A stretch of 63,736 nt of DNA from NCBI GenBank assembly GCA_029261215.1, contig JAJDBT010000011.1, positions 1 through 63,736 of the forward strand. Reading direction: 5' to 3'. The position numbers and the translations under genes are program-made. The DNA comes from Nitrospirota bacterium. Its GTDB lineage: Bacteria; Nitrospirota; Nitrospiria; SBBL01; JAADHI01. The notes below the pieces were generated by a model. That model did no database searches. It was not told the origin of the DNA and worked only from the letters and a program-made list of their open reading frames with translations. Of the stretch, positions 1-63,736 are shown one piece after another (within the stretch, counting starts at the first letter, position 1; each line of letters opens with the position of its first letter).

Positions 1-182
1 TCTTGGCTGCTTCCAAATACGGATGCAGCCTGATCCAGTAATTGTTTCTTCCAATCCTGAATTTGATTTGGGTGGATGTCAAACTGTTCTGCAAGCTCCG
101 CTAAGGTCTTGTCGCCTTTAATGGCGGCCAACGCAACTTTGGCTTTGAATGCGGGCAAATGATTTCTTCGTTTTCGACTCAT
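1..182 (-). CDS. IS3-family transposase OrfA, N-terminal part (runs off the window)
   Basis: Reading leftward from the ATG at 182, the minus strand encodes a helix-turn-helix protein starting MSRKRRNHLPAFKAKVALAA and continuing with LAEQFDIHPNQIQDWKKQLL. This is the usual N-terminus of the IS3-family OrfA protein, which binds the element's ends and is normally fused to OrfB by frameshifting. A good ribosome-binding site (AGGAG, plus-strand complement 190-194) lies about 7 bases before the start. About 60 codons are visible; the rest, and orfB, lie outside the window. The element's terminal repeat is at 230-254. The IS3 family is clear; the exact element is not identified. Confidence 0.9.
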   Translation of the reverse strand, partial: MSRKRRNHLPAFKAKVALAAIKGDKTLAELAEQFDIHPNQIQDWKKQLLDQAASVFGSSQ

Positions 183-229
183 TTTCTTTCTCCTGGGGTT
201 GTCTAAAATACCTCAGGTTTTTCACTTAC

Positions 230-254
230 GCCACTGTCTCTTTTTTGGGGTCCA
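230..254 (-). repeat. Left terminal inverted repeat of the IS3-family element
   Basis: Read on the minus strand the element begins TGGACCCCAAAAAAGAGACA at 254. The same TGGACCCCAA start followed by a shared ACAGTG appears at 63601 in the opposite role, so the two are probably the left and right ends of one IS type. The boundary is taken at the TGG. Confidence 0.75.
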
Positions 255-255
255 C

Positions 256-531
256 TTCTTACATCATGGAGGAAATTACACCTTCGGCTACTTCACACAA
301 AGTAAACTTTCATTGAAGACAGAGGCTCACGGCCCGTACTTAGGTTCGCTCATTGTTACTGCAGAATACTTTGACGAACGTTTACTGTTCATACAAAATA
401 TTGGGAAGAAGCTTCTCAAAAGCACTCACAAAGCGTTGAACGCATATGTGCGTGAGTCCTCCATTCACTACAAGAAGGAAAGACAAAAGGCGATGGATTC
501 ATTCTTAAGGTGGGGCAATGAAGAAATATGA
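256..531 (+). pseudogene. C-terminal fragment of a gene interrupted by the IS
   Basis: An open frame runs out of the IS end into about 91 codons of host sequence, stopping with TGA at 529-531. The peptide is charged and helical in character (for example LLFIQNIGKKLLKSTHKALN and a Lys-rich tail) and I recognise no family. No start codon or ribosome-binding site lies outside the IS. This is most simply the 3' end of a gene cut by the insertion. It could also be non-coding. Confidence 0.4.
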
Positions 532-654
532 CCCGACACTTGAGTCAGGCCCGGGGAAGAAACCGCCGTGCCATTCACTTTTAGGTTAGGGCTTATTCTG
601 TTTGCTGAAGCATGAGAAAGTTATTATTTCACAATACCGGTATCGTAAGAACAG

Positions 655-1029
655 ATGAAAAAAATCATGAAAATCGCACTCTTTTCAGTGATCATCCTAC
701 AAGTCGGGATCTCGATGAAAGTTGATGCGGAAGATTTTAACAATAAAGTTGCACTCCTTAAGTGGATTGAAAGTGCTGATCCAATTAAAGATGCCCAAGA
801 TGCTTTAGAGATTAACGATCATCGTTTGATGGCCGTTTATGGTTTTGTTCTTACAATTCCTGGGGTACAACCTGACAAATACATTCAATTTAAGGAATTT
901 TACGGAGTAAAGCCAATTAAAGGAACAAGCGATCATCTTGCCAATGATGAGCACGTTCGCTTGAATAAATTAGCAATCGCATATTCATTGGAATACAACA
1001 AAATCATTTTAAATAGTGTCGTTCAATAA
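655..1029 (+). CDS. Small secreted protein of unknown function
   Basis: 124 residues. The N-terminus (MKKIMKIALFSVIILQVGIS, then a VDA-type cleavage site before EDFNN) is a typical Sec signal peptide, so the mature protein of about 98 residues should be exported. It is mostly polar and helical, with no cysteine and no motif I recognise. The upstream ribosome-binding site is weak, and an alternative ATG lies four codons in. It stands alone between the IS and the aminotransferase gene, and its base composition is more AT-rich than the genes to its right, which fits an accessory gene. Confidence 0.6.
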   Translation: MKKIMKIALFSVIILQVGISMKVDAEDFNNKVALLKWIESADPIKDAQDALEINDHRLMAVYGFVLTIPGVQPDKYIQFKEFYGVKPIKGTSDHLANDEHVRLNKLAIAYSLEYNKIILNSVVQ

Positions 1030-1387
1030 ACATGCCCTCTCAAGAAACACATTTCTAAGTAGTTGATTTACATGTGGTTCTTTCGGGCGATTTTAGGCTG
1101 TTTTTACCCGATTACGACGCTAACCCATCGTCATACTGTGTAAAAAAGCTGGGCTGATTCGCCAAAGCGACGTAGATTAATCATGCAGACCTGAGACAAA
1201 TCGGCAACCCTGCTCATGCTCAAGCCTTTCTCCGCATTTTTGAGCGTGCTTCCTCCTCTTTTCATTCGACAATTAAATCAATCCATTTAGGAGACTGTCT
1301 CAAATGGGCACATGCCAGCCCTTACGAGTAGCTCTTTCATCCATTACCCTCATTCAACGATGCATGCTTGCCTGATTCGCAGCCCAC
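1030..1387. other. 358-base intergenic stretch without a recognised gene
   Basis: No open frame with a plausible start, no tRNA, no clear terminator and no convincing repeat was seen. It lies between the secreted-protein gene and the 3' end of the aminotransferase gene. It may hold decayed sequence next to the IS, but I cannot name any remnant. Confidence 0.4.
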
Positions 1388-2578
1388 TTACCAACAGGGA
1401 TGTTTTAGAATCCGTTCCACTCCCGTTTTAAATAAGGCTTCCGGCGGCAGAAGACTTACGACCCAATAAGGCGCTTCCGCGCAGTCAAAAAAGTAACCGG
1501 GGTGGACCAACACCTGCGCTTCCCGCAAGACGCTGAGAACTGCCTCTTCCTCTGAAAGTCCGTCCGGCAGCCTCAGCATGGCGTACCATCCGCCTTCAAC
1601 ATGCAATACAGTCACTTCCTCGACATGCGCCACGGCCTCTTTCAGAAAATTATAATTCGCCCGCACACGATTGAGGATCATGTTTCGCATCGGCACATCA
1701 CAGTTTAGCCAGCTTTCCAGCGCATTTTGCACGGGTGTATTCACCGAGAGATAGGTGTCGGAAATCATCTCAAGCCGCGCCGCCGCTTGCGCGACCAAGG
1801 GCTCGTCCCCGCTCAGCACCATCCACGAGAGCTTCATTTGCGGCAGCCCCAATGCCTTGGACAAACCGCCTAAAACAAAAGTGAGGCCCCGCTGATGAGA
1901 CACCAAACTTTCATGGACGGCGGTTTCGTCAAAGGCAAAGTCCCAAAACACTTCATCGGAAATGATCGCAAGCCCCTTTTCAAGACACAGGGCCTTGATC
2001 TGCATCAGGCTCTCATGCCCAACAAAGGAGCCTGTCGGGTTATTCGGGTTTACCAATACAATCGCCTTGGTACGCGCCGTCACCCATGCACTGAGGGCTT
2101 TGAAATCAATCCGCCACTGCGTGTCGTAGTAGATTGGATAGGTATCCAGGACGATATCATTCAAGGCGCCCAAAAATTGAAACAAGGGGTAACTCGGTCG
2201 AGGAAAAAGCACATGGTCACCGGGATCGGTCAATAAACGAAAAAGAGCCGAATAGGCCTCGGAGCTGCTCGCGGTCAAAAAGATTCGCTCCGGCGCTACA
2301 TCAAATCCCCTGCGTCGATAATAGTCGCTCACGGCCTGGCGCGCCCTTGGCAGTCCTTGGGGATCGGGCGCATAGCTTAGATTTTCCAAAGCAGAGAGAG
2401 GAGAGAGCATGTTTTTCGGATAAGAAAATCCGCATTGGGTGGGGTTTGAACACGTTAAATCCAGTATCGTATTTCCCTGCAAACGCAGCTGATTCACGGT
2501 CTCCGTCACCCGGTTTATGTCAAAAGACCAGTTTGTCCGTCTGGCAAAACGATTTTTCAATACACTTTCTTCACTCAA
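1388..2578 (-). CDS. PLP-dependent aminotransferase, class I/II
   Basis: 396 residues, fold type I aminotransferase. Visible motifs in order: substrate and cofactor region SNPTQCGF (44-51), FPRPSYPLF (125-133), VNPNNPTG (176-183, PLP-pyridine side), ISDEVFWDF (206-214, the Asp that pairs with the pyridine nitrogen), and GGLSKALGLPQMK with the Schiff-base lysine at K241. The length is normal for the family. It carries out an amino-group transfer between an amino acid and a 2-oxo acid; the substrate cannot be read from the sequence. It is a single gene, upstream of a TPR lipoprotein gene read in the same direction with a 124-base gap. Distinct from the second aminotransferase at 3532. Confidence 0.9.
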   Translation of the reverse strand: MSEESVLKNRFARRTNWSFDINRVTETVNQLRLQGNTILDLTCSNPTQCGFSYPKNMLSPLSALENLSYAPDPQGLPRARQAVSDYYRRRGFDVAPERIFLTASSSEAYSALFRLLTDPGDHVLFPRPSYPLFQFLGALNDIVLDTYPIYYDTQWRIDFKALSAWVTARTKAIVLVNPNNPTGSFVGHESLMQIKALCLEKGLAIISDEVFWDFAFDETAVHESLVSHQRGLTFVLGGLSKALGLPQMKLSWMVLSGDEPLVAQAAARLEMISDTYLSVNTPVQNALESWLNCDVPMRNMILNRVRANYNFLKEAVAHVEEVTVLHVEGGWYAMLRLPDGLSEEEAVLSVLREAQVLVHPGYFFDCAEAPYWVVSLLPPEALFKTGVERILKHPCW

Positions 2579-2702
2579 AATTCGCCTCCCAAAACAATGA
2601 GGGCAAATGATCAGAAATCATCTCTTTTATAAATCGGTCTGTATACAGGATTAAAATCGACATCAAATCCTTAGATAAAAAAGTCATCTGCGTGTGCAAG
2701 TC

Positions 2703-3236
2703 CTAGTGTCGATGAAGCGCTTCCTGAATATCACTTTTAAGTCCTGCGGCGAATGCCAGATCGGGCTGAAGTTTGAGGGCTTCTTCGATCGCCCATAAGG
2801 CTTCCTGAAATCGGCTCAATCGCATCAAGGTATAACCTCTGTTATGCCATGCCTCTGGAAAGTCCGGCTTGAGCGCAATGCCTTGTTCAATGGCTTCGAG
2901 GGCTGCGGGGTTTCGGCCAAGCCTTCCGAGATCGATCCCTTTGGCCACCCAGGCTTCCGCATATCCCGGCTCCAGGATGAGGGCTTGTTCATAGGCATTT
3001 AAAGCGGCTTCGGAGAGGCTGAGTTTATCGAGAATCTGCCCTTTATTAAACCATGTCTTTGCATTCGGGTTCAGTGCAATCGCACGTTCATAGGCATTCA
3101 TGGCCTCGCCGTAGCGGCCCACTTCAAAATAAAGGTTACCTTTGTTATGCCAGGTTTCGGCGGCCCGCTGATCACAGCCACCCGAAAAAAGGACCGCAAT
3201 CAAGAATAAGCCCTTTAAAGGTCTATTCATACCCAT
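2703..3236 (-). CDS. TPR-repeat lipoprotein
   Basis: 177 residues. A hydrophobic leader ends in a lipobox-like LFSGGC, so the protein is probably lipid-anchored in the envelope at Cys21. The rest is about four tetratricopeptide repeats, each with the W/G/Y-A-A-P pattern (for example AWHNRGYTLMRLSRFQEALW). TPR arrays bind partner proteins; no enzyme motif is present. It could act as an outer-membrane assembly or scaffold lipoprotein, but nothing in the context names its partner. Confidence 0.85.
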   Translation of the reverse strand: MGMNRPLKGLFLIAVLFSGGCDQRAAETWHNKGNLYFEVGRYGEAMNAYERAIALNPNAKTWFNKGQILDKLSLSEAALNAYEQALILEPGYAEAWVAKGIDLGRLGRNPAALEAIEQGIALKPDFPEAWHNRGYTLMRLSRFQEALWAIEEALKLQPDLAFAAGLKSDIQEALHRH

Positions 3237-3464
3237 GATCGACGCTCAAGAGATAGAGGACAGCCCCCCGTCACTCAGGGCATCCGCTCAAAAAAAGCAA
3301 CAACACCGCACTGGTTTACGCACAGAGTGAAGAACAACAGAAGACAAGGGCTATGCGCTCTGGATCAATATAACACCGATCTGACCTTTTTTAAATCATC
3401 TAAAATAAGGACAAAGCGCCCTTCAAAACCGGCCTTTTCCCCCTAAATCAACACCGGGTCTTGT

Positions 3465-3493
3465 TTGACAACCTTTTGAATTTAAAATAGAAT
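3465..3493 (+). promoter_or_regulatory. Sigma70-type promoter of the aspartate-family operon
   Basis: A perfect -35 box TTGACA (3465-3470), a 17-base spacer and -10 box TAGAAT (3488-3493) lie about 40 bases before the GTG start at 3532. This is the best sigma70 match seen in the window. Transcription should begin near 3500 and give a short leader with no room for a large riboswitch. Confidence 0.8.
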
Positions 3494-3531
3494 CAGTTGT
3501 TTAATTTTTAATTATTTTACTGGAGTAGAGC

Positions 3532-4707
3532 GTGCACGAATTCCCGAGGATTAAACGGCTTCCGCCGTATGTGTTTAATGGGGTCAATACCCTGAAAATT
3601 GCGGCGCGTCGCCGTGGTGAAGACATTATTGATTTTGGCATGGGGAACCCCGATCAACCCACCCCGCCGCATATTGTTGCCAAGGCGATTGAAGCGATGG
3701 AGAATCCCAAAAACCACCGTTATTCTGCCTCAAAAGGCATCACAAAACTCAGACTGGCCATCGCCAATTGGTATAAACGACGCTACGATGTTGAGCTTGA
3801 CCCCGAGTCTGAAGCCATTGTCACCATTGGCTCAAAAGAGGGCATTGCCCACCTCGCCCTGGCATTGGTCGGCCCCGGCGACATTGTGATGGCTCCAAGC
3901 CCAACCTATCCCATCCATACCTATAGCGTCATCATTGCGGGCGCGGAACTACGTTCCATTCCGCTCCGTCCCGACCGCGATTTTTTTGAAGACATGGCCA
4001 ACGCGACCAAACAACTTTGGCCTCGTCCAAAGATGCTCATTATCAATTTTCCGCATAATCCGACGACACAAGTGGTCGAACTTGATTTTTTTGAGAAAAT
4101 TGTCGCGTTTGCAAAAGAGAATAATCTCATTGTCGTACATGATCTCGCCTATGCCGACCTCGTGTTTGACGGCTACAAAGCCCCGAGTCTGCTTCAGGTG
4201 CCGGGCGGAAAAGATGTCGGCGTTGAATTGCTTTCGCTTTCGAAAAGCTACAACATGCCCGGCTGGCGTGTAGGCTTTTGCGTGGGAAATCCGGAGATTA
4301 TCGCCGCGCTCACCAAACTGAAAAGCTATCTTGATTACGGTATTTTTCAGCCCATCCAGATCGCCTCGATTATTGCCTTAAACGGCCCGCAAGACTGCGT
4401 TGATGAAATGATCACCCTCTACCAAAACCGCCGCAATGTCATGGTTGACGGCCTCAACCGGATCGGATGGAAAATTGATAAGCCCAAAGCGACAATGTTT
4501 GTCTGGGGAAAAATCCCGGAACCTTTCAGTGAAATGGGCTCACTCGCCTTTACCGAACTGTTGTTAAAGGAAGCCAAAGTCGCGGTTTCGCCCGGTATTG
4601 GTTTTGGGGAATATGGAGACGACCATGTTCGCTTTGCGCTCGTTGAAAATGAGCATCGCACCCGGCAGGCCATTCAAGGCATCAAAAAGGTACTCAAAGG
4701 AATCTAG
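3532..4707 (+). CDS. AlaC-like aminotransferase
   Basis: 391 residues, starting at a GTG with TGGAG seven bases upstream. The opening [13 protein letters not shown], then [18 protein letters not shown], is the signature of the AlaC/YfdZ branch of class I aminotransferases. [18 protein letters not shown] and the Schiff-base motif [12 protein letters not shown] (K238) follow. E. coli AlaC makes alanine from pyruvate and glutamate; relatives next to hom genes may serve other amino-acid steps. It is the first gene of the hom-thrC-lysC-cimA operon, six bases before hom, so a role in aspartate-family or branched-chain amino-acid synthesis is likely. Substrate not proven. Confidence 0.9.
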
Positions 4708-4713
4708 ACCACA

Positions 4714-6030
4714 ATGAAAAAAGTGATCAAAATAGGCTTCATCGGTTATGGCACGGTCGCATCCGGCGCAATTCAAATTCTGACAAAACAACAAGTCTTG
4801 CTCGAAAGGAGAATTGGCGCAAAACTCGAAATTGTAAAAATCGTGGATCGCGAAATTGAACGGGATCGGGGCATTCCTCTGGCGGAGGGCCTGCTGAGCA
4901 CGGATGTGAACGCGGTTCTGCAAAACCCGGATATTGATATCGTGGTCGAGTTGATCGGCGGAATCGATCACGCCAAAAAATTTATTTTGGAAGCCATTGC
5001 ACAAGGCAAACATGTCGTGACTGCCAACAAGGCCCTCATCGCCCATCATGGAGAAGAAATTTTTGAGGCCGCCGCAAAACAGGGTGTGGAGGTCGGTTTT
5101 GAAGCGGCCGTCTGCGGCGGAATCCCCATTGTCCGCGAGTTAAAAGAAGGCTTGGCCGCAGAACAGATTAATGCCATTTATGGCATTGTGAACGGCACAT
5201 GTAATTATATTCTGACCAAAATGCGGGATGAAGGCGGAGATTTTTCATCGGTGCTTAAAGAGGCCCAGGCCCTCGGATTTGCCGAGGCCGACCCGACCCT
5301 CGATATCGGCGGGGGAGATTCCGCCCATAAACTCGCCATTATGAGCAGTCTAGCCTTTGGCACGCCCGTGGCCTTAAAAGAAATTTATACCGAAGGCATT
5401 GAAAAGGTTAAACGCATTGATATTTCTTTTGCCGATGAATTCGGATACGACATCAAGCTGCTGGCCATCACCAAAATGGTTCATGGAGAAATTGAAGCGC
5501 GTGTCCACCCAACGATGATCTCCAAAGATACCCTGCTTTCAAAGGTCAGCGGCGTGTTTAATGCCGTAAATGTCGAAGGGAAAACTGTGGGCGAGCTGCT
5601 TTTTTACGGACAGGGCGCCGGTAGCCTGCCGACCGGAAGCGCGGTGGTGAGCGACTTGCTGGATATTGCACGTAATATCCTCAGCGAATCGCCGGGGCGC
5701 GTCCCTTCAGCCGCCTTTATGCCGCAGGCTCGCACACCCATTCGAATCCGGCCGATGGCTGAGATTGAATCGCTTTATTATCTCCGATTTATGGTACAGG
5801 ATCATCCAGGGGTTTTGGCCAAGATTTCAGGCATTTTAGGAAAAAACCAGATCAGTATTTCCTCAATGATTCAGCAGGGGAGAAAAATAGAAGGCAGTGT
5901 TCCACTCGTGATGATGACCCACTTGGCCAAAGAGGCCCACCTCCAAGCCGCACTGGCCGAAATTGACCAACAGGATTGTATCCTCGGATCCACCTTGCTT
6001 ATTCGTGTCGAAGGGGAGGACGCCGTATGA
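4714..6030 (+). CDS. hom: Homoserine dehydrogenase with C-terminal ACT domain
   Basis: 438 residues. It reduces aspartate-4-semialdehyde to homoserine with NAD(P)H, the branch step to threonine and methionine. The nucleotide-binding loop GFIGYGTVASG is at the N-terminus (8-18), followed by VTANKALIA and the catalytic-domain motifs NGTCNYILTKM and GFAEADPTLDIGG. A C-terminal ACT domain (about 350-430, YYLRFMVQDHPGVLAKI) should bind threonine as feedback inhibitor. Its TGA overlaps the ATG of thrC (ATGA at 6027-6030), so the two are translationally coupled. Confidence 0.97.
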   Translation: MKKVIKIGFIGYGTVASGAIQILTKQQVLLERRIGAKLEIVKIVDREIERDRGIPLAEGLLSTDVNAVLQNPDIDIVVELIGGIDHAKKFILEAIAQGKHVVTANKALIAHHGEEIFEAAAKQGVEVGFEAAVCGGIPIVRELKEGLAAEQINAIYGIVNGTCNYILTKMRDEGGDFSSVLKEAQALGFAEADPTLDIGGGDSAHKLAIMSSLAFGTPVALKEIYTEGIEKVKRIDISFADEFGYDIKLLAITKMVHGEIEARVHPTMISKDTLLSKVSGVFNAVNVEGKTVGELLFYGQGAGSLPTGSAVVSDLLDIARNILSESPGRVPSAAFMPQARTPIRIRPMAEIESLYYLRFMVQDHPGVLAKISGILGKNQISISSMIQQGRKIEGSVPLVMMTHLAKEAHLQAALAEIDQQDCILGSTLLIRVEGEDAV

Positions 6031-7082
6031 GCTGGCCGGGGATCATCGAAGCTTACCGAAGGTTTCTGCCCGTAAGTGACCAAACGCCGATCATCACCCT
6101 TGGAGAGGGAGGAACCCCCCTGCTGCCTGCACCCCGTCTGGCGGCGGCCATTGGCGCAAAAATCGACCTTTACCTGAAATACGAAGGCGTTAATCCCACC
6201 GGCTCATTTAAAGACCGGGGCATGACCCTGGCGATTACCAAGGCCAAGGAAGAAGGTGCGGAAAAAGTCATTTGCGCTTCGACGGGCAACACCTCCGCCG
6301 CAGCAGCAGCCTATAGCGTGCGCGGCGGCATGAAAGCCTATGTGCTGATCCCCAAAGGCAAAATCGCCTTGGGGAAATTGGCCCAGGCGATGATGCATCG
6401 CGCCACAATTCTTCAGGTGCAGGGTAATTTTGATGAAGCCCTCGCACTGGTGACCGATGTCTCAAAAACGTATCCCATCACCCTGGTGAACTCGATTAAT
6501 CCTTATCGCTTACAAGGGCAAAAAACGGGGGCCTTTGAGGTCTGTGATGATTTGAGTGAGGCCCCCACCCATCATTTTCTTCCCGTAGGTAATGCGGGAA
6601 ACATCACCGCCTACTGGATGGGTTACACAGAATATCTAAAAGAAGGTAAAATCACTCATCTGCCCAAAATGATGGGATTTCAAGCGGCAGGCTCCGCCCC
6701 CATCGTCCTTGGAAAAATTGTAAAACATCCCAAAACCATTGCGACAGCCATTCGCATCGGCAACCCCGCCAGCTGGAAAAATGCAGAACTGGCCGCCCTC
6801 GAATCGCAAGGAAAAATCGACATGGTGACGGACGAAGAAATCATCACAGCCTATCGTATGATCGCCGGGCTGGAGGGTATTTTTTGTGAACCGGCATCCG
6901 CCGCAGGGGTCGCGGGAGTCATTAAACTCCACAAACGAGACTACTTCAAAAAAGGAGACCGGGTCGTCTGTACCTTAACCGGACACGGATTAAAAGACGC
7001 CGATTTCTCGCTAAAAACCTCGATCAAAGAAACAACAATGGTCAAAAGCAAAGAAGACCTTCTCAAATCCTTAGGATTTTGA
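6027..7082 (+). CDS. thrC: Threonine synthase
   Basis: 351 residues from the ATG at 6027, which overlaps the hom stop. An open frame extends further upstream but only inside hom. The enzyme is PLP-dependent and turns O-phosphohomoserine into threonine. The PLP lysine is K62 in NPTGSFKDRG, with the phosphate-binding loop VGNAGNITAYW and CASTGNTSAAAAA also visible. No homoserine kinase gene is next to it. In many related genomes a phosphoglycerate-mutase-like gene stands between thrC and lysC; here only a 137-base gap with a short ORF remains. Confidence 0.97.
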   Translation: MSWPGIIEAYRRFLPVSDQTPIITLGEGGTPLLPAPRLAAAIGAKIDLYLKYEGVNPTGSFKDRGMTLAITKAKEEGAEKVICASTGNTSAAAAAYSVRGGMKAYVLIPKGKIALGKLAQAMMHRATILQVQGNFDEALALVTDVSKTYPITLVNSINPYRLQGQKTGAFEVCDDLSEAPTHHFLPVGNAGNITAYWMGYTEYLKEGKITHLPKMMGFQAAGSAPIVLGKIVKHPKTIATAIRIGNPASWKNAELAALESQGKIDMVTDEEIITAYRMIAGLEGIFCEPASAAGVAGVIKLHKRDYFKKGDRVVCTLTGHGLKDADFSLKTSIKETTMVKSKEDLLKSLGF

Positions 7083-7112
7083 AGCGGAACACATTAGAAA
7101 AAAGGATCTGTC

Positions 7113-7229
7113 ATGTCGCATATTTTCATCAGTTATCAGCATACACGCCCAAACGGGGCCATTCACATGTCGCCGACTAAACAACACCCCTGCAACGGCG
7201 ATCCCCTTCAAAGCGTCTTATGTCTTTAA
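7113..7229 (+). CDS. Possible 38-residue ORF between thrC and lysC
   Basis: An ATG at 7113 preceded by AAAGGA at about 8 bases opens a 38-codon frame ([18 protein letters not shown]...) that stops at 7227-7229, ten bases inside lysC in another frame. The good ribosome-binding site and the overlap with the lysC start suggest either a small protein or a leader that couples translation to lysC, which has no strong site of its own. It has no clear signal peptide or domain, and it lacks runs of Thr, Lys or Ile codons that would mark an attenuator. It could be chance. Confidence 0.35.
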
Positions 7230-8461
7230 TCGTTCAAAAGTATGGCGGGACATCCGTCGGAGACCTTGACCGTATCCGCAACGTGGCCAACCGAATTGCA
7301 ATGCAATTCGCAAAGGGCGACGACATTGTCGTCGTAGTGTCGGCCATGACGGGAGAAACCGACCGTCTGGTGAAATTGGCCCACAAAATTTCGAAGCAGC
7401 CCAATCAGCGTGAAATGGACATGCTGCTCTCGACCGGAGAACGCGTGACCATCGCTCTCTTGGCGATGACGCTGCAGGACATGGGCTTATCCGCTCAATC
7501 GTTTACGGGAAGACAGGTGGGCATTCTCACCGACGACGTCCACTCGCAAGCCAGAATAGAAGAGATTCAGGCTGATCGATTAAGAGAAGCGCTGTCGCAA
7601 AAAATCATCCCGGTCGTCGCGGGTTTTCAGGGCATTAATCGAAAATCGGACGTCACGACCTTGGGCCGTGGGGGCTCAGATACCACAGCAGTGGCCCTGG
7701 CCGCCGCGTTAAAAGCCGACCTCTGTGAAATCTATACAGACGTGGACGGGGTCTATACCACCGACCCCAACATTGTTTCGAGCGCTCGGCGGATAGATAA
7801 AATTTCTTATGAAGAAATGTTGGAAATGGCCAGTTTAGGGGCAAAAGTCCTTCAAACCCGGTCTGTTGAATTTGCGATGAAATACCGTGTCCCAGTTTGT
7901 GTGCGCTCTAGTTTTAATGACCATCCGGGCACTCTGGTCACTGAGGAGGATATTGAAATGGAACAAGAGCTTGTTTCCGGAATTACCTACGACAAAAATC
8001 AGGCGAAGGTCACCTTGATCGGCGTTCCCGACCGCCCAGGCATTGCCTCCACAATTTTTGAAGCCATCTCAAAAGAAAATTTAAATGTGGACATGATTAT
8101 ACAAAACGTCGGACAAGCCGGGCTCACCGATCTCTCTTTCACTGTGCCACAAACCGATGCCGCGCGCGCCGAAACAATTCTCTCTAGTCTCGCAAAAGAA
8201 ATCGGGGTGAACAAAGTTAAAATCACCGAGAATATCGCCAAAGTGTCCATTGTCGGAGTAGGGATGCGCTCACACACAGGCGTCGCCGCAAAAACATTCA
8301 CCTCCCTTGCCGCAGAGGGCATCAACATCATGATGATCTCAACCTCTGAAATTAAGATTTCCTGTGTGATAGAATCAAAATACACAGAGCTTGCTGTTCG
8401 CACACTCCATGACGCCTTTAAATTAGGCAAAGATCAGAAGGCAAAATCAGAAACAATTTAA
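7220..8461 (+). CDS. lysC: Aspartate kinase
   Basis: 413 residues. It phosphorylates aspartate, the first step to lysine, threonine, methionine and isoleucine. The kinase domain opens with [11 protein letters not shown] and contains [27 protein letters not shown] and [14 protein letters not shown]. Two ACT domains fill the last 150 residues (about 265-400), as in feedback-regulated class III-type aspartokinases ([14 protein letters not shown] and [19 protein letters not shown]). Its length is that of the single-function alpha form, though an internal start for a separate beta subunit is common in this family. Confidence 0.97.
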
Positions 8462-8478
8462 GCCAGGCGGCACATACA

Positions 8479-10041
8479 ATGACACATATTGATTTATACG
8501 ACACCACCTTACGAGACGGCGCGCAGGCCGAGGATGTCTCATTTTCAGTTGAAGACAAGCTTCGCATCGCCCGTAAGCTGGATACGCTCGGTTTCCACTT
8601 TATTGAAGGCGGCTGGCCCGGCGCCAACCCGAAAGACATTCTCTTTTTTGAAGAAATGAAAAAACACCCGCTCAAGTCTGCTCAACTGGTGGCTTTTGGC
8701 TCAACCCGCCGGTGGCGGCATAAAGCATCGGAAGAAATAAACCTCAAGAACCTGATTGACGCAGGCACCAATTGGATTACCCTCTTTGGAAAAAGCTGGG
8801 ACCTTCACGTGACGGAAGCCCTGGGGATTACCCTCAAACAAAACCTGACACTGATTTCGGACTCCATTGAGTACTTAAAATCAAAGGGGAAACGGGTCTT
8901 TTATGATGCAGAACATTTTTTTAGCGGATACCTTGCACAACCCGATTACGCCTTAAAAACGCTGGAAACCGCACGAAAAGCGGGGGCAGAATGCCTGATT
9001 CTCTGTGACACCAACGGAGGGATGATGCCCTGGCAGATCCAGGAAATTCTCGCCGTTGTTTTAAAGGAAGTCGGCAACCCCATCGGCATTCATACGCATA
9101 ATGATTCTGAAATGGCCGTCGCCAATACCCTCACGGCAGTCACACTGGGCGTCACCCAGGTTCAGGGAACGATCAACGGTTTTGGCGAACGCTGTGGAAA
9201 TGCCAATTTCTGCTCGATTATTCCAAACCTAAAACTTAAGATGGGCTTTGATGTCGTCTCGGATAATCAACTGAAAAACCTGCGGGAGGTCTCTCGGTAT
9301 GTGAGTGAAATTGGGAACCTGCCTCACAACAAACATCAACCCTATGTCGGACAATCGGCCTTTGCCCACAAGGGTGGGATTCATGTCCATGCTGTACGAA
9401 AAAACTCCGAAACCTATGAACACATTACGCCTGAAAAAGTCGGCAATCAGCAGCGGATTTTAATCTCGGATTATGCAGGGAAAAGCGCATTGCTTGAGAA
9501 GGCAAAAGCTTACAATATTTCGCTTTCGGATGATTCGCCTCAGGTGCAGAAAATTTTAAACACCCTCAAGAATCTCGAACACGAAGGTTTTCAGTTTGAA
9601 GGTGCGGAAGCTTCTTTTGAGTTGTTAATGAAACGGGCGCTCGGCACGGGAAAAACCTTTTTTAAACTCGTGGGCTTTCGTGTGATTGATGAAAAAGAAC
9701 AGGGGAAGGGGCATTCGGTTTCTGAAGCAACGCTTCGGATCTCGGTCGAAGGAAAGATTGAACATACGGTGGCCCAGGGAAACGGCCCGGTAAATGCGCT
9801 GGATCATGCCTTGCGACGCGCTCTGGAAAAGTTTTATCCTGAACTTTCAAAAGTAAAACTGCTGGATTATAAAGTACGGGTTTTGACCGCAAGCGATGGC
9901 ACGGCCTCAAAAGTACGTGTGTTGATCGAATCAGGGGACGGGAAAAAAAAGTGGGGGACGGTCGGGGTTTCCGAAAATATCGTCGAAGCCAGCTGGCAGG
10001 CCCTGGTGGACAGTATCGAATACAAACTTTTGAATGGTTGA
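8479..10041 (+). CDS. cimA: (R)-citramalate synthase
   Basis: 520 residues, the LeuA/CimA family. The metal-binding motif DTTLRDGAQ is at the N-terminus (8-16), HTHND carries the metal-ligand histidines, and a C-terminal LeuA regulatory domain follows (about 370-515). The length and the GAQAEDVSFS start fit citramalate synthase better than 2-isopropylmalate synthase or homocitrate synthase. It condenses pyruvate with acetyl-CoA, giving 2-oxobutyrate for isoleucine without threonine deaminase. It sits 17 bases after lysC, as in many Nitrospirota and deltaproteobacteria. Confidence 0.93.
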   Translation: MTHIDLYDTTLRDGAQAEDVSFSVEDKLRIARKLDTLGFHFIEGGWPGANPKDILFFEEMKKHPLKSAQLVAFGSTRRWRHKASEEINLKNLIDAGTNWITLFGKSWDLHVTEALGITLKQNLTLISDSIEYLKSKGKRVFYDAEHFFSGYLAQPDYALKTLETARKAGAECLILCDTNGGMMPWQIQEILAVVLKEVGNPIGIHTHNDSEMAVANTLTAVTLGVTQVQGTINGFGERCGNANFCSIIPNLKLKMGFDVVSDNQLKNLREVSRYVSEIGNLPHNKHQPYVGQSAFAHKGGIHVHAVRKNSETYEHITPEKVGNQQRILISDYAGKSALLEKAKAYNISLSDDSPQVQKILNTLKNLEHEGFQFEGAEASFELLMKRALGTGKTFFKLVGFRVIDEKEQGKGHSVSEATLRISVEGKIEHTVAQGNGPVNALDHALRRALEKFYPELSKVKLLDYKVRVLTASDGTASKVRVLIESGDGKKKWGTVGVSENIVEASWQALVDSIEYKLLNG

Positions 10042-10052
10042 GGTTCTTAATC

Positions 10053-10958
10053 ATGAAAACACCATCCACCCCGTCGAAAAGAGAAGTCAGGATTGCTTTT
10101 GTCCTTCTGATTGTTCTTCCCTTGTTAATTTCATGCCAACAAAGTGAACCCATATCCACGACAGGGCCACCCGCGACCATCCCGGCATCGCTCTTACTCC
10201 CTCCTCAGGAAATGTCCTCTAAAGAGACCATTGATGACATTCCTGCACGTGCGCTGCTTCTCACCGAAAAAGCCTTTATTCGCGTGGCAAAACACGTCAC
10301 TCCAGCCGTTGTGAATATCAGCACTATTCATTTTGTACGTCACCCCGACCGCCCCAAGAATGAAAAGGACGGTTTCTTCCAGAATTTTTTAAGCGACATG
10401 TTCAAAAATGCGCCACGCCGCCAATTCAGTCAAAAAAGCCTCGGCTCGGGTTTTATCATCAGCAAAGAAGGGTTTATTCTCACCAATTATCATGTCATTT
10501 CGGAAGCGGACCAAATTACAATACGACTTTCCGACCGAAGGGAGTTTATCGGCGAAATCGTAGCAAAAGACGAACAGCGTGATTTGGCGATTATCAAAAT
10601 TCCGCCACATGATGATCTTCCCATTACCCGGCTTGGAGATTCACAAGGCATCGAAGTCGGAGAATGGGCAATCGCCATCGGAAACCCTTTTGGACTCGAC
10701 CGAACCGTCACAGTCGGCGTCATTAGCGCCACAGGCAGAAACCATCTCGGACTGCCTGACGAGGGGGAATTTTTACAAACTGACGCTTCTATCAATGTTG
10801 GAAATAGCGGCGGGCCGCTCCTGAATGTTGCGGGACAGGTCATCGGGATCAATACCGCAATTGTGGCCTCCGGACAAGGCATTGGATTTGCGATTCCGAT
10901 TAATACGGTCAAAAAAATGATGCGGGAATGGATTGAAGCCCCTGAAAAACAGGGCTAA
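10053..10958 (+). CDS. HtrA-like trypsin-family serine protease lipoprotein without PDZ domain
   Basis: 301 residues from the ATG at 10053; longer frames would start inside cimA. A hydrophobic leader ends in LLISC (lipobox, Cys28), so the protein is probably membrane-anchored in the periplasm. The catalytic triad is complete: H147 in TNYHVIS, D177 in QRDLAII and S252 in GNSGGPL. The family core is that of DegP/DegQ/DegS, but the protein stops right after the protease domain, where one or two PDZ domains normally follow. The stop is 14 bases from the convergent gene, so no PDZ remnant lies downstream. It may be regulated differently from true HtrA proteins. Confidence 0.88.
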   Translation: MKTPSTPSKREVRIAFVLLIVLPLLISCQQSEPISTTGPPATIPASLLLPPQEMSSKETIDDIPARALLLTEKAFIRVAKHVTPAVVNISTIHFVRHPDRPKNEKDGFFQNFLSDMFKNAPRRQFSQKSLGSGFIISKEGFILTNYHVISEADQITIRLSDRREFIGEIVAKDEQRDLAIIKIPPHDDLPITRLGDSQGIEVGEWAIAIGNPFGLDRTVTVGVISATGRNHLGLPDEGEFLQTDASINVGNSGGPLLNVAGQVIGINTAIVASGQGIGFAIPINTVKKMMREWIEAPEKQG

Positions 10959-10972
10959 ACGCGCCAGGGCTT

Positions 10973-11668
10973 TTATCTGAAATCGAAGTTTTCCTCTTTC
11001 AGCATCACCTCAATTTTTATCTTTTCTTTCAGCCGCGCGACATAAGCTTCTATCTTCAGCTTTTGTTTTTTTCTGGACAACAAGGCTTCAATATCTTTTT
11101 CGATTTCCTCAAAGGGTCTGCCAGTATAATCTTTCTGATGTTCAAGATAATAGGCATTCACTTCTCTGGGTCTGATAAAAATAAATTCTACAATACGCTC
11201 CTGAATAAGTTTTTGGACCCAGAGAAATCTCAAGATTTCGACTTTTAACTCAGGGAGATCAAAGCCCACAGACTGAAGCGCATCCTTAAAGGCCACTTCA
11301 TTTTTAAAGCGTTTTCGAATCAGGACAAGATGATTTTCGACTTCTTTTTCTGTCGGTTTTTGAGGGATAAATCGAACCGCTTCCGGCTCAAGCAGTTTCT
11401 GGCGAATAAGCGTATCAAGTCGTTCCAGGTACACCTCATTCTTCTCCTTGTCTCTATTTGGAGTGTTTTCGTCTTTGTGCGGCTCAAAAAAAAGACGATA
11501 TCGTTCCAAATCAGAAAAAAAAAGAACCTCCTGAAGGGGGCCGCCGCGACTGTCTTCGCCCTCAAAAGTCAGGATGGCCACAAGTCCTTCGACGAGGGTT
11601 TCCCCTTTTAAACTCAATGGACTGAGAAGGAGGAGCATACAGGAAAATAAAAGGGAAATGAGGTGCAT
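10973..11668 (-). CDS. Secreted SurA-N-like protein lacking a PPIase domain
   Basis: 231 residues with an N-terminal signal peptide (LLLLSPLSLKGE). The remainder is a charged helical protein with the pattern of the SurA/PpiD N-terminal chaperone domain (RLDTLIRQKLLEPEAVRF..., VENHLVLIRKRF, EVNAYYLEHQKDY). No parvulin-type peptidyl-prolyl isomerase domain is present; SurA proteins normally carry one or two. It is the last gene of the rsmE-RDD group, ten bases after the RDD gene. It is likely a periplasmic chaperone-like protein; the role is inferred only from domain resemblance. Confidence 0.7.
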   Translation of the reverse strand: MHLISLLFSCMLLLLSPLSLKGETLVEGLVAILTFEGEDSRGGPLQEVLFFSDLERYRLFFEPHKDENTPNRDKEKNEVYLERLDTLIRQKLLEPEAVRFIPQKPTEKEVENHLVLIRKRFKNEVAFKDALQSVGFDLPELKVEILRFLWVQKLIQERIVEFIFIRPREVNAYYLEHQKDYTGRPFEEIEKDIEALLSRKKQKLKIEAYVARLKEKIKIEVMLKEENFDFR

Positions 11669-11678
11669 CGGGCGTATC

Positions 11679-12191
11679 CTAATCTGAAAGTATAACCTCT
11701 GTTCCGATCAACAGATCATGGAGTGCCCTTTTTTTTCGATCAATGAGGGTCAATAGAAATCCAAAACCAAAAAAAAGGTGAGATAAAAAAAATCCAAAGG
11801 TCCGAATCAGTGAACGAAAATAAGAAGGGGGCTGGCCGGTTTTCGTGACGACCTTTATCCTCATAATCATTTTAGCAGGCGTTTGTCCGCCAAAAGCATG
11901 AAAAAACGTGAAATAACCGATATATAAAAAAAGATAACTGAGAAAAACAATCTCTCCCGTCCCGGAATAATAAAAAGAATCGATCCCTCCCGAGAAACGA
12001 AGCCCCATGAATCCTGAAAAAATAAAACCCAAAAACAGGGAGAATACAATCATCGTATCAATCACATAGGCGATTGCACGGCGAATAAAACCCGCAGGTC
12101 GTATTGGACAAGACTCAGGACGAACCGCGCTCTTAGGCGGCCCTTGTCGATAGAGGCCGTCGGTTTCAAGGAGTTCCATAGGACAACTCAT
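11679..12191 (-). CDS. RDD-family membrane protein
   Basis: 170 residues. The RDD domain is recognisable from its first helix (PAGFIRRAIAYVIDTMIVFS, with the Arg and Asp that name the family) and the later GGQTPAKMIMRIKV and LIDRKKRALHDLLIGTEV. Three to four membrane segments are visible. Function in the family is mostly unknown; some members exchange ions or act as stress proteins. The start overlaps the end of rsmE by 26 bases; an alternative start at 12179 would cut the overlap to 14. It is probably cotranscribed with rsmE. Confidence 0.85.
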   Translation of the reverse strand: MSCPMELLETDGLYRQGPPKSAVRPESCPIRPAGFIRRAIAYVIDTMIVFSLFLGFIFSGFMGLRFSGGIDSFYYSGTGEIVFLSYLFLYIGYFTFFHAFGGQTPAKMIMRIKVVTKTGQPPSYFRSLIRTFGFFLSHLFFGFGFLLTLIDRKKRALHDLLIGTEVILSD

Positions 12192-12915
12192 ATTGAAGAA
12201 TACTCAAGGCCGCCAGAACCGCCGTTTCTGTTCGTAAAATACGCTCTCCCAATGAAAGAGAGATATAATCACTGGCTTCAGCTTGAGCGAGTTCAGATGC
12301 ACTCCAGCCGCCTTCGGGGCCGATCATGAGTGTCCCGGACCTTCCTGAAACTGAGAGGGCTTTTTCAATCACTTGCTTGCCTTCAGAAGGGGAACACTGT
12401 TCTGAAAAGATGAATTGAAACCCCTGATTTTCAGGCTCTGAAAACACCGTTTGTAAATCAACAGGCGGGTCTATCCTTGGCATATCCCAGCGACAAGACT
12501 GTTGTGCAGCCTCTTTTGCAATTTTTTCCCAGCGCGCCACCTGACGTGCCGCGCGCTTGAAATCGGGGCGAATCACGGTGTGTTCCGTGAGTACAGGCGA
12601 AATTCTTGTCACGCCCAGCTCCGTGGCTTTTTGAACAATCCAATCCATCTTTTCCCGTTTAATCAAGGCGACACACAACCTTATTTTAGGGGAATCGCCC
12701 GAAGGCCGCAATGATTCAGATTCAATTTCCAATGTGACAGGATGGGGACGCGTGGTGAGGACACGAGCGACATATCGTTTTGGCGTTTCGTCAATAAGAC
12801 GAATGGTCTCTCCGATCTTTAGCCTGAGCACATTTCCCAGGTGGTGTTCAAGATCCGAATCCAAACGGACCCGCTGCCCTAAGATGTGTTCAGATTGAAT
12901 AAAATAAACCGGCAT
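12166..12915 (-). CDS. rsmE: 16S rRNA (uracil(1498)-N(3))-methyltransferase
   Basis: 249 residues. An RsmE/SPOUT methyltransferase: an N-terminal PUA-like part (VRLDSDLEHHLGNVLRLKIGE), KREKMDWIVQKATELGV, and the SAM-binding trefoil knot near the C-terminus (LMIGPEGGWSASE and SLGERILRTETAVLAALS). It methylates U1498 of 16S rRNA. The order dnaJ-rsmE is common across bacteria; here a 61-base gap separates them. Confidence 0.95.
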   Translation of the reverse strand: MPVYFIQSEHILGQRVRLDSDLEHHLGNVLRLKIGETIRLIDETPKRYVARVLTTRPHPVTLEIESESLRPSGDSPKIRLCVALIKREKMDWIVQKATELGVTRISPVLTEHTVIRPDFKRAARQVARWEKIAKEAAQQSCRWDMPRIDPPVDLQTVFSEPENQGFQFIFSEQCSPSEGKQVIEKALSVSGRSGTLMIGPEGGWSASELAQAEASDYISLSLGERILRTETAVLAALSILQYELSYGTP

Positions 12916-12976
12916 GAAGATGCCTTTGATTTTCCAGAAAAGTCAAAATACACGTCATTGTTTTTTGGGAAAGGCC

Positions 12977-14083
12977 TTATTCAAAGAGACTTTTCACTTT
13001 TTCCAGGATCGTCCCCGACTCAGAATGGACTTCTTCTCCGCTGAGTTTCGCAAAGGTTTCAAGGCTTTCTCGCTGTTCTGTTGTCAGCTTTGTGGGAATC
13101 GTAATGCGAATTTTAACCACCTGGTCCCCGATGCCATGTCCCCGAAGATTTGGAAAACCCAGCCCTTTTAACCTCAATATTTTTCCATCCTGCGTACCCG
13201 CCGGGATTTTGAGCGGGGTCTTCCCCTTGATGGTCGGGACTTCAATGGTCGCGCCCAATGCCGCCTTGACAAAACTAATCTGCGCTTCGTAATAAATGTT
13301 GTCCCCATCTCGCGCAAACTCAGGATGATCTCCGACAGTAATGACGACATACAAGTCCCCTGCCGGGCCGCCATTCGCCCCAATTTCACCTTCACCCATT
13401 ACACGAAGACGCGTACCCGTATCAACGCCAGGGGGAATTCTGACTGAAATTGATTTTTCCCGCTCAATATATTTCTGCCCATGACATTTTTTACAGGGAT
13501 CGGCAATAATATTCCCTGCCCCGCGACAGGTGCTACAAGTCCGGCTGACGGTAAAAAACCCTTGCTGGAACCGCATCTGCCCCGCGCCATTACAGGTCGA
13601 GCACCGCTTTGTTGCCCCACTCTTTGCTCCTGTCCCCTTACATTGCTCACACTGTTCCGGCCGACGAAGCTTAATCTTGCCTTCTTTTCCTAAAAGAGCC
13701 TCTTCAAAGGTGATCGAAATATTGTACCGAAGGTCACTGCCGCGTTGCGCGCGACTTCCGCGCTGGCCGGGTTCGCCACCAAAAAATTCTTCGAAGATAT
13801 CTCCAAAAACATCAGAAAAACCACCGCCCTGTCCAAAATCAAAACCACCGGAACCTGCGGGTCCTGCATGCCCAAACTGGTCATAGGCCTGCCGTTTTTG
13901 AGGATCACTTAAAATACCGTATGCTTCGTTTGCTTCTTTGAAGCGATCTTCAGCACTTTTATCTCCCTCGTTACGGTCCGGGTGATATTTAAGCGCCAAT
14001 TTTCGATATGCTTTTTTTAATTCCTCCGAAGAAGCACTTTTACTAACATTCAGCACCTCGTAATAATCTCTCTTACTCGCCAT
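12977..14083 (-). CDS. dnaJ: Chaperone protein DnaJ
   Basis: 368 residues. Co-chaperone that stimulates DnaK ATPase. J-domain 1-70 with the HPD motif ([11 protein letters not shown]), a Gly/Phe-rich linker ([14 protein letters not shown]), and a zinc-finger domain with four CxxC modules: [24 protein letters not shown] and a last, slightly divergent CKKCHGQK. Substrate-binding and dimerisation regions follow. It is 109 bases after dnaK; that gap contains a long perfect inverted repeat (14129-14176). Confidence 0.97.
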
Positions 14084-14128
14084 CGTTGTCCCTTAGTTCA
14101 ATCCACATCTTGACTCAAACAATTCGGA

Positions 14129-14176
14129 GTTGACTGTGACGGCTTAAGTATTTCTGGAAAAAGCGCCACAGTCAAC
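14129..14176 (-). repeat. Inverted repeat between dnaK and dnaJ
   Basis: GTTGACTGTG at 14129-14138 and its perfect complement CACAGTCAAC at 14167-14176 enclose 28 bases. No T-run follows on the minus strand, so it is not a standard terminator. An RNA hairpin here could set the DnaK:DnaJ ratio by processing or partial termination; that role is inference. Confidence 0.55.
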
Positions 14177-14192
14177 CGATCAATTATCTGTA

Positions 14193-16145
14193 TTACTTTT
14201 CAGTTTTTTCAGTTTTTTCAGTCTTATCCGTTTCTTCAAACTCGGCATCCACAACCGTTTCACCATCATCTGTCCCGGAAGCACCCGCATCAGAAGCGCC
14301 TTTAGCTCCGCCGTCTGCGGCTGGCCCACTCTGGTCTGCCGCCGTTTTTTTATACATTTCCTCCGCAAGCTTGTGCGAGACTTTTGAAAGGGCTTCTATT
14401 GCGGAACGAATCGCCTCAACGCTATCGCCTTCAATGGCTTTTTTACACGCCGCCAACTCACTTTCGATGGACGTTTTGTCAGACTCAGAGACTTTATCTC
14501 CAAATTCACCCAGAGACTTTTCCGTACTATAAATCAAGGTATCCGCTTCATTTCGGACTTCGACCAATTCCTTCTTCTTTTTGTCCTCTTCTGCGTGGGC
14601 TTCACCTTCTTTCACCATTCGGTCAATTTCTTCATCGCTGAGACCGCTTGAAGCCGTAATCTGAATCGACTGCTCTTTCTGTGTGCCTAAATCTTTTGCC
14701 GAAACATGAACAATCCCGTTCGCATCAATGTCGAAGGTCACTTCAATTTGCGGCACGCCACGTGGCGCTGGTGGAATACCCACCAGATCAAACTGGCCTA
14801 AAAGCTTGTTGTCGGCAGCCATCTCCCGTTCACCCTGATGCACCCGAATGGTCACTGCGTTTTGGTTATCCGCCGCAGTTGAAAAGGTCTGGCTCTTTTT
14901 TGTAGGAATCGTCGTATTTCGATCGATAATCCGGCTAAATACGCCGCCCATCGTTTCAATCCCGAGCGAAAGCGGGGTCACATCCAGCAAAAGAACGTCT
15001 TTCACATCCCCTTTAAGAACCGCACCCTGAATCGCCGCGCCAATGGCCACCACTTCATCCGGGTTCACGCCTTTGTGTGGCTCTTTTTTAAAGAAGTTTT
15101 TGACCACTTCCTGCACTTTTGGCATACGGGTCATTCCACCCACAAGCACCACTTCATTGATATCGCTGGCTTGAAGTTCGGCATCGGCCAGTGCTTTTCG
15201 ACAAGGCTCAATGGTTCTTTGAATAAGTGAATCAACCAATTGTTCCAGTTTAGCGCGTGTCAGTTTAATTGCAAGATGCTTTGGACCTGAAGCGTCTGCA
15301 GTAATGAAGGGAAGGTTGATTTCGGTCTCTTGTGAGGAAGAGAGCTCGATTTTGGCTTTTTCCGCCGCTTCCTTTAAACGTTGAAGGGCCATCTTGTCAC
15401 TCTTCAGGTCAATCCCGTTTTCTTTTTTAAATTCTGTGACGAGCCACTCTAAAATGGTGAGATCAAAGTCATCTCCGCCCAAGTATGTATCTCCATTCGT
15501 GGATTTGACTTCAAAAACACCATCACCAATCTCAAGAATCGAGACATCAAAGGTTCCGCCACCTAAGTCATAAACAGCAATTTTTTCGTCTTTTTTCTTG
15601 TCAAGTCCGTAAGCCAGGGCCGCCGCGGTTGGCTCGTTAATAATACGAAGGACCTTAAGCCCGGCAATCGCGCCCGCATCTTTGGTCGCCTGACGTTCAC
15701 TGTCGTCAAAATAAGCAGGAACGGTGATGACGGCCTCGGTCACTTTTTCACCCAAATAGTCCTCTGCATCCTTCTTGAGCTTTTGCAGGATCATTGCAGA
15801 AACTTCAGGCGGGCTATATTGTTTTCCCTGGATTTCAACATGGGCGTCATTATTTTTAGAACCCACAATTTTATAAGGGAGACGGCCCTTGGCTTCGATC
15901 ACCTCGGGTGCATCCATTTTACGCCCCATCAACCGCTTGATAGAAAACACGGTATTTTCGGGATTGGTTACTGCCTGACGGCGTGCAACGAGACCGACCA
16001 GTCGCTCTCCTTTATCGGTCACTGCCGCAATTGAGGGAGTCGTACGATTGCCTTCTGCATTTGAAATAACCTCCGGGTCTCCACCTGTCACAACCGCAAC
16101 ACACGAGAAAGTCGTACCCAGATCAATTCCGATTACCTTACCCAT
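14193..16145 (-). CDS. dnaK: Chaperone protein DnaK (Hsp70)
   Basis: 650 residues from the ATG at 16145. A start five codons earlier would put the strong AGGAGG (complement at 16151-16156) inside the gene, so 16145 is preferred. ATPase domain motifs: [62 protein letters not shown] and [12 protein letters not shown]. The substrate domain contains [14 protein letters not shown]. The C-terminal tail is rich in Gly, Asp and Glu but ends in a repeated KTEKTEK stretch rather than the common EEVKD-like end. Second to last of the hrcA-grpE-dnaK-dnaJ chaperone genes. Confidence 0.98.
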
Positions 16146-16234
16146 TTTTTCCTCCTTCAAATAAATGCTGAAAATGTTTGTTTAATAGAGAAAATCATTC
16201 TCTAGTATTTATGACTTATCGATCATATCTCTGT

Positions 16235-16855
16235 TCAGTCGCCGCGCTCGGAAGAGATCTCTTCGCGTTCACTCATCGGAGCCTGTTTCTTTTTTGCAAC
16301 CATGACTAAAGAGGGGCGAAGCACTTTGTCATTTAAAAAGTATCCTTTTTGGGCTTCAGTCACGATTTCGTTATCTCCTATGTCTGAATCGGCTTCCGTT
16401 TCCACCTGGCCGACTGACTGATGATGAAAAGGATCAAAGGCTTGATTCAGGCATTCGATGGGCCTGACACCAAATTTATCCAATACAGTGAGTAGCTGTT
16501 TATGAATCATCGTGACACCTTCGACCATCTTGTCAAAATCATGTGTCTCGGTGGAATGCGTAATGGCACGTTCCAGGTTATCAATCACAGGCAAGGCTTC
16601 CTTGATTAGACGTTCATTGGCATATTTGATCTGATCCAGCTGGTCTTTTTGCATCCTTTTTTTATAATTTTCATGATCAGCAAGGGTTCGCAGATATTTT
16701 TCCTCCGCTTCTTTTGCCACTTTTTGCTGCGCTTCAAGCGCCGCCTGAAGCTGTTCCAAGTTTGACAAAACGGGATTTTCTTCAGACACTTCTGCGTCAC
16801 TCACCGTAGGCGCTTCCTCATCGGCCGCGTTCTCTTTTTCTTCTCCTTCGGTCAA
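16235..16855 (-). CDS. grpE: Nucleotide exchange factor GrpE
   Basis: 206 residues. Releases ADP from DnaK. An acidic disordered N-terminus is followed by a long coiled coil (about 30-90, LEQLQAALEAQQKVAKEAEE, DHENYKKRMQKD) and the beta domain with the family signature VLDKFGVRPIECLNQAFDPF then HHQSVGQ. It lies between hrcA (24-base gap) and dnaK (89-base gap) and should be under HrcA control. Confidence 0.96.
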   Translation of the reverse strand: MTEGEEKENAADEEAPTVSDAEVSEENPVLSNLEQLQAALEAQQKVAKEAEEKYLRTLADHENYKKRMQKDQLDQIKYANERLIKEALPVIDNLERAITHSTETHDFDKMVEGVTMIHKQLLTVLDKFGVRPIECLNQAFDPFHHQSVGQVETEADSDIGDNEIVTEAQKGYFLNDKVLRPSLVMVAKKKQAPMSEREEISSERGD

Positions 16856-16878
16856 GGGTTCCTCCTTAATTCAAATAT

Positions 16879-17922
16879 TTACGATAAATCCTCTAAAAGT
16901 CGGCTGACCTGCTTTGCGGCCGAATCGACCAATGGGATGACCTTGGAATAATCCATCCGTGTCGGACCGATCACCCCAAGCGCACCCAAAACACGATCCC
17001 CACGCTTATATTGAGAAACAACAAGGCTAAAGCCATGATTTCCTAAAAATCGGTTTTCGGAGCCAATAAACACCTGAACCCCCTTGCTTCCGATATATTT
17101 ATCGAGCAACTGAATCACCGATTGTTTTTCTTTGACCGCTTCCAGCAAACCTTTCATGATCTTTCTATCCGAAAAATCGGGAAGATCAAAAATATGCGTT
17201 GCGCCATCGGTATACAACTCACCCGATTCGCCCTCCATCATATCTCCAACCGCATACTTTGTTAATTCAAAGGCTTCTGTTTGTAGATGGTCGTATAAAT
17301 CCTCTATTTTTTCCATTTGAGTCATGAGCTTTTCCCGAATACCCTGAAGCGTCATGCCCTGATAAAAATTGTTCAAATAATCCGAAATATCATTGAGCGA
17401 TTTTTGGGAAATATCCTTGGCCAGATCAAAAAACTTATTCTGAACAAAACCCGCTTCCGAAACCGTAATGGCCATGATGCAATTGGCCCGAAGCCGGATA
17501 AACTCGATATGCCGAATATGCGCCGTGGCAATCTTTGGAGCGGTCACGACAGCCATATAATGCGTCAAATCAGATAATAATCGAGAGGTGTCCTGAAGCA
17601 GTAAGCTCGCGTCTTCTCTTTGTACCAGCTGCTCGGCTTCCATCATAATGCTGTTTTTATTGTTCAAAAAAGCTTCTTCCTCAAAAAGCGTATCCACATA
17701 AAATCGATACCCTTTTTCAGTGGGAATACGACCAGCGGAAGTGTGAGGATGGGTTAAAAATCCGCCCTCTTCCAAATCGGACATAATATTCCGAATCGTT
17801 GCCGAACCGACCCCAAAATCAAAACGCTCAGTAATGCTTCGGGAACCAATAGGAAGCGCCGTTTTGATATAAGACAGAATAACCGCCTTTAAAACTTTCT
17901 TACTTCGTTCGTCCAATTGCAT
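16879..17922 (-). CDS. hrcA: Heat-inducible transcription repressor HrcA
   Basis: 347 residues from the ATG at 17922 (MQLDERSKKVLKAV, a typical HrcA start). A GTG at 17934 would add four codons and lie inside the CIRCE operator, so the ATG is preferred; neither has a strong ribosome-binding site. The N-terminal winged helix contains GSRSITERFDFGVGSATIRN and MSDLEEGGFLTHPHTSAGRI; the C-terminal part has GVIGPTRMDYSKVIPLVD. HrcA binds CIRCE and represses the chaperone operon, aided by GroEL. It is the first gene of that operon and so probably self-regulated. Confidence 0.95.
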   Translation of the reverse strand: MQLDERSKKVLKAVILSYIKTALPIGSRSITERFDFGVGSATIRNIMSDLEEGGFLTHPHTSAGRIPTEKGYRFYVDTLFEEEAFLNNKNSIMMEAEQLVQREDASLLLQDTSRLLSDLTHYMAVVTAPKIATAHIRHIEFIRLRANCIMAITVSEAGFVQNKFFDLAKDISQKSLNDISDYLNNFYQGMTLQGIREKLMTQMEKIEDLYDHLQTEAFELTKYAVGDMMEGESGELYTDGATHIFDLPDFSDRKIMKGLLEAVKEKQSVIQLLDKYIGSKGVQVFIGSENRFLGNHGFSLVVSQYKRGDRVLGALGVIGPTRMDYSKVIPLVDSAAKQVSRLLEDLS

Positions 17923-17927
17923 CCGCT

Positions 17928-17954
17928 TTAGCACTCACTTCTGTAGAGTGCCAG
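17928..17954 (-). promoter_or_regulatory. CIRCE operator (HrcA binding site)
   Basis: TTAGCACTC (17928-17936), a nine-base spacer and GAGTGCCAG (17946-17954) match the CIRCE consensus TTAGCACTC-N9-GAGTGCTAA at 16 of 18 arm positions (the last arm has C for T and G for A). It lies just downstream of the -10 box and touches the hrcA start region, the normal place for HrcA repression. No second CIRCE was found before grpE, dnaK or dnaJ. Confidence 0.93.
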
Positions 17955-17955
17955 C

Positions 17956-17985
17956 ACCCTACCAAAAGGCCTCTTTCAGTGTCAA
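17956..17985 (-). promoter_or_regulatory. Sigma70-type promoter of the hrcA-grpE-dnaK-dnaJ operon
   Basis: On the minus strand, TTGACA (complement at 17980-17985) is followed after 18 bases by TAGGGT (17956-17961), then directly by CIRCE. The -35 box is perfect and the -10 box is weak. The position, between the coaX stop and the operator, supports the call. Confidence 0.65.
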
Positions 17986-18017
17986 GAACCCCTATAAGAG
18001 TGACGACCTGCACGTCC

Positions 18018-18788
18018 TCAGAGATTATGATTCATTCTGTAAATAATCATGAGACCTTCTAAAGTCAAGGTCGGGTGGATTTTAGAAATGATGCGGCATT
18101 CTGGCGCGATCAGTGTTGAAAGTCCACCCGTTGCAATCACAGGTGTTTTTACCCCAATTTCCGCATGCATTCGCTTGATCATTTCACTAATCAGACCCAC
18201 GTAACCAAAAAAAAGACCCGACTGCATACTCGAAACAGTATCTTTTCCAATCACAGAACTCGGTTTATTAAATTCAATTCTGGGCAGTTTGGCCGCTCGA
18301 TTCACAAGTGCTTCCGCAGACAAGGCCATTCCCGGCGCAATCGCACCGCCCAAATAATCGCCCGATTCAGAAACGACACAAAAAGTGGTCGCGGTGCCCA
18401 AATCAACAATCACAACCGGCCCGCCATAGAGATGGTATGCGGCAGCCGCATTCACTATCCGGTCTGCCCCAATCTCTTTAGGATTTTCATAACAAAGCCT
18501 GAGACCCGTCTTCAATTGATCCGTGACCACCATCGGGTTTACAGAAAAATAGCGCGTACTCAGTTCCTGAAAAAGCGGCGTCAAGGGGGGCACAACACTC
18601 GAAATAATGATGCCACTGATTCCGGACACCGATCTCTTTTGCGTCAAAAGCAGTTGGCTCAATAACAGACCATATTCATCTGCCGTTTTGTGCAAATGTG
18701 TTGCGATCCGCCACTGGCCCGTCAAGGCTTCAGACTCGAAGACCCCAATCACAATGTCTGTATTTCCAATATCAATCACAAGAAGCAT
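18018..18788 (-). CDS. coaX: Type III pantothenate kinase
   Basis: 256 residues. Phosphorylates pantothenate, the first step of CoA synthesis. Family motifs: LLVIDIGNTDIVIGVF (phosphate-1, Asp in DIGNT), PKEIGADRIVNAAAAYHLYG, VVIVDLGTATTFCVVS (phosphate-2) and GGAIAPGMALSAEAL. The length is normal. It is read in the same direction as birA, with a 42-base gap, as in many genomes. Confidence 0.96.
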   Translation of the reverse strand: MLLVIDIGNTDIVIGVFESEALTGQWRIATHLHKTADEYGLLLSQLLLTQKRSVSGISGIIISSVVPPLTPLFQELSTRYFSVNPMVVTDQLKTGLRLCYENPKEIGADRIVNAAAAYHLYGGPVVIVDLGTATTFCVVSESGDYLGGAIAPGMALSAEALVNRAAKLPRIEFNKPSSVIGKDTVSSMQSGLFFGYVGLISEMIKRMHAEIGVKTPVIATGGLSTLIAPECRIISKIHPTLTLEGLMIIYRMNHNL

Positions 18789-18830
18789 ATGTAAGGCTCT
18801 GTTCTTTTCAAATCTTCGGTCTCAGGATTG

Positions 18831-19646
18831 TCATGCCTTCCCGGTCTCCCGAAGATGCGTGATATCACCAATCAGGATTCGCCTTTCGCTCTGGTCGCCC
18901 AGGCGGATCACCAGAGCCCCATCATCCTCAATAGACATCGCACGGCCCTCGAAGACCTGGCGAGTGGTTGAGACCCGAACCTTTTTTCCCAGAGTCATGC
19001 ATTTTTCTCTCACGGCATCAAAAACTGCGACAGATTCGTCATCTTCCAATTGATGAATCTGAGCGGTCACGCCTTGGATCAGCGCCATAATCAACCCCGT
19101 ACGATCAAGCGCATTCCCGGAAGCGATTTTGAGCGAAGTCGAAGTGTCTTGAAGCGCTTTTGGAAAATCACCCTCATCCAGGTTCACATTGATACCCATA
19201 CCAATCACGAGCGGGGTCGATTGTCCACCCGATGAGCCCGTCTCCAATAAAATTCCCCCCACTTTTTTATCCAAAATCATGAGGTCATTTGGCCATTTAA
19301 TCCCGACATCAAGTCCGGTAAAAGCTTGAATCCCGTTCACCAGTCCCAGAGCTGCCGCCGGAGAAAACAGCGGGTATGCCCTCATTTGAAGTGAAGGTCT
19401 CAGCAAAAAAGACAAATAGATATTTTTTCCACTCGGTGAATACCATTCCCGGTCAAGCCGTCCCTTTCCACCCGTCTGGGATTCGGCCAAAATGGCCAAA
19501 CCTTCAGGCATGCCGTCTGAAGCCATTTCAAGCGCAATTTTGTTGGTAGATTTCACCTGGTCGAATAACAAGACCTCATGGATAATATCTCTCACCGCAC
19601 TATGGGCTCGGCAAAAATTGGTAATTTTATCCACATCAATACTCAT
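18831..19646 (-). CDS. birA: Biotin--[acetyl-CoA-carboxylase] ligase, no DNA-binding domain
   Basis: 271 residues. Attaches biotin to the carboxyl-carrier protein. The biotinyl-5'-AMP loop is GGKGRLDREWYS and the substrate lysine region is IKWPNDLMILDKKVGGIL; a small C-terminal SH3-like domain follows (about 215-268). The N-terminal winged helix of the E. coli bifunctional repressor is absent, so this is the enzyme-only form. Its start overlaps the nadC stop by four bases (ATGA), implying coupling. Confidence 0.94.
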   Translation of the reverse strand: MSIDVDKITNFCRAHSAVRDIIHEVLLFDQVKSTNKIALEMASDGMPEGLAILAESQTGGKGRLDREWYSPSGKNIYLSFLLRPSLQMRAYPLFSPAAALGLVNGIQAFTGLDVGIKWPNDLMILDKKVGGILLETGSSGGQSTPLVIGMGINVNLDEGDFPKALQDTSTSLKIASGNALDRTGLIMALIQGVTAQIHQLEDDESVAVFDAVREKCMTLGKKVRVSTTRQVFEGRAMSIEDDGALVIRLGDQSERRILIGDITHLRETGKA

Positions 19647-20506
19647 GCTTCCCTCTCAAAATCGGACAACATTTCAAGACTGATATCCACCGCTCGGGCC
19701 GAATGCGTGAGCGCGCCAACCGAAATCAAATCCACACCACAACGCGCAATGGCCCCGACCGTCTCCAGTTGAACGCCTCCGGACACTTCAATCAATACAG
19801 CAGGGGCTTTTTCCCGGATCAGGATGACGGCCGATTGAATTTCATCAATGCTCATATTATCCAGCATAATGATCTCAGCCCTGGATTCAATCGCTTCATG
19901 CAACTCCTCCGCATTACCCACTTCGACCTCTATTTTTAGAGGATGCCCCGCATAGGAGCGGGCTTTTTCGACGGCCCTTTTGACCCCTCCCGCAAGAGCA
20001 ATGTGGTTATCCTTGATCAAGACCATGTCTCCGAGATGAAACCGATGATTTCCGCCGCCGCCCAAACGCACCGCTTTTTTTTCAAGCGCACGCCAGCCCG
20101 GAGTCGTTTTTCGGGTATCCACTACTTGCGCAGAGCTGCCTTCAACAGCCTTTACAAATTGACGTGTGAGTGTGGCAATGCCACAAAGTCGCTGCATAAA
20201 ATTAAGCGCGGTGCGCTCGGCTTTCAGAATACTGCGCCCATCGCCGGTCACCCGCGCAATCAAGTCTCCCGGCTTTAAGTACTGGCCTGGGGAAGAGGCC
20301 GCTTCAAAAAGGATATTGGGGTCCAGAGTTTTAAAGACAATTTCAAACAGATCCAGTCCCGCAACCACCAGGGCTTCCTTGGCGACCGCATCTCCAATCG
20401 CTGAAAAAGGTTCAGGAAAAAGGGCCTCAGTCGTTTGGTCCCCATACAATAAATCTTCGTTGAGCGCTTGATGAACAAGATCTCTGGCTAAAAAGGGTTC
20501 GATCAT
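19643..20506 (-). CDS. nadC: Nicotinate-nucleotide pyrophosphorylase (carboxylating)
   Basis: 287 residues. Converts quinolinate and PRPP to nicotinate mononucleotide in NAD synthesis. Motifs: ALNEDLLYGDQTTEALF, LNFMQRLCGIATLTRQF, DTRKTTPGWRALEKKAVRLG, IKDNHIALAGG, EVEVGNAEE and EVSGGV. The length is standard. It overlaps valS upstream and birA downstream by four bases each, so valS-nadC-birA are tightly coupled. nadA and nadB are not in the window. Confidence 0.97.
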   Translation of the reverse strand: MIEPFLARDLVHQALNEDLLYGDQTTEALFPEPFSAIGDAVAKEALVVAGLDLFEIVFKTLDPNILFEAASSPGQYLKPGDLIARVTGDGRSILKAERTALNFMQRLCGIATLTRQFVKAVEGSSAQVVDTRKTTPGWRALEKKAVRLGGGGNHRFHLGDMVLIKDNHIALAGGVKRAVEKARSYAGHPLKIEVEVGNAEELHEAIESRAEIIMLDNMSIDEIQSAVILIREKAPAVLIEVSGGVQLETVGAIARCGVDLISVGALTHSARAVDISLEMLSDFEREA

Positions 20507-23307
20507 TGGGGTTCTGTCCCGCCGGAAAGCAAGGATTGAAGATGATTCCGCTCAGTTGAAAGCCGTAACTGATCTGCACGCAGTTCTTCCTGTTCTTTTG
20601 TTGTTTTTGCGACAATCGCTTCCGGGGCATTTGCGGTAAATTTTTTATTGTTGAGCTTTTTTTCCAGGATTTCCAGGGCTTTTGCGGCTTTATCCAGCCG
20701 TTTTTTGATTCGCTCGATTTCATCCAGGATACGCGCTTCATCCAGCGGCAAATAGATCTCGGCCTGTGTTGTTTTTGCCGTGGCGGACCTTCCGGGTTTC
20801 TCAAGGCCGACCCCAAGAGTGACATCGCTCAGGCGCGCCAGTCGTTTGATATAAGACATCTCTTTTTCAAACTGAGCCTGTGCCTCCGCATTTTTCGCAT
20901 TAATGATCAAGGGCAATGCCTCCGAGGGAGGAATATTCATCTCGCCCCGGATATTACGAACCGCTAAAATGGTATCAATAATAACACCTTGCACAATATG
21001 CTCAGCCAAAATATCCGTCCGTTCAGCATCGGATTTCGGATAATGCGCAACGGCAATGCAGGTGGGCCCATTCTGAAAATGCGCCCAAAGCTCCTCCGTC
21101 AAAAAAGGCATCACGGGATGAAGCAGTCTTAAGATGCTTTCAAAGGTAGAGGAAATCGTCAAATAACTCTCTTTTCGAGTCGCATCGGCTTGTAAATCCA
21201 CCTTCGCAAGCTCCAGATACCAGTCACAGAAGGTGTGCCATGTAAATTGGTAGATTTCCTGCGCCGCTTCGTCGAAACGGTAATTTTCAAGCGCACGATT
21301 CACCGAGCCGATGGTTTCATGCAAACGGCTCTGAATCCAGCGATTACAAACGTCCTGTGGTACAAAACCTTGATCCATGGAAACATCGTGCTCATCATCT
21401 TCGGTGCGGTTCATGAGTATAAAACGAGCCGCATTCCAGAGTTTGTTGCAAAAGTTGCGGTAGCCTTCGATGCGATCTTCCGAAAGCTTGATGTCCCGGC
21501 CGGGAGAGGCCATTGCCGCCAGCGTAAAGCGCAGCGCGTCTGTCCCGTATTGGTCCATCAAATCCAGCGGGTTAATCACATTGCCTTTTGACTTGCTCAT
21601 TTTCTGGCCATCCGCATCCCGCACCAGGGCATGAATATACACATCCCTAAAAGGGACGTCCTTCATGAAATGCAGTCCCATCATAATCATCCGGGCGATC
21701 CAGAAAAAGAGAATATCAAACGCGCTAACCAGTGTGGAGGTGGGATAAAAACGTTTGAGCAAGGCTTCGGCTTCGATCCGTCCCGCCTCATCCGCTTGAA
21801 GTTCCGAAGGCCATCCGAGCGTGGAAAAAGGCCAAAGGGCCGATGAAAACCAGGTGTCGAGCACATCAGGATCTTGAATTAAATCGCTCCCGCCGCATTG
21901 CCCACAGCTCGCTTCCCCAACGATAGGCGTTGCGCCCTCGGCAATCATCACCTCGCCGCCCGGTGCAGTCAGAATATGCTTGCCTTCACAAGGCTTGCAG
22001 TACCACACCGGAATTTGATGTCCCCACCATATCTGACGGGAAATGCACCAGTCTTCGATGTTTTCCATCCAGCCGAAATAATTCGCTTCCCAGCTTTCGG
22101 GAACCAGCCGTATTTTTTTCTGACGCACCGCATCAATGGCCGCTTGCGCCAGTGAATGACCAGGGACATTGACCTTGACAAACCATTGCGGCGAATCAAA
22201 AGGCTCCACGACCGTTTTACAGCGATAACATAACCCCAACGACATGGCGTGCTCTTCTGTTTTGACGAGCGAGCCGGCCGCATCCAGTTTTTGAAGCACA
22301 ATATTTCTGGCGGCCATCATCGTTTGCTGATCCAGGACGTCCACAAGCAGAGGCTCAATCTCGGCCTCCAAAAGCGCGGCACGGTGCATTTTGCCATCCC
22401 AGCCAATGAGGGAATATTTTTCAAGGTTGTGCCGTTTGCTCGATTTTTCGTCGTTAAAGTCATGAGCGGGAGTAATTTTCACTGCGCCGGTTCCCAACTC
22501 ACGATCCACTAAAACCGGATCGCCGATAATCGGGATTTCCCTACGGGTCAGGGGGAGTTTTATTTTTTTTCCAATCCACTGATTAAAACGGGAATCTTCC
22601 GGGTGTACGGCAACAGCCGTGTCCCCTAACATTGTTTCGGGCCGGGTAGTGGCCACAGTAAGAAACTGCTTCGGTTCTTCTACCAAAGGGTATTGGAGGT
22701 AGTACATTTTGCCCTGCACATCCTCATGCTCGACCTCAATATCTGAAAGGGCCGTTCGGCAATGTGGACAAAGATTGATCAGGCGTTTATTCCGTTGAAT
22801 CAAGCCTTCCTGATAAAGCCGGACAAAAACCGTTTGTACTGCCCGGGAAAGCCCCTCGTCCATTGTGAATCGCTCGCGGGACCAGTCGCATGACGCTCCG
22901 AGGCGTTTCAACTGCTTTAAAATTGTTCCGCCGGATTCTTCTTTCCAGTCCCAAACACGTTCGATAAAGGCCTCTCGACCCAGGTCGTGACGATCCTGCT
23001 CTTCTTTGGTCAACTGGCGTTCGACCACATTTTGCGTGGCAATACCCGCATGATCCATACCCGGAAGCCAAAGCACATTCTTCCCAGACATGCGTTGCCA
23101 TCGCGACAAAATATCCTGCAAGGTACTGTTGAGCGCATGCCCCAAATGCAGAGATCCCGTGACATTTGGGGGGGGGATGACAATCGAAAAAGAGGGTTGA
23201 TTTGACTGACTATCCGCATGAAAAAGCCCTTCGGCTTCCCATCGGGCCATCCATTTTTCTTCGACCTTTTTGGGATCGTAGACCTTTTCTAAATTGTCTT
23301 CAGTCAT
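20503..23307 (-). CDS. valS: Valine--tRNA ligase
   Basis: 934 residues. Class I aminoacyl-tRNA synthetase charging tRNA-Val. The HIGH-type motif is PNVTGSLHLGHALN (about 49-62), the KMSKS loop is KMSKSKGNVINPLDLM, the editing (CP1) domain includes TTRPETMLGDTAVAVHP, and DTWFSSALWPFSTLGWP is present. A C-terminal coiled-coil arm (about 860-930, LDEIERIKKRLDKAAKALEI) is typical of ValRS. First gene of the minus-strand run; AGGGG precedes the ATG. No T-box-like leader was recognised in the 293 bases upstream. Confidence 0.98.
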   Translation of the reverse strand: MTEDNLEKVYDPKKVEEKWMARWEAEGLFHADSQSNQPSFSIVIPPPNVTGSLHLGHALNSTLQDILSRWQRMSGKNVLWLPGMDHAGIATQNVVERQLTKEEQDRHDLGREAFIERVWDWKEESGGTILKQLKRLGASCDWSRERFTMDEGLSRAVQTVFVRLYQEGLIQRNKRLINLCPHCRTALSDIEVEHEDVQGKMYYLQYPLVEEPKQFLTVATTRPETMLGDTAVAVHPEDSRFNQWIGKKIKLPLTRREIPIIGDPVLVDRELGTGAVKITPAHDFNDEKSSKRHNLEKYSLIGWDGKMHRAALLEAEIEPLLVDVLDQQTMMAARNIVLQKLDAAGSLVKTEEHAMSLGLCYRCKTVVEPFDSPQWFVKVNVPGHSLAQAAIDAVRQKKIRLVPESWEANYFGWMENIEDWCISRQIWWGHQIPVWYCKPCEGKHILTAPGGEVMIAEGATPIVGEASCGQCGGSDLIQDPDVLDTWFSSALWPFSTLGWPSELQADEAGRIEAEALLKRFYPTSTLVSAFDILFFWIARMIMMGLHFMKDVPFRDVYIHALVRDADGQKMSKSKGNVINPLDLMDQYGTDALRFTLAAMASPGRDIKLSEDRIEGYRNFCNKLWNAARFILMNRTEDDEHDVSMDQGFVPQDVCNRWIQSRLHETIGSVNRALENYRFDEAAQEIYQFTWHTFCDWYLELAKVDLQADATRKESYLTISSTFESILRLLHPVMPFLTEELWAHFQNGPTCIAVAHYPKSDAERTDILAEHIVQGVIIDTILAVRNIRGEMNIPPSEALPLIINAKNAEAQAQFEKEMSYIKRLARLSDVTLGVGLEKPGRSATAKTTQAEIYLPLDEARILDEIERIKKRLDKAAKALEILEKKLNNKKFTANAPEAIVAKTTKEQEELRADQLRLSTERNHLQSLLSGGTEPQ

Positions 23308-23508
23308 AAAATCCCCTGTATAAACATAGTTTTAAGAAAATTGGGGCGATTTTCGCACAAAGCCGATGGTGATGCAAGCATTGCTTCTTGCTTCATCGCG
23401 CTCTCATCATTAAAACAAAAGACTTGAATCGGGTTCCATAAAACCAACAAACGGAATATAATACGTTTTGACGGAGAAAGCTTTTTAAGCTATACATTAA
23501 AGACAACT

Positions 23509-23529
23509 CCCCCACATAAAATATGGGGG
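23509..23529. repeat. GC-rich hairpin in the valS/sugar-transferase divergent region
   Basis: CCCCCA (23509-23514) and TGGGGG (23524-23529) enclose nine AT-rich bases. It lies in the divergent gap, about 70 bases before the 23601 start. A TATAAT is present at 23457-23462 on the plus strand but its -35 match is poor. The role of the hairpin is unknown. Confidence 0.4.
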
Positions 23530-23600
23530 TGCTTTATCTTCAGAAAGGGTTATTTTCATTCCCTTTTCACCTTGAACTCCACCTCATTTAGGCGGCCTTA

Positions 23601-26159
23601 ATGATGGGAAAACGATTATTTGACATAACGATCTCCTCTACTGCGCTCCTGCTGCTCTCTCCATTTTTTATCTTGATGAGTATGATCATCAAGTACACAT
23701 CTCCCGGTCCGGCTTTGACAAAGATCAAAAAGGTCGGCAAAAACGGCAGGGGCTTTGATTTATATCATTTTCGGACAACACGGCTCGCTTCAAGCCTCCA
23801 CACAAACAATGACTTGAACCAAGAACCTCCCTTCTCCCCCATGTTCACTCCCTTTGGGAAACAACTTGTTGAGCTCAAATTGAATAAACTTCCGGAGTTA
23901 TTCAATATTCTTAAAGGAGAAATGAGCCTTGTTGGACCTCAACCCGAATCCCCGGATTATGTTCAAACATTTATGACGGACTTTGAGACCATCCTGCAGG
24001 TCAAACCCGGCATGTTCGGATTCAGACCCAATTCGTTTTTCGAACACCCCCCCCCAAGCACTGCCATCGCACAACAGGAACAGCCCTACATGCCTTCCCC
24101 CCTTCCTCAAAATATAAAATTCGCAAAAAAATATGTGCAGGGGCACTCCTTTTTTCTAGACCTGAAAATCCTGTTTACTCACTTGAGCACCTCCTTCTTT
24201 TTTATTTCGCTCCCAGCGAGGAATCGAGGCACGGCAGAGTATAAAACCATCAAAGACCATATTTTCGACGCAAGAGGGAAAATCATTTTTTCAATGCATC
24301 TCACGGCAATCTTTTTTTGCCACTATGCTGCTTTCTGGCTTCGATTTGACGGGACAATCCCTGAGTCCGCCATCACTGCCTTTATGAAATCGACCCCGCT
24401 TGTTTTAATTATTCAAATGTCTTTTCTCTATTTTTTTGGCGTCAGCCGGGGACTCTGGCGATATGCCGGGTTAAGGGATTTTTTAAATATCGGGTTCACT
24501 GTCGCATCCAGCACCATTGTGAGCTGGGCACTGCTTTCAGTGTTCTCCCTAGAAAATTATCCCCGTTCAATCTACTTGATCAATGCGATGTTACTCCTTC
24601 TTGTGCTTTCAGCGCTTCGGGCTTCAAAACGAATTTATACGATATTGACCCAAACAGATGTCGGCGCCAACCGGGTCTTGATTATCGGAGCAGGAAACGC
24701 GGGAGAACTCATCGTCCGCGACATGAAACAGGATCGGCGGCATCGCTGTCGACCAGTCGGCTTTATTGACGATGACCCTAAAAAACGCGAAAAGCTGATT
24801 CACAATATTCCCGTACTCGGCAATAGCAATGAAATAGAGCAAGTTGTCGCAAAGATTTTTCCGGACGAAGTGTTGATTGCCATCCCTTCAGGCAGCCCGG
24901 AAGAAATTAAACGGATTATTCAACACTGCAAATCACTCAAACTACCCATTAAAACCCTGCCCAACCTTTCTGCCATTCTTGAGGGTAAAGCGACACTGAC
25001 TGATATTCGTCCACTGGATATTGAAGATTTGCTCGGTCGGGCAGAGATTAAAATTCATGACCCCCAAGTGGCCTCCAAAATCAAAGGCAAACGCATTCTC
25101 GTCACCGGCGCGGGAGGCTCCATTGGCTCTGAGCTCTGCCGACAGCTGGCATCCTTCGAACCCGAACAACTCATTCTGGTCGAACGCCACGAAAACAATC
25201 TGTACCAAATCGAACTTGATTTGCGCAGGCAATTTCCCGCTCTGTCCTTAAACCCCTTTATGGCCGACATCCTTGATTCAGAAAAAATGAACAAGATTTT
25301 CTCCAAGACCACGCCTCACATGGTTTTTCATGCAGCCGCTTACAAACATGTGCCAATGATGGAACGCAACCCACTTGAAGCCATTCGCAACAATATTATG
25401 GGAACCTATCGTTTATTGATCGCCGCAGACAAGTTTGGAACCTCTGAATTTGTGCTCATTTCAACAGATAAAGCCGTTTCGCCTTCAAGTATCATGGGTG
25501 CGACAAAACGAGTCGCCGAAATGATGGTTCGTTATTTTGATACAAAAAGCCAAACCAGGCTGATTTCTGTCCGGTTTGGCAACGTACTGGAAAGCGCCGG
25601 AAGCGTCGTCCCTATTTTTAGAGCGCAAATTAAAAATGGCGGGCCGGTCCAAGTGACTCATCCGGAGGTCAAACGCTATTTCATTTCAATTCAGGAGGCT
25701 GTCCAGCTCGTTCTGCAAGCCTCTCTGCTTGGGAAGGGTGGAGAAGTTTTCGTTTTAGATATGGGAAAAGAAGTCAAAGTCATCGACCTCGCCAAAACCA
25801 TGATTATTCTTTCAGGCTTCTCTCCTGGCGTGGAAATTCCGATTAAAATCATTGGGCTTCGCCCAGGAGAAAAACTCAGTGAAGGCTTGTTTGAAGAAGG
25901 AGAACACGTCCTTCAAACCCGGCATAAAAAAATCAGGCTCGCAAAAAACAACAATGAAAGGCTGTGCGATTTACCTCAATTTATCAAACGCTTTGAAGCC
26001 ATGGACAATCAAACCGATATGGCGGAAATTCAATCTGTCTTAAAAGAGCTTATCCCCACCTATCAAGCCGGGAAATTAGCAAAAGCTGTTTTGACGACAG
26101 AAACCGCAGAACAGCCCGGTTCAGCCGAAAAAATCGCCGCTCCGGTTTTAAAACCTTGA
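23601..26159 (+). CDS. Fusion: degenerate sugar-phosphate transferase domain + FlaA1/WbpM-type NDP-sugar 4,6-dehydratase
   Basis: 852 residues in two parts. Residues 1-205 align by eye with monotopic phosphoglycosyl transferases of the PglC/WcaJ type (KRLFDITISSTALLLLSP, FNILKGEMSLVGPQP). However, the catalytic Asp-Glu pair of PglC is replaced by N95-K96, and the following PGITGWAQV motif is PGMFGFRPN, so this domain is probably inactive. Residues 225-345 hold four membrane helices. After them come a first nucleotide fold (LIIGAGNAGE, 360-369) and a dehydratase fold with TGAGGSIGSE (502-511) and STDKAVSPSSIMGATKR (621-637). Met632 replacing the usual Tyr, with K636, is typical of long WbpM/PglF 4,6-dehydratases. 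Expected role: making deoxy-amino sugars for surface polysaccharide or glycans. It stands alone; no glycan cluster surrounds it. Confidence 0.87.
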   Translation: MMGKRLFDITISSTALLLLSPFFILMSMIIKYTSPGPALTKIKKVGKNGRGFDLYHFRTTRLASSLHTNNDLNQEPPFSPMFTPFGKQLVELKLNKLPELFNILKGEMSLVGPQPESPDYVQTFMTDFETILQVKPGMFGFRPNSFFEHPPPSTAIAQQEQPYMPSPLPQNIKFAKKYVQGHSFFLDLKILFTHLSTSFFFISLPARNRGTAEYKTIKDHIFDARGKIIFSMHLTAIFFCHYAAFWLRFDGTIPESAITAFMKSTPLVLIIQMSFLYFFGVSRGLWRYAGLRDFLNIGFTVASSTIVSWALLSVFSLENYPRSIYLINAMLLLLVLSALRASKRIYTILTQTDVGANRVLIIGAGNAGELIVRDMKQDRRHRCRPVGFIDDDPKKREKLIHNIPVLGNSNEIEQVVAKIFPDEVLIAIPSGSPEEIKRIIQHCKSLKLPIKTLPNLSAILEGKATLTDIRPLDIEDLLGRAEIKIHDPQVASKIKGKRILVTGAGGSIGSELCRQLASFEPEQLILVERHENNLYQIELDLRRQFPALSLNPFMADILDSEKMNKIFSKTTPHMVFHAAAYKHVPMMERNPLEAIRNNIMGTYRLLIAADKFGTSEFVLISTDKAVSPSSIMGATKRVAEMMVRYFDTKSQTRLISVRFGNVLESAGSVVPIFRAQIKNGGPVQVTHPEVKRYFISIQEAVQLVLQASLLGKGGEVFVLDMGKEVKVIDLAKTMIILSGFSPGVEIPIKIIGLRPGEKLSEGLFEEGEHVLQTRHKKIRLAKNNNERLCDLPQFIKRFEAMDNQTDMAEIQSVLKELIPTYQAGKLAKAVLTTETAEQPGSAEKIAAPVLKP

Positions 26160-26166
26160 TTTGAGC

Positions 26167-26193
26167 AAAAAAAAAGACCACCTTCCAGTGGCC
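26167..26193 (-). terminator. Rho-independent terminator of tRNA-fMet
   Basis: Read on the minus strand: GGCCAC, loop TGGAAG, GTGGTC, then nine T. The stem has six pairs with one G-T wobble. It follows the tRNA gene by about 35 bases. For plus-strand transcripts the hairpin lacks a T-run on the right side. Confidence 0.8.
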
Positions 26194-26228
26194 TTCACTT
26201 TCAATCAAAATACTTTATTTTAAAAAAG

Positions 26229-26302
<74 letters not shown>

Positions 26303-26383
26303 AAAGCAATGTAACAGACGGCCAGAAGTAAGTCAACCAGAACCCATCGAAACTCAGGGCGGCTCTGATTCTATTCCTAAATC

Positions 26384-27853
26384 TTAACGAGGCAATCTCT
26401 CTGCTCCCAAAATGGGCTTTGAGCGTTTCATCTCCTTTTTGGGAAAAGTGATCGTGAAGCTTGTCCCTTTTTGAGCATTATTCTTTACCGACACCCTCCC
26501 ACCATGCGCCTCGACAATTTGTTTTACGATTGAAAGCCCCAGCCCAGTTCCACCCAGAGCGCGGGAGCGCGCCTGATCGACACGATAAAATCGTTCAAAA
26601 ACGCGGGGAAGGTCCTGCGAGGGAATCCCAATGCCGTTATCCCGAAAGTGAAGACTCACTTCACTTTCGGTCTCATTGGCTTCAATCATCAGTTCCCCAT
26701 GAGCCTCCGTGTATTTGATTGCATTTTCAATCAAATTTGTAAAAACATGATTCAGCTTTTCCGCATCGGCAACAATCATTAAATCCGGTGAAACATTTAC
26801 TTGAATGCGTTGTTCTTTTTTCATGGCGAGCGGACGGAGCGCATCAACAGCCTTTTCAACCTGCGCTTTCAAACAAAAAGGACTGGAAGAGACTGGATTT
26901 AAACCCGATTCAATCCGTGAAATCTGAAGGAGGTCCAGGACAATACTTTCCATTCGGTCACAATTATTTTGAAGAATTTCTAAAAGTTCACGTGCCTCTG
27001 CCGGGTTTGCCATACCTCCGTCTAATAAGGCCTCAAGATAGCCTTTCACCACGGTAATCGGCGTTCGCAGCTCATGAGAGATATTCGCGACAAAATCTTT
27101 CCGGATTTCTTCTTGCTGTCTTTTGACAGAAATATCATGAAAAACCAGGATGAGTGATCTTTTTTGCTTTGATTCGGCGACTGAGGCCTGGACTTGAAAA
27201 TAAGTCCGTCTCATCAAATCCAGCTTGATTTCTCTAGAACGCGGCTCGCCGCTCTTAATCACCTCTTCCACCAGTTTATTCAGCAAGTGATGACGTAGTT
27301 TCTCATAATAAAAAGCGCCGATCAGCTCATTCTCGCTTTGCTCAAACATCCGCTCAAATGAATGATTGACCAACAAAATACGCCCCTGTGCATCAAGAAC
27401 AATCACGCCCTCGACCATGCTCGAAAGAATCGTCACAATGTTGAGCCGATCATCAGAAAGGGTTTGAAGACGATGATTGATCGACTTCGACATTTGATTC
27501 AAACCCTCTCCGAGACATTGAAACAGAGGGTCATGTATCCGTACTTTTTGAGTGGGTTCTCCCTGAGAGATGCGGCCGATGACTTCAGTCATTTCCTTGA
27601 GTGAATCAAGAAAACGGCTCGAAAAGAGGAGAGAACACAGGATACCGACAATAAGGCCGCACCCTGCGATTACCATAAAATATAAAAAAAAAGGCGCTTC
27701 ATTGAAGAGGCTAAAACCCCAGTAGCTGATACTGCCAGCGATAAAAGCGCTCAAAAGCGACACTCCGACAAAGAGAACCATCACATGCCAGCGGATGATG
27801 GCAACAGCAGTTCGTTTTTCAAACGCTTTCTTGTCTGATGCGCTATTCTTCAT
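26384..27853 (-). CDS. phoR: PhoR-like sensor histidine kinase
   Basis: 489 residues. Two membrane helices at the N-terminus (about 22-75), a HAMP-like linker, a PAS domain (about 145-250, VLDAQGRILLVNHSFERMFEQ), a HisKA domain with the phosphorylated His in FVANISHELRTPITVVKGYL, and an HATPase domain (NLIENAIKYTEAHG, FRDNGIGIP, GGTGLGLSIVKQIVEAHGG). The architecture is that of PhoR. It autophosphorylates and passes phosphate to the PhoB-like partner, whose gene overlaps it by 11 bases. No pst or phoU genes are near, so phosphate as signal is inferred from architecture only. Confidence 0.88.
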   Translation of the reverse strand: MKNSASDKKAFEKRTAVAIIRWHVMVLFVGVSLLSAFIAGSISYWGFSLFNEAPFFLYFMVIAGCGLIVGILCSLLFSSRFLDSLKEMTEVIGRISQGEPTQKVRIHDPLFQCLGEGLNQMSKSINHRLQTLSDDRLNIVTILSSMVEGVIVLDAQGRILLVNHSFERMFEQSENELIGAFYYEKLRHHLLNKLVEEVIKSGEPRSREIKLDLMRRTYFQVQASVAESKQKRSLILVFHDISVKRQQEEIRKDFVANISHELRTPITVVKGYLEALLDGGMANPAEARELLEILQNNCDRMESIVLDLLQISRIESGLNPVSSSPFCLKAQVEKAVDALRPLAMKKEQRIQVNVSPDLMIVADAEKLNHVFTNLIENAIKYTEAHGELMIEANETESEVSLHFRDNGIGIPSQDLPRVFERFYRVDQARSRALGGTGLGLSIVKQIVEAHGGRVSVKNNAQKGTSFTITFPKKEMKRSKPILGAERLPR

Positions 27854-28526
27854 GCGTCAATTTATACCCGAGTGATGGCAGTGTTTTAATCGCCTTCGCA
27901 AGTAAAGGCATTTTTTCTCTGAGTCTTCGAATATGCACATCAACAGTCCGTGTTGTCCCGAAATAACCATATCCCCAGACCTGTCGGAGAATAGCGTCGC
28001 GCGTCAGCACGTCTCCTTTATGTTTCAATAACAATTCCAAAAGCGAAAATTCCTTGACGGTCAAAACAACCTGTTCACCCAAAACATGAACCTCGTGACG
28101 GCTCAAATCCATCGTGAGCGTTTCGTAGATATAGACCGTCGTCTCCTCATTCTGGGGAGAGCGCCTTAAAAGCGCCTTAATACGCGCCATCAGCTCTTTT
28201 GGGGAAAACGGCTTGGTCACATAATCGTCTGCACCGGATTCGAGTCCAAAAACCTTGTCGTTTTCGGCATCACGAGCCGTGAGCAGGATAATGGGCAAGT
28301 ACACCGTTGCAGCCTGACTGCGTATCCGGCGGCAAATCTGGAAGCCATTCTCGCCCGGCATCATGAGATCCAGAATCATCAGGTCGATACCACCTTCCTG
28401 TATTTTTTTAATCGCTTCCGCACCATTTTCGGCCAGAACGGACTCGAATCCTTCTCGCTCCAAATGATAAGCGAGCATTCTTCGAAGATCCGCTTCATCA
28501 TCGACAACAATAATTTTTTTTGACAA
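27843..28526 (-). CDS. phoB: PhoB-like OmpR-family response regulator
   Basis: 227 residues. Receiver domain with the acidic pair in VVDDEADL, the phosphorylated Asp in LMILDLMMPGENG and the conserved Lys in DDYVTKPFSPKEL. A winged-helix C-terminal domain follows (about 130-225, LTVKEFSLLELLLKHKGDVL, VDVHIRRLREKM). It is cotranscribed with the kinase gene, which it overlaps. PhoB is the best guess; other OmpR regulators such as RegX/PhoP types look alike. Confidence 0.88.
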   Translation of the reverse strand: MSKKIIVVDDEADLRRMLAYHLEREGFESVLAENGAEAIKKIQEGGIDLMILDLMMPGENGFQICRRIRSQAATVYLPIILLTARDAENDKVFGLESGADDYVTKPFSPKELMARIKALLRRSPQNEETTVYIYETLTMDLSRHEVHVLGEQVVLTVKEFSLLELLLKHKGDVLTRDAILRQVWGYGYFGTTRTVDVHIRRLREKMPLLAKAIKTLPSLGYKLTHEE

Positions 28527-28604
28527 TATGCTATCCTTAACCGAAGCGTGATTTTATCATAAGCAAAAAACCGGAACAAACCGGATTGATATGATCTTCT
28601 GGAC

Positions 28605-29126
28605 ATGATGTTGAACCCTTCTAAACTTTTTTATGACCGTATGGACTCTCCACTCGGTGTGCTCTGGATCGTTGCGAATGAAACCGGACTCTCTTCCCTT
28701 TTTAGAAACATGAAAAAAACTGACTTTCTGAAAGAGCTCCAGACACGCTCGGAAACACGTCCAATATTCAACGCTTCCGCCCTTTCTCACTGGCGGTCAG
28801 ACTTGGAACGCTATTTCTCAGGGGAAAAGACTCTATTTGAAGGCCCGATCTCATTCATTGAAGGAACACCCTTTCAGCAAAAGGTCTGGCGCACCCTCAG
28901 ACAGATTCCCTATGGCGAAGTGCGCAGTTATCAATGGATCGGAGAGCAGCTTTCAATAAAACATGCCGGCCGCGCCATCGGGAATGCCTGTGGCAAAAAC
29001 CCCATTCCGATTCTCCTCCCCTGCCACCGCGTGCTGCGTCAAAACGGCGCATTGGGTGGGTACACGGGTGGCATTCATATCAAAAAACAACTGCTCACAC
29101 TGGAAGGGGTCATCGACTCCAAATAA
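28605..29126 (+). CDS. ogt: Methylated-DNA--protein-cysteine S-methyltransferase
   Basis: 173 residues. Removes O6-alkyl groups from guanine by transfer to its own cysteine. The active-site motif is ILLPCHRVLRQNGALGGYTGG, with a helix-turn-helix containing IPYGEVRSYQWIGEQLS and GRAIGNACGKNPI just before it. The N-terminal domain (1-80) is short, as in Ogt. It has no Ada-type regulatory domain. It is divergent from phoB. A second ATG directly follows the first. Confidence 0.95.
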   Translation: MMLNPSKLFYDRMDSPLGVLWIVANETGLSSLFRNMKKTDFLKELQTRSETRPIFNASALSHWRSDLERYFSGEKTLFEGPISFIEGTPFQQKVWRTLRQIPYGEVRSYQWIGEQLSIKHAGRAIGNACGKNPIPILLPCHRVLRQNGALGGYTGGIHIKKQLLTLEGVIDSK

Positions 29127-29153
29127 AATAATCTTCATGAATATGAGGGAGAA

Positions 29154-30590
29154 ATGGAAAATCTCAGCGCAAGCCGAAGCGTAACACTCAGACTTAAATT
29201 TCCGAACAAAATTGGCATGCTGGGGAAAATCACCTCCGCAGTGGGCAAAGCCGGGGGCGATATCGACGCGATTGATATCGTCAACACCGAAGACGGGATT
29301 ATTGTCAGAGATCTCACCTTTAAAACCCGGGATGATGAACATCTGCAACACATTGAAGCCGCCTTATTAAAACTAAAAAATGTCGAATTGCTGCAACGCT
29401 CCGACCGAACCTTTTTGCTCCATCTCGGAGGCAAAATAGAGATCAAAAACCGGATTCCGTTGAAAACACGCGATGACCTTTCCCGCGCCTACACTCCCGG
29501 CGTCGCACGCGTTTGCATGGCCATCTATGAAGACCCCAGCAAAGCGTTTACCTTGACGATCAAAAAAAACAGCGTTTTGATCGTCAGCGACGGTTCGGCT
29601 GTTCTGGGCCTGGGAAATATCGGCCCCGAAGCCGCCATGCCTGTCATGGAAGGCAAGGCCATGCTTTTTAAGGAATTTGGCGGCATTGATGCCTATCCCA
29701 TTTGCCTGAAAACACAGGATACACAAGAGATTATTGACACCATTGAACGTATTTCTCCGGGTTTTGGAGGAATCAACCTTGAAGACATCTCTTCCCCAAG
29801 ATGTTTTGAAATTGAAGCAGAACTTAAAAGACGCTTAAAAATCCCCGTATTTCACGACGATCAGCACGGCACCGCCGTCGTCGTGCTTGCGGCCCTGATT
29901 AATGCGGCGAAGGTCGTCCAGAAAAAACTGTCTGAGCTCAAAGTGGTGGTCAACGGCATCGGCGCGGCTGGCGTCGCAATCAGTAATATCTTAACTGAAT
30001 CCGGGGTGCGGGAAATCGTCGGCTGTGATCGTGAAGGGATCATTTACAGTGGTCGGCCAACGGGAATGAATACCATCAAAGACCAATACGCCGAAAACAC
30101 AAACAGTCAACGACAAAAAGGCTGTCTGGAAGACGCGCTTAAAAATGCAGATGTGTTTATAGGCGTCTCAGGCCCTGGGGTACTGACGCGAAAGGCGGTC
30201 AAAAGCATGGCTGCTGATCCCATTATCTTTGCTTTGGCCAACCCTACTCCGGAAATTATGCCGGAAGAAACCACGGGCATCGTGCGGGTTATGGCCACCG
30301 GCCGCTCCGACTACCCAAACCAAATCAACAATGTCCTGGCATTTCCCGGAATCTTTCGCGGGGTTTTAGATGTTCGCGCTTCTCAAATCAACGCAGCAAT
30401 GGGCTTGGCGGCGGCACACGCCATTGCTGCGATTATCGGGGAAGGAGAACGTTCGGAAGATTACATCATCCCCGGCGTTTTTAACCGCCGGGTCGTCAAG
30501 GAAGTCGCCCAACATGTTGCGAAGGCCGCGATTCAATCAGGAGTCGCCCGTCGGGATAAAAAAGCGGGAAGAGGCCGTGTTATCGAATAA
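29154..30590 (+). CDS. NAD(P)-dependent malic enzyme with N-terminal ACT domain
   Basis: 478 residues. Residues about 8-88 form an ACT domain (TLRLKFPNKIGMLGKITSAV), probably a ligand-binding regulatory part. The remainder is a malic enzyme: SRAYTPGVARVCMAI, the active-site region GLGNIGPEAAMPVMEGKA, the metal-ligand stretch VFHDDQHGTAVVVLA, the NAD fold VVVNGIGAAGVAISNIL, and FALANPTPEIMPEE near the C-terminus. It oxidatively decarboxylates malate to pyruvate. AGGGAG lies just before the ATG. It ends 14 bases from the convergent zinc-transport operon. Confidence 0.93.
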   Translation: MENLSASRSVTLRLKFPNKIGMLGKITSAVGKAGGDIDAIDIVNTEDGIIVRDLTFKTRDDEHLQHIEAALLKLKNVELLQRSDRTFLLHLGGKIEIKNRIPLKTRDDLSRAYTPGVARVCMAIYEDPSKAFTLTIKKNSVLIVSDGSAVLGLGNIGPEAAMPVMEGKAMLFKEFGGIDAYPICLKTQDTQEIIDTIERISPGFGGINLEDISSPRCFEIEAELKRRLKIPVFHDDQHGTAVVVLAALINAAKVVQKKLSELKVVVNGIGAAGVAISNILTESGVREIVGCDREGIIYSGRPTGMNTIKDQYAENTNSQRQKGCLEDALKNADVFIGVSGPGVLTRKAVKSMAADPIIFALANPTPEIMPEETTGIVRVMATGRSDYPNQINNVLAFPGIFRGVLDVRASQINAAMGLAAAHAIAAIIGEGERSEDYIIPGVFNRRVVKEVAQHVAKAAIQSGVARRDKKAGRGRVIE

Positions 30591-30603
30591 AAAATGAAAA
30601 CCG

Positions 30604-31422
30604 TTAAACCGGCCGCGCCTTTTGTCTTTTTCCAGAAAAAAGGACAGAAAATAAAAAAACCGTCGCAGCAAGCAGGACAATGGTCGCCCCTGAAGGAATA
30701 TCCAGCCAGTACGAAAGAAAAACCCCCGCCCAGGAAGAACCCACACCAATCAGCGCGGAATAAATAATCATCGTACGCATATTTGTGGCCCACTGCTGGG
30801 CTGCCGCCGCTGGAATCACCAGCAGAGCAAAAACAAGCATCGCACCGACCGCTTTCAAGGCAATCACGACGGCCAAAGAAATGAGATTCAAGAGGAGAAA
30901 GGAGAGCCTTTTTGCCGGAATGCCGCTGGCTTCCGCCATTTCCTGATCAAATGAAATAAAATGAAATTCTTTAAAAAAGAGCACAAGAACGATAAGAATT
31001 CCGATAGAGAGTGCGGCAATCACCTTGAGATCCAGGGACGTGACCGACAAAATGCTGCCAAAGAGATAGCCATAGACCTCCGGCCGATATCCCTTCATCA
31101 AGCCAATGAATAAAATCGCAAGCGCCATCGTAAAGGTATAAAAAACACCGATGGGCACATCGGGTTTCATCTTGCCTTTTTCCTGGACAAAAGTCGTCAC
31201 CCAAACCGTTGAAAGTCCAAAGAGGACGGCCATCAGAAATGGCGAAACGCCAATCAGAAAAGCCAGGGTCACACCCGCAAAAGCCGCGTGTGCAGTGCCG
31301 GCACCAATAAAAGTCACCCCCTTCAGCACGGTAAAAATCCCAATGAGGGCGCAGACCAGGCCGATCAGCAAAGATGCCGCAAGTGCCCGCTGGATAAAAC
31401 CGTATGAAAGCAGCTCAAGCAT
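30604..31422 (-). CDS. znuB: Zinc/manganese ABC transporter permease (ZnuB-like)
   Basis: 272 residues with seven to eight membrane helices. ABC-3 family permease, with IGAGTAHAAFAGVTLAFLIG and a coupling region typical of ZnuB/MntB. It starts inside the end of the ATPase gene (8-base overlap), making a three-gene import operon. The His-rich binding protein in the operon favours zinc, but manganese cannot be excluded. Confidence 0.9.
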   Translation of the reverse strand: MLELLSYGFIQRALAASLLIGLVCALIGIFTVLKGVTFIGAGTAHAAFAGVTLAFLIGVSPFLMAVLFGLSTVWVTTFVQEKGKMKPDVPIGVFYTFTMALAILFIGLMKGYRPEVYGYLFGSILSVTSLDLKVIAALSIGILIVLVLFFKEFHFISFDQEMAEASGIPAKRLSFLLLNLISLAVVIALKAVGAMLVFALLVIPAAAAQQWATNMRTMIIYSALIGVGSSWAGVFLSYWLDIPSGATIVLLAATVFLFSVLFSGKRQKARPV

Positions 31423-32209
31423 GATTGTGGGTATCGCGCACGATGATATAGGGCTTTTGATCCCGTTTTGCGATGATCACCTCATCCCCGTAAACAGGTT
31501 CCAAAACCGCCTTTGTGAGAACCTCCTCAGGCGGGCCTTTTGCGTGCAACCGGGTTTTCAGAACGACCAAGGTTTCGACAATGCCACTGATTAAATTAAT
31601 ATCGTGTGTCACAAACACAATCGTCAAGTGGAATTGCTGATGTAACTTACAGATCAAGTCCCTCAATCGCCGTTGTGTCGCAGCATCAATTCCCGTTGTG
31701 GGTTCATCCAGAAGTAGAATATCCGGCCGCTGAGACAAAGCGCGGGCAATCAACACCCTCTGTTGTTCCCCCCCAGAGAGCTGTCCAAAGGCCTGATCTT
31801 TTAAGTCCGCCATTCCAACGGCTTCGAGGGATTCCATGACGATTTCGTGATCTTGTTTTTGGGGCCGCTTGAAGAGGCCCATTGCACCGTAACGGCCCAT
31901 CATCGCGGCCTCCCAAACCGTAATAGGATAGTTGGGATCGGTTCGTTCTTTTTGCGGGAGATAGCCAATCCGTGCGCGGTGGTGACATCTGAGTTCTTCA
32001 CAGGCGCAATCAAAAATTTGCAGGGAGCCGGACGTCGGATGAATCAATCCCAGCAAACCCTTTAAAAGGGTCGTCTTCCCCGAACCATTCGGACCAATAA
32101 CGCCTACAAATTCTCCTTCAAAAATATCAAGCGTGATGTCTTTTAAAGCCTCATGCCCATTGTAAGAAAAAGTCGCATTAGAAAAGCGAATAATCGGATG
32201 CGTCGTCAT
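31415..32209 (-). CDS. znuC: Zinc ABC transporter ATP-binding protein (ZnuC-like)
   Basis: 264 residues. ABC ATPase with Walker A GPNGSGKTTL, the signature LSGGEQQRVLIARAL, Walker B ILLLDEPTTGID and the H-loop FVTHDI. Its start overlaps the end of the binding-protein gene by four bases (ATGA). It powers the ZnuB-like permease for zinc import across the inner membrane. Confidence 0.92.
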   Translation of the reverse strand: MTTHPIIRFSNATFSYNGHEALKDITLDIFEGEFVGVIGPNGSGKTTLLKGLLGLIHPTSGSLQIFDCACEELRCHHRARIGYLPQKERTDPNYPITVWEAAMMGRYGAMGLFKRPQKQDHEIVMESLEAVGMADLKDQAFGQLSGGEQQRVLIARALSQRPDILLLDEPTTGIDAATQRRLRDLICKLHQQFHLTIVFVTHDINLISGIVETLVVLKTRLHAKGPPEEVLTKAVLEPVYGDEVIIAKRDQKPYIIVRDTHNHA

Positions 32210-33135
32210 TTTGATCTCTTTAAAGCAGAAACCAGCGTCTCGACATTATAACGAATGAGATCAAGATAGTGTTCTGTCCCGGGCAATGCCCCGGGCAGTG
32301 GAGAGAGCGGCACAATCATCACCCCTGTTTCTTCCGATAGAATTTTTGGGATTTTGGGATTTAGCTGAGGTTCTGAGACAATCACTTTAATATCTTCTTT
32401 TTGGATCAAATGAATCAATGTCCCCATTTTTTTTGCGGAAGGCTCGCTCCCGACCTGCGTCAAAATATTGGCTTTGATTTCAAAACCAAAACGTTTTGCA
32501 AAGTAAGGCCATGCAGGATGATGGGTCATTATTTTTTTATCAGGGAGTTGTGAGACCTTCAACAAAAGCGCTTTTTCGAGGTGATCCAATTTTTCAAGGT
32601 AATTTGAGGTATTTTTCCGGTAATCCCCTTCGTGAGCCGGATCAGCGGCAATCAGCGCTGTGGCAATATGAGCCACCATGATTTTCACATTTTGCGGATC
32701 AAGCCAAATATGCGGATTTCCCTCTGCATGATGGTCCGATTTTTCTCCGTCGTGATGGTCAGCCTCTTCAATCAAGGGAACATTTTTAGAGGTAACAATC
32801 ACTGCAAGTCCGGGGTGATCGGCATTTTTAATCAGCGCTTCCACCCAGGTTTCCAGACCCAGACCAATCTTAAAAAGAAGCTTGGATTTTTTGATTAAGA
32901 TCATATCGCTCGGTTTTGGGGTGTAGGTATGCTCACTCTCCAAACCCGATATTAAAGACGAAACTTGAACATGTGGCGCCCCCACCACTTCGACAAAGTC
33001 CTGCAAAACAGGAAGCGTCGTCACCACTCGAAGGGTTTCCGCACCGTACCCTGTGGCCTTTAAAGAGATTCCGGAGAAAACCGAAAAGATTAAGAGGAAC
33101 AAAGCCTTACGAAGATAAGAAGAAGATTTTTGCAT
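32206..33135 (-). CDS. znuA: Zinc-binding periplasmic protein (ZnuA-like)
   Basis: 309 residues with a Sec signal peptide (about 1-30). Cluster A-I (ZnuA/TroA) fold: VVTTLPVLQDFVEVVGAPH, GLESEHTYTPKPSD, a His/Asp-rich flexible loop (DHHDGEKSDHHAEG, about 126-139) and PHIWLDPQN, with MTHHPAWPYFAKRF and a late Glu/Asp ligand region. The His loop is typical of zinc rather than manganese binding proteins. First gene of the operon. I found no convincing Zur box upstream. Confidence 0.92.
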   Translation of the reverse strand: MQKSSSYLRKALFLLIFSVFSGISLKATGYGAETLRVVTTLPVLQDFVEVVGAPHVQVSSLISGLESEHTYTPKPSDMILIKKSKLLFKIGLGLETWVEALIKNADHPGLAVIVTSKNVPLIEEADHHDGEKSDHHAEGNPHIWLDPQNVKIMVAHIATALIAADPAHEGDYRKNTSNYLEKLDHLEKALLLKVSQLPDKKIMTHHPAWPYFAKRFGFEIKANILTQVGSEPSAKKMGTLIHLIQKEDIKVIVSEPQLNPKIPKILSEETGVMIVPLSPLPGALPGTEHYLDLIRYNVETLVSALKRSK

Positions 33136-33275
33136 CAGCGATACATACAGGATCTGCTAAAAAAAGTCCAAATGAAATTGCGGGGATAGAGACAAAAACA
33201 CCACCTCTAGACCTTAATCCCCTTGAAAAAACAGGCGATTAAATCGCCCCGAACTCATCCGAAATAAGTGAAGGA

Positions 33276-33403
33276 AAACTTGACACTTCGACACATTGAT
33301 TCATGCAACAACAAACAAGCACTAAGCCATTGAAATCGCACACCTATTCAAATTATTTCCATTAAAATAGTAATGTATCGTGTGACGACAAACTTGACAC
33401 ATC
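33276..33403 (+). repeat. Two direct repeats AAACTTGACAC[T/A]TC, candidate activator sites
   Basis: AAACTTGACACTTC at 33276-33289 and AAACTTGACACATC at 33390-33403, 114 bases apart, differ at one base. They lie about 220 and 105 bases upstream of the sigma54 -24 element, the distance at which NtrC-type activators usually bind. Their role is inferred from position; TTGACA inside each may instead be part of a sigma70 promoter. Confidence 0.4.
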
Positions 33404-33502
33404 ACAAAAATGACGCTTTATTACAAGAAGTTTCCTCTATCATGAGTTTACAAAACCACTTACTTTTCAATCTATTACGTAACATGCCCTACGACAAAAA
33501 AT

Positions 33503-33523
33503 ATTAGGCATAACAATTGCTTT
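33503..33523 (+). promoter_or_regulatory. Sigma54 (RpoN) type promoter of the PEP-CTERM gene
   Basis: AGGCATAACAATTGCT has GG at 33507-33508 and GC at 33519-33520, exactly ten bases between them, the strict -24/-12 spacing of RpoN promoters (consensus TGGCAC-N5-TTGC). Transcription should start near 33531, about 80 bases before the ATG. RpoN with the PrsK/PrsR pair is known to control PEP-CTERM genes in other bacteria, which makes the match more believable. Confidence 0.7.
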
Positions 33524-33609
33524 ATTTCATGTTCGATATATACACAATTTCGTAATAACATAAGAAGTATCGTTCTTATTTTTGATGATACATTGCAGGA
33601 GGAGGATTC

Positions 33610-34206
33610 ATGTTAAAGGTACTTTGTTCAAGATTTTTTGCATATTTATTTTTGGGAACCCTGGCACTCACTTGGGCCAACCCCGTATGGGCGACTCCAG
33701 TAGGCAGCTTTGATGGGACCCCGATTATCCTGATCGACGGAGATGGAGACGCAGACACGAAAATCACCTTGCTCAGCGCTAGCACCTCACTCACTTTTGG
33801 CTACTATTTAAATGGAGGCAGCACATTCACACCGTTTGCAGGTATAGACTCATTCAATGACAGAGATGTCCTTGACTTGGCCGTACAAGATGGCGCGAGT
33901 ATTTATCGTGCTTCCGGTGATTTGGCAGACCCCACTTACAGCTTGGGAATGGATTTTGGCGGAGATGTCAGCACAGGCACATTTTTCTCACAGGAACCCT
34001 TACCTACTTGGATGAATACCTATTATTCAAGTTTGACTGTAACATGGGTTTTGCCTAATCAAAGTTCATTAACATCCGTCAACTTTGCACTCAGTGGCAA
34101 TGGAGACGGCATGGCGCCCGTTCCGGAACCAGCCAGCTTGATTCTCATGGGTTCCGGTTTGGCTGGACTCGGCCTTTGGAGATGGAAACGCTCGAAAACA
34201 GCATAA
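33610..34206 (+). CDS. PEP-CTERM sorting domain protein
   Basis: 198 residues. An N-terminal signal peptide ends near VWA (about 28). The C-terminus is a textbook PEP-CTERM signal: VPEPASLILMGSGLAGLGLW followed by the basic tail RWKRSKTA. Exosortase recognises this signal and cuts it off during export to the cell surface or exopolysaccharide matrix. The mature part (about 30-170) is acidic, Gly/Ser/Thr-rich and probably beta-stranded, with no family I recognise. GGAGGA precedes the ATG. No exosortase (EpsH/XrtA) gene is in the window. A strong terminator follows. Confidence 0.93.
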   Translation: MLKVLCSRFFAYLFLGTLALTWANPVWATPVGSFDGTPIILIDGDGDADTKITLLSASTSLTFGYYLNGGSTFTPFAGIDSFNDRDVLDLAVQDGASIYRASGDLADPTYSLGMDFGGDVSTGTFFSQEPLPTWMNTYYSSLTVTWVLPNQSSLTSVNFALSGNGDGMAPVPEPASLILMGSGLAGLGLWRWKRSKTA

Positions 34207-34230
34207 AACAATTTCCACAGGAACATTAAT

Positions 34231-34272
34231 AAAAAAGGCCGACTTGATCAGGAGATCAAGTCGGCCTTTTTT
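34231..34272 (+). terminator. Strong Rho-independent terminator
   Basis: GGCCGACTTGATC (34237-34249), loop AGGA, GATCAAGTCGGCC (34254-34266), flanked by A-run and T-run. The 13-pair perfect stem works for both strands: it ends the PEP-CTERM transcript and can end minus-strand transcription coming from tRNA-Pro. Confidence 0.95.
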
Positions 34273-34296
34273 ATTATAAATCAAATACAAATAAAA

Positions 34297-34373
34297 TGGT
34301 CGGGGTGAGAGGATTTGAACCTCCGGCTTCCTGCTCCCAAAGCAGGCGCGCTACCAAGCTGCGCCACACCCCG
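34297..34373 (-). tRNA. tRNA-Pro(TGG)
   Basis: The minus strand gives a full cloverleaf from CGGGGTGTGGCGCAGCTTGG to an encoded CCA. The anticodon loop is TTTGGGA on a CCTGC/GCAGG stem, so the anticodon is TGG. The T-arm is GGAGGTTCAAATCCTCT. It lies just upstream of the bidirectional terminator at 34231-34272. Confidence 0.95.
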
Positions 34374-34407
34374 ATTGTAACATCATAAACGAATTATCTA
34401 GAAAACC

Positions 34408-35013
34408 TCAAACATCATGGGCACTCATATCTTTTAAAATAGGGATGATGGCCCGAAGTGCCCGGCCTCGATGGCTGACCCGATGTTTCTCGCTAAAACC
34501 CAATACAGAAAATGTTTTTCCGAGCGGGGGATAGAAAAAAATTGGGTCGTAACCAAATCCTCCCTGTCCCTGCTCTAAAGACCTGATCTGTCCTTCACAA
34601 ACCCCCTCCACAACTTCAACGCGTCCTTGGGGGCTAACCACTGCAACCGTGCAAATGAATCTTGCCGTTCTTTTTTCGTCACTTAAACCGCTTAACAACT
34701 GAAGCACCTTATTTCGATTTTCCGAATAACTCACGTCCTCACCTGCAAATCGGGCAGAATAAAGTCCCGGAGCCCCGTCAAGCGCATCTACCTCAAGACC
34801 TGAATCATCCCCCATCGCCACTTCGCCCGTTCTTTTTGCAACAAACAACGCCTTTTGAATCGCATTTTCTTTATAGGTTTTCCCCGTTTCCGGTGGAAGT
34901 GTCACCCCAGGAAAACCAGCCAGCGTTTTGATCGTCAGTTTCATTTCTGAATCTAAAATTTCCCTAATCTCTTTGACCTTGTCCTGATTTTGTGTGGCCA
35001 GCACCAGCACCAC
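34408..35013 (-). CDS. rdgB: XTP/dITP diphosphatase (RdgB/HAM1 family)
   Basis: 201 residues. Hydrolyses non-canonical purine triphosphates (ITP, dITP, XTP) to keep them out of DNA and RNA. Motifs: VLATQNQDKVKEI, TYKENAIQKA, GDDSGLEVDALDGAPGLYSA and GFGYDPIF. It begins with GTG directly after the rph stop codon, so it is coupled to rph. The pair rph-rdgB is common. Confidence 0.96.
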   Translation of the reverse strand: MVLVLATQNQDKVKEIREILDSEMKLTIKTLAGFPGVTLPPETGKTYKENAIQKALFVAKRTGEVAMGDDSGLEVDALDGAPGLYSARFAGEDVSYSENRNKVLQLLSGLSDEKRTARFICTVAVVSPQGRVEVVEGVCEGQIRSLEQGQGGFGYDPIFFYPPLGKTFSVLGFSEKHRVSHRGRALRAIIPILKDMSAHDV

Positions 35014-35742
35014 TTAAGACAAATCTCCCAAAATTGTTTTTTGTTCCGCAATTAATTCTCTGATGCCATTCGAGGCCAAGTCAAGAAGCCCATCCAACTC
35101 TTCTTTTAAAAAGGGATCTCCTTCTGCCGTCCCCTGAACCTCAATGTATTTTCCTTGCCCGGTCATGACCACATTCATATCCACTTCCGCACGCGCGTCT
35201 TCGCTGTAATTGAGGTCGAGCAATAACTTGCCCTCGACTTTGCCAATACTGATGGCCGCCAAATAGTCTTTCACCGGCATACCGACAATCTTTCCCTCTT
35301 TTTGATGATGCCGCATCGCATCGACCATCGCAATGAAGGCTCCCGTGATCGAAGCCGTTCGCGTACCCCCGTCTGCCTGGATCACATCACAATCAATCCA
35401 AAGCGTTCTTTCACCCATCGCCGTCATATCCACCACAGAACGAAGTGAACGTCCGATAAGACGTTGAATTTCATGGGTGCGACCGCCGACTTTTCCCCTG
35501 GAGGATTCCCGGGAAATACGGTCTTTGGAAGAACGCGGCAACATCGCATACTCTGCGGTAATCCAGCCTTTTTTTTGATCCCTTAAAAAAGGAGGGACAC
35601 GGTTTTCGAGGGTGGCGGTGCAAATCACCTTGGTATCACCCATTTCAATCAAAACCGCCCCTTCAACGTCTTTGAGATAATTTCGAGTAATCTTCAGGGG
35701 TCGAAGGGTATTTTCTTTCCGGCCGTCAATGCGCATATTCAA
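35014..35742 (-). CDS. rph: Ribonuclease PH
   Basis: 242 residues. Phosphorolytic 3' to 5' exoribonuclease that trims tRNA 3' ends. Motifs: [75 protein letters not shown] and the C-terminal [11 protein letters not shown]. The length is standard. First gene of rph-rdgB. Confidence 0.97.
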
Positions 35743-35922
35743 ATTTTCCTATGTTCAAAAGACGGCGATTATATCCGGTGCTCTGTGAAAGATCAATCTC
35801 ATTATCTTGTATGAGGCCATTATCTATCCAGAATCAGATTTCCAGACACTGGGGTATTCATATTCACAAATTCACCGCACTCGTCGGCATCGTCCTTAAA
35901 ATAAAAACCCCGCCTGAGGAGG

Positions 35923-36177
35923 TTACCAGACCGTCACTCGGTCACATTCTCTAATCAATCGCACGATGCCCGGATAATTAATTAAAAAGTAGGGACTTTC
36001 ACCTCCGCGCACGCCAAGATCTTCTTCACAAACATAGGTTTCTTCAGGGAAATGGCCCGCACTCAAAACACCATCCTGCATTAAAAGCACAACAACCCGC
36101 CGATCCGACATTTCATCAGCAATCACCGCGTACGCCAGGGGATCATTTATTTTACGGACAATATGCAGGGTTTTCAT
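35923..36177 (-). CDS. DsrH/TusB-like small protein
   Basis: 84 residues. The size, the start MKTLHIVRKINDPLAYAVI and the middle VVLLMQDGVL fit the DsrH/TusB group of the DsrE superfamily, which in DsrEFH and TusBCD complexes helps pass sulfur. The residue pattern is divergent: the only cysteines are in YVCEEDLG and RECDR. Its start overlaps the DsrF-like gene by four bases. Assigned from order and size as much as from motif. Confidence 0.65.
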   Translation of the reverse strand: MKTLHIVRKINDPLAYAVIADEMSDRRVVVLLMQDGVLSAGHFPEETYVCEEDLGVRGGESPYFLINYPGIVRLIRECDRVTVW

Positions 36178-36533
36178 CGAAAAGGAAGGACCACGTCGGC
36201 CTCTCGAATCAAAAGCATGACATCGGGAGAAGGCAGTTCTCGTGTCATTTCCGGCGGGGCTTCGATCTTTCGCGCAAGCATCGCCTCCGCATCGGCATAT
36301 AATTTCAAATCAATCTGTTCAAACACCCCCATCACATCATAGATGGACGGGCGGCCAATGTTCGCCCCTCGCAATTTGTTCAAATGAAAGACCCCGTCAC
36401 CGACCAATACAATACACACCTCGTTTTCGGCAAGCGTCAACCCAATACTCATACGAAAGGCCTCACTTGACCGCACGGTATTGAAGGGGCCGTCTTCAAC
36501 CAGCACCACTATCTTTTTTTTCTTTGAAATCAT
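36174..36533 (-). CDS. DsrF/TusC-like DsrE-family protein
   Basis: 119 residues. The opening KKIVVLVEDGPFNTVRSSEA, then MSIGLTLAENEVCIVLVGDGVF, is the Rossmann-like DsrE/DsrF pattern. The third gene product of a complex of this type usually stacks with DsrE and DsrH. It lies 11 bases after the DsrE-like gene and overlaps the DsrH-like one. No dsrAB or dsrC genes are in the window, so a general sulfur-relay role is likely rather than dissimilatory sulfur metabolism. Confidence 0.7.
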   Translation of the reverse strand: MISKKKKIVVLVEDGPFNTVRSSEAFRMSIGLTLAENEVCIVLVGDGVFHLNKLRGANIGRPSIYDVMGVFEQIDLKLYADAEAMLARKIEAPPEMTRELPSPDVMLLIREADVVLPFR

Positions 36534-36544
36534 CCGAAAACCCT

Positions 36545-36880
36545 TTAAGCTCCAAAGGACAAAAAACGATCTGAGCCAGCCAGTATCCTGGCCAATTCAT
36601 GTTGAGACGCCCAATCGACTCCGGCGATACAGCTTTCCTCGGAGACTCCGCGCTTTTCGAGGGATTGGCTGCAAACCGATACGGTCATCTGTCCGGCCAA
36701 GAGGTTCTTTAACTTTTCAGAGATGCCCAGCTTGTGCTTTTTGACGATGTGATAAACACCATCATCCATCAAAAACAAGGCGACTTGATCCCCTGCGGAT
36801 AAAAAGGCCGCCGCCAGGGTGCAGACCGTATGTCCATTTTGATGCTCCGGACTGGTCGTCATCAAGATCCCGATTTTCAA
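36545..36880 (-). CDS. DsrE/TusD-like DsrE-family protein
   Basis: 111 residues from a TTG at 36880 that has AAAGG six bases upstream; a longer frame from a TTG at 36940 lacks such a site and adds residues not typical of the family. The start LKIGILMTTSPEHQNGHTVC and FLMDDGVYHIV are DsrE-family hallmarks, and VSVCSQSLEKRGV holds the cysteine at the place of the active cysteine in DsrE/TusD. First of the three-gene set. A role in sulfur transfer is inferred from the family. Confidence 0.72.
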   Translation of the reverse strand: MKIGILMTTSPEHQNGHTVCTLAAAFLSAGDQVALFLMDDGVYHIVKKHKLGISEKLKNLLAGQMTVSVCSQSLEKRGVSEESCIAGVDWASQHELARILAGSDRFLSFGA

Positions 36881-37074
36881 AGAATGGCCTTTTTGTGGTA
36901 GGATTTTCTCTGATGTACCATAGCCCTCCGGGCTTGTCAATCGGAAGAATTAATCAAAACGAGCAGAGACAGGATTGACGTAATCTTGACTTTAAAATAT
37001 AGTTTCTTCATATCCAAGCTCAAAACCTTTCCTCTCAAGAGGCATGGAAGGTCTCATTTAACCGGCACAAAGAC

Positions 37075-40000
37075 ATGCCAGAAAAAGCTTTAATGATAAA
37101 ACACGCACGCAGGGCATTTTTTTTTATACCGCTTTTTTTTCTTTTGATCACACAACTGTCACAGGCTGAGACACTCATTCACCACGATCTGAAAGTCGTT
37201 CTCAGTCCAGGCTCACATCTCATTCAAGTTGTAGATCGTCTGTCTCTTTCTCCCTCGTTTCAAGCGGATCAACAAGGAAAATTCTACTTTAGCCTGAACG
37301 AAAGCCTTTTTCCAATCGCCTTGACACCCGGAGTCATGATTGAGCGAGAATTGGCATTAGACGACAAAACACCCAAGATCTCCGGAATGACGGACCTCGG
37401 AATCCAACCGGAAGCCAACACCGTCCCCCTCACACACTACAGCATGACCCTTCCAATCGGCTTAAGAGAAGTTGTTATCCGCTACGAAGGCCTCATCAAC
37501 AATCCCCTCGTCCTGAAAGACAATGCTCTCCCTACCGTCGAAGCAGATACTTCAGGGATGATTTCAGAAGAAGGGATTTTTTTGTCCGAACCCAGCGCTT
37601 GGTACCCAGACTTTAATCAACAATTGATCAGCTTTAACCTCGATATCACCTTGCCCCAAGACTGGAACGCAGTCAGCCAGGGGAAGCGGACACAGCATTT
37701 TGTTCAGGGCGACACACAACACATTCGATGGGAATCCCCCGAACCTCAGGAGCACATTTTTCTCGTCGGGGGAAAATGGACAGAATACAAACGAAAGACA
37801 GGCAGGGTCCTCATTCTGGCTTTACTTAAAACACCTGACTCCGAACTCGCCAAGCGCTATCTCAAAGCCGCGGAGCAATATCTCACCATGTACCAGGAAC
37901 TGCTCGGCCCTTATCCCTACGCAAAGTTTGCCCTGGTCGAAAATTTTTGGGAAGCCCAATATGGCCTGCCTTCCTTTACCCTCATGGGACCTAAAGCCCT
38001 GAGATCCCCTGCCACAATCCATGCCATATTCCCCTACGAACTTTTACGCAACTGGTGGGGCAATGGGGTCTATGTGAATCAAAATCAGGGAAATTGGAGT
38101 GAAGGACTCATTGCCTATCTTTCTGATTATCTCAAACGGGAACAAAATGACACCGCACAAGCACTGCGCCTGACACTTTTACAACAATATGCACATACGG
38201 TCACCAGACAAAATGAGGTGCCCTTATCGCTGTTTCAGGGCTGGAGCGATCCCGCATCGCAAGCCATCGGTTATGGAAAAGGCCTCTTTCTCTTTCATAT
38301 GTTTCGTCAATCTTTAGGAGACAAACCCTTTATCAACGCGCTTCGAACTTTTTTTCACGAAAACCGCTTTAAACACACCTCATTTGAAACACTGGCTCAA
38401 GCCTTTGGGCGCTCAACACAACAGGACCTCTCAGAAGAATTCATGCAGTGGGTCAGAAGAAAGGGCGCACCCGTGCTCCGGGCAAAACACGTGCTGTCTG
38501 AAAAAACAGACACAGGCTATCGCTTCTCGGCCTTGATTGAGCAACAACAACCGGGACCAGCCTATCCTTTAAATATCCCAATCGTCATCACACTCCAAGG
38601 GGAAAAAGCGCCTTTTCAAACCACGGTGGACATGAAGAATAAAACACTGGAGATCGCGATAGATTTGCCGACACGGCCCGTCCGCTTTCAAATCGACCCG
38701 GAGTACAACCTCTTTCGCGCGCTCCACCCGGCCGAAATGCCGCCGTCCATTGAAGAGGCCTTAAATGCCGAATCCACACTAATATTACTGCCCTCTACAG
38801 CTTCCATTCCCTTGAGAAGCGCCTATCAAAAACTCGCGCGCTCAATGAAACAGGAGCGGCCCGATCATGTTTCAATCGGCTGGGACAATGAATACACCCG
38901 CTTGCCCGATGACCAGTCCGTCTGGCTGCTTGGATGGGAAAACCGGTTTCAGAGGACGATTCTAAAAGAGCTGACCACCTACGATGTCTCCATGAACAGC
39001 GCCATGACCCGGATTGGAGATATTCAGATTCCACGCCGTAATCACAGCATCGTGCTTTCAACAAGGCACCCTAAAAGTACAAAATATGCGTTAAGCTGGT
39101 TTGCCACAGACCATGCGGCAGCCATCCCTGTTTTTGGAAAAAAGTTGTCCCAATATGGACCTTATGGTTATCTCGCTTTCAAGGGAAATGCCCTCAAAGA
39201 TGTTGAAAAAGGGCGATGGCCTCCCGTGGGCTCCCCCATGTCCATTCGCATTAAACAAGACGATGGACGATGGATCAAAGAAGTGCCAACGACGCTGGCA
39301 AAACGCGACGCTCTGACCTCCATTTCACCGCTTTTTTCAGAGGAACAAATGTGGGGAGACATCACCTTTCTTTCAAGCGATCAATTAAAAGGACGCGGCT
39401 TTGGAACGCCGGAGCTCGACCGAACCGCGGAATATATCGCCGCAGCCTTTCGTCAGGCAGGTTTAAGCCCCGCAGACGATGCCGGAAGAAGTTTTCTTCA
39501 GCAATGGACGGGAGAACACGAAGGCATCGGGAGCGGTGTCGCTTTAAAAAATGTCGTTGCCATGCTGCCGGGGACAGCATCCGGGCTCAAACATGAATAC
39601 ATCGTCATCGGAGCCCACTATGACCACCTGGGTTTTGGCTGGCCGAGAGTACACGAAGGCGAGCATTCCACAATCCATCCCGGTGCAAATGCCAACGCCA
39701 GCGGCGTCGCCTTGATGCTGGAGCTGGCCCGGGTCCTGAAAAAAGACAAACCCCTGCAACGCTCCATCCTTTTTGCCGCTTTTACAGCCAATGAAGTCGG
39801 TCTTCGCGGATCACAGCATCTCGTGTCATCTCAAGCCGCCCTGCCTGCGGGGCTCATCACCAGCATGATCAACCTCGACACCGTCGGCCGTCTGCAGGAG
39901 AACCGTTTGTTTGTCCTCGGCACAGAATCATCCAGAGAATGGCCGCCCATTTTACGGCGTATCGGCTTTGAAACCGGGATAGAAATCGCATCCTTTCCCG

Positions 40001-40263
40001 AAACCCTGGCATCAAGCGATCACATAAGCTTTATTCAGGAAGGCATTCCCGCCATCCGATTTTTTACCGGAATCACTCCGGAAACCGACCGTCCCACAGA
40101 CACCATCGAAAAGATTGACCTCCCAGGGATGGTGGCCATTGGTCGGGTCGTCAAAGAAGTCATTGAAGACCTCGCCAATCGTCCCCTGCCGCTTACAGGC
40201 CGACCTGACCAAAAAATGGCGCCCAGCCTCATTTGGGAAAGACGTGCATTTTTAACAGATTAG
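37075..40263 (+). CDS. Secreted M1-like/M28-like tandem protein, both metallopeptidase sites degenerate
   Basis: 1062 residues with a signal peptide (cleavage near SQA-ET, about 31). Residues about 35-500 resemble an M1 (gluzincin) aminopeptidase: ENFWEAQYGLPSFTLMG and GNWSEGLIAYLSD are clear. But the HExxH zinc motif reads YELLR (321-325), so both His ligands are lost; the third ligand E343 remains. Residues about 770-1045 are an M28 peptidase: H848 and D850 in HYDHLG, E907, D935 in NLDTVG and H983 in SDHISF are kept. The bridging Asp of GAxDNASG is Ala873, and the catalytic-base Glu of the EE pair is Asn906. Both domains are therefore probably inactive or altered. An alternative start is the ATG at 37093. 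It stands alone between the divergent DsrE-like genes and the DUF4331 block. Confidence 0.85.
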   Translation: MPEKALMIKHARRAFFFIPLFFLLITQLSQAETLIHHDLKVVLSPGSHLIQVVDRLSLSPSFQADQQGKFYFSLNESLFPIALTPGVMIERELALDDKTPKISGMTDLGIQPEANTVPLTHYSMTLPIGLREVVIRYEGLINNPLVLKDNALPTVEADTSGMISEEGIFLSEPSAWYPDFNQQLISFNLDITLPQDWNAVSQGKRTQHFVQGDTQHIRWESPEPQEHIFLVGGKWTEYKRKTGRVLILALLKTPDSELAKRYLKAAEQYLTMYQELLGPYPYAKFALVENFWEAQYGLPSFTLMGPKALRSPATIHAIFPYELLRNWWGNGVYVNQNQGNWSEGLIAYLSDYLKREQNDTAQALRLTLLQQYAHTVTRQNEVPLSLFQGWSDPASQAIGYGKGLFLFHMFRQSLGDKPFINALRTFFHENRFKHTSFETLAQAFGRSTQQDLSEEFMQWVRRKGAPVLRAKHVLSEKTDTGYRFSALIEQQQPGPAYPLNIPIVITLQGEKAPFQTTVDMKNKTLEIAIDLPTRPVRFQIDPEYNLFRALHPAEMPPSIEEALNAESTLILLPSTASIPLRSAYQKLARSMKQERPDHVSIGWDNEYTRLPDDQSVWLLGWENRFQRTILKELTTYDVSMNSAMTRIGDIQIPRRNHSIVLSTRHPKSTKYALSWFATDHAAAIPVFGKKLSQYGPYGYLAFKGNALKDVEKGRWPPVGSPMSIRIKQDDGRWIKEVPTTLAKRDALTSISPLFSEEQMWGDITFLSSDQLKGRGFGTPELDRTAEYIAAAFRQAGLSPADDAGRSFLQQWTGEHEGIGSGVALKNVVAMLPGTASGLKHEYIVIGAHYDHLGFGWPRVHEGEHSTIHPGANANASGVALMLELARVLKKDKPLQRSILFAAFTANEVGLRGSQHLVSSQAALPAGLITSMINLDTVGRLQENRLFVLGTESSREWPPILRRIGFETGIEIASFPETLASSDHISFIQEGIPAIRFFTGITPETDRPTDTIEKIDLPGMVAIGRVVKEVIEDLANRPLPLTGRPDQKMAPSLIWERRAFLTD

Positions 40264-40383
40264 CCCAAAAAACCCTTTTTTATTGCGATCCTGTTTTTCT
40301 TAATTTCCAACTTTTCTCAAGCGTTATAAAACATCCATTCTAAGGCAAACACCCAATCCAAGACCGTCTTTAGTTCAATCCTG

Positions 40384-40403
40384 ATCCCCCCCTCCGGGGG
40401 GAT
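40384..40403. repeat. C/G-run hairpin upstream of the DUF4331 block
   Basis: ATCCCCCC, loop CTCC, GGGGGGAT: an eight-pair perfect stem. It is not followed by a T-run on the plus strand (TGGCTGCATTTTAC follows), so it is at best a weak terminator of the preceding gene, or a leader structure of the next operon. Confidence 0.6.
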
Positions 40404-40442
40404 TGGCTGCATTTTACTTTCCCCTTAAAGTCGTTTGTGAAC

Positions 40443-40461
40443 GGAAGCACTGACTGCTTCC
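40443..40461 (+). repeat. Leader hairpin just before the small lipoprotein gene
   Basis: GGAAGCA, loop CTGAC, TGCTTCC: a seven-pair perfect stem ending about 17 bases before the GGGAGGTGA ribosome-binding site of the gene at 40495. It may affect mRNA stability or translation. Confidence 0.5.
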
Positions 40462-40494
40462 CGGAAAACAACACAACTGAAGGGAGGTGAAATC

Positions 40495-40707
40495 ATGAAA
40501 ATCTCAAACGTCATAAGGCTCGGATTATTTCTAATCGCCATCACGATGACGGCCTGCTCGTCATCCGGCGGAGGCGGGGCACCCGCCCTGCCTCAAAAGG
40601 ACAGCATTAGCGAAGCAGACGACAGACTCAGCAAAGCAGAACAAGCGCTGGTGGATTCGGCGCAAGTCGAGCAGGATGCCGTCAAGGCCGAAACGCCACA
40701 GGAATGA
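40495..40707 (+). CDS. Small lipoprotein
   Basis: 70 residues. A hydrophobic leader ends in the lipobox MTAC (Cys21), followed by SSSGGGG, so the mature part of about 50 residues is lipid-anchored. The rest is a short acidic helix (ADDRLSKAEQALVDSAQVEQ). GGGAGGTGA lies seven bases before the ATG, a near-perfect ribosome-binding site. It is 39 bases before the DUF4331 gene and probably cotranscribed. No known family recognised. Confidence 0.75.
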   Translation: MKISNVIRLGLFLIAITMTACSSSGGGGAPALPQKDSISEADDRLSKAEQALVDSAQVEQDAVKAETPQE

Positions 40708-40746
40708 CATACAGACAACACGATTCAACATAAAAAGGAGAACACT

Positions 40747-42240
40747 ATGAAATTCAAAAACATCAAACAGAAACTGGGTATCGCAGTGCTGGGACTGGCA
40801 CTCACCAGCCCGTCCTTTGCGGCCAGTCATCGGGAAGCGCCGCTTATTTCACTCGATCCGGCGGCGGACATCACGGATTTTTACATGTTCAGAAGCCCGA
40901 ACAATCCCCAAAACGCCGTGATTGCAATGAACGTGATTCCGGGGCAGGAACCAGGCAGCGGCCCCAATTATTTCAACTTCGACGACGATGTGCTTTATGA
41001 AATCTACATCGACAACAACAAAAACAACATCGCGCGGGACATCACCTATCAGTTCCGTTTCAAGACAGAGATCCGCTCACCGGGGGATGTGTTTCCACTC
41101 TCCTATGCGGCCCTTCCTCCCATCACAACACTCGACGGCCCTGGCTCGGAGGGATTGCTTCTGCGCCAAACCTACACCGTCACAGAGCAGCGATTTGGCC
41201 AAAAGCCAAAAGACTTGGGGACGGGCATAATGGTTGCGGTGCCGTCCAATGTCGGCCCGCGCACCATCCCGAACTACGAAGCCCTTGCAACGCAGGGGAT
41301 TTACCCCTTGAGCAACGGTGGTCGGGTTTATGCTGGACAACGGGATGAAACCTTTTACATCGATCTGGGCGGTGTTTTCGATACTCTCAATCTGCGTAAT
41401 TCCCCCATTCTTTCGGATGCGGATGATGCCGACGACGGGAAAAATGTGGCGGATGCGCCAGACACCTTTAGCGGCTTCAACGTCAATACCATCGCGATTG
41501 AAATCCCCATTTCAGAGCTCATGGGCAAAGACGGCAACACAGTAATCGGGGCGTACGCCGCGACCAGTCGCCCGCGTGTCACCATCTTAAAACGGGACAA
41601 CAAACGTGAACACTCAAGTTTTGTCGCACAGGTCGCCCGCATGGGCAACCCTCTGGTCAACGAATTAATCATCCCGACCAGCCGAAAAGATGAGTGGAAC
41701 GCCACTTATGCGGAATTCGAAAGCAAATTTGTCGAACATTTCTGCAATCCTTCTCTGGCTGTCGCACTGAACGTCGTCTTTGGAACGACTTTTCCGACAA
41801 GCGACCGGGCTGACCTGGCAAACCTTCTATTGCGTTACGGAGACAGCGCCATCAAGGACATTTGTGTACCGGGGGCATTAAAAGGTAAACCTTTGGCCGA
41901 CTTTCTGCGGGTGGATCTCAACACGCCTCCCACACCGATTCTCAATCAAAAACGCCTCGGTGTCTTTGCCCGCGATGCGAACGGCAATCCGACCCCCGAC
42001 CCCAACGGCTGGCCCAATGGCCGTAGACCCAACGATGACGTGACGGACATCGCGCTTCGGGCCGTGGCGGGGGCTTTAATTGATCCGGCCACACCCGCAC
42101 TCGGTGACGGGGTGAATTTCAACATTGGCGCTCCCGGTACGGGTGTAACGGCAAACGGGATTGCAAGCGATTTCCCCTTCATGCCGACACCGCACGATGG
42201 CCGGGATCGTCGTCATATTGATCCTCTGGAATTGCCATAA
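40747..42240 (+). CDS. DUF4331-domain secreted protein
   Basis: 497 residues. The signal peptide ends in SFA-AS (about 26). The mature start SHREAPLISLDPAADITDFY is the hallmark of DUF4331, which continues with FRSPNNPQNAVIAMNVIPGQ and IYIDNNKNN. The biochemical function of the family is unknown. The mature protein has only two cysteines and is rich in Asp and Asn. AAAGGAG precedes the ATG. It sits between a small lipoprotein gene and a TPR/NicO pair; DUF4331, TPR protein and Ni/Co-type transporter neighbours recur in other genomes to my knowledge, but I could not check this here. Confidence 0.88.
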   Translation: MKFKNIKQKLGIAVLGLALTSPSFAASHREAPLISLDPAADITDFYMFRSPNNPQNAVIAMNVIPGQEPGSGPNYFNFDDDVLYEIYIDNNKNNIARDITYQFRFKTEIRSPGDVFPLSYAALPPITTLDGPGSEGLLLRQTYTVTEQRFGQKPKDLGTGIMVAVPSNVGPRTIPNYEALATQGIYPLSNGGRVYAGQRDETFYIDLGGVFDTLNLRNSPILSDADDADDGKNVADAPDTFSGFNVNTIAIEIPISELMGKDGNTVIGAYAATSRPRVTILKRDNKREHSSFVAQVARMGNPLVNELIIPTSRKDEWNATYAEFESKFVEHFCNPSLAVALNVVFGTTFPTSDRADLANLLLRYGDSAIKDICVPGALKGKPLADFLRVDLNTPPTPILNQKRLGVFARDANGNPTPDPNGWPNGRRPNDDVTDIALRAVAGALIDPATPALGDGVNFNIGAPGTGVTANGIASDFPFMPTPHDGRDRRHIDPLELP

Positions 42241-42250
42241 CAACACACAT

Positions 42251-42275
42251 TCGGGGACGCGTGCCGCGTCCCCGA
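42251..42275 (+). repeat. Perfect 11-pair hairpin between the DUF4331 and TPR genes
   Basis: TCGGGGACGCG, loop TGC, CGCGTCCCCGA starts 10 bases after the DUF4331 stop codon. No T-run follows; the ribosome-binding site of the next gene (CAGGAG) is nine bases on. It is more likely an mRNA stabiliser or processing site that makes the upstream message more abundant than the downstream one. Confidence 0.75.
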
Positions 42276-42294
42276 ATTGATCAGGAGAAACGAC

Positions 42295-43572
42295 ATGGGT
42301 ATTCAAAAAAACATCCCGTCACAAAAACAGGGTCAAAAAAGCTCCAGACCCTTGGGGGCCGTTTTATGCGTGACGCTCCTGCTTTTCACCTCAACATCTT
42401 CTTGGGCAGAGCAGGGCCATCAAAGTAAAAAAGCATCACTCACTCCTAACATCCATTCTGTATTCGCAGAAATTCAAGGTGGGCAGGAAACCGGCGATGG
42501 CCGCTATTTTAATCGCGCCGATCAATGGTTGAATCAAATTCCCCCCAAAGGGAAAAATCAGGGCAAGATTTTAGGACTTCGAGCCTGGATTGCCGTCTTT
42601 CAGCATGACTTTGAGCGGGCAGCCGAACTGGCCGAAAAAGCACTCCTCCTGCAACCGGGAGTCGCTTTTCACTACGGGGTGCTTAGCGATGCCGCCCTGG
42701 AGTTGGGGGACTATGAAAAAGCACTTCGGAGCACACAAAAGATGCTGGATCTCAAACCAGATCAGGCCGCCTTCAGCCGCGCTGCCCACTTGCGGGAATT
42801 GTTCGGAGACCCCACAGGAGCAATTGAATTCTGGGAAAAGGCCATCGAAGCAGGTGCACCCACACCCGTATCCACGGCCTGGTGCCAGGTGGAACTGGGT
42901 GATGTTTATTTTAATCAAGGCCACATCAAAACCGCCCAACAACACTACCAACGCGCACTTGAAACCCGTCCTGGCGACCACCGCGCTTTAGCGCGTTTGG
43001 CCCGCATCCATCACCTTAAAAACAATCATGCCGGCGCCGAGCAGCTCTATCAATCTGCCATCGCCACACTGCCACTGCCGCAGTACCTCGCGGACTTGGG
43101 TGATTTTTATTTAGAAACGGGACGAATCAAAAAGGCGAACGCTCAATTTGAGCAAGTCGCCCTTTCAGCCCAACTCGACACACTCACAGCAAAACAGCCA
43201 AACCGGGATTTAGCCCTTTTTTACGCCAACCATGACCTGAATATCGAGAAAGCCGTACAGATTGCCGAATCAGCCATCAAGAGCCGTAAGGACATCTTCA
43301 CTTACGACGTGCTGGCCTGGAGCTATTTCAAGGCAAAACGATATACAGAAGCACACGCCGCCATCACACATGCCCTGAAATTAGGCACAAAAAACGCGAC
43401 CCTGCACTATCACGCTGGCCGAATTTCACAAGCCTTGGGAAATTCGGCCGCGGCAAAAAAGCATTTTGAAAGCGCTCTCGCTCAAAACCCCTACTTTGAT
43501 TTGAAAAAGGCCAAGATCGCAAAACAACACCTTGCGCACTTGGCGCTCACACAAAAAGGAGCACCCTCATGA
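42295..43572 (+). CDS. Secreted TPR-repeat protein of the DUF4331 block
   Basis: 425 residues from the ATG at 42295, which has CAGGAG seven bases upstream. A signal peptide or membrane anchor lies at about 17-39 (LGAVLCVTLLLFTSTSSWAE). The remainder is tetratricopeptide-like repeats from about 65 to 415 (for example GDVYFNQGHIKTAQQHYQRA and YHAGRISQALGNSAAAKKHF). No enzyme motif. It probably holds partner proteins in the periplasm. It overlaps the NicO-type gene by four bases (ATGA), so TPR protein and transporter are made together. Confidence 0.85.
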   Translation: MGIQKNIPSQKQGQKSSRPLGAVLCVTLLLFTSTSSWAEQGHQSKKASLTPNIHSVFAEIQGGQETGDGRYFNRADQWLNQIPPKGKNQGKILGLRAWIAVFQHDFERAAELAEKALLLQPGVAFHYGVLSDAALELGDYEKALRSTQKMLDLKPDQAAFSRAAHLRELFGDPTGAIEFWEKAIEAGAPTPVSTAWCQVELGDVYFNQGHIKTAQQHYQRALETRPGDHRALARLARIHHLKNNHAGAEQLYQSAIATLPLPQYLADLGDFYLETGRIKKANAQFEQVALSAQLDTLTAKQPNRDLALFYANHDLNIEKAVQIAESAIKSRKDIFTYDVLAWSYFKAKRYTEAHAAITHALKLGTKNATLHYHAGRISQALGNSAAAKKHFESALAQNPYFDLKKAKIAKQHLAHLALTQKGAPS

Positions 43573-45005
43573 AAAAAACCCAAACCATCTTATATGTGAT
43601 TGGGCTGCTTTTGATTTTTTTAAACAGTGCCCAGGCCCATCCCATGGGCAATTTTTCAATCAACCATTATTCGGCATTGCAGGTGGATGAAGACAGGATT
43701 CAAGTCCGCTACATTCTCGATTTTGCCGAAATTCCCGCTTTTCAGGAGCGTCAGATCATGGATCTTGATGCAGACGGTTTAATCAGCGAAGCCGAAAAAA
43801 CCACCTATCTCACACACAAAATCCCTCAGCTTGCAGAAGGACTCGTGCTCAACATTTCGGGGGAACGTCAACAATTGAAGATGCACACGCAGGGCCTCGA
43901 TTTTTCAGCGGGGGCAGGCGGCCTGCCCACGATGCGGCTCGATATTGTGTACGAAAATCAACAACCTTCTGCTCTGATGCAGATCCAGAACAGCACAATC
44001 AAACTGGACTATGCGGATCAAAACTATGCCCGGCGGGCAGGCTGGAAAGAGCTCGCGGCCAAGGCAGGCCCTGGCCTCGCTTTGCTTGGATCGACTATAC
44101 CTCTCACGGGTAGTGAACTGCGTTCCTATCCCGACATCGAAAACACCTCCCCGCCGCAAAGGGTTCAAACTCAATTTTCAATTCAACGCGCTGGCTCGTC
44201 AACGTCCTCCCAAAAAGCGATAAAACCAATAGTGAACACATCTGACTCCAAACGGGATGACGCCTTCACGCGGCTTGTCCGGGAAACGCTCCCGGTGGGT
44301 CAAAACTTGCTTTGGGTCTTGCTGGCCGCATTGGCGCTCGGTGCGACCCACGCGCTCTCTCCGGGGCACGGAAAAACCCTCGTGGCCGCATACCTCGTCG
44401 GCAGTCAAGGAAGCTTCTGGCATGCCTTGTTGTTGGGTCTCACTGTCACTTTTTCGCATACCATCGGGGTTTTTCTTCTGGGCTTCATGACGCTCTATCT
44501 TTCAGATTTTATCGTCCCGGAACAGCTCTACCCCTGGCTCAGCCGCTTTTCAGGACTCACGATTTTGATCATCGGACTCACGATTTTCAGACAACGCTGG
44601 CGCTCACTTAAACATCCCACAACAGAGAAGAGGCATCCTCACGGTCATGAAGATCATATGCACAAGCACCATCACGCGCATCCTCATCATCACAGTAAAG
44701 AAGGCTCACTCAAACACATCCTCGGACTCGGCGTCAGCGGCGGCATGATCCCCTGCCCTTCTGCCCTGATCGTTTTACTCAGCGCGGTGGCCTTTCACCA
44801 GATCACTTTTGGTCTTTTATTAATTTTCGCTTTTAGCCTCGGGCTCGCGGCGACACTTGTGACCGTCGGGCTCTTCGTCGTGTATCTCGGAAACATCTTC
44901 AAGCACTCTGAAGGCCTTAACCCCATCCTGCGGTTTTTACCCGCTGTTTCCGCCGCAGGCATGGCGATGCTGGGCGGATTCATCACCTTTGGCAGTGGAG
45001 GATAA
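43569..45005 (+). CDS. NicO-family nickel/cobalt transporter with periplasmic N-domain
   Basis: 478 residues. Signal peptide (about 1-23, ending AQA-HP), then a periplasmic domain of about 200 residues starting HPMGNFSINHYSAL and including an EF-hand-like loop DLDADGLISEAEK. Six membrane helices follow (about 235-478) with the NicO/RcnA motif ATHALSPGHGKTLVAAYLVG and SGGMIPCPSALIVLL. The loop between helices three and four is very His-rich (HPHGHEDHMHKHHHAHPHHH), as in RcnA and other Ni/Co exporters. Transport direction and metal are not certain. It is coupled to the TPR gene upstream. Confidence 0.88.
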   Translation: MKKTQTILYVIGLLLIFLNSAQAHPMGNFSINHYSALQVDEDRIQVRYILDFAEIPAFQERQIMDLDADGLISEAEKTTYLTHKIPQLAEGLVLNISGERQQLKMHTQGLDFSAGAGGLPTMRLDIVYENQQPSALMQIQNSTIKLDYADQNYARRAGWKELAAKAGPGLALLGSTIPLTGSELRSYPDIENTSPPQRVQTQFSIQRAGSSTSSQKAIKPIVNTSDSKRDDAFTRLVRETLPVGQNLLWVLLAALALGATHALSPGHGKTLVAAYLVGSQGSFWHALLLGLTVTFSHTIGVFLLGFMTLYLSDFIVPEQLYPWLSRFSGLTILIIGLTIFRQRWRSLKHPTTEKRHPHGHEDHMHKHHHAHPHHHSKEGSLKHILGLGVSGGMIPCPSALIVLLSAVAFHQITFGLLLIFAFSLGLAATLVTVGLFVVYLGNIFKHSEGLNPILRFLPAVSAAGMAMLGGFITFGSGG

Positions 45006-45149
45006 CACCGTGCGGCGCTCAGATCTTTGATTAAAGAACAAGACTTCATTTGGCGGATATGCTTTTAAGTTCCCGCCAGACAACCCGGCCCGCCTCACTG
45101 CGGGACGGTCTAAACCTCCCCACACCGGGGAACAAAAAAGGAGGAAACA

Positions 45150-46082
45150 ATGGATACAACTACAAGTACCTGTCAGTGCAATAGTGACTCAAAAAACACC
45201 AAAATCATTGACCGGACCGAGCGTCCGGCATTAAATGCGCTGATTGCGCTGACATCCGCTTTTTCAGACCCCAGGACGCATTACAAAACGGATGAAGTCC
45301 TCATTGCCCTGGGCGATCAATTTCTCAGTGCGGGCGTTGCCCTGGATGGATTTTCAAAAGCGCTCAGCGACCTCGACAAAGAAGGTCTGCCTGGACGTAC
45401 ACGTCTTTCCGCAGAACTCTCTCAAGCACTGAGCGACGCGGCCACTGCTTTTTTAAGTGCAGGAAGCGAAGCGCTGGATTACGACCAAAGGGACACAGGT
45501 TCTGCGCTTGGAGAGGCTGGAACACAGTTACAAAATGCGGGCAATCTGTTGGTCTGCGCGGATTTTGAACCAGGCTTGTCGGAGATCTTCCCTGTCTATG
45601 GACAGACCTTGACTCAGCTTGCGCCAAACCTGAGCCAGTTAAATGACGCCCTGCAAACCAAAAAAAAAGAACCGGGTGCGCAATTGATATCGGGAATCGC
45701 TGCACTCAGAGAGGCCGCGCTTTACGCTGAAGCACACCTTGAAGGGCTTTTGAATGTCTCCGAGACCACAGAGGAAAATGTCCCGATTCACCTCCTACCG
45801 GCTTGCGCATCTTGCCCTTACGTGGGCTGTACCACCTATTGTCGAGATGTTTATCTGAGACAAATCGGCGCGACAAGTTCCGGCATCTTCACGGTCGTCC
45901 GCTGGGATGTTCGGCGGACGATCAAAACGGTTTGCTGCTGTTACAAGTCGGCCTGGGATCGTTTTTGGGCAATTAATTGCTGTAAAAAAGTGGTGACAAC
46001 CCGAACGATACGGGTCGTGGAACAAAGAACCTATATCGGAAGTCCGCCAAAAGCGCCCTTTACAATCGTCAACCTTTGTTAG
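45150..46082 (+). CDS. Cysteine-rich protein of unknown function
   Basis: 310 residues, no signal peptide. Residues about 40-215 form a helical region made of degenerate repeats around L-x-x-A-x-x-F/L-x-S/N-A-G (GDQFLSAGVALDGF, AATAFLSAGSEALDY, AGTQLQNAGNLLV). The last 90 residues are Cys-rich: LLPACASCPYVGCTTYC, TVCCCYKSAWD, INCCKK and a final NLC; 13 cysteines in all, counting a CQC near the start. The clusters suggest metal binding or a disulfide-linked fold. I recognise no family. AAAGGAGG lies before the ATG. It follows the NicO gene by 144 bases in the same direction, so it may belong to the same metal-related block. It ends at a long inverted repeat. Confidence 0.75.
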   Translation: MDTTTSTCQCNSDSKNTKIIDRTERPALNALIALTSAFSDPRTHYKTDEVLIALGDQFLSAGVALDGFSKALSDLDKEGLPGRTRLSAELSQALSDAATAFLSAGSEALDYDQRDTGSALGEAGTQLQNAGNLLVCADFEPGLSEIFPVYGQTLTQLAPNLSQLNDALQTKKKEPGAQLISGIAALREAALYAEAHLEGLLNVSETTEENVPIHLLPACASCPYVGCTTYCRDVYLRQIGATSSGIFTVVRWDVRRTIKTVCCCYKSAWDRFWAINCCKKVVTTRTIRVVEQRTYIGSPPKAPFTIVNLC

Positions 46083-46088
46083 ATTTTC

Positions 46089-46134
46089 CCGGCTTGTCCT
46101 CGAAAAAAACAAATCGCTTTCGAGGACAAGCCGG
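46089..46134. terminator. 17-pair inverted repeat between convergent genes
   Basis: CCGGCTTGTCCTCGAAA (46089-46105) and its perfect complement at 46118-46134 enclose 12 bases. It lies just after the Cys-rich gene and before the end of the convergent UspA gene. No T-run follows on either strand, so it is an atypical terminator or an mRNA 3'-end stabiliser for one or both transcripts. Confidence 0.6.
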
Positions 46135-46185
46135 ATCGTCGAAAAGCCTAGTTTTCGATTCTAAAAAGACACATCATTCTGAGGT

Positions 46186-46680
46186 TTAAGTCTGATCATC
46201 TGTCGGGATGACCAGCACGGGACAAGTGGATTTTTTCAATAAACCGTCACTGATACTGGGAATCACCCAATGATAAACGGCGCTATGCCGATGAGAGCCG
46301 ACGACGATCATATCCACTCCCAGTTTTTTGGATTCACGAAGAATCACCTCGATCACCGACCCTTGAATCAAGAGGGGAACAGCGTCTATCCCGGATCTTT
46401 TCAAGTTCCCCACTTCCTCTTGCAATGCCTTGCGTTCTTTCTTGAAAGGATACAGGATATCGTTCTGTGTTGGTTTTGGATTTGGGCCATAACCGACATA
46501 ACACGGTTCAAGTCCTCCCCAAGAGACAGGTTCATAGTCTACATAGTCAATGAAATCTGGTTTTGCTTCTACCACATGAAGCACCCATACTTTTGACGAT
46601 GAGACATTGGCCCATTTTTTGGCCTCTTCCAAAATCTTTCGAGATGCCTCAGATAAATCAACTGCAACTAAAATATTCAT
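46186..46680 (-). CDS. Universal stress protein (UspA family), degenerate ATP motif
   Basis: 164 residues from the ATG at 46680 (MNILVAVDLSEASRKILEEA); a frame nine codons longer starts within an unlikely basic stretch. The UspA fold ends VDMIVVGSHRHSAVYHWVIP then SISDGLLKKSTCPVLVIP. In ATP-binding Usps this region reads G-2x-G-9x-G-S/T; here the second Gly is Arg and the last Gly is Pro, so ATP binding is doubtful. A 40-residue insert (about 44-85) is unusual. Stress role inferred. Confidence 0.85.
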   Translation of the reverse strand: MNILVAVDLSEASRKILEEAKKWANVSSSKVWVLHVVEAKPDFIDYVDYEPVSWGGLEPCYVGYGPNPKPTQNDILYPFKKERKALQEEVGNLKRSGIDAVPLLIQGSVIEVILRESKKLGVDMIVVGSHRHSAVYHWVIPSISDGLLKKSTCPVLVIPTDDQT

Positions 46681-46841
46681 CTTCGTGTCACGCTTTCTTA
46701 AGGACAAGAAAGAGCTTACCCGCTCCCGATCAGTTTATTTCGGAAATGATAATTAATGCAATACCCATCGTCACACCCGGGTCTGCAGCTCGATATTACA
46801 AAATACGGGAAAGACGGTTTTCGGCAGAACATCCAGAAAAC

Positions 46842-47522
46842 CTAGGGGAAGGAAGCACCCTCTTGAATAAAAGCAAACGTCTGATGCTCATATTTGTCCT
46901 GGTGTATCACAGCTCGAAGTCCCTTTAAGGTGTTAAAAGGTGATTCCCACAGTGCACGGTCTATAAACCACCGCATCACATCAGAAGACATACTCCCCCC
47001 GGCATCCCCATAACCTTGAAATGTCACTTCAACATGACCGTCTTCCAGAGGCTTGAATGACCAGTAGGATTCTACCTTGCGCATCCTCACATAATCCCCT
47101 TTCGGAGAGGGGTGATTTTTATCGTCCGCTCCCCGTATGGTTACGGTTAAATTTTCAGGGTCTTGCTCCAGGCGCGAATGAATCACCACATCCCGGTTTT
47201 TAAAGGGCCATGGCATCTGGTTCACAATATAAATATAAAATTCAGTATCGCTGACCTTTTCAAGTCTCTCTGCGCTTACAGTGCGATCGACCCATTCCGG
47301 CATAGCATTCAAATCCCGAAACAGGGCCACTAAACCATTCAAAGAACTTCGGATGAGAGTAAGGCCCCGAAACGCTCTGTAACCATCTTCCCTGTCTTGA
47401 TAATAGACCTTGATCTCTTCATCATTTTTTTTCAGAATCCAGGGGTTTTCGGCATAGCCTGTTATGGATAAAAAATGTAATAAAATCAGACCACACAGGA
47501 GCGGCCTCATGATGTTCTTCAC
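46842..47522 (-). CDS. Secreted START-domain protein
   Basis: 226 residues. Signal peptide about 1-24 (ending GYA-EN). The rest is a START/Bet v1-like lipid-binding domain: KVYYQDREDGYRAFRG, FRDLNAMPEWVDRTVSAERL, YIYIVNQMPWPFKNRDVVIH and VESYWSFKPLEDGHVEVTFQ. Such proteins bind a hydrophobic ligand in a deep pocket. The ligand is unknown. It lies 110 bases downstream of the gene at 47633, read in the same direction. Confidence 0.85.
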   Translation of the reverse strand: MKNIMRPLLCGLILLHFLSITGYAENPWILKKNDEEIKVYYQDREDGYRAFRGLTLIRSSLNGLVALFRDLNAMPEWVDRTVSAERLEKVSDTEFYIYIVNQMPWPFKNRDVVIHSRLEQDPENLTVTIRGADDKNHPSPKGDYVRMRKVESYWSFKPLEDGHVEVTFQGYGDAGGSMSSDVMRWFIDRALWESPFNTLKGLRAVIHQDKYEHQTFAFIQEGASFP

Positions 47523-47632
47523 GCAAGCTTCTCTATTCTTTCACTCGAAAATCACGACGCACCCCATTTTAAGGCCATCCTCTCTCGATCATCCCTATCT
47601 TTAAGAACATCCAGTAAGCCTGTTTTTTTATA

Positions 47633-47995
47633 TTAAGGCCGAATCTCCAGGTCTGGTCGTGGCCTTATCGTTTCTGTGACTATCATCACAACTGGATACC
47701 CCTCGAGATACTTCTTAATTTCATGCGTCAGCTCAGGGGTATTCCTTGTAACAAAGACCTTGATACAGGGCTGGATGCCACAAAGACTCCTGGACAGACC
47801 CACCACTCCGGGTATCGCCATGACTGCTTCAGTATGCTCAGCGAGCGCACTTTCGATAGATTTTTCCAAAATACCTTTTTCCCTGTCCGGACTACTGGGA
47901 AGGTTATTTGCGCACACCACCCCCTGTCCGAGTAAAGTGAAAAGACCGATACCCAGGATGAAGCCTTTGAGGTTTTCCAGAAGATTGTTTTTCAC
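47633..47995 (-). CDS. Small secreted protein with an IPGVV module
   Basis: 120 residues with a signal peptide (about 1-30). The mature part contains AVMAIPGVVGLSRSLCGIQP then CIKVFVTRNTPELTHEIKKY and LEGYPVVMIVTETIRP. The same layout occurs in the N-terminal 120 residues of its neighbour at 48095 (RMMSIPGVVAASTGV, VIRIFTESLGVLGIPEELDG, VPVNVIVAGRFYA). It therefore looks like a stand-alone copy of the propeptide-like module of that protease. It may bind or inhibit the protease, or be a duplication remnant. Confidence 0.65.
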   Translation of the reverse strand: MKNNLLENLKGFILGIGLFTLLGQGVVCANNLPSSPDREKGILEKSIESALAEHTEAVMAIPGVVGLSRSLCGIQPCIKVFVTRNTPELTHEIKKYLEGYPVVMIVTETIRPRPDLEIRP

Positions 47996-48094
47996 GATAA
48001 ACCCTTGACGTCAAAATCATTCTGATCCTGTGATGTAGGGTCGCACAGCTTGGGAGAATCCTAAACGAAGAGGCTCCCAAGCTGTGCTGTGGCA

Positions 48095-49609
48095 TTACCT
48101 TCTCCACCTCCGCCGGGGGGGGGTGCCACTTCCTGGTGGCGCAGGGTCGTCATTGAGAATGAGTGCCTCACCCCGCTCGTCCACGATGTTTACGTTGGCA
48201 GACGGGTTACTAAGACTGAGAAAAAATGTTTCGTTGGCTTCAAAGACGGAATCCCCGTTGATCGTCACAGGGATTGTTTTTAACTGCTCTCCGGGTTCAA
48301 ATGCCAGGGTGCCAGAAGTCTCAAAATAATCAACGGATTCAAAAGTCGCACTGCCGTTTTCTGTCCGGTAATCGACGGTGACCTGTTCGGTAGGCGGTTG
48401 CGATAATCGAACCGTAAAAACAGCTGTGGTTGTTCCGACATCTCCCTCTGGAACACTCACATCATTTATTGATAATGTGAGTGTGGTCGCCCCGCCCTCA
48501 ATCACAACACCAAAACGATTGAACACCCTGTCAATGCGATTTGCGATGGTAATATCCCCCCCTCCCGCAAACAAAAGGCCTACGGGATGTTTATTTTCCT
48601 CACTCACAATGAGAGCGCCTGAATCCCCTCCTGCACTAAAGTTGCCGGGTGTAATAATGATCTGATCCATAAATCTCCCGAGGAGAGAGCAACTCGCGTT
48701 GTAACACACATCGACTGTTGCATTGATCCCATCGACGGTACCAGAGGTCAGTCCTGTCGATCTGCCGTATTTCTGGACGGGCTCTCCAAGAAGCTGGCTC
48801 AGGTTTTCATCCCCAATCACTGCAGGGTCGCCAAATGCAGGATGCAGGGTTGAATGCGGATTGCCATATCCATTGGATGGGGTTGATATGCTCAGGTTGG
48901 CGGATGAGGTCAGCGCGATGGCCGCATCAATTGTATTGAGGTTAGGACAGGAAACGCGTCTTCGGCGGGTTGTGCAAAAACGGATTTCCTCAAAAGCTGC
49001 AAGAGTGCCGATGCTGTCTGAAAAGGTGCCTCCGTCAATGGGGCCGGGTTGGAGCACGCTCTCTCCAATAAAGGCGGTGTTGGTGTTTGCGAGGACATGG
49101 TTGTTGCTCAGGAGAAAAATATTGACACCATCTGTGACTCTCGCGCCGATGGTTCCGGCCGTAATATCCGGATGTCCGACAGAAACGCCGATTGGAACCG
49201 GTCTCGGCCATCTTTCAGAAGGGGAAGGATCGGCAAGCGCATAGAAGCGGCCTGCCACGATGACGTTTACAGGGACACCATCCAGTTCTTCAGGAATGCC
49301 AAGCACTCCCAGACTTTCGGTGAAAATCCGGATCACGGGCTCGCCGTCTGACCTGACCCCAGTGGAAGCGGCGACCACTCCGGGAATCGACATCATCCTT
49401 TCCCCATGCCGCCTGGTTGCCTCAATGGCTCCCGGAAGACGGGGGTGGTTTCTGTTAAAGGGTGTACGGTGATTTTCAATACGTTCATTTCTCCCGCCCG
49501 GGCCAGGCCTATTGTCTGCGGAAAGAAGTGCCAAGGGGCTTGAAAGGATGAAAACGAAACCCAGCACGCCTATTGAGTACAATCGAAAGGTATTCTTCAT
49601 TGTGTTCAT
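48095..49609 (-). CDS. Secreted trypsin-like serine protease with IPGVV module and Calx-beta domain
   Basis: 504 residues. Signal peptide about 1-31. An IPGVV module (about 60-125) precedes a chymotrypsin-fold domain with an intact triad: H171 in LSNNHVLANT, D228 in NTIDAAIAL and S330 in SAGGDSGALIV. A Calx-beta domain (about 378-490, SVPEGDVGTTTAVFTVRLSQ and VFEANETFFLSLSNP) follows; such domains bind calcium in surface proteins. The tail is Pro/Arg-rich (GTPPRRRWRR). The start is either ATG 49609 or ATG 49600; AAGGA is better spaced for the second. Probably secreted or surface-bound. Its substrate is unknown. Confidence 0.88.
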   Translation of the reverse strand: MNTMKNTFRLYSIGVLGFVFILSSPLALLSADNRPGPGGRNERIENHRTPFNRNHPRLPGAIEATRRHGERMMSIPGVVAASTGVRSDGEPVIRIFTESLGVLGIPEELDGVPVNVIVAGRFYALADPSPSERWPRPVPIGVSVGHPDITAGTIGARVTDGVNIFLLSNNHVLANTNTAFIGESVLQPGPIDGGTFSDSIGTLAAFEEIRFCTTRRRRVSCPNLNTIDAAIALTSSANLSISTPSNGYGNPHSTLHPAFGDPAVIGDENLSQLLGEPVQKYGRSTGLTSGTVDGINATVDVCYNASCSLLGRFMDQIIITPGNFSAGGDSGALIVSEENKHPVGLLFAGGGDITIANRIDRVFNRFGVVIEGGATTLTLSINDVSVPEGDVGTTTAVFTVRLSQPPTEQVTVDYRTENGSATFESVDYFETSGTLAFEPGEQLKTIPVTINGDSVFEANETFFLSLSNPSANVNIVDERGEALILNDDPAPPGSGTPPRRRWRR

Positions 49610-49918
49610 TTCCTTATCATTTATGATGAGTTCAATGCATTCTGATTCATGGATATAAATGACGGTATGGATATACGGTCAAAAGCGGCATTCATTTTGT
49701 GAACGCTTTCAGGACAGATGAATATTAACAAACCCGGCAAACAAATATAAGAAAGGACGGACTTCAGGTAACTTATTTCGATATATTCACACGATATTCA
49801 TAACATGCCGCTCAAGGTCGCACCGAACCTTCAGTTTTTCTTTTTTATAGATGAAATCAACTTTGACCTCTATAAAATTTCACGCCAGATAAAGATCAGT
49901 TGAATATACAGGAAGTTT
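49610..49918. other. 309-base divergent intergenic region
   Basis: AT-rich, without a credible gene. On the minus strand a TTGACC (complement 49678-49683) with TTTATA 17 bases on (49655-49660) may serve the protease gene. On the plus strand TTGACC at 49863-49868 lacks a good -10 partner. Nothing else was recognised. Confidence 0.4.
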
Positions 49919-50371
49919 ATGGCAGGGTGGTTTGACAGAAAAAAAAGAGAACCGACAATGAACAGATTCAGACACAACAATCTCTCCTTTATGATCCCCG
50001 TGTTGCTTTCAATACTCTTTACGCAAGGATGTGTCGCTCAAAAACAGACTCTATCGCAAAGTTCAAAAGAACAAACACTTGCAGAACAACTCAAGAATGA
50101 ACGACAAAAGCACGGCCAATTGAAAAAAGAGACCGCACACCTTAAAAAACGCATTGAAGACCTTGAGACAGAATTGACGCTCACAAAAGAAAATGCCGCC
50201 AGCGTAGAAAAAAATTTGAGGGAGCAACTCATCATGCGTGAAAAACAACGTGAAATCGCGATGGATATGGGCGCGTTTATCGAGCGATCCCTCAGTGGAG
50301 AAATTGATCGTTTAAACAAGGAACTCGAAAAACTGAAGCCCCCGATTCATCCCCCAGAAGCACCGCAATAG
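49919..50371 (+). CDS. Coiled-coil lipoprotein
   Basis: 150 residues. A hydrophobic segment ends in LFTQGC, a lipobox-like site (Cys38 from this start), after which a long charged coiled coil runs from about 55 to 140 (LKNERQKHGQLKKETAHLKK, RIEDLETELTLTKENAASVE). AGGAAG stands close before the ATG at 49919; the second ATG at 49958 would give a more usual signal-peptide length (Cys25). It is probably a membrane-anchored structural or spacer protein. No family recognised. Confidence 0.65.
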   Translation: MAGWFDRKKREPTMNRFRHNNLSFMIPVLLSILFTQGCVAQKQTLSQSSKEQTLAEQLKNERQKHGQLKKETAHLKKRIEDLETELTLTKENAASVEKNLREQLIMREKQREIAMDMGAFIERSLSGEIDRLNKELEKLKPPIHPPEAPQ

Positions 50372-50514
50372 AAACCCAATCCTAACTGCGTTTTTATCAA
50401 TTAGATCTTTCTGACTATTTCTAATGCCATACCAACAATCAGTGGGCGAAGATCCATTCATTTTTTACCAATGTGATCAGGCTAAGGCAGAAGTTCCGTA
50501 AATCCCACACGGGC

Positions 50515-51588
50515 TCATAAAATGAGGGATTGATTCGCTTGTTCTGTTTTCGATAACGAAAGACCCGATAGTACTTTGGCGACGAGCGCCGCCTTTCCTT
50601 CGACGCTGGTTTTTTGGTAGGTCGAAGCCAGATATTCTTTGACCGTATCGATAGAGAGCCCCAAAGTATGCGCCATTTCTTTTCTCTGCTTTCCCGCAAC
50701 CGCAAGCAACACGATTTCTTTTTCACGCGGGGAAAGTCCATATCGTTTTGAAAAATCGCTGAGCACCTTGTCCGGGAGCAGGGCCGGTTGATCCAACGCT
50801 TCCCAGGTAATGCGAAAAAGTGGACGACGGCCCGTGCCGATGGGCGCCACCCAACAACAATAGGGCACCCCATTTTCTGTAATTTCGACCCGTAAGGGTT
50901 TGAACGGCTCCGATAAAAACCAATGGATCCAGGTCGGGAGATCCGCGCGGAGTCGTTTTTCTAAACCGGGATGTTTTTTAAGGTCCTTTTCAATTTCAGA
51001 TCCGATGCAAACAATTTTCCCGTTTGCATCAGCAAACAAGGTCGGCCCGTCCGGTTCGGCAGAGGACAAAATCATTTTCATGTGAGGTACCAGTAAATCG
51101 AGCATGCTTTGCTCTTCTTCCGAAAAATCCGGACTTCGTGAAGTCCGGGTCAGGTAGAGACTGAACCAACCTTCCCGGGTTTTAAAATATTGGGCATAGG
51201 AATACCGCTTTTTGTATTTCTCCCAAAAATCAACCTGATATTCCTCTGATTTTTTCTTGGGCAAAATCTGTGGAAGCCGGTTTTGCACATGAAAACTGCA
51301 AAATTCCTTGTTGATAATTTTCTGGACAACCGGCTGTTTAAATTGCCAGAAATACGCATTGTGGGCCATCATGACATCCGGCTCATCCCCCCACAAGGTT
51401 GCAGATGAAGGCAGGATTTTCGAGGTGGCGGGATCAATTTTCATAAAGGCGGCAGAATTGTCAAATGGAGTGATCCGGTGGAGCGATTTTAAAAACCGGA
51501 CAGGATTTTTCCAGGGAGAGGAGGCATAGGCCTCCCTAATAAAATCCATCATTCCCTTCACCTGGGAATGGGAATAATTCATGGTCAA
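50515..51588 (-). CDS. LuxR-family transcriptional regulator with unrecognised N-terminal domain
   Basis: 357 residues. The C-terminal 65 residues form a LuxR/NarL helix-turn-helix: YGLSPREKEIVLLAVAGKQR, KEMAHTLGLSIDTVKEYLAS and TYQKTSVEGKAALVAKVL. The N-terminal 280 residues are not a receiver, PAS-receiver pair or autoinducer domain that I can recognise; they look like a GAF- or PAS-like sensor (SLYLTRTSRSPDFSEEEQSM). Such regulators bind small molecules and activate nearby genes. It is divergent from the GST/SDR pair at 51842, a likely target. Confidence 0.85.
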   Translation of the reverse strand: MTMNYSHSQVKGMMDFIREAYASSPWKNPVRFLKSLHRITPFDNSAAFMKIDPATSKILPSSATLWGDEPDVMMAHNAYFWQFKQPVVQKIINKEFCSFHVQNRLPQILPKKKSEEYQVDFWEKYKKRYSYAQYFKTREGWFSLYLTRTSRSPDFSEEEQSMLDLLVPHMKMILSSAEPDGPTLFADANGKIVCIGSEIEKDLKKHPGLEKRLRADLPTWIHWFLSEPFKPLRVEITENGVPYCCWVAPIGTGRRPLFRITWEALDQPALLPDKVLSDFSKRYGLSPREKEIVLLAVAGKQRKEMAHTLGLSIDTVKEYLASTYQKTSVEGKAALVAKVLSGLSLSKTEQANQSLIL

Positions 51589-51841
51589 GCCTCTTAAAAT
51601 GATGGGTCAGACTCAATAAAGCAAAACGCGGTCATTTCACTGATCCTGCAATAAGATCCATGTTGTATCGGAGTTGTAAGGAATTTTCATCATACCTTAA
51701 AACAGTTTCATGTTGCGACAGAATTTCCACAATCGCTGTATTTTTTAGAATCCTTCACACTATTTGTACGTTTTTGATGTCGCCTAAGTTGTATTTTGTG
51801 ACTGGGGTGTGCTTAAAATAGTTTCGGGAGGAACATAGAGA

Positions 51842-52774
51842 ATGGATTTTCAAGACGAACAAAGTGATACGGGCGAATTTGTTCGCCAGGAAGATGCCTT
51901 TCGCAAATGGGTCACCTCTGACGGCAGATCAGAATTTCCTGCGGAAGCCCATCGTTACCACCTTTATGTTTCACTGGCCTGCCCCTGGGCACATCGTACG
52001 GTCATCATTCGAAAACTAAAACAACTGGAAGACGTCATCGGCATGACGGTCGTGGACCCGGTTCGAGATGAATTGGGATGGGCTTTTCGCGAAGGGCCGG
52101 GCTATACAAAAGACCCGATCAATGGTTTTCGATATTTAAGCCAAGCCTATCAGGCCAATAATCCTCATTTCAATGGACGCATCACCGTGCCGGTGCTCTG
52201 GGACCAAAAAACACATGTCATTGTAAACAACTCTGAAGACGACATTACCCGCATGTTCAATAGCGTCTTCAATGCCTTTACGAAGAGCACTATTGATATT
52301 TATCCGGAAGCCCTTCGTTTTGAAATTGATACCCTGATGGAAGTCATTTACCCGGATGTGAATAACGGGGTCTATAAGGCCGGTTTTGCCACCGATCAGA
52401 ACGTCTATGAACGAGAAGTGACCCGGCTTTTTGAAACCCTGGATCAACTTGAAACACGCCTTTCCACGCAGCGTTATTTAATCGGGAACAAACTCACCGA
52501 GGCCGACTGGCGGCTTTTTCCAACGCTCATTCGTTTTGACGCGGTTTATCACGGTCACTTTAAGTGCAACATCCGCCGCATCATCGACTACCCCAACCTT
52601 TATGGTTATATGAAAGATATCTACCAGCAAGATCATGTTTCAGAAACGGTGAATTTCGAGCACATTAAACGGCATTATTATATAACACATACGGAAATCA
52701 ACCCGAATCAAATCGTGCCACTCGGACCGGCAATGGATTTAAACTCAGCGCATGGCCGGGAAAAACTCGGCTAA
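51842..52774 (+). CDS. Glutathionyl-hydroquinone reductase-like (Ecm4/YqjG-type GST) protein
   Basis: 310 residues. Contains the active-site motif SLACPWAHRT near residue 45 of the thioredoxin-fold domain, followed by TVVDPVRDELGWAF, ITVPVLWDQKTHVIVNNSED and the helical domain with GNKLTEADWRLFPTLIRFDA and YHGHFKCNIRRI. These are features of the Ecm4/YqjG (xi-class) glutathione transferases, which reduce glutathionyl-hydroquinones. GGGAGGAA precedes the ATG. Followed after 17 bases by an SDR gene, and divergent from a LuxR regulator. Confidence 0.92.
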   Translation: MDFQDEQSDTGEFVRQEDAFRKWVTSDGRSEFPAEAHRYHLYVSLACPWAHRTVIIRKLKQLEDVIGMTVVDPVRDELGWAFREGPGYTKDPINGFRYLSQAYQANNPHFNGRITVPVLWDQKTHVIVNNSEDDITRMFNSVFNAFTKSTIDIYPEALRFEIDTLMEVIYPDVNNGVYKAGFATDQNVYEREVTRLFETLDQLETRLSTQRYLIGNKLTEADWRLFPTLIRFDAVYHGHFKCNIRRIIDYPNLYGYMKDIYQQDHVSETVNFEHIKRHYYITHTEINPNQIVPLGPAMDLNSAHGREKLG

Positions 52775-52791
52775 GAACAAAAGGAGAACCC

Positions 52792-53541
52792 ATGTCTACA
52801 ACAAAGATCTCACCCGAAGGAAAAGTAGCACTGGTTAGCGGCGCCAACCGAGGCATCGGAAAGGCCATTGCGATTTCCTTTCTCGAAAAAGGCGCAAAAA
52901 AAGTCTACGCAGGCGCAAGAGATGTTGCCACTCTTGATGGTTTGTTATCACGGTATCCGGATCGTTTAGTGCCTACGCATCTGGACGTGACGGATGACAG
53001 CAGTATTGTAAAAGCAGCTGAAACCGCTCGTGATGTTCAGATCCTTGTCAACAATGCGGGGGTACTACAACCCGGAGGGTTTTTCTCGAAAGATGCGCTT
53101 GATGCATTCAAGATACATCTTGATGTCAATGTGTGGGGTTTACTTAAGTTATCCCATGCTTTTATTGAGATTCTCAAAAAGAATCACCCTGCCGCGATTA
53201 TCAACATTTCATCTGTCGCGGGTCTCGGGAATATGCCCATGATTGGCTCTTATTCGGCGACAAAAGCGGCTGTTCACAGCATCACCCAGGGCATGCGGGG
53301 GGAACTCGCGCCCGACAACATTCTGGTCATGGGGGTCTATCCGGGCCCGATTGATACCGACATGGCAAAAGGAATCGATCTTGAAAAAGATTCTCCCGAA
53401 AACGTTGCGAGCATTATCATCCAGGCGCTCAAAGAGGGTGAAGAGGATGTCTTTCCCGATCCCATGTCAAAACAAGTGGGAACGGGATACATGACCAATC
53501 CCAAGAGCATCGAAAAGATGTTTGCTGAATATCGAGGGTAG
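52792..53541 (+). CDS. Short-chain dehydrogenase/reductase
   Basis: 249 residues. Classical SDR: nucleotide loop SGANRGIGKAIA, LVNNAGVLQP, catalytic Ser in INISSVAGLG, and YSATKAAVHSITQG with the YxxxK pair. Y and K are intact. The PGPIDTDMAKG after the active site is also typical. The substrate is not predictable. Cotranscribed with the GST gene upstream (AAAGGAG in the 17-base gap), which suggests a shared role in handling quinone or electrophile stress. Confidence 0.92.
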   Translation: MSTTKISPEGKVALVSGANRGIGKAIAISFLEKGAKKVYAGARDVATLDGLLSRYPDRLVPTHLDVTDDSSIVKAAETARDVQILVNNAGVLQPGGFFSKDALDAFKIHLDVNVWGLLKLSHAFIEILKKNHPAAIINISSVAGLGNMPMIGSYSATKAAVHSITQGMRGELAPDNILVMGVYPGPIDTDMAKGIDLEKDSPENVASIIIQALKEGEEDVFPDPMSKQVGTGYMTNPKSIEKMFAEYRG

Positions 53542-53615
53542 TCCATCTGAGAACATTCTGGCGTGAAAAAGCACCGTCAGAGTTCATTGTTTTTTTATTT
53601 TCTAATAGAAGCGAC

Positions 53616-55460
53616 TTAGGTATCTAACCAGTTCATTTTCCCGACTTTCGTCTTGGGGCCTGACTTGGTTTCTTTTGTTGACCGTTTTGGTTTTGTTGGG
53701 GCTTTATCGTCTTTGATGATGCGTCTTGGGGGCTTTGCCGCTCTATCCGGTTTTGTTCGATTGAAACCAGGTTTATCGAGTTTTGTTTTATCAAACTTCG
53801 AGATATTCAGCTGCCGTCCAGAGACCCAGATTTCCTTTAACAATTTAAAGGTTGCTGGTGGCATGCCTTTTGGCAAATCGACCGTACTAAAATCCTCTTG
53901 AATTTTGATATGACCAATATGCTGACTTTTTAAACCCACCTCATTGGTGATCGCACCCACAATATTACCCGGCTGCACACCATCTCGATGTCCGACTTCA
54001 ATGCGAAAACGCTCCATATCATCAGATACTTCATGCGATTTTCTTTCCCTTTTTTGGAAGCTCCTAGGTTTGCCCCCGCCATCATCCCAATTTCGCGTTC
54101 TTTCTGCTTTAGGTGCGTTCGTGAGCAAGAGCGGGCGGTCTCCCTGAAACATTTTGGCCAGAGCGGCGGCGATATCAATGGCCGGAATGTCATGCTCTTG
54201 CCGGTATTGCTCCATCAAATCTTTATAAAAGTTAAGATTATCTTCCAGGGCAAGCGTGTCAGTAATCTGTTGTTTGAAACGAGACATCCGAATATCATTA
54301 ATCACTTCGGTGGTGGGCAATTCCATCATTTCAATCTTTTGTTTTGTTGCCCGCTCAATGTCCCGCAAAAGATGCCGCTCCCGGGGTGAAGCAAAAAGAA
54401 TGGCTTCACCCGAACGTCCAGCCCGGCCCGTTCGGCCAATGCGGTGAACATAGGCTTCCGTATCGTAAGGAATGTCATAGTTGATCACATGACTGATGCG
54501 CTCTACGTCCAGTCCACGTGCTGCGACATCCGTCGCCACCAGAATATCAATTTTCCCTTGTTTAAGCTGATCAACAGTCTTTTCTCGTCTTGCCTGCGGG
54601 ATGTCGCCGTTCAGTGCAGCAGCGGCGTATCCGCGAGCCTCAAGACGATCCGCCAGTTCGACTGTTGCGGTTTTAGTTCTCACAAAGACTAGTATGCCGT
54701 CGAATTTTTCAGCTTCAAGAATACGTGTTAATGCGTCGAGTTTATGAAGTCCGCTTACCATCCAGTAGCGCTGTCGAATCGTTGTGGCAGTGGTCGTAGG
54801 CATCTTTATAGTGATTGACACAGGATCTTTAAGATGTTTTTTCGCAATCACACGAATACGTGGAGGAATCGTCGCCGAAAAAAGCGCGACTTGCCGTTCA
54901 GGTGGCGTCTGGGTCAAAATCCACTCGACATCGTCGATAAAACCCATGCGCAGCATTTCATCTGCCTCATCAAGGACTAGACAGCGCAGGTGGCTTAAGT
55001 CGAGGGTTTCTCGTCTGAGATGATCCATGACCCGCCCCGGCGTACCCACCACCACATGCACGCCTCGTTTCAATTGGCGAAGCTGACCTTGATATTCCTG
55101 TCCGCCGTAGATGGGCAGGATATTGAAATTTTTCATGTGCGCAGCATAACTCTGGAAGGCTTCCGCGACCTGAATTGCCAATTCCCGCGTGGGGGCCAAC
55201 ACCAGCACTTGCGGGTTTCGGTCTTTCAAATCCAGTCGGGACAAGAGCGGCAACGCAAACGCCGCCGTTTTGCCGGTTCCGGTGTGGGCCTGACCAACAA
55301 CATCTTTACCAGCTAAAACATGAGGGATCATTGCCGCTTGAATGGGAGAAGGCGTTTCATAACCCACATCATTCAGGGCTTTGAGAACCTGCGGAATGAG
55401 ATTAAAATCCTGAAAACTGACTTGAGTTTCGTCTTTAGCTAATGATTCTTTATCTGACAT
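53616..55460 (-). CDS. deaD: DEAD-box ATP-dependent RNA helicase (DeaD/CsdA type)
   Basis: 614 residues. Helicase motifs in order: AHTGTGKTAAFALPLL (I), PTRELAIQVAEAF (Ia), TPGRVMDHLR (Ib), VLDEADEMLRMGFIDDV (II), LFSATIPP (III), VATDVAARGLDVERI (V) and YVHRIGRTGRAGRSGEAI (VI). A DbpA-like RNA-binding domain lies at about 478-555 (FRIEVGHRDGVQPGNIVGAI), then a basic Lys/Arg/Pro tail. CsdA/DeaD helps fold ribosomal RNA and mRNA in the cold. Single gene. Confidence 0.94.
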   Translation of the reverse strand: MSDKESLAKDETQVSFQDFNLIPQVLKALNDVGYETPSPIQAAMIPHVLAGKDVVGQAHTGTGKTAAFALPLLSRLDLKDRNPQVLVLAPTRELAIQVAEAFQSYAAHMKNFNILPIYGGQEYQGQLRQLKRGVHVVVGTPGRVMDHLRRETLDLSHLRCLVLDEADEMLRMGFIDDVEWILTQTPPERQVALFSATIPPRIRVIAKKHLKDPVSITIKMPTTTATTIRQRYWMVSGLHKLDALTRILEAEKFDGILVFVRTKTATVELADRLEARGYAAAALNGDIPQARREKTVDQLKQGKIDILVATDVAARGLDVERISHVINYDIPYDTEAYVHRIGRTGRAGRSGEAILFASPRERHLLRDIERATKQKIEMMELPTTEVINDIRMSRFKQQITDTLALEDNLNFYKDLMEQYRQEHDIPAIDIAAALAKMFQGDRPLLLTNAPKAERTRNWDDGGGKPRSFQKRERKSHEVSDDMERFRIEVGHRDGVQPGNIVGAITNEVGLKSQHIGHIKIQEDFSTVDLPKGMPPATFKLLKEIWVSGRQLNISKFDKTKLDKPGFNRTKPDRAAKPPRRIIKDDKAPTKPKRSTKETKSGPKTKVGKMNWLDT

Positions 55461-55654
55461 ACTGTAATCCTAACCTTAAAGTGCGGGAGCAACAATGCTC
55501 CAAAAAAAGAGGGATTCGCCTTAGCATATAAAGGGGAATTTGCTTAAACTGTTGACTATACAGGCTGTAATGGGTCGGTGTCTATCCAAAAGCGTTCAAG
55601 CCTCTGCGAAGGACCTCCCCTTTAAGAAAATCTGTTATTCTTCATCACTTGAGC

Positions 55655-56677
55655 CTATCGGGAAGACCGTATTTCAGACGGAATAAACACCCCTTTTTCT
55701 GTGATAATCCGGGTCACCAGCTCTGCGGGCGTCACATCAAAAGCCGGGTTGGCGATCTGAATCCCCTTTGGCGCAATCGTTTTTCCCCCGATCGTACTCA
55801 CTTCAGAAGGGTCGCGCCTTTCAATCGGAATGTCTTCTCCCGAATCAATATCAAAATCGATTGTCGAACTCGGAGCCGCAACGTAAAAAGGAATGCCGTG
55901 CGCCCTGGCCAAAATTGCGACGCTGTAGGTGCCGATTTTGTTCGCAACATCCCCATTTCCCGCAATCCGGTCCGAACCGACCACACAGGCCTGAATCTCC
56001 CCCTTTTTCATGAAAAAACCAGCCATATTGTCAGTAATGAGGGTCACGGGGATATCGTCTTGTTGCAGCTCCCAGGCAGTCAGTCGTGCGCCCTGAAGCA
56101 CCGGCCGGGTTTCATCTGCAAAAATCGTAAGATTGTGATGTTTTTCCCAGGCGGAACGAATCACCCCCAATGCGGTGCCATACCCTCCCGTGGCCAAAGC
56201 GCCTGCGTTACAATGTGTCAAAACACCTGCGCCCGATGGGATCAGTTCTGCGCCGAAAGCCCCAATTTTATAATTCATGGCAATATCTTCAGCAAGGATT
56301 GCATCCGCTTCCTTCACTAAGGCGGCACGAAGTTCAGGTAACGGTTTGGCACGAAGCGAACGGGTTTTTGCTTTCATACGTTCAATCGCCCAAAACAGAT
56401 TCACCGCAGTCGGGCGGGTTGCCGCGAGCACCTCGCACTGGACAAGCAAGTCTGAATAAAAAGCTTCAAACGAATCCGCTGAAATGTGATTGGCTGCCAA
56501 GGCAACACCATAGGCCGCAGTGATGCCAATCGCTGGCGCACCCCGGACCCGAAGCGACTTGATCGCTTCCGCGACACTTTTGACATCCGCGCAGTTTATA
56601 TAAATGACTTCTGAAGGGAGTTTGCTTTGATCAATCAGACGGACAGCGCCTTCTTGCCATTCAACGGTTTTAAACAT
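55655..56677 (-). CDS. mtnA: S-methyl-5-thioribose-1-phosphate isomerase
   Basis: 340 residues. Isomerises methylthioribose-1-phosphate to methylthioribulose-1-phosphate in methionine salvage. Motifs: [35 protein letters not shown], the active-site cysteine in [20 protein letters not shown], and the Asp in [20 protein letters not shown]. The size excludes the related eIF2B-type ribose-1,5-bisphosphate isomerases. No other mtn gene is in the window. It lies 194 bases upstream of deaD in the same direction. Confidence 0.95.
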
Positions 56678-56855
56678 GTCGGGATTGTAAACAAGCGCAG
56701 AAAATGTGTCAATGGGGGGATGAACCCAGGACCCGCGGATAAACCGTCAAGTCGCCTAAAAACAAGGTCGGAAGCCATAAAGACAAGCGAGGCGGACTCG
56801 CTCCTACGGCGATGGGTGTTGGGTGATAATGCAGTATTTTCGGTGAATCGGCGGT

Positions 56856-57830
56856 TTAAATTGAAAGGATGCGGCCCATTTCAAGGAGCTGAAGATCCAG
56901 CGGTTTTTTTGTATGCGAAATCGCGGAAAGCGGGGTTGTAGTGATCTTTCCCTGTTGAATGCCGACCAACACATTCACCTCGTCTCGAAGCAGCGCGTTC
57001 ACAGCCTCATAACCGAAACGAGAGGCCAACAGACGATCAAAAGCGCCCGGTGCGCCGCCGCGCTGCACATGCCCTAATGTGGTCACCCGCACCTCAAATC
57101 CGATACGCGCTTGATGGATTTCAAAATAGGCCCCGATATCCACTGCCTTAAACTTTGCGCCCTCGGCAATGACACCGATGGCGTGGGCCTTCCCTCTCTC
57201 ATGGGAAGCCTGAAAGGCCTGGGCAATAAACTCCGGATCGCAGGGTGATTCCGGGATCGCCACCACTTCGGCCCCTCCTCCGATGCCGGACATCATGGCG
57301 AGGTAACCACACCCTCGCCCCATGACTTCGACCAAAAAAGCGCGATTGTGTGAAGACGCCGTTGTTTTAAGACGATCAATCGCCTCCAAAGCAATATTCA
57401 GTGCCGTGTCCACACCAATCGTGACGTCACTTCCGGGCAAATCATTATCAATAGTGGATGCAATCCCCACAACAGGCATCCCCATTTCCGAGAGATAAAA
57501 AGCGCCCTTTTGTGAGCCATCTCCGCCAATAATCACAAGCGCTTCAATGCCCTGCTGCTTCAGGTTTTTCAGTGCCTGACGCTGGCCGGCTTGCGTCTTA
57601 AAATCAGGACAGCGGGCGCTCTTCAACATCGTGCCGCCCCGGCTGATAATCCCGCCGACATCGCGCACTTTGAGCGGAATCATATCGCCTGAAATCAGCC
57701 CCGAAAACCCGTAGCGGATACCGATCACTTCAAGGCCGCCATGAATCGCTGTACGGGTAACGGCCCGAATAGCCGCATTCATTCCCGGTGCATCACCGCC
57801 GCTGGTCAATACCCCGATGCGTTTAAACAT
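56856..57830 (-). CDS. pfkA: 6-phosphofructokinase
   Basis: 324 residues. Phosphorylates fructose-6-phosphate. Motifs: LTSGGDAPGMNAAIRAV, IIGGDGSQKGAFYL, STIDNDLPGSDVTIGVDTAL, FLVEVMGRGCGYLA and HVQRGGAPGAFDRLLA. The GGDGS (Gly at the E. coli 104 position, not Asp) marks an ATP-type enzyme. The position before TIDND is Ser rather than the Gly of E. coli PfkA or the Lys of PPi-dependent enzymes, so donor preference should be tested. Single gene, divergent from ppsA. Confidence 0.94.
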   Translation of the reverse strand: MFKRIGVLTSGGDAPGMNAAIRAVTRTAIHGGLEVIGIRYGFSGLISGDMIPLKVRDVGGIISRGGTMLKSARCPDFKTQAGQRQALKNLKQQGIEALVIIGGDGSQKGAFYLSEMGMPVVGIASTIDNDLPGSDVTIGVDTALNIALEAIDRLKTTASSHNRAFLVEVMGRGCGYLAMMSGIGGGAEVVAIPESPCDPEFIAQAFQASHERGKAHAIGVIAEGAKFKAVDIGAYFEIHQARIGFEVRVTTLGHVQRGGAPGAFDRLLASRFGYEAVNALLRDEVNVLVGIQQGKITTTPLSAISHTKKPLDLQLLEMGRILSI

Positions 57831-58056
57831 TTAATATAAACCCTCCCTGAAAACATCATCCATTTTATCCCTTTTTAGTAAATATTGCCAACCCTTGTTT
57901 GTCGACGAACTGATTTAGAATAAATCCCCCAAAGGTAGTCTAAAACCTTTAATCTTCTCACTCAAAAGGAGTAGAATAAAACATCACCTCTGCAAGAGGG
58001 TTTAGTCCGTCGTCTTAAAAAAGACCGTCGGTTTCCTTCAGAAAAGGAGGCAGATT

Positions 58057-60474
58057 ATGAAAGACAATAAAAAAGAAAATCGCATGATTCTTTGGTTTGA
58101 TGAACTTCGGCTTAAGGACATTCCGCTGGTCGGCGGAAAAAATGCCTCCCTCGGAGAAATGGTTCACGCCCTCTCAAAAAAGGGAATCAAGGTTCCAAAT
58201 GGTTTTGCGGTCACCGCCGAGGCCTACCGCTTTTTCCTTCGGGAAAATCAGCTTAAAAATCGCCTTGAGCGCATTCTGAAAGACCTGAACACAGCCGATT
58301 TAAACAATCTTCGTCAGCGCGGGCTTCAGGCTCGGCACGCGATTCTTGAAGCGTCTTTTCCAGCTCTCTTAAAAGAAGAAATCACGGCTGCGTATCATCG
58401 CCTTGGGGAAGGACAGACCGAGCCCCTGGATGTCGCCGTGCGAAGCAGTGCCACGGCTGAGGATTTGCCCGACGCCAGCTTCGCTGGTCAACAGGAGAGC
58501 TACCTCAATGTTCAAGGATCGCTCGCATTGCTTGAAACCTGCAAACGCTGCTTCGCCTCTCTTTTTACAGACCGCGCCATTTCATATCGCACAGACAAAG
58601 GGTTCGCCTATCATCAAATTGCCCTTTCGATCGGAATACAGCGGATGATCCGTTCTGATTTATCCAGCGCCGGGGTGATGTTTTCCATTGATACGGAAAC
58701 CGGCTTTCGAGATGCCGTACTCATCAACGCCTCCTATGGGCTGGGAGAAAATGTCGTGCAGGGATCAGTCAACCCCGATGAATACACCGTATTCAAGCCC
58801 ACCTTAAAATCGGGCTTTCGACCCATTCTTCAAAAACGGCTGGGCAGTAAAGCATTTAAATTGGTGTATGACCTTGGTGGCGGAAAGATGGTCAAAAACA
58901 TTCCCGTTTCATCCGATGACCAAGCCCGTTTTACGCTCAGCGATGACGACATCCTCACTCTGGCCCGCTGGGCCTGCATCATTGAAGATCATTACAGTGA
59001 ACAAAAAGGAGCGCCCAGCCCCATGGACATGGAATGGGCCAAAGACGGACAATCGGGCGAGCTGTTTATTGTTCAGGCCCGGCCCGAGACGGTTCAGTCT
59101 CGTAAAAAGCTTTACCAAGTGGAAAGCTATACGCTCAAAGAAAAAGGGCCAATTCTCCTCAGAGGCCGCAGTGTGGGTGAACGCATTGGGCAAGGCCCGG
59201 TGCGCGTGATCAAAAACGTTCAGGATCTGCATCAGTTCAACACCGGAGATGTGCTTGTCACGGACAAAACCGACCCGGATTGGGAACCGATCATGAAAAA
59301 GGCCGCCGCCATTGTGACCAATCGGGGCGGCCGAACCTGCCATGCAGCAATTGTGAGCCGGGAGCTCGGACTGCCCGCCATCGTGGGCGCAGAAAATGGC
59401 ACTGAAATACTGAAAGATGCACAAGAAGTGACCGTTTCCTGCGCCGAAGGGGAAACAGGTCTCGTCTACGCGGGGAAATTGCCTTTTGAGATCGTCCGGC
59501 ATGATTTTTCTGAATTACAGCGCCCCAAAACCAAGATCATGATGAATATCGCAAATCCCGGCGAGGCCTTTAGTCTTTCCGCACTGCCCAATGATGGGGT
59601 CGGACTCGCCCGTGAAGAATTTATCATCTCAACCTATATTAAAATTCATCCCATGGCTTTGGTCAATTTTGATACCTTAAAAGATTTTGCTCTAAAGTCT
59701 GAAATTGATCGCCTCACGACGGCTTACACAGACAAACCCCAGTTTTTTGTGGACAAGCTCGCAGAGGGTGTGGCCATGATCTCCGCCGCCTTCTATCCTA
59801 AAACAGTCATCCTCCGATTGAGCGATTTTAAAACCAACGAATATGCCAATTTAATTGGCGGGAAATCCTATGAACCCATCGAAGAAAACCCCATGCTGGG
59901 TTTTCGTGGGGCATCCCGCTACACACATCCCCGTTACCGGGAGGGTTTTGCCTTAGAATGCCGGGCAATGAAAAAAGTCCGGGAGGAAATGGGACTGACG
60001 AATCTCAAGTTGATGATTCCCTTCTGCCGCACCATTGAAGAAGGGAAAAAAGTCATCGCGGAGATGGCCAAACACGCTCTGAGCCAGGGAGAGAACGGAC
60101 TGGAAATCTATGTGATGTGCGAAATACCCAGCAATGTGCTTCTCGCGGAGGAATTTGCGGACAGTTTCGACGGGTTTTCCATCGGGTCAAACGATCTCAC
60201 CCAATTGATACTGGGTGTGGATCGGGATTCGGAAATCGTCGCCCCAATCTTCGATGAACGAAATCCGGCGGTCAAAAAAATGATCGCATCCGTGATTCAA
60301 TCCGCCAAGGCAAAAGGCAAAAAAATCGGCATTTGCGGCCAGGCGCCGAGCGACTACCCGGAATTTTCCGAGTTTCTCGTGCAACAGCACATTGACAGTA
60401 TTTCGCTCAATCCCGATGCCGTTCTGAAAACCACCGCCCTGATTTTGGAAATGGAACAAAGCGTCAAACCATGA
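58057..60474 (+). CDS. ppsA: Phosphoenolpyruvate synthase
   Basis: 805 residues. Converts pyruvate, ATP and water to PEP, AMP and phosphate for gluconeogenesis. N-terminal ATP-binding domain (LVGGKNASLGEMVHAL, VAVRSSATAEDLPDASFAGQ), swivelling phosphohistidine domain with H429 in NRGGRTCHAAIVSRELG, and C-terminal barrel with GFSIGSNDLTQLILGVDRDS and the catalytic C760 in GICGQAPSD. AAAGGAGG precedes the ATG at 58057. It is divergent from pfkA, so the two opposing glycolytic steps share one control region. It is followed by the ATPase operon with no gap for a terminator. Confidence 0.97.
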   Translation: MKDNKKENRMILWFDELRLKDIPLVGGKNASLGEMVHALSKKGIKVPNGFAVTAEAYRFFLRENQLKNRLERILKDLNTADLNNLRQRGLQARHAILEASFPALLKEEITAAYHRLGEGQTEPLDVAVRSSATAEDLPDASFAGQQESYLNVQGSLALLETCKRCFASLFTDRAISYRTDKGFAYHQIALSIGIQRMIRSDLSSAGVMFSIDTETGFRDAVLINASYGLGENVVQGSVNPDEYTVFKPTLKSGFRPILQKRLGSKAFKLVYDLGGGKMVKNIPVSSDDQARFTLSDDDILTLARWACIIEDHYSEQKGAPSPMDMEWAKDGQSGELFIVQARPETVQSRKKLYQVESYTLKEKGPILLRGRSVGERIGQGPVRVIKNVQDLHQFNTGDVLVTDKTDPDWEPIMKKAAAIVTNRGGRTCHAAIVSRELGLPAIVGAENGTEILKDAQEVTVSCAEGETGLVYAGKLPFEIVRHDFSELQRPKTKIMMNIANPGEAFSLSALPNDGVGLAREEFIISTYIKIHPMALVNFDTLKDFALKSEIDRLTTAYTDKPQFFVDKLAEGVAMISAAFYPKTVILRLSDFKTNEYANLIGGKSYEPIEENPMLGFRGASRYTHPRYREGFALECRAMKKVREEMGLTNLKLMIPFCRTIEEGKKVIAEMAKHALSQGENGLEIYVMCEIPSNVLLAEEFADSFDGFSIGSNDLTQLILGVDRDSEIVAPIFDERNPAVKKMIASVIQSAKAKGKKIGICGQAPSDYPEFSEFLVQQHIDSISLNPDAVLKTTALILEMEQSVKP

Positions 60475-62256
<1,782 letters not shown>

Positions 62257-62267
<11 letters not shown>

Positions 62268-62577
62268 AGACGATAAGCGGGAAATCAAAGGAAAGGGCAT
62301 TTCTGAAAAGCTGATTCAGCAAATCGGACAAAAAGAAGCACGTAAGTTAAAAGCCCGTCGGGAAGAAGAACGAAACGCCTGGTTTTGGCTGGGGATGTTT
62401 GGTCTCGTCGGCTGGGCGGTGGCCATTCCGACCGTGCTCGGGGTGGCACTCGGAGTTTGGATCGATACAAAATGGCCAAGTCAATATGCATGGACGCTGA
62501 TGTTTCTTTTGATCGGTGTCGTGCTCGGTTGTTTTAATGCCTGGTATTGGATCAAACGAGAAAGCCGAGATGATTGA
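62257..62577 (+). CDS. atpQ: N-ATPase AtpQ (AtpI-like) membrane protein
   Basis: 106 residues from the ATG at 62257. A charged N-terminus (ISEKLIQQIGQKEARKLKAR) is followed by two membrane helices (about 43-65 and 75-97), the AtpI/AtpZ-like hairpin fold with GVWIDTKWPSQYAWTLM. In N-ATPase operons AtpQ and AtpR are the two extra small membrane proteins, thought to help assemble the c-ring or transport Mg2+/Na+. It overlaps atpC; its stop overlaps the ATG of a possible small ORF at 62570. Confidence 0.85.
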
Positions 62578-62674
62578 AATAGTCTTGGTTTCAGGGACAA
62601 CTTACTTGATTGTCCCGCTCACGCGCTATCTCAGGTTATCTCCTTGGCCGGAAATTAAAGAGGAATCGTTGTGA
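62570..62674 (+). CDS. Candidate 34-residue membrane protein between atpQ and atpR
   Basis: An ATG at 62570 overlaps the atpQ stop (ATGATTGA), and the frame stops at 62672-62674, overlapping the GTG start of atpR at 62671. The product (MIEIVLVSGTTYLIVPLTRY, then a Trp/Pro/Glu tail) is about 20 hydrophobic residues with an acidic-basic tail, like a one-helix membrane protein. It fills exactly the only gap in an otherwise overlapping operon. No strong ribosome-binding site of its own; translation would depend on coupling. Chance cannot be excluded at this length. Confidence 0.45.
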   Translation: MIEIVLVSGTTYLIVPLTRYLRLSPWPEIKEESL

Positions 62675-62976
62675 TCACTCAGGGTTTTTATCTCTTCATG
62701 GCATTTGCGATGGGCATCGGATTGGGACTGGCTTTCTTTTTCAGCTTGTGGTGGACGGTGAAAAAGCTCCCTGATTCCCGTCATCCTGCGCTGCTCACCT
62801 TGAGCAGTTTGTTCGTGCGGCTTTCCGTGTGTGTCTTTGGCTTTTATTGGGTGATGGATGGACAGTGGGAACGACTGCTGCTTGCGCTCTTGGGGTTTTT
62901 ATTCATGCGACGATTTTTTCTCCGCAAATGGGGAGTAGAGGCTTCGCAGCTTGTTTCAAAATACGATGGGGTTTAA
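62671..62976 (+). CDS. atpR: N-ATPase AtpR membrane protein
   Basis: 101 residues from a GTG at 62671 preceded by AGAGGA. Three membrane helices: YLFMAFAMGIGLGLAFFFSL, LLTLSSLFVRLSVCVFGFYW and LLLALLGFLFMRRFFLRKW. The arginines in helices two and three (FVRLS, MRRFFLRK) are the conserved feature of AtpR, suggested to face acidic residues of the c-subunit. Its gene order between Q and B supports the name. Confidence 0.85.
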   Translation: MITQGFYLFMAFAMGIGLGLAFFFSLWWTVKKLPDSRHPALLTLSSLFVRLSVCVFGFYWVMDGQWERLLLALLGFLFMRRFFLRKWGVEASQLVSKYDGV

Positions 62977-62981
62977 AACAA

Positions 62982-63600
62982 ATGGATATCACGCACATCA
63001 CGCCTGACCAGGTGGTTTATTGGCAATGGGGTTTTTTTTCGCTCAATGCCACCCTGCTTTATACTTGGGGAGTGATACTGTTGCTGACAATCGGCTCTTG
63101 GCTGGTGACACGAAAACTCACGTCCGAAATACATCTTTCCCGCTGGCAAAACCTACTGGAAATCGTGGTCGCGGGCATCCGGGATCAGATCCGTGAAGTG
63201 AGCGGGCAAAAACCGGAGCCCTATCTCCCCTTTATCGGAACGATTTTTATTTTTATTGCCGTTTCAAATCTGCTGGCGATTGTTCCCGGATATATTCCAC
63301 CGACCGGATCGCTTTCGACCACAACCGCACTCGCTCTCTCCGTCTTTGTGGCCGTACCGTTTTTTGGCATTGCGCGACAGGGGGTTTTAACTTATTTGAA
63401 GAATTATGTTCAGCCCAGTCTCTTCATGCTGCCTTTCAATATCATGGGAGAATTGTCCCGAACCCTGGCTTTGGCCGTCCGTCTTTTTGGCAATGTCATG
63501 AGCGGCATCAAAATTGGCGCCATCCTGCTGGCCATTGCACCACTCTTTTTCCCGATCATCATGCAGATCATGGGCCTGCTGACCGGGATGATTCAAGAGG
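62982..63600 (+). pseudogene. atpB: N-ATPase subunit a (atpB), 3' end replaced by an IS
   Basis: About 206 residues of the proton/sodium channel subunit before the IS. Four to five membrane helices are present, with the half-channel motif ELSRTLALAVRLFGNVMSG, whose Arg (in AVRLFGN) is essential for ion translocation. Starting from MGLLTGMIQ the family normally continues into a last helix of the type AYIFAVLAMVYIA. Here the sequence switches at 63601 to IS DNA and the frame runs on for 13 foreign residues to a stop at 63636-63638. The last helix, about 20 residues, is lost, so the subunit is probably non-functional. The downstream genes E, F, A, G are not visible. Confidence 0.88.
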
Positions 63601-63626
63601 TGGACCCCAAGCCTGACACAGTGAAT
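63601..63626 (-). repeat. Right terminal inverted repeat of the IS3-family element
   Basis: TGGACCCCAAGCCTGACACA is an imperfect counterpart of the left repeat at 230-254 (same first ten bases, then a mismatched block, then GA-ACAGTG). This fits left and right ends of one element type. Confidence 0.75.
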
Positions 63627-63657
63627 CGCTTTTTATAAGTGAAATCCTGGGGCATTG

Positions 63658-63736
63658 TCATGCGGCCTCTGGAAGCCCCGAAGGCAGCTTATAATAAACC
63701 TGGTCTGGGGTCATCCTTTTCAGGTTGGCATGCCGC
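63658..63736 (-). CDS. IS3-family transposase OrfB, C-terminal tail (runs off the window)
   Basis: Read leftward on the minus strand, 25 codons end at the TGA complement at 63658-63660: HANLKRMTPDQVYYKLPSG then LPEAA. The TPDQVYY block is the usual last motif of IS3-family OrfB (DDE integrase-type) transposases. Only the tail is in view, so the catalytic domain cannot be judged. Confidence 0.85.
   Translation of the reverse strand, partial: RHANLKRMTPDQVYYKLPSGLPEAA

Follow-up and report, generated by a model that had tools for sequence, protein, structure and literature searches.

A tandem M1-M28 protein of Nitrospirota as a probable pseudopeptidase kept for its M28-derived half

The locus and its tandem gene

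The window, meaning the whole stretch of 63,736 nucleotides of Nitrospirota DNA analyzed here, carries at positions 37075 to 40263 of the forward strand one open frame for a 1062-residue, predicted exported protein that joins an M1-like and an M28-like domain. We refer to this gene as copy A. Its length and coordinates, as well as the union of the two domains in one protein, had been given in a preliminary description of this DNA, and both statements hold: Pfam recognizes Peptidase_M1 at residues 314 to 459 (E = 1.1e-7; 32.2 bits versus a cut-off of 27.7) and Peptidase_M28 at residues 826 to 1029 (E = 3.5e-38; 131.7 bits versus a cut-off of 21.3). All features of the protein described below lie on the forward strand. 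Residues 1 to 31 (37075 to 37167) read by eye as a putative signal peptide, with a basic stretch, a hydrophobic core, and an A-x-A-like end but no lipobox cysteine; an ATG at 37093 may be an alternative start. The M1-like catalytic region comprises residues 231 to 475 (37765 to 38499), bounds that we chose for rate tests, and is assigned from Pfam and from fold matches to M1 aminopeptidases. The M28-derived half covers residues 750 to 1037 (39322 to 40185), as assigned from Pfam and a profile match to solved M28 enzymes. Toward the C terminus, a conserved tail with the pattern P-x-L-I/M-W-E/Q-R-R (residues 1050 to 1057; 40222 to 40245) replaces the PDZ domain of most family members.

An AlphaFold2 model of the protein, built with 48 sequences, has a mean pLDDT of 85.5 and a pTM of 0.80. 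Its best fold matches in the PDB are M1 aminopeptidases, and only M1 proteins are among the best 50 matches listed, so that the M28 fold is assigned from sequence profiles and from the confidence of the model. The family profile finds solved M28 enzymes and, in addition, nicalin and transferrin receptor 1, both M28-like.

For comparison, the window's family was sampled with eight Nitrospirota genomes, labeled G000 (the window genome) to G007. Beside copy A lies a divergent trio of genes (35926 to 36940, reverse strand), two of them DsrE/DsrF-like and the third small, with Pfam DsrE found in two of the three. The same trio is present in G002, G003, and G005, and two of its genes are present in G001. 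It also stands beside the intact tandem gene of G014, a genome from another family, which suggests that copy A probably holds the older locus. A conserved operon partner was considered and rejected, as only the divergent DsrE-type trio is conserved, and this within the order. A contig scan reaching up to 4 kb on each side of the tandem gene at 79 loci found no DsrE, DUF4331, or NicO homologue, and we therefore claim no functional link with such neighbors. Genes for DUF4331, TPR, and NicO-type transporter proteins lie downstream of copy A (40747 to 45005, forward strand); they are also found in G002 and are not found in G001, G003, or G004. About 4 kb upstream of copy A is a ZnuABC-like metal-uptake gene set (30604 to 33135, reverse strand), whose binding protein has a His-rich loop when read by eye. 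The end of the window, right after a PEP-synthase-like gene, is occupied by genes that by eye resemble an N-type ATP synthase operon (60475 to 63638, forward strand).

Residues lost and kept at the two metallopeptidase sites

The HExxH motif of the M1 half, present in 82 of 82 reference members, is replaced by YELLR (residues 321 to 325; 38035 to 38049), just as first described. An active M1 aminopeptidase requires this motif plus a glutamate as third zinc ligand, and of these the window protein retains only the latter, E343 (38101 to 38103; family alignment). The catalytic tyrosine and the GxMEN-like motif, which are required as well, are retained as Y400 (38272 to 38274) and as E289 and N290. 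Y400, the transition-state residue, aligns with the tyrosine of the Y-x-K-G motif in solved M1 enzymes and is found in 82 of 82 reference members. The tyrosine of this motif has a catalytic role, and its replacement by phenylalanine in puromycin-sensitive aminopeptidase, which matches a Y400F change, lowers kcat 1000-fold (PMC10343166). Compared with peptidase family M1 (aminopeptidase N, puromycin-sensitive aminopeptidase, and ERAP1), the window protein shares the Pfam domain, the profile, the fold, and residues E343, Y400, and E289, but lacks both histidines of HExxH. Within its M1 catalytic region, 20 of 89 positions conserved in the family are lost.

In the M28 half, three of six catalytic residues are lost (D873, E906, and H1005). 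H848 and D850 (39616 to 39624) are kept and are invariant both in copy A and in the family; D935 (39877 to 39879; family alignment) is kept too. A873 (39691 to 39693) replaces the metal-bridging aspartate, a position that is Ala in three, Gly in two, and Asp in two of the seven copy A proteins; the preceding residue, 872, is Asn in all seven. N906, followed by the retained E907 (39790 to 39795 for the pair), replaces the general-base glutamate, which is Lys in the other six. D1005 (40087 to 40089) replaces the histidine ligand equivalent to His256 of Aeromonas aminopeptidase (1amp), placed here by profile alignment; all 82 reference members have His there, whereas copy A has Asp in six proteins and Gly in one. 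His256 is on the published list of 1amp metal ligands (PMC7522609). Measured against the two-metal ligand set (His, bridging Asp, Glu, Asp, His) of peptidase family M28 (1amp, 2ek8, and YwaD, 6hc6), with which it shares the Pfam domain and profile matches, the window protein retains H848, E907, and D935 but has A873 and D1005 in place of the bridging aspartate and the His256-equivalent ligand, and the general base required of an active M28 aminopeptidase is missing.

The replacements at 873 and 906 agree with the preliminary description, which had also listed H848, E907, D935, and H983 as remaining. All four are indeed at those positions, but H983 (40021 to 40023) is not a ligand, and the site therefore has one more loss, H1005, than had been claimed. 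Position 983 was rejected as a metal ligand on two grounds: His256 of 1amp aligns with position 1005, and 983, which aligns with a non-ligand histidine of 1amp, is Gln in 74 of the 82 reference members. The SDH/SDQ motif at this position is easily taken for the M28 histidine ligand. Most of the substitutions are common to independently assembled relatives and, on that comparison, are not the product of chance or a sequencing slip.

Metal could still bind the M28 half, to judge from the invariance of H848, D850, E907, and D935 in all seven copy A proteins. One alternative is that H848, E907, D935, and D1005 make up a rebuilt one-metal site with unusual chemistry, as proposed for the GPI transamidase subunit GPAA1. 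The presence of Asp at 1005 in six of the seven proteins is consistent with such a site, as is the divergent M28 site of GPAA1, which is without both standard histidine ligands and has been modeled as a single-zinc enzyme (PMC7522609). Copy A differs from GPAA1, however, in having lost the general base and mostly the bridging aspartate too: the former is replaced by Lys or Asn in seven of seven proteins and the latter by Ala or Gly in five of seven. Moreover, the base position is Asn in the window protein but Lys in the other six, hence no new conserved catalytic residue has arisen there. The one-metal hydrolase entertained in the preliminary description is thus weakened, given a base and a histidine ligand lost throughout copy A and an H983 that is no ligand, and we consider it quite unlikely.

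Duplication, M1 damage, and selection

Tandem homologues of full length are found in each of the eight sampled genomes of the window's family, in another family from the same order, and in many phyla. Tandem M1-M28-PDZ proteins from Nitrosomonas, Ca. Scalindua, Calditrichota, and Bacteroidetes MAGs have the same domain order over nearly their full length, at about 38 to 45% identity; unlike the window protein, they keep HExxH, GA(D/N)DNASG, the EE pair, and H1005 (catalytic positions, 82 of 82), and those examined keep the C-terminal PDZ domain. All 82 reference tandem members have every catalytic residue of the two halves, so the ancestor was likely an intact tandem enzyme. In another genome of the same order, the tandem gene (L036, G017:C1:1095423-1098537) is spread over several frames and represents a pseudogene or assembly errors.

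Within the window's family the gene has been duplicated, with copy A in seven genomes and copy B in four (G000:C21, G002:C10, G004:C106, and G007:C43). In the M28 tree, the M28 halves of the seven copy A proteins make up a single clade with a support of 100/100; they are 57 to 74% identical to one another, and 48 of the 62 family-conserved M28 positions are kept in every one of them. Copy B and the proteins of the other family have a PDZ domain; copy A has the short conserved tail instead. Copy B of the window genome (L134, G000:C21:26583-29054) has an intact HExxH motif and a PDZ domain and has lost about 300 residues, the M28 domain, in frame. In G001, copy B is a decayed remnant (L039, G001:C65:2478-3084) with an in-frame stop, consisting of the M28 end and PDZ only. 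G006 has a single copy, in which the base glutamate is changed to Gly and the other residues are kept; it groups with copy A in the M1 tree and is unplaced in the M28 tree. Close homologues intact at both sites, which the preliminary description would have read as a sign of simple decay in the window copy, do exist among copy B paralogues and distant members, but not in the orthologous clade.

Four genomes have a copy A with a damaged M1 half, namely G000 (YELLR), G002 (HEILR), G004 (HALLR and Y400Q), and G007 (N290H and Y400F, with HExxH kept and an accelerated M1 region); this half is intact in G001, G003, G005, and G006. A copy B with an intact M1 half is present in exactly G000, G002, G004, and G007. 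None was found in the genomes of G005, G003 (92% complete), and G006 (95% complete), where for the latter two the absence could reflect assembly gaps, and G001 has the remnant only. Outside genus g1, copy B is not marked by its DEAD-box neighbor, which therefore cannot serve as proof of empty copy B sites in G005 and G006. Sister contrasts in the M1 tree (G003/G004, G001/[G000, G002], and G005/G007) all go in the same direction, and the three alone give a sign-test value of 1/8. Across the eight genomes, M1 damage coincides with copy B presence at a one-sided Fisher value of 0.014, which ignores relatedness and includes G007 in the damaged group, a placement decided after inspection of the data because of N290H, Y400F, and the accelerated M1 region; when G007 is scored as M1 intact by its HExxH motif, the value is 0.071. 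Each genome keeps one intact M1 of the subfamily, and all seven copy A proteins keep the altered M28 half.

This distribution bears on a second alternative, that selection acts on the M1 half, that the M28 half is only a structural prop for it, and that the window copy has departed from this pattern recently. Four of the eight genomes have a copy A with an intact M1 half, which could there be the selected activity. Against this, copy A with its slowly evolving M28 half is kept in the four genomes with a damaged M1 half, and the class has many M1-only homologues that lack an M28 half, so the M1 fold needs no M28 domain. We regard a purely structural role as improbable.

Open frames are found in all copy A genes. 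Between G000 and G002, both of which have Arg325, the NG86 dN/dS is about 0.12 in the M1 catalytic region (dN, 0.239; dS, 1.92) and about 0.11 in the middle region, and the M28 half has a dN of 0.175 with saturated dS; owing to saturation, these ratios are a rough guide, and YN00 estimates were mostly lost. Relative-rate tests of the four damaged lineages against a sister gave 25:3, 35:4, 30:3, and 31:4 lineage-specific changes in the M1 catalytic region, which evolves about 8 to 10 times faster in damaged copy A. The same tests on the M28 half gave 10:6, 12:7, 9:7, and 14:6, with no significant acceleration. Similarly, the four damaged proteins have lost 17 to 25 of the 89 family-conserved M1 positions, versus 1 to 6 in the others. 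Only the M1 half shows relaxation, mainly in its catalytic region.

A third alternative is plain decay, with a redundant paralogue drifting to loss before its frame is broken. Damage at both sites, the lost positions and acceleration of the M1 region, and the presence of copy B in the same genome are consistent with decay. However, the same M28 losses are shared by seven genomes with open frames and M28 halves of 57 to 74% identity, a dN/dS of about 0.1 persists after M1 loss, and the M28 half is not accelerated. Real decay looks different, as in G001 copy B, of which a fragment is left; copy A of the window has no stops or frameshifts and no gene-wide relaxation. As expected of a conserved pseudopeptidase, catalytic residues (the base and the histidine ligand) are lost clade-wide and purifying selection follows, at a dN/dS that is rough but low. 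The preliminary description had argued against decay from the intact frame and proposed a dN/dS comparison among relatives, and both the open frames and the approximate ratio of 0.1, read with the same caution about saturation, bear it out. Decay has, in our estimate, little chance of being correct.

A predicted binding role for the M28-derived half

The reading that we favor, at a probability of roughly 0.7, is that the window protein is a neofunctionalized pseudopeptidase kept for its M28-derived half, and that it represents copy A of an exported tandem M1-M28 aminopeptidase whose gene was duplicated. Decay, a one-metal site, and a structural prop are each less consistent with the data. The core of the earlier proposal, a new noncatalytic role and not decay, is supported by M28 losses in seven orthologues, open frames, and purifying selection, but the two halves turn out to have different histories. 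As reconstructed from the sequences compared here, loss at the M28 site is old and uniform, whereas loss at the M1 site happened recently and more than once, and goes with an intact paralogue.

After duplication, the M28 half of copy A lost its general base and histidine ligand, changes common to all seven proteins, together with the bridging aspartate in five of seven; the PDZ domain went as well, and selection on the protein has been purifying ever since. Where copy A is the sole M1 copy of the subfamily, its M1 half stayed intact; where copy B supplies an intact M1, that half was damaged, in no fewer than three separate lineages. The M28-derived half is predicted to be a binding domain, for a peptide, a substrate, or a partner protein, located outside the cytoplasm. 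A plausible role would be that of a receptor or of a scaffold that binds peptides. Where copy A has an intact M1 half, the M28 half would hold or present substrate for it; in the window lineage, copy A would act without catalysis, possibly with copy B, an intact M1-PDZ protein without M28. More tentatively, copies A and B may constitute a pseudoenzyme-enzyme pair, in which the exported M28-derived binding half delivers ligands to, or regulates, an intact M1 domain, whether its own or that of copy B in trans, M1 catalysis having been left with either paralogue several times and the binding half having remained in copy A. We hold this specific pairing to be possible, though well short of probable.

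Transferrin receptor 1, nicalin, and nicastrin have an M28 fold, have lost the catalytic residues, and serve in binding or as scaffolds. The first two are matched by the family profile, and nicastrin is only a weak Pfam match of relatives of the window protein. These are eukaryotic membrane proteins of separate origin with no M1 half. Neither tandem M1-M28 proteins nor M28 pseudopeptidases from bacteria were found described in the literature searched, which consisted largely of papers available without subscription, so that this is weak evidence of novelty.

Living relatives show successive stages: an intact tandem enzyme, loss of the M28 base alone (G006), a fixed dead M28 site with a live M1 site, and both sites dead. 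The recurrent association of M1 damage with an intact paralogue offers a natural, testable case of the splitting of catalysis and binding after duplication. If the binding role is true, copy A would be a bacterial counterpart, of separate origin, to eukaryotic M28 pseudopeptidases such as the transferrin receptor.
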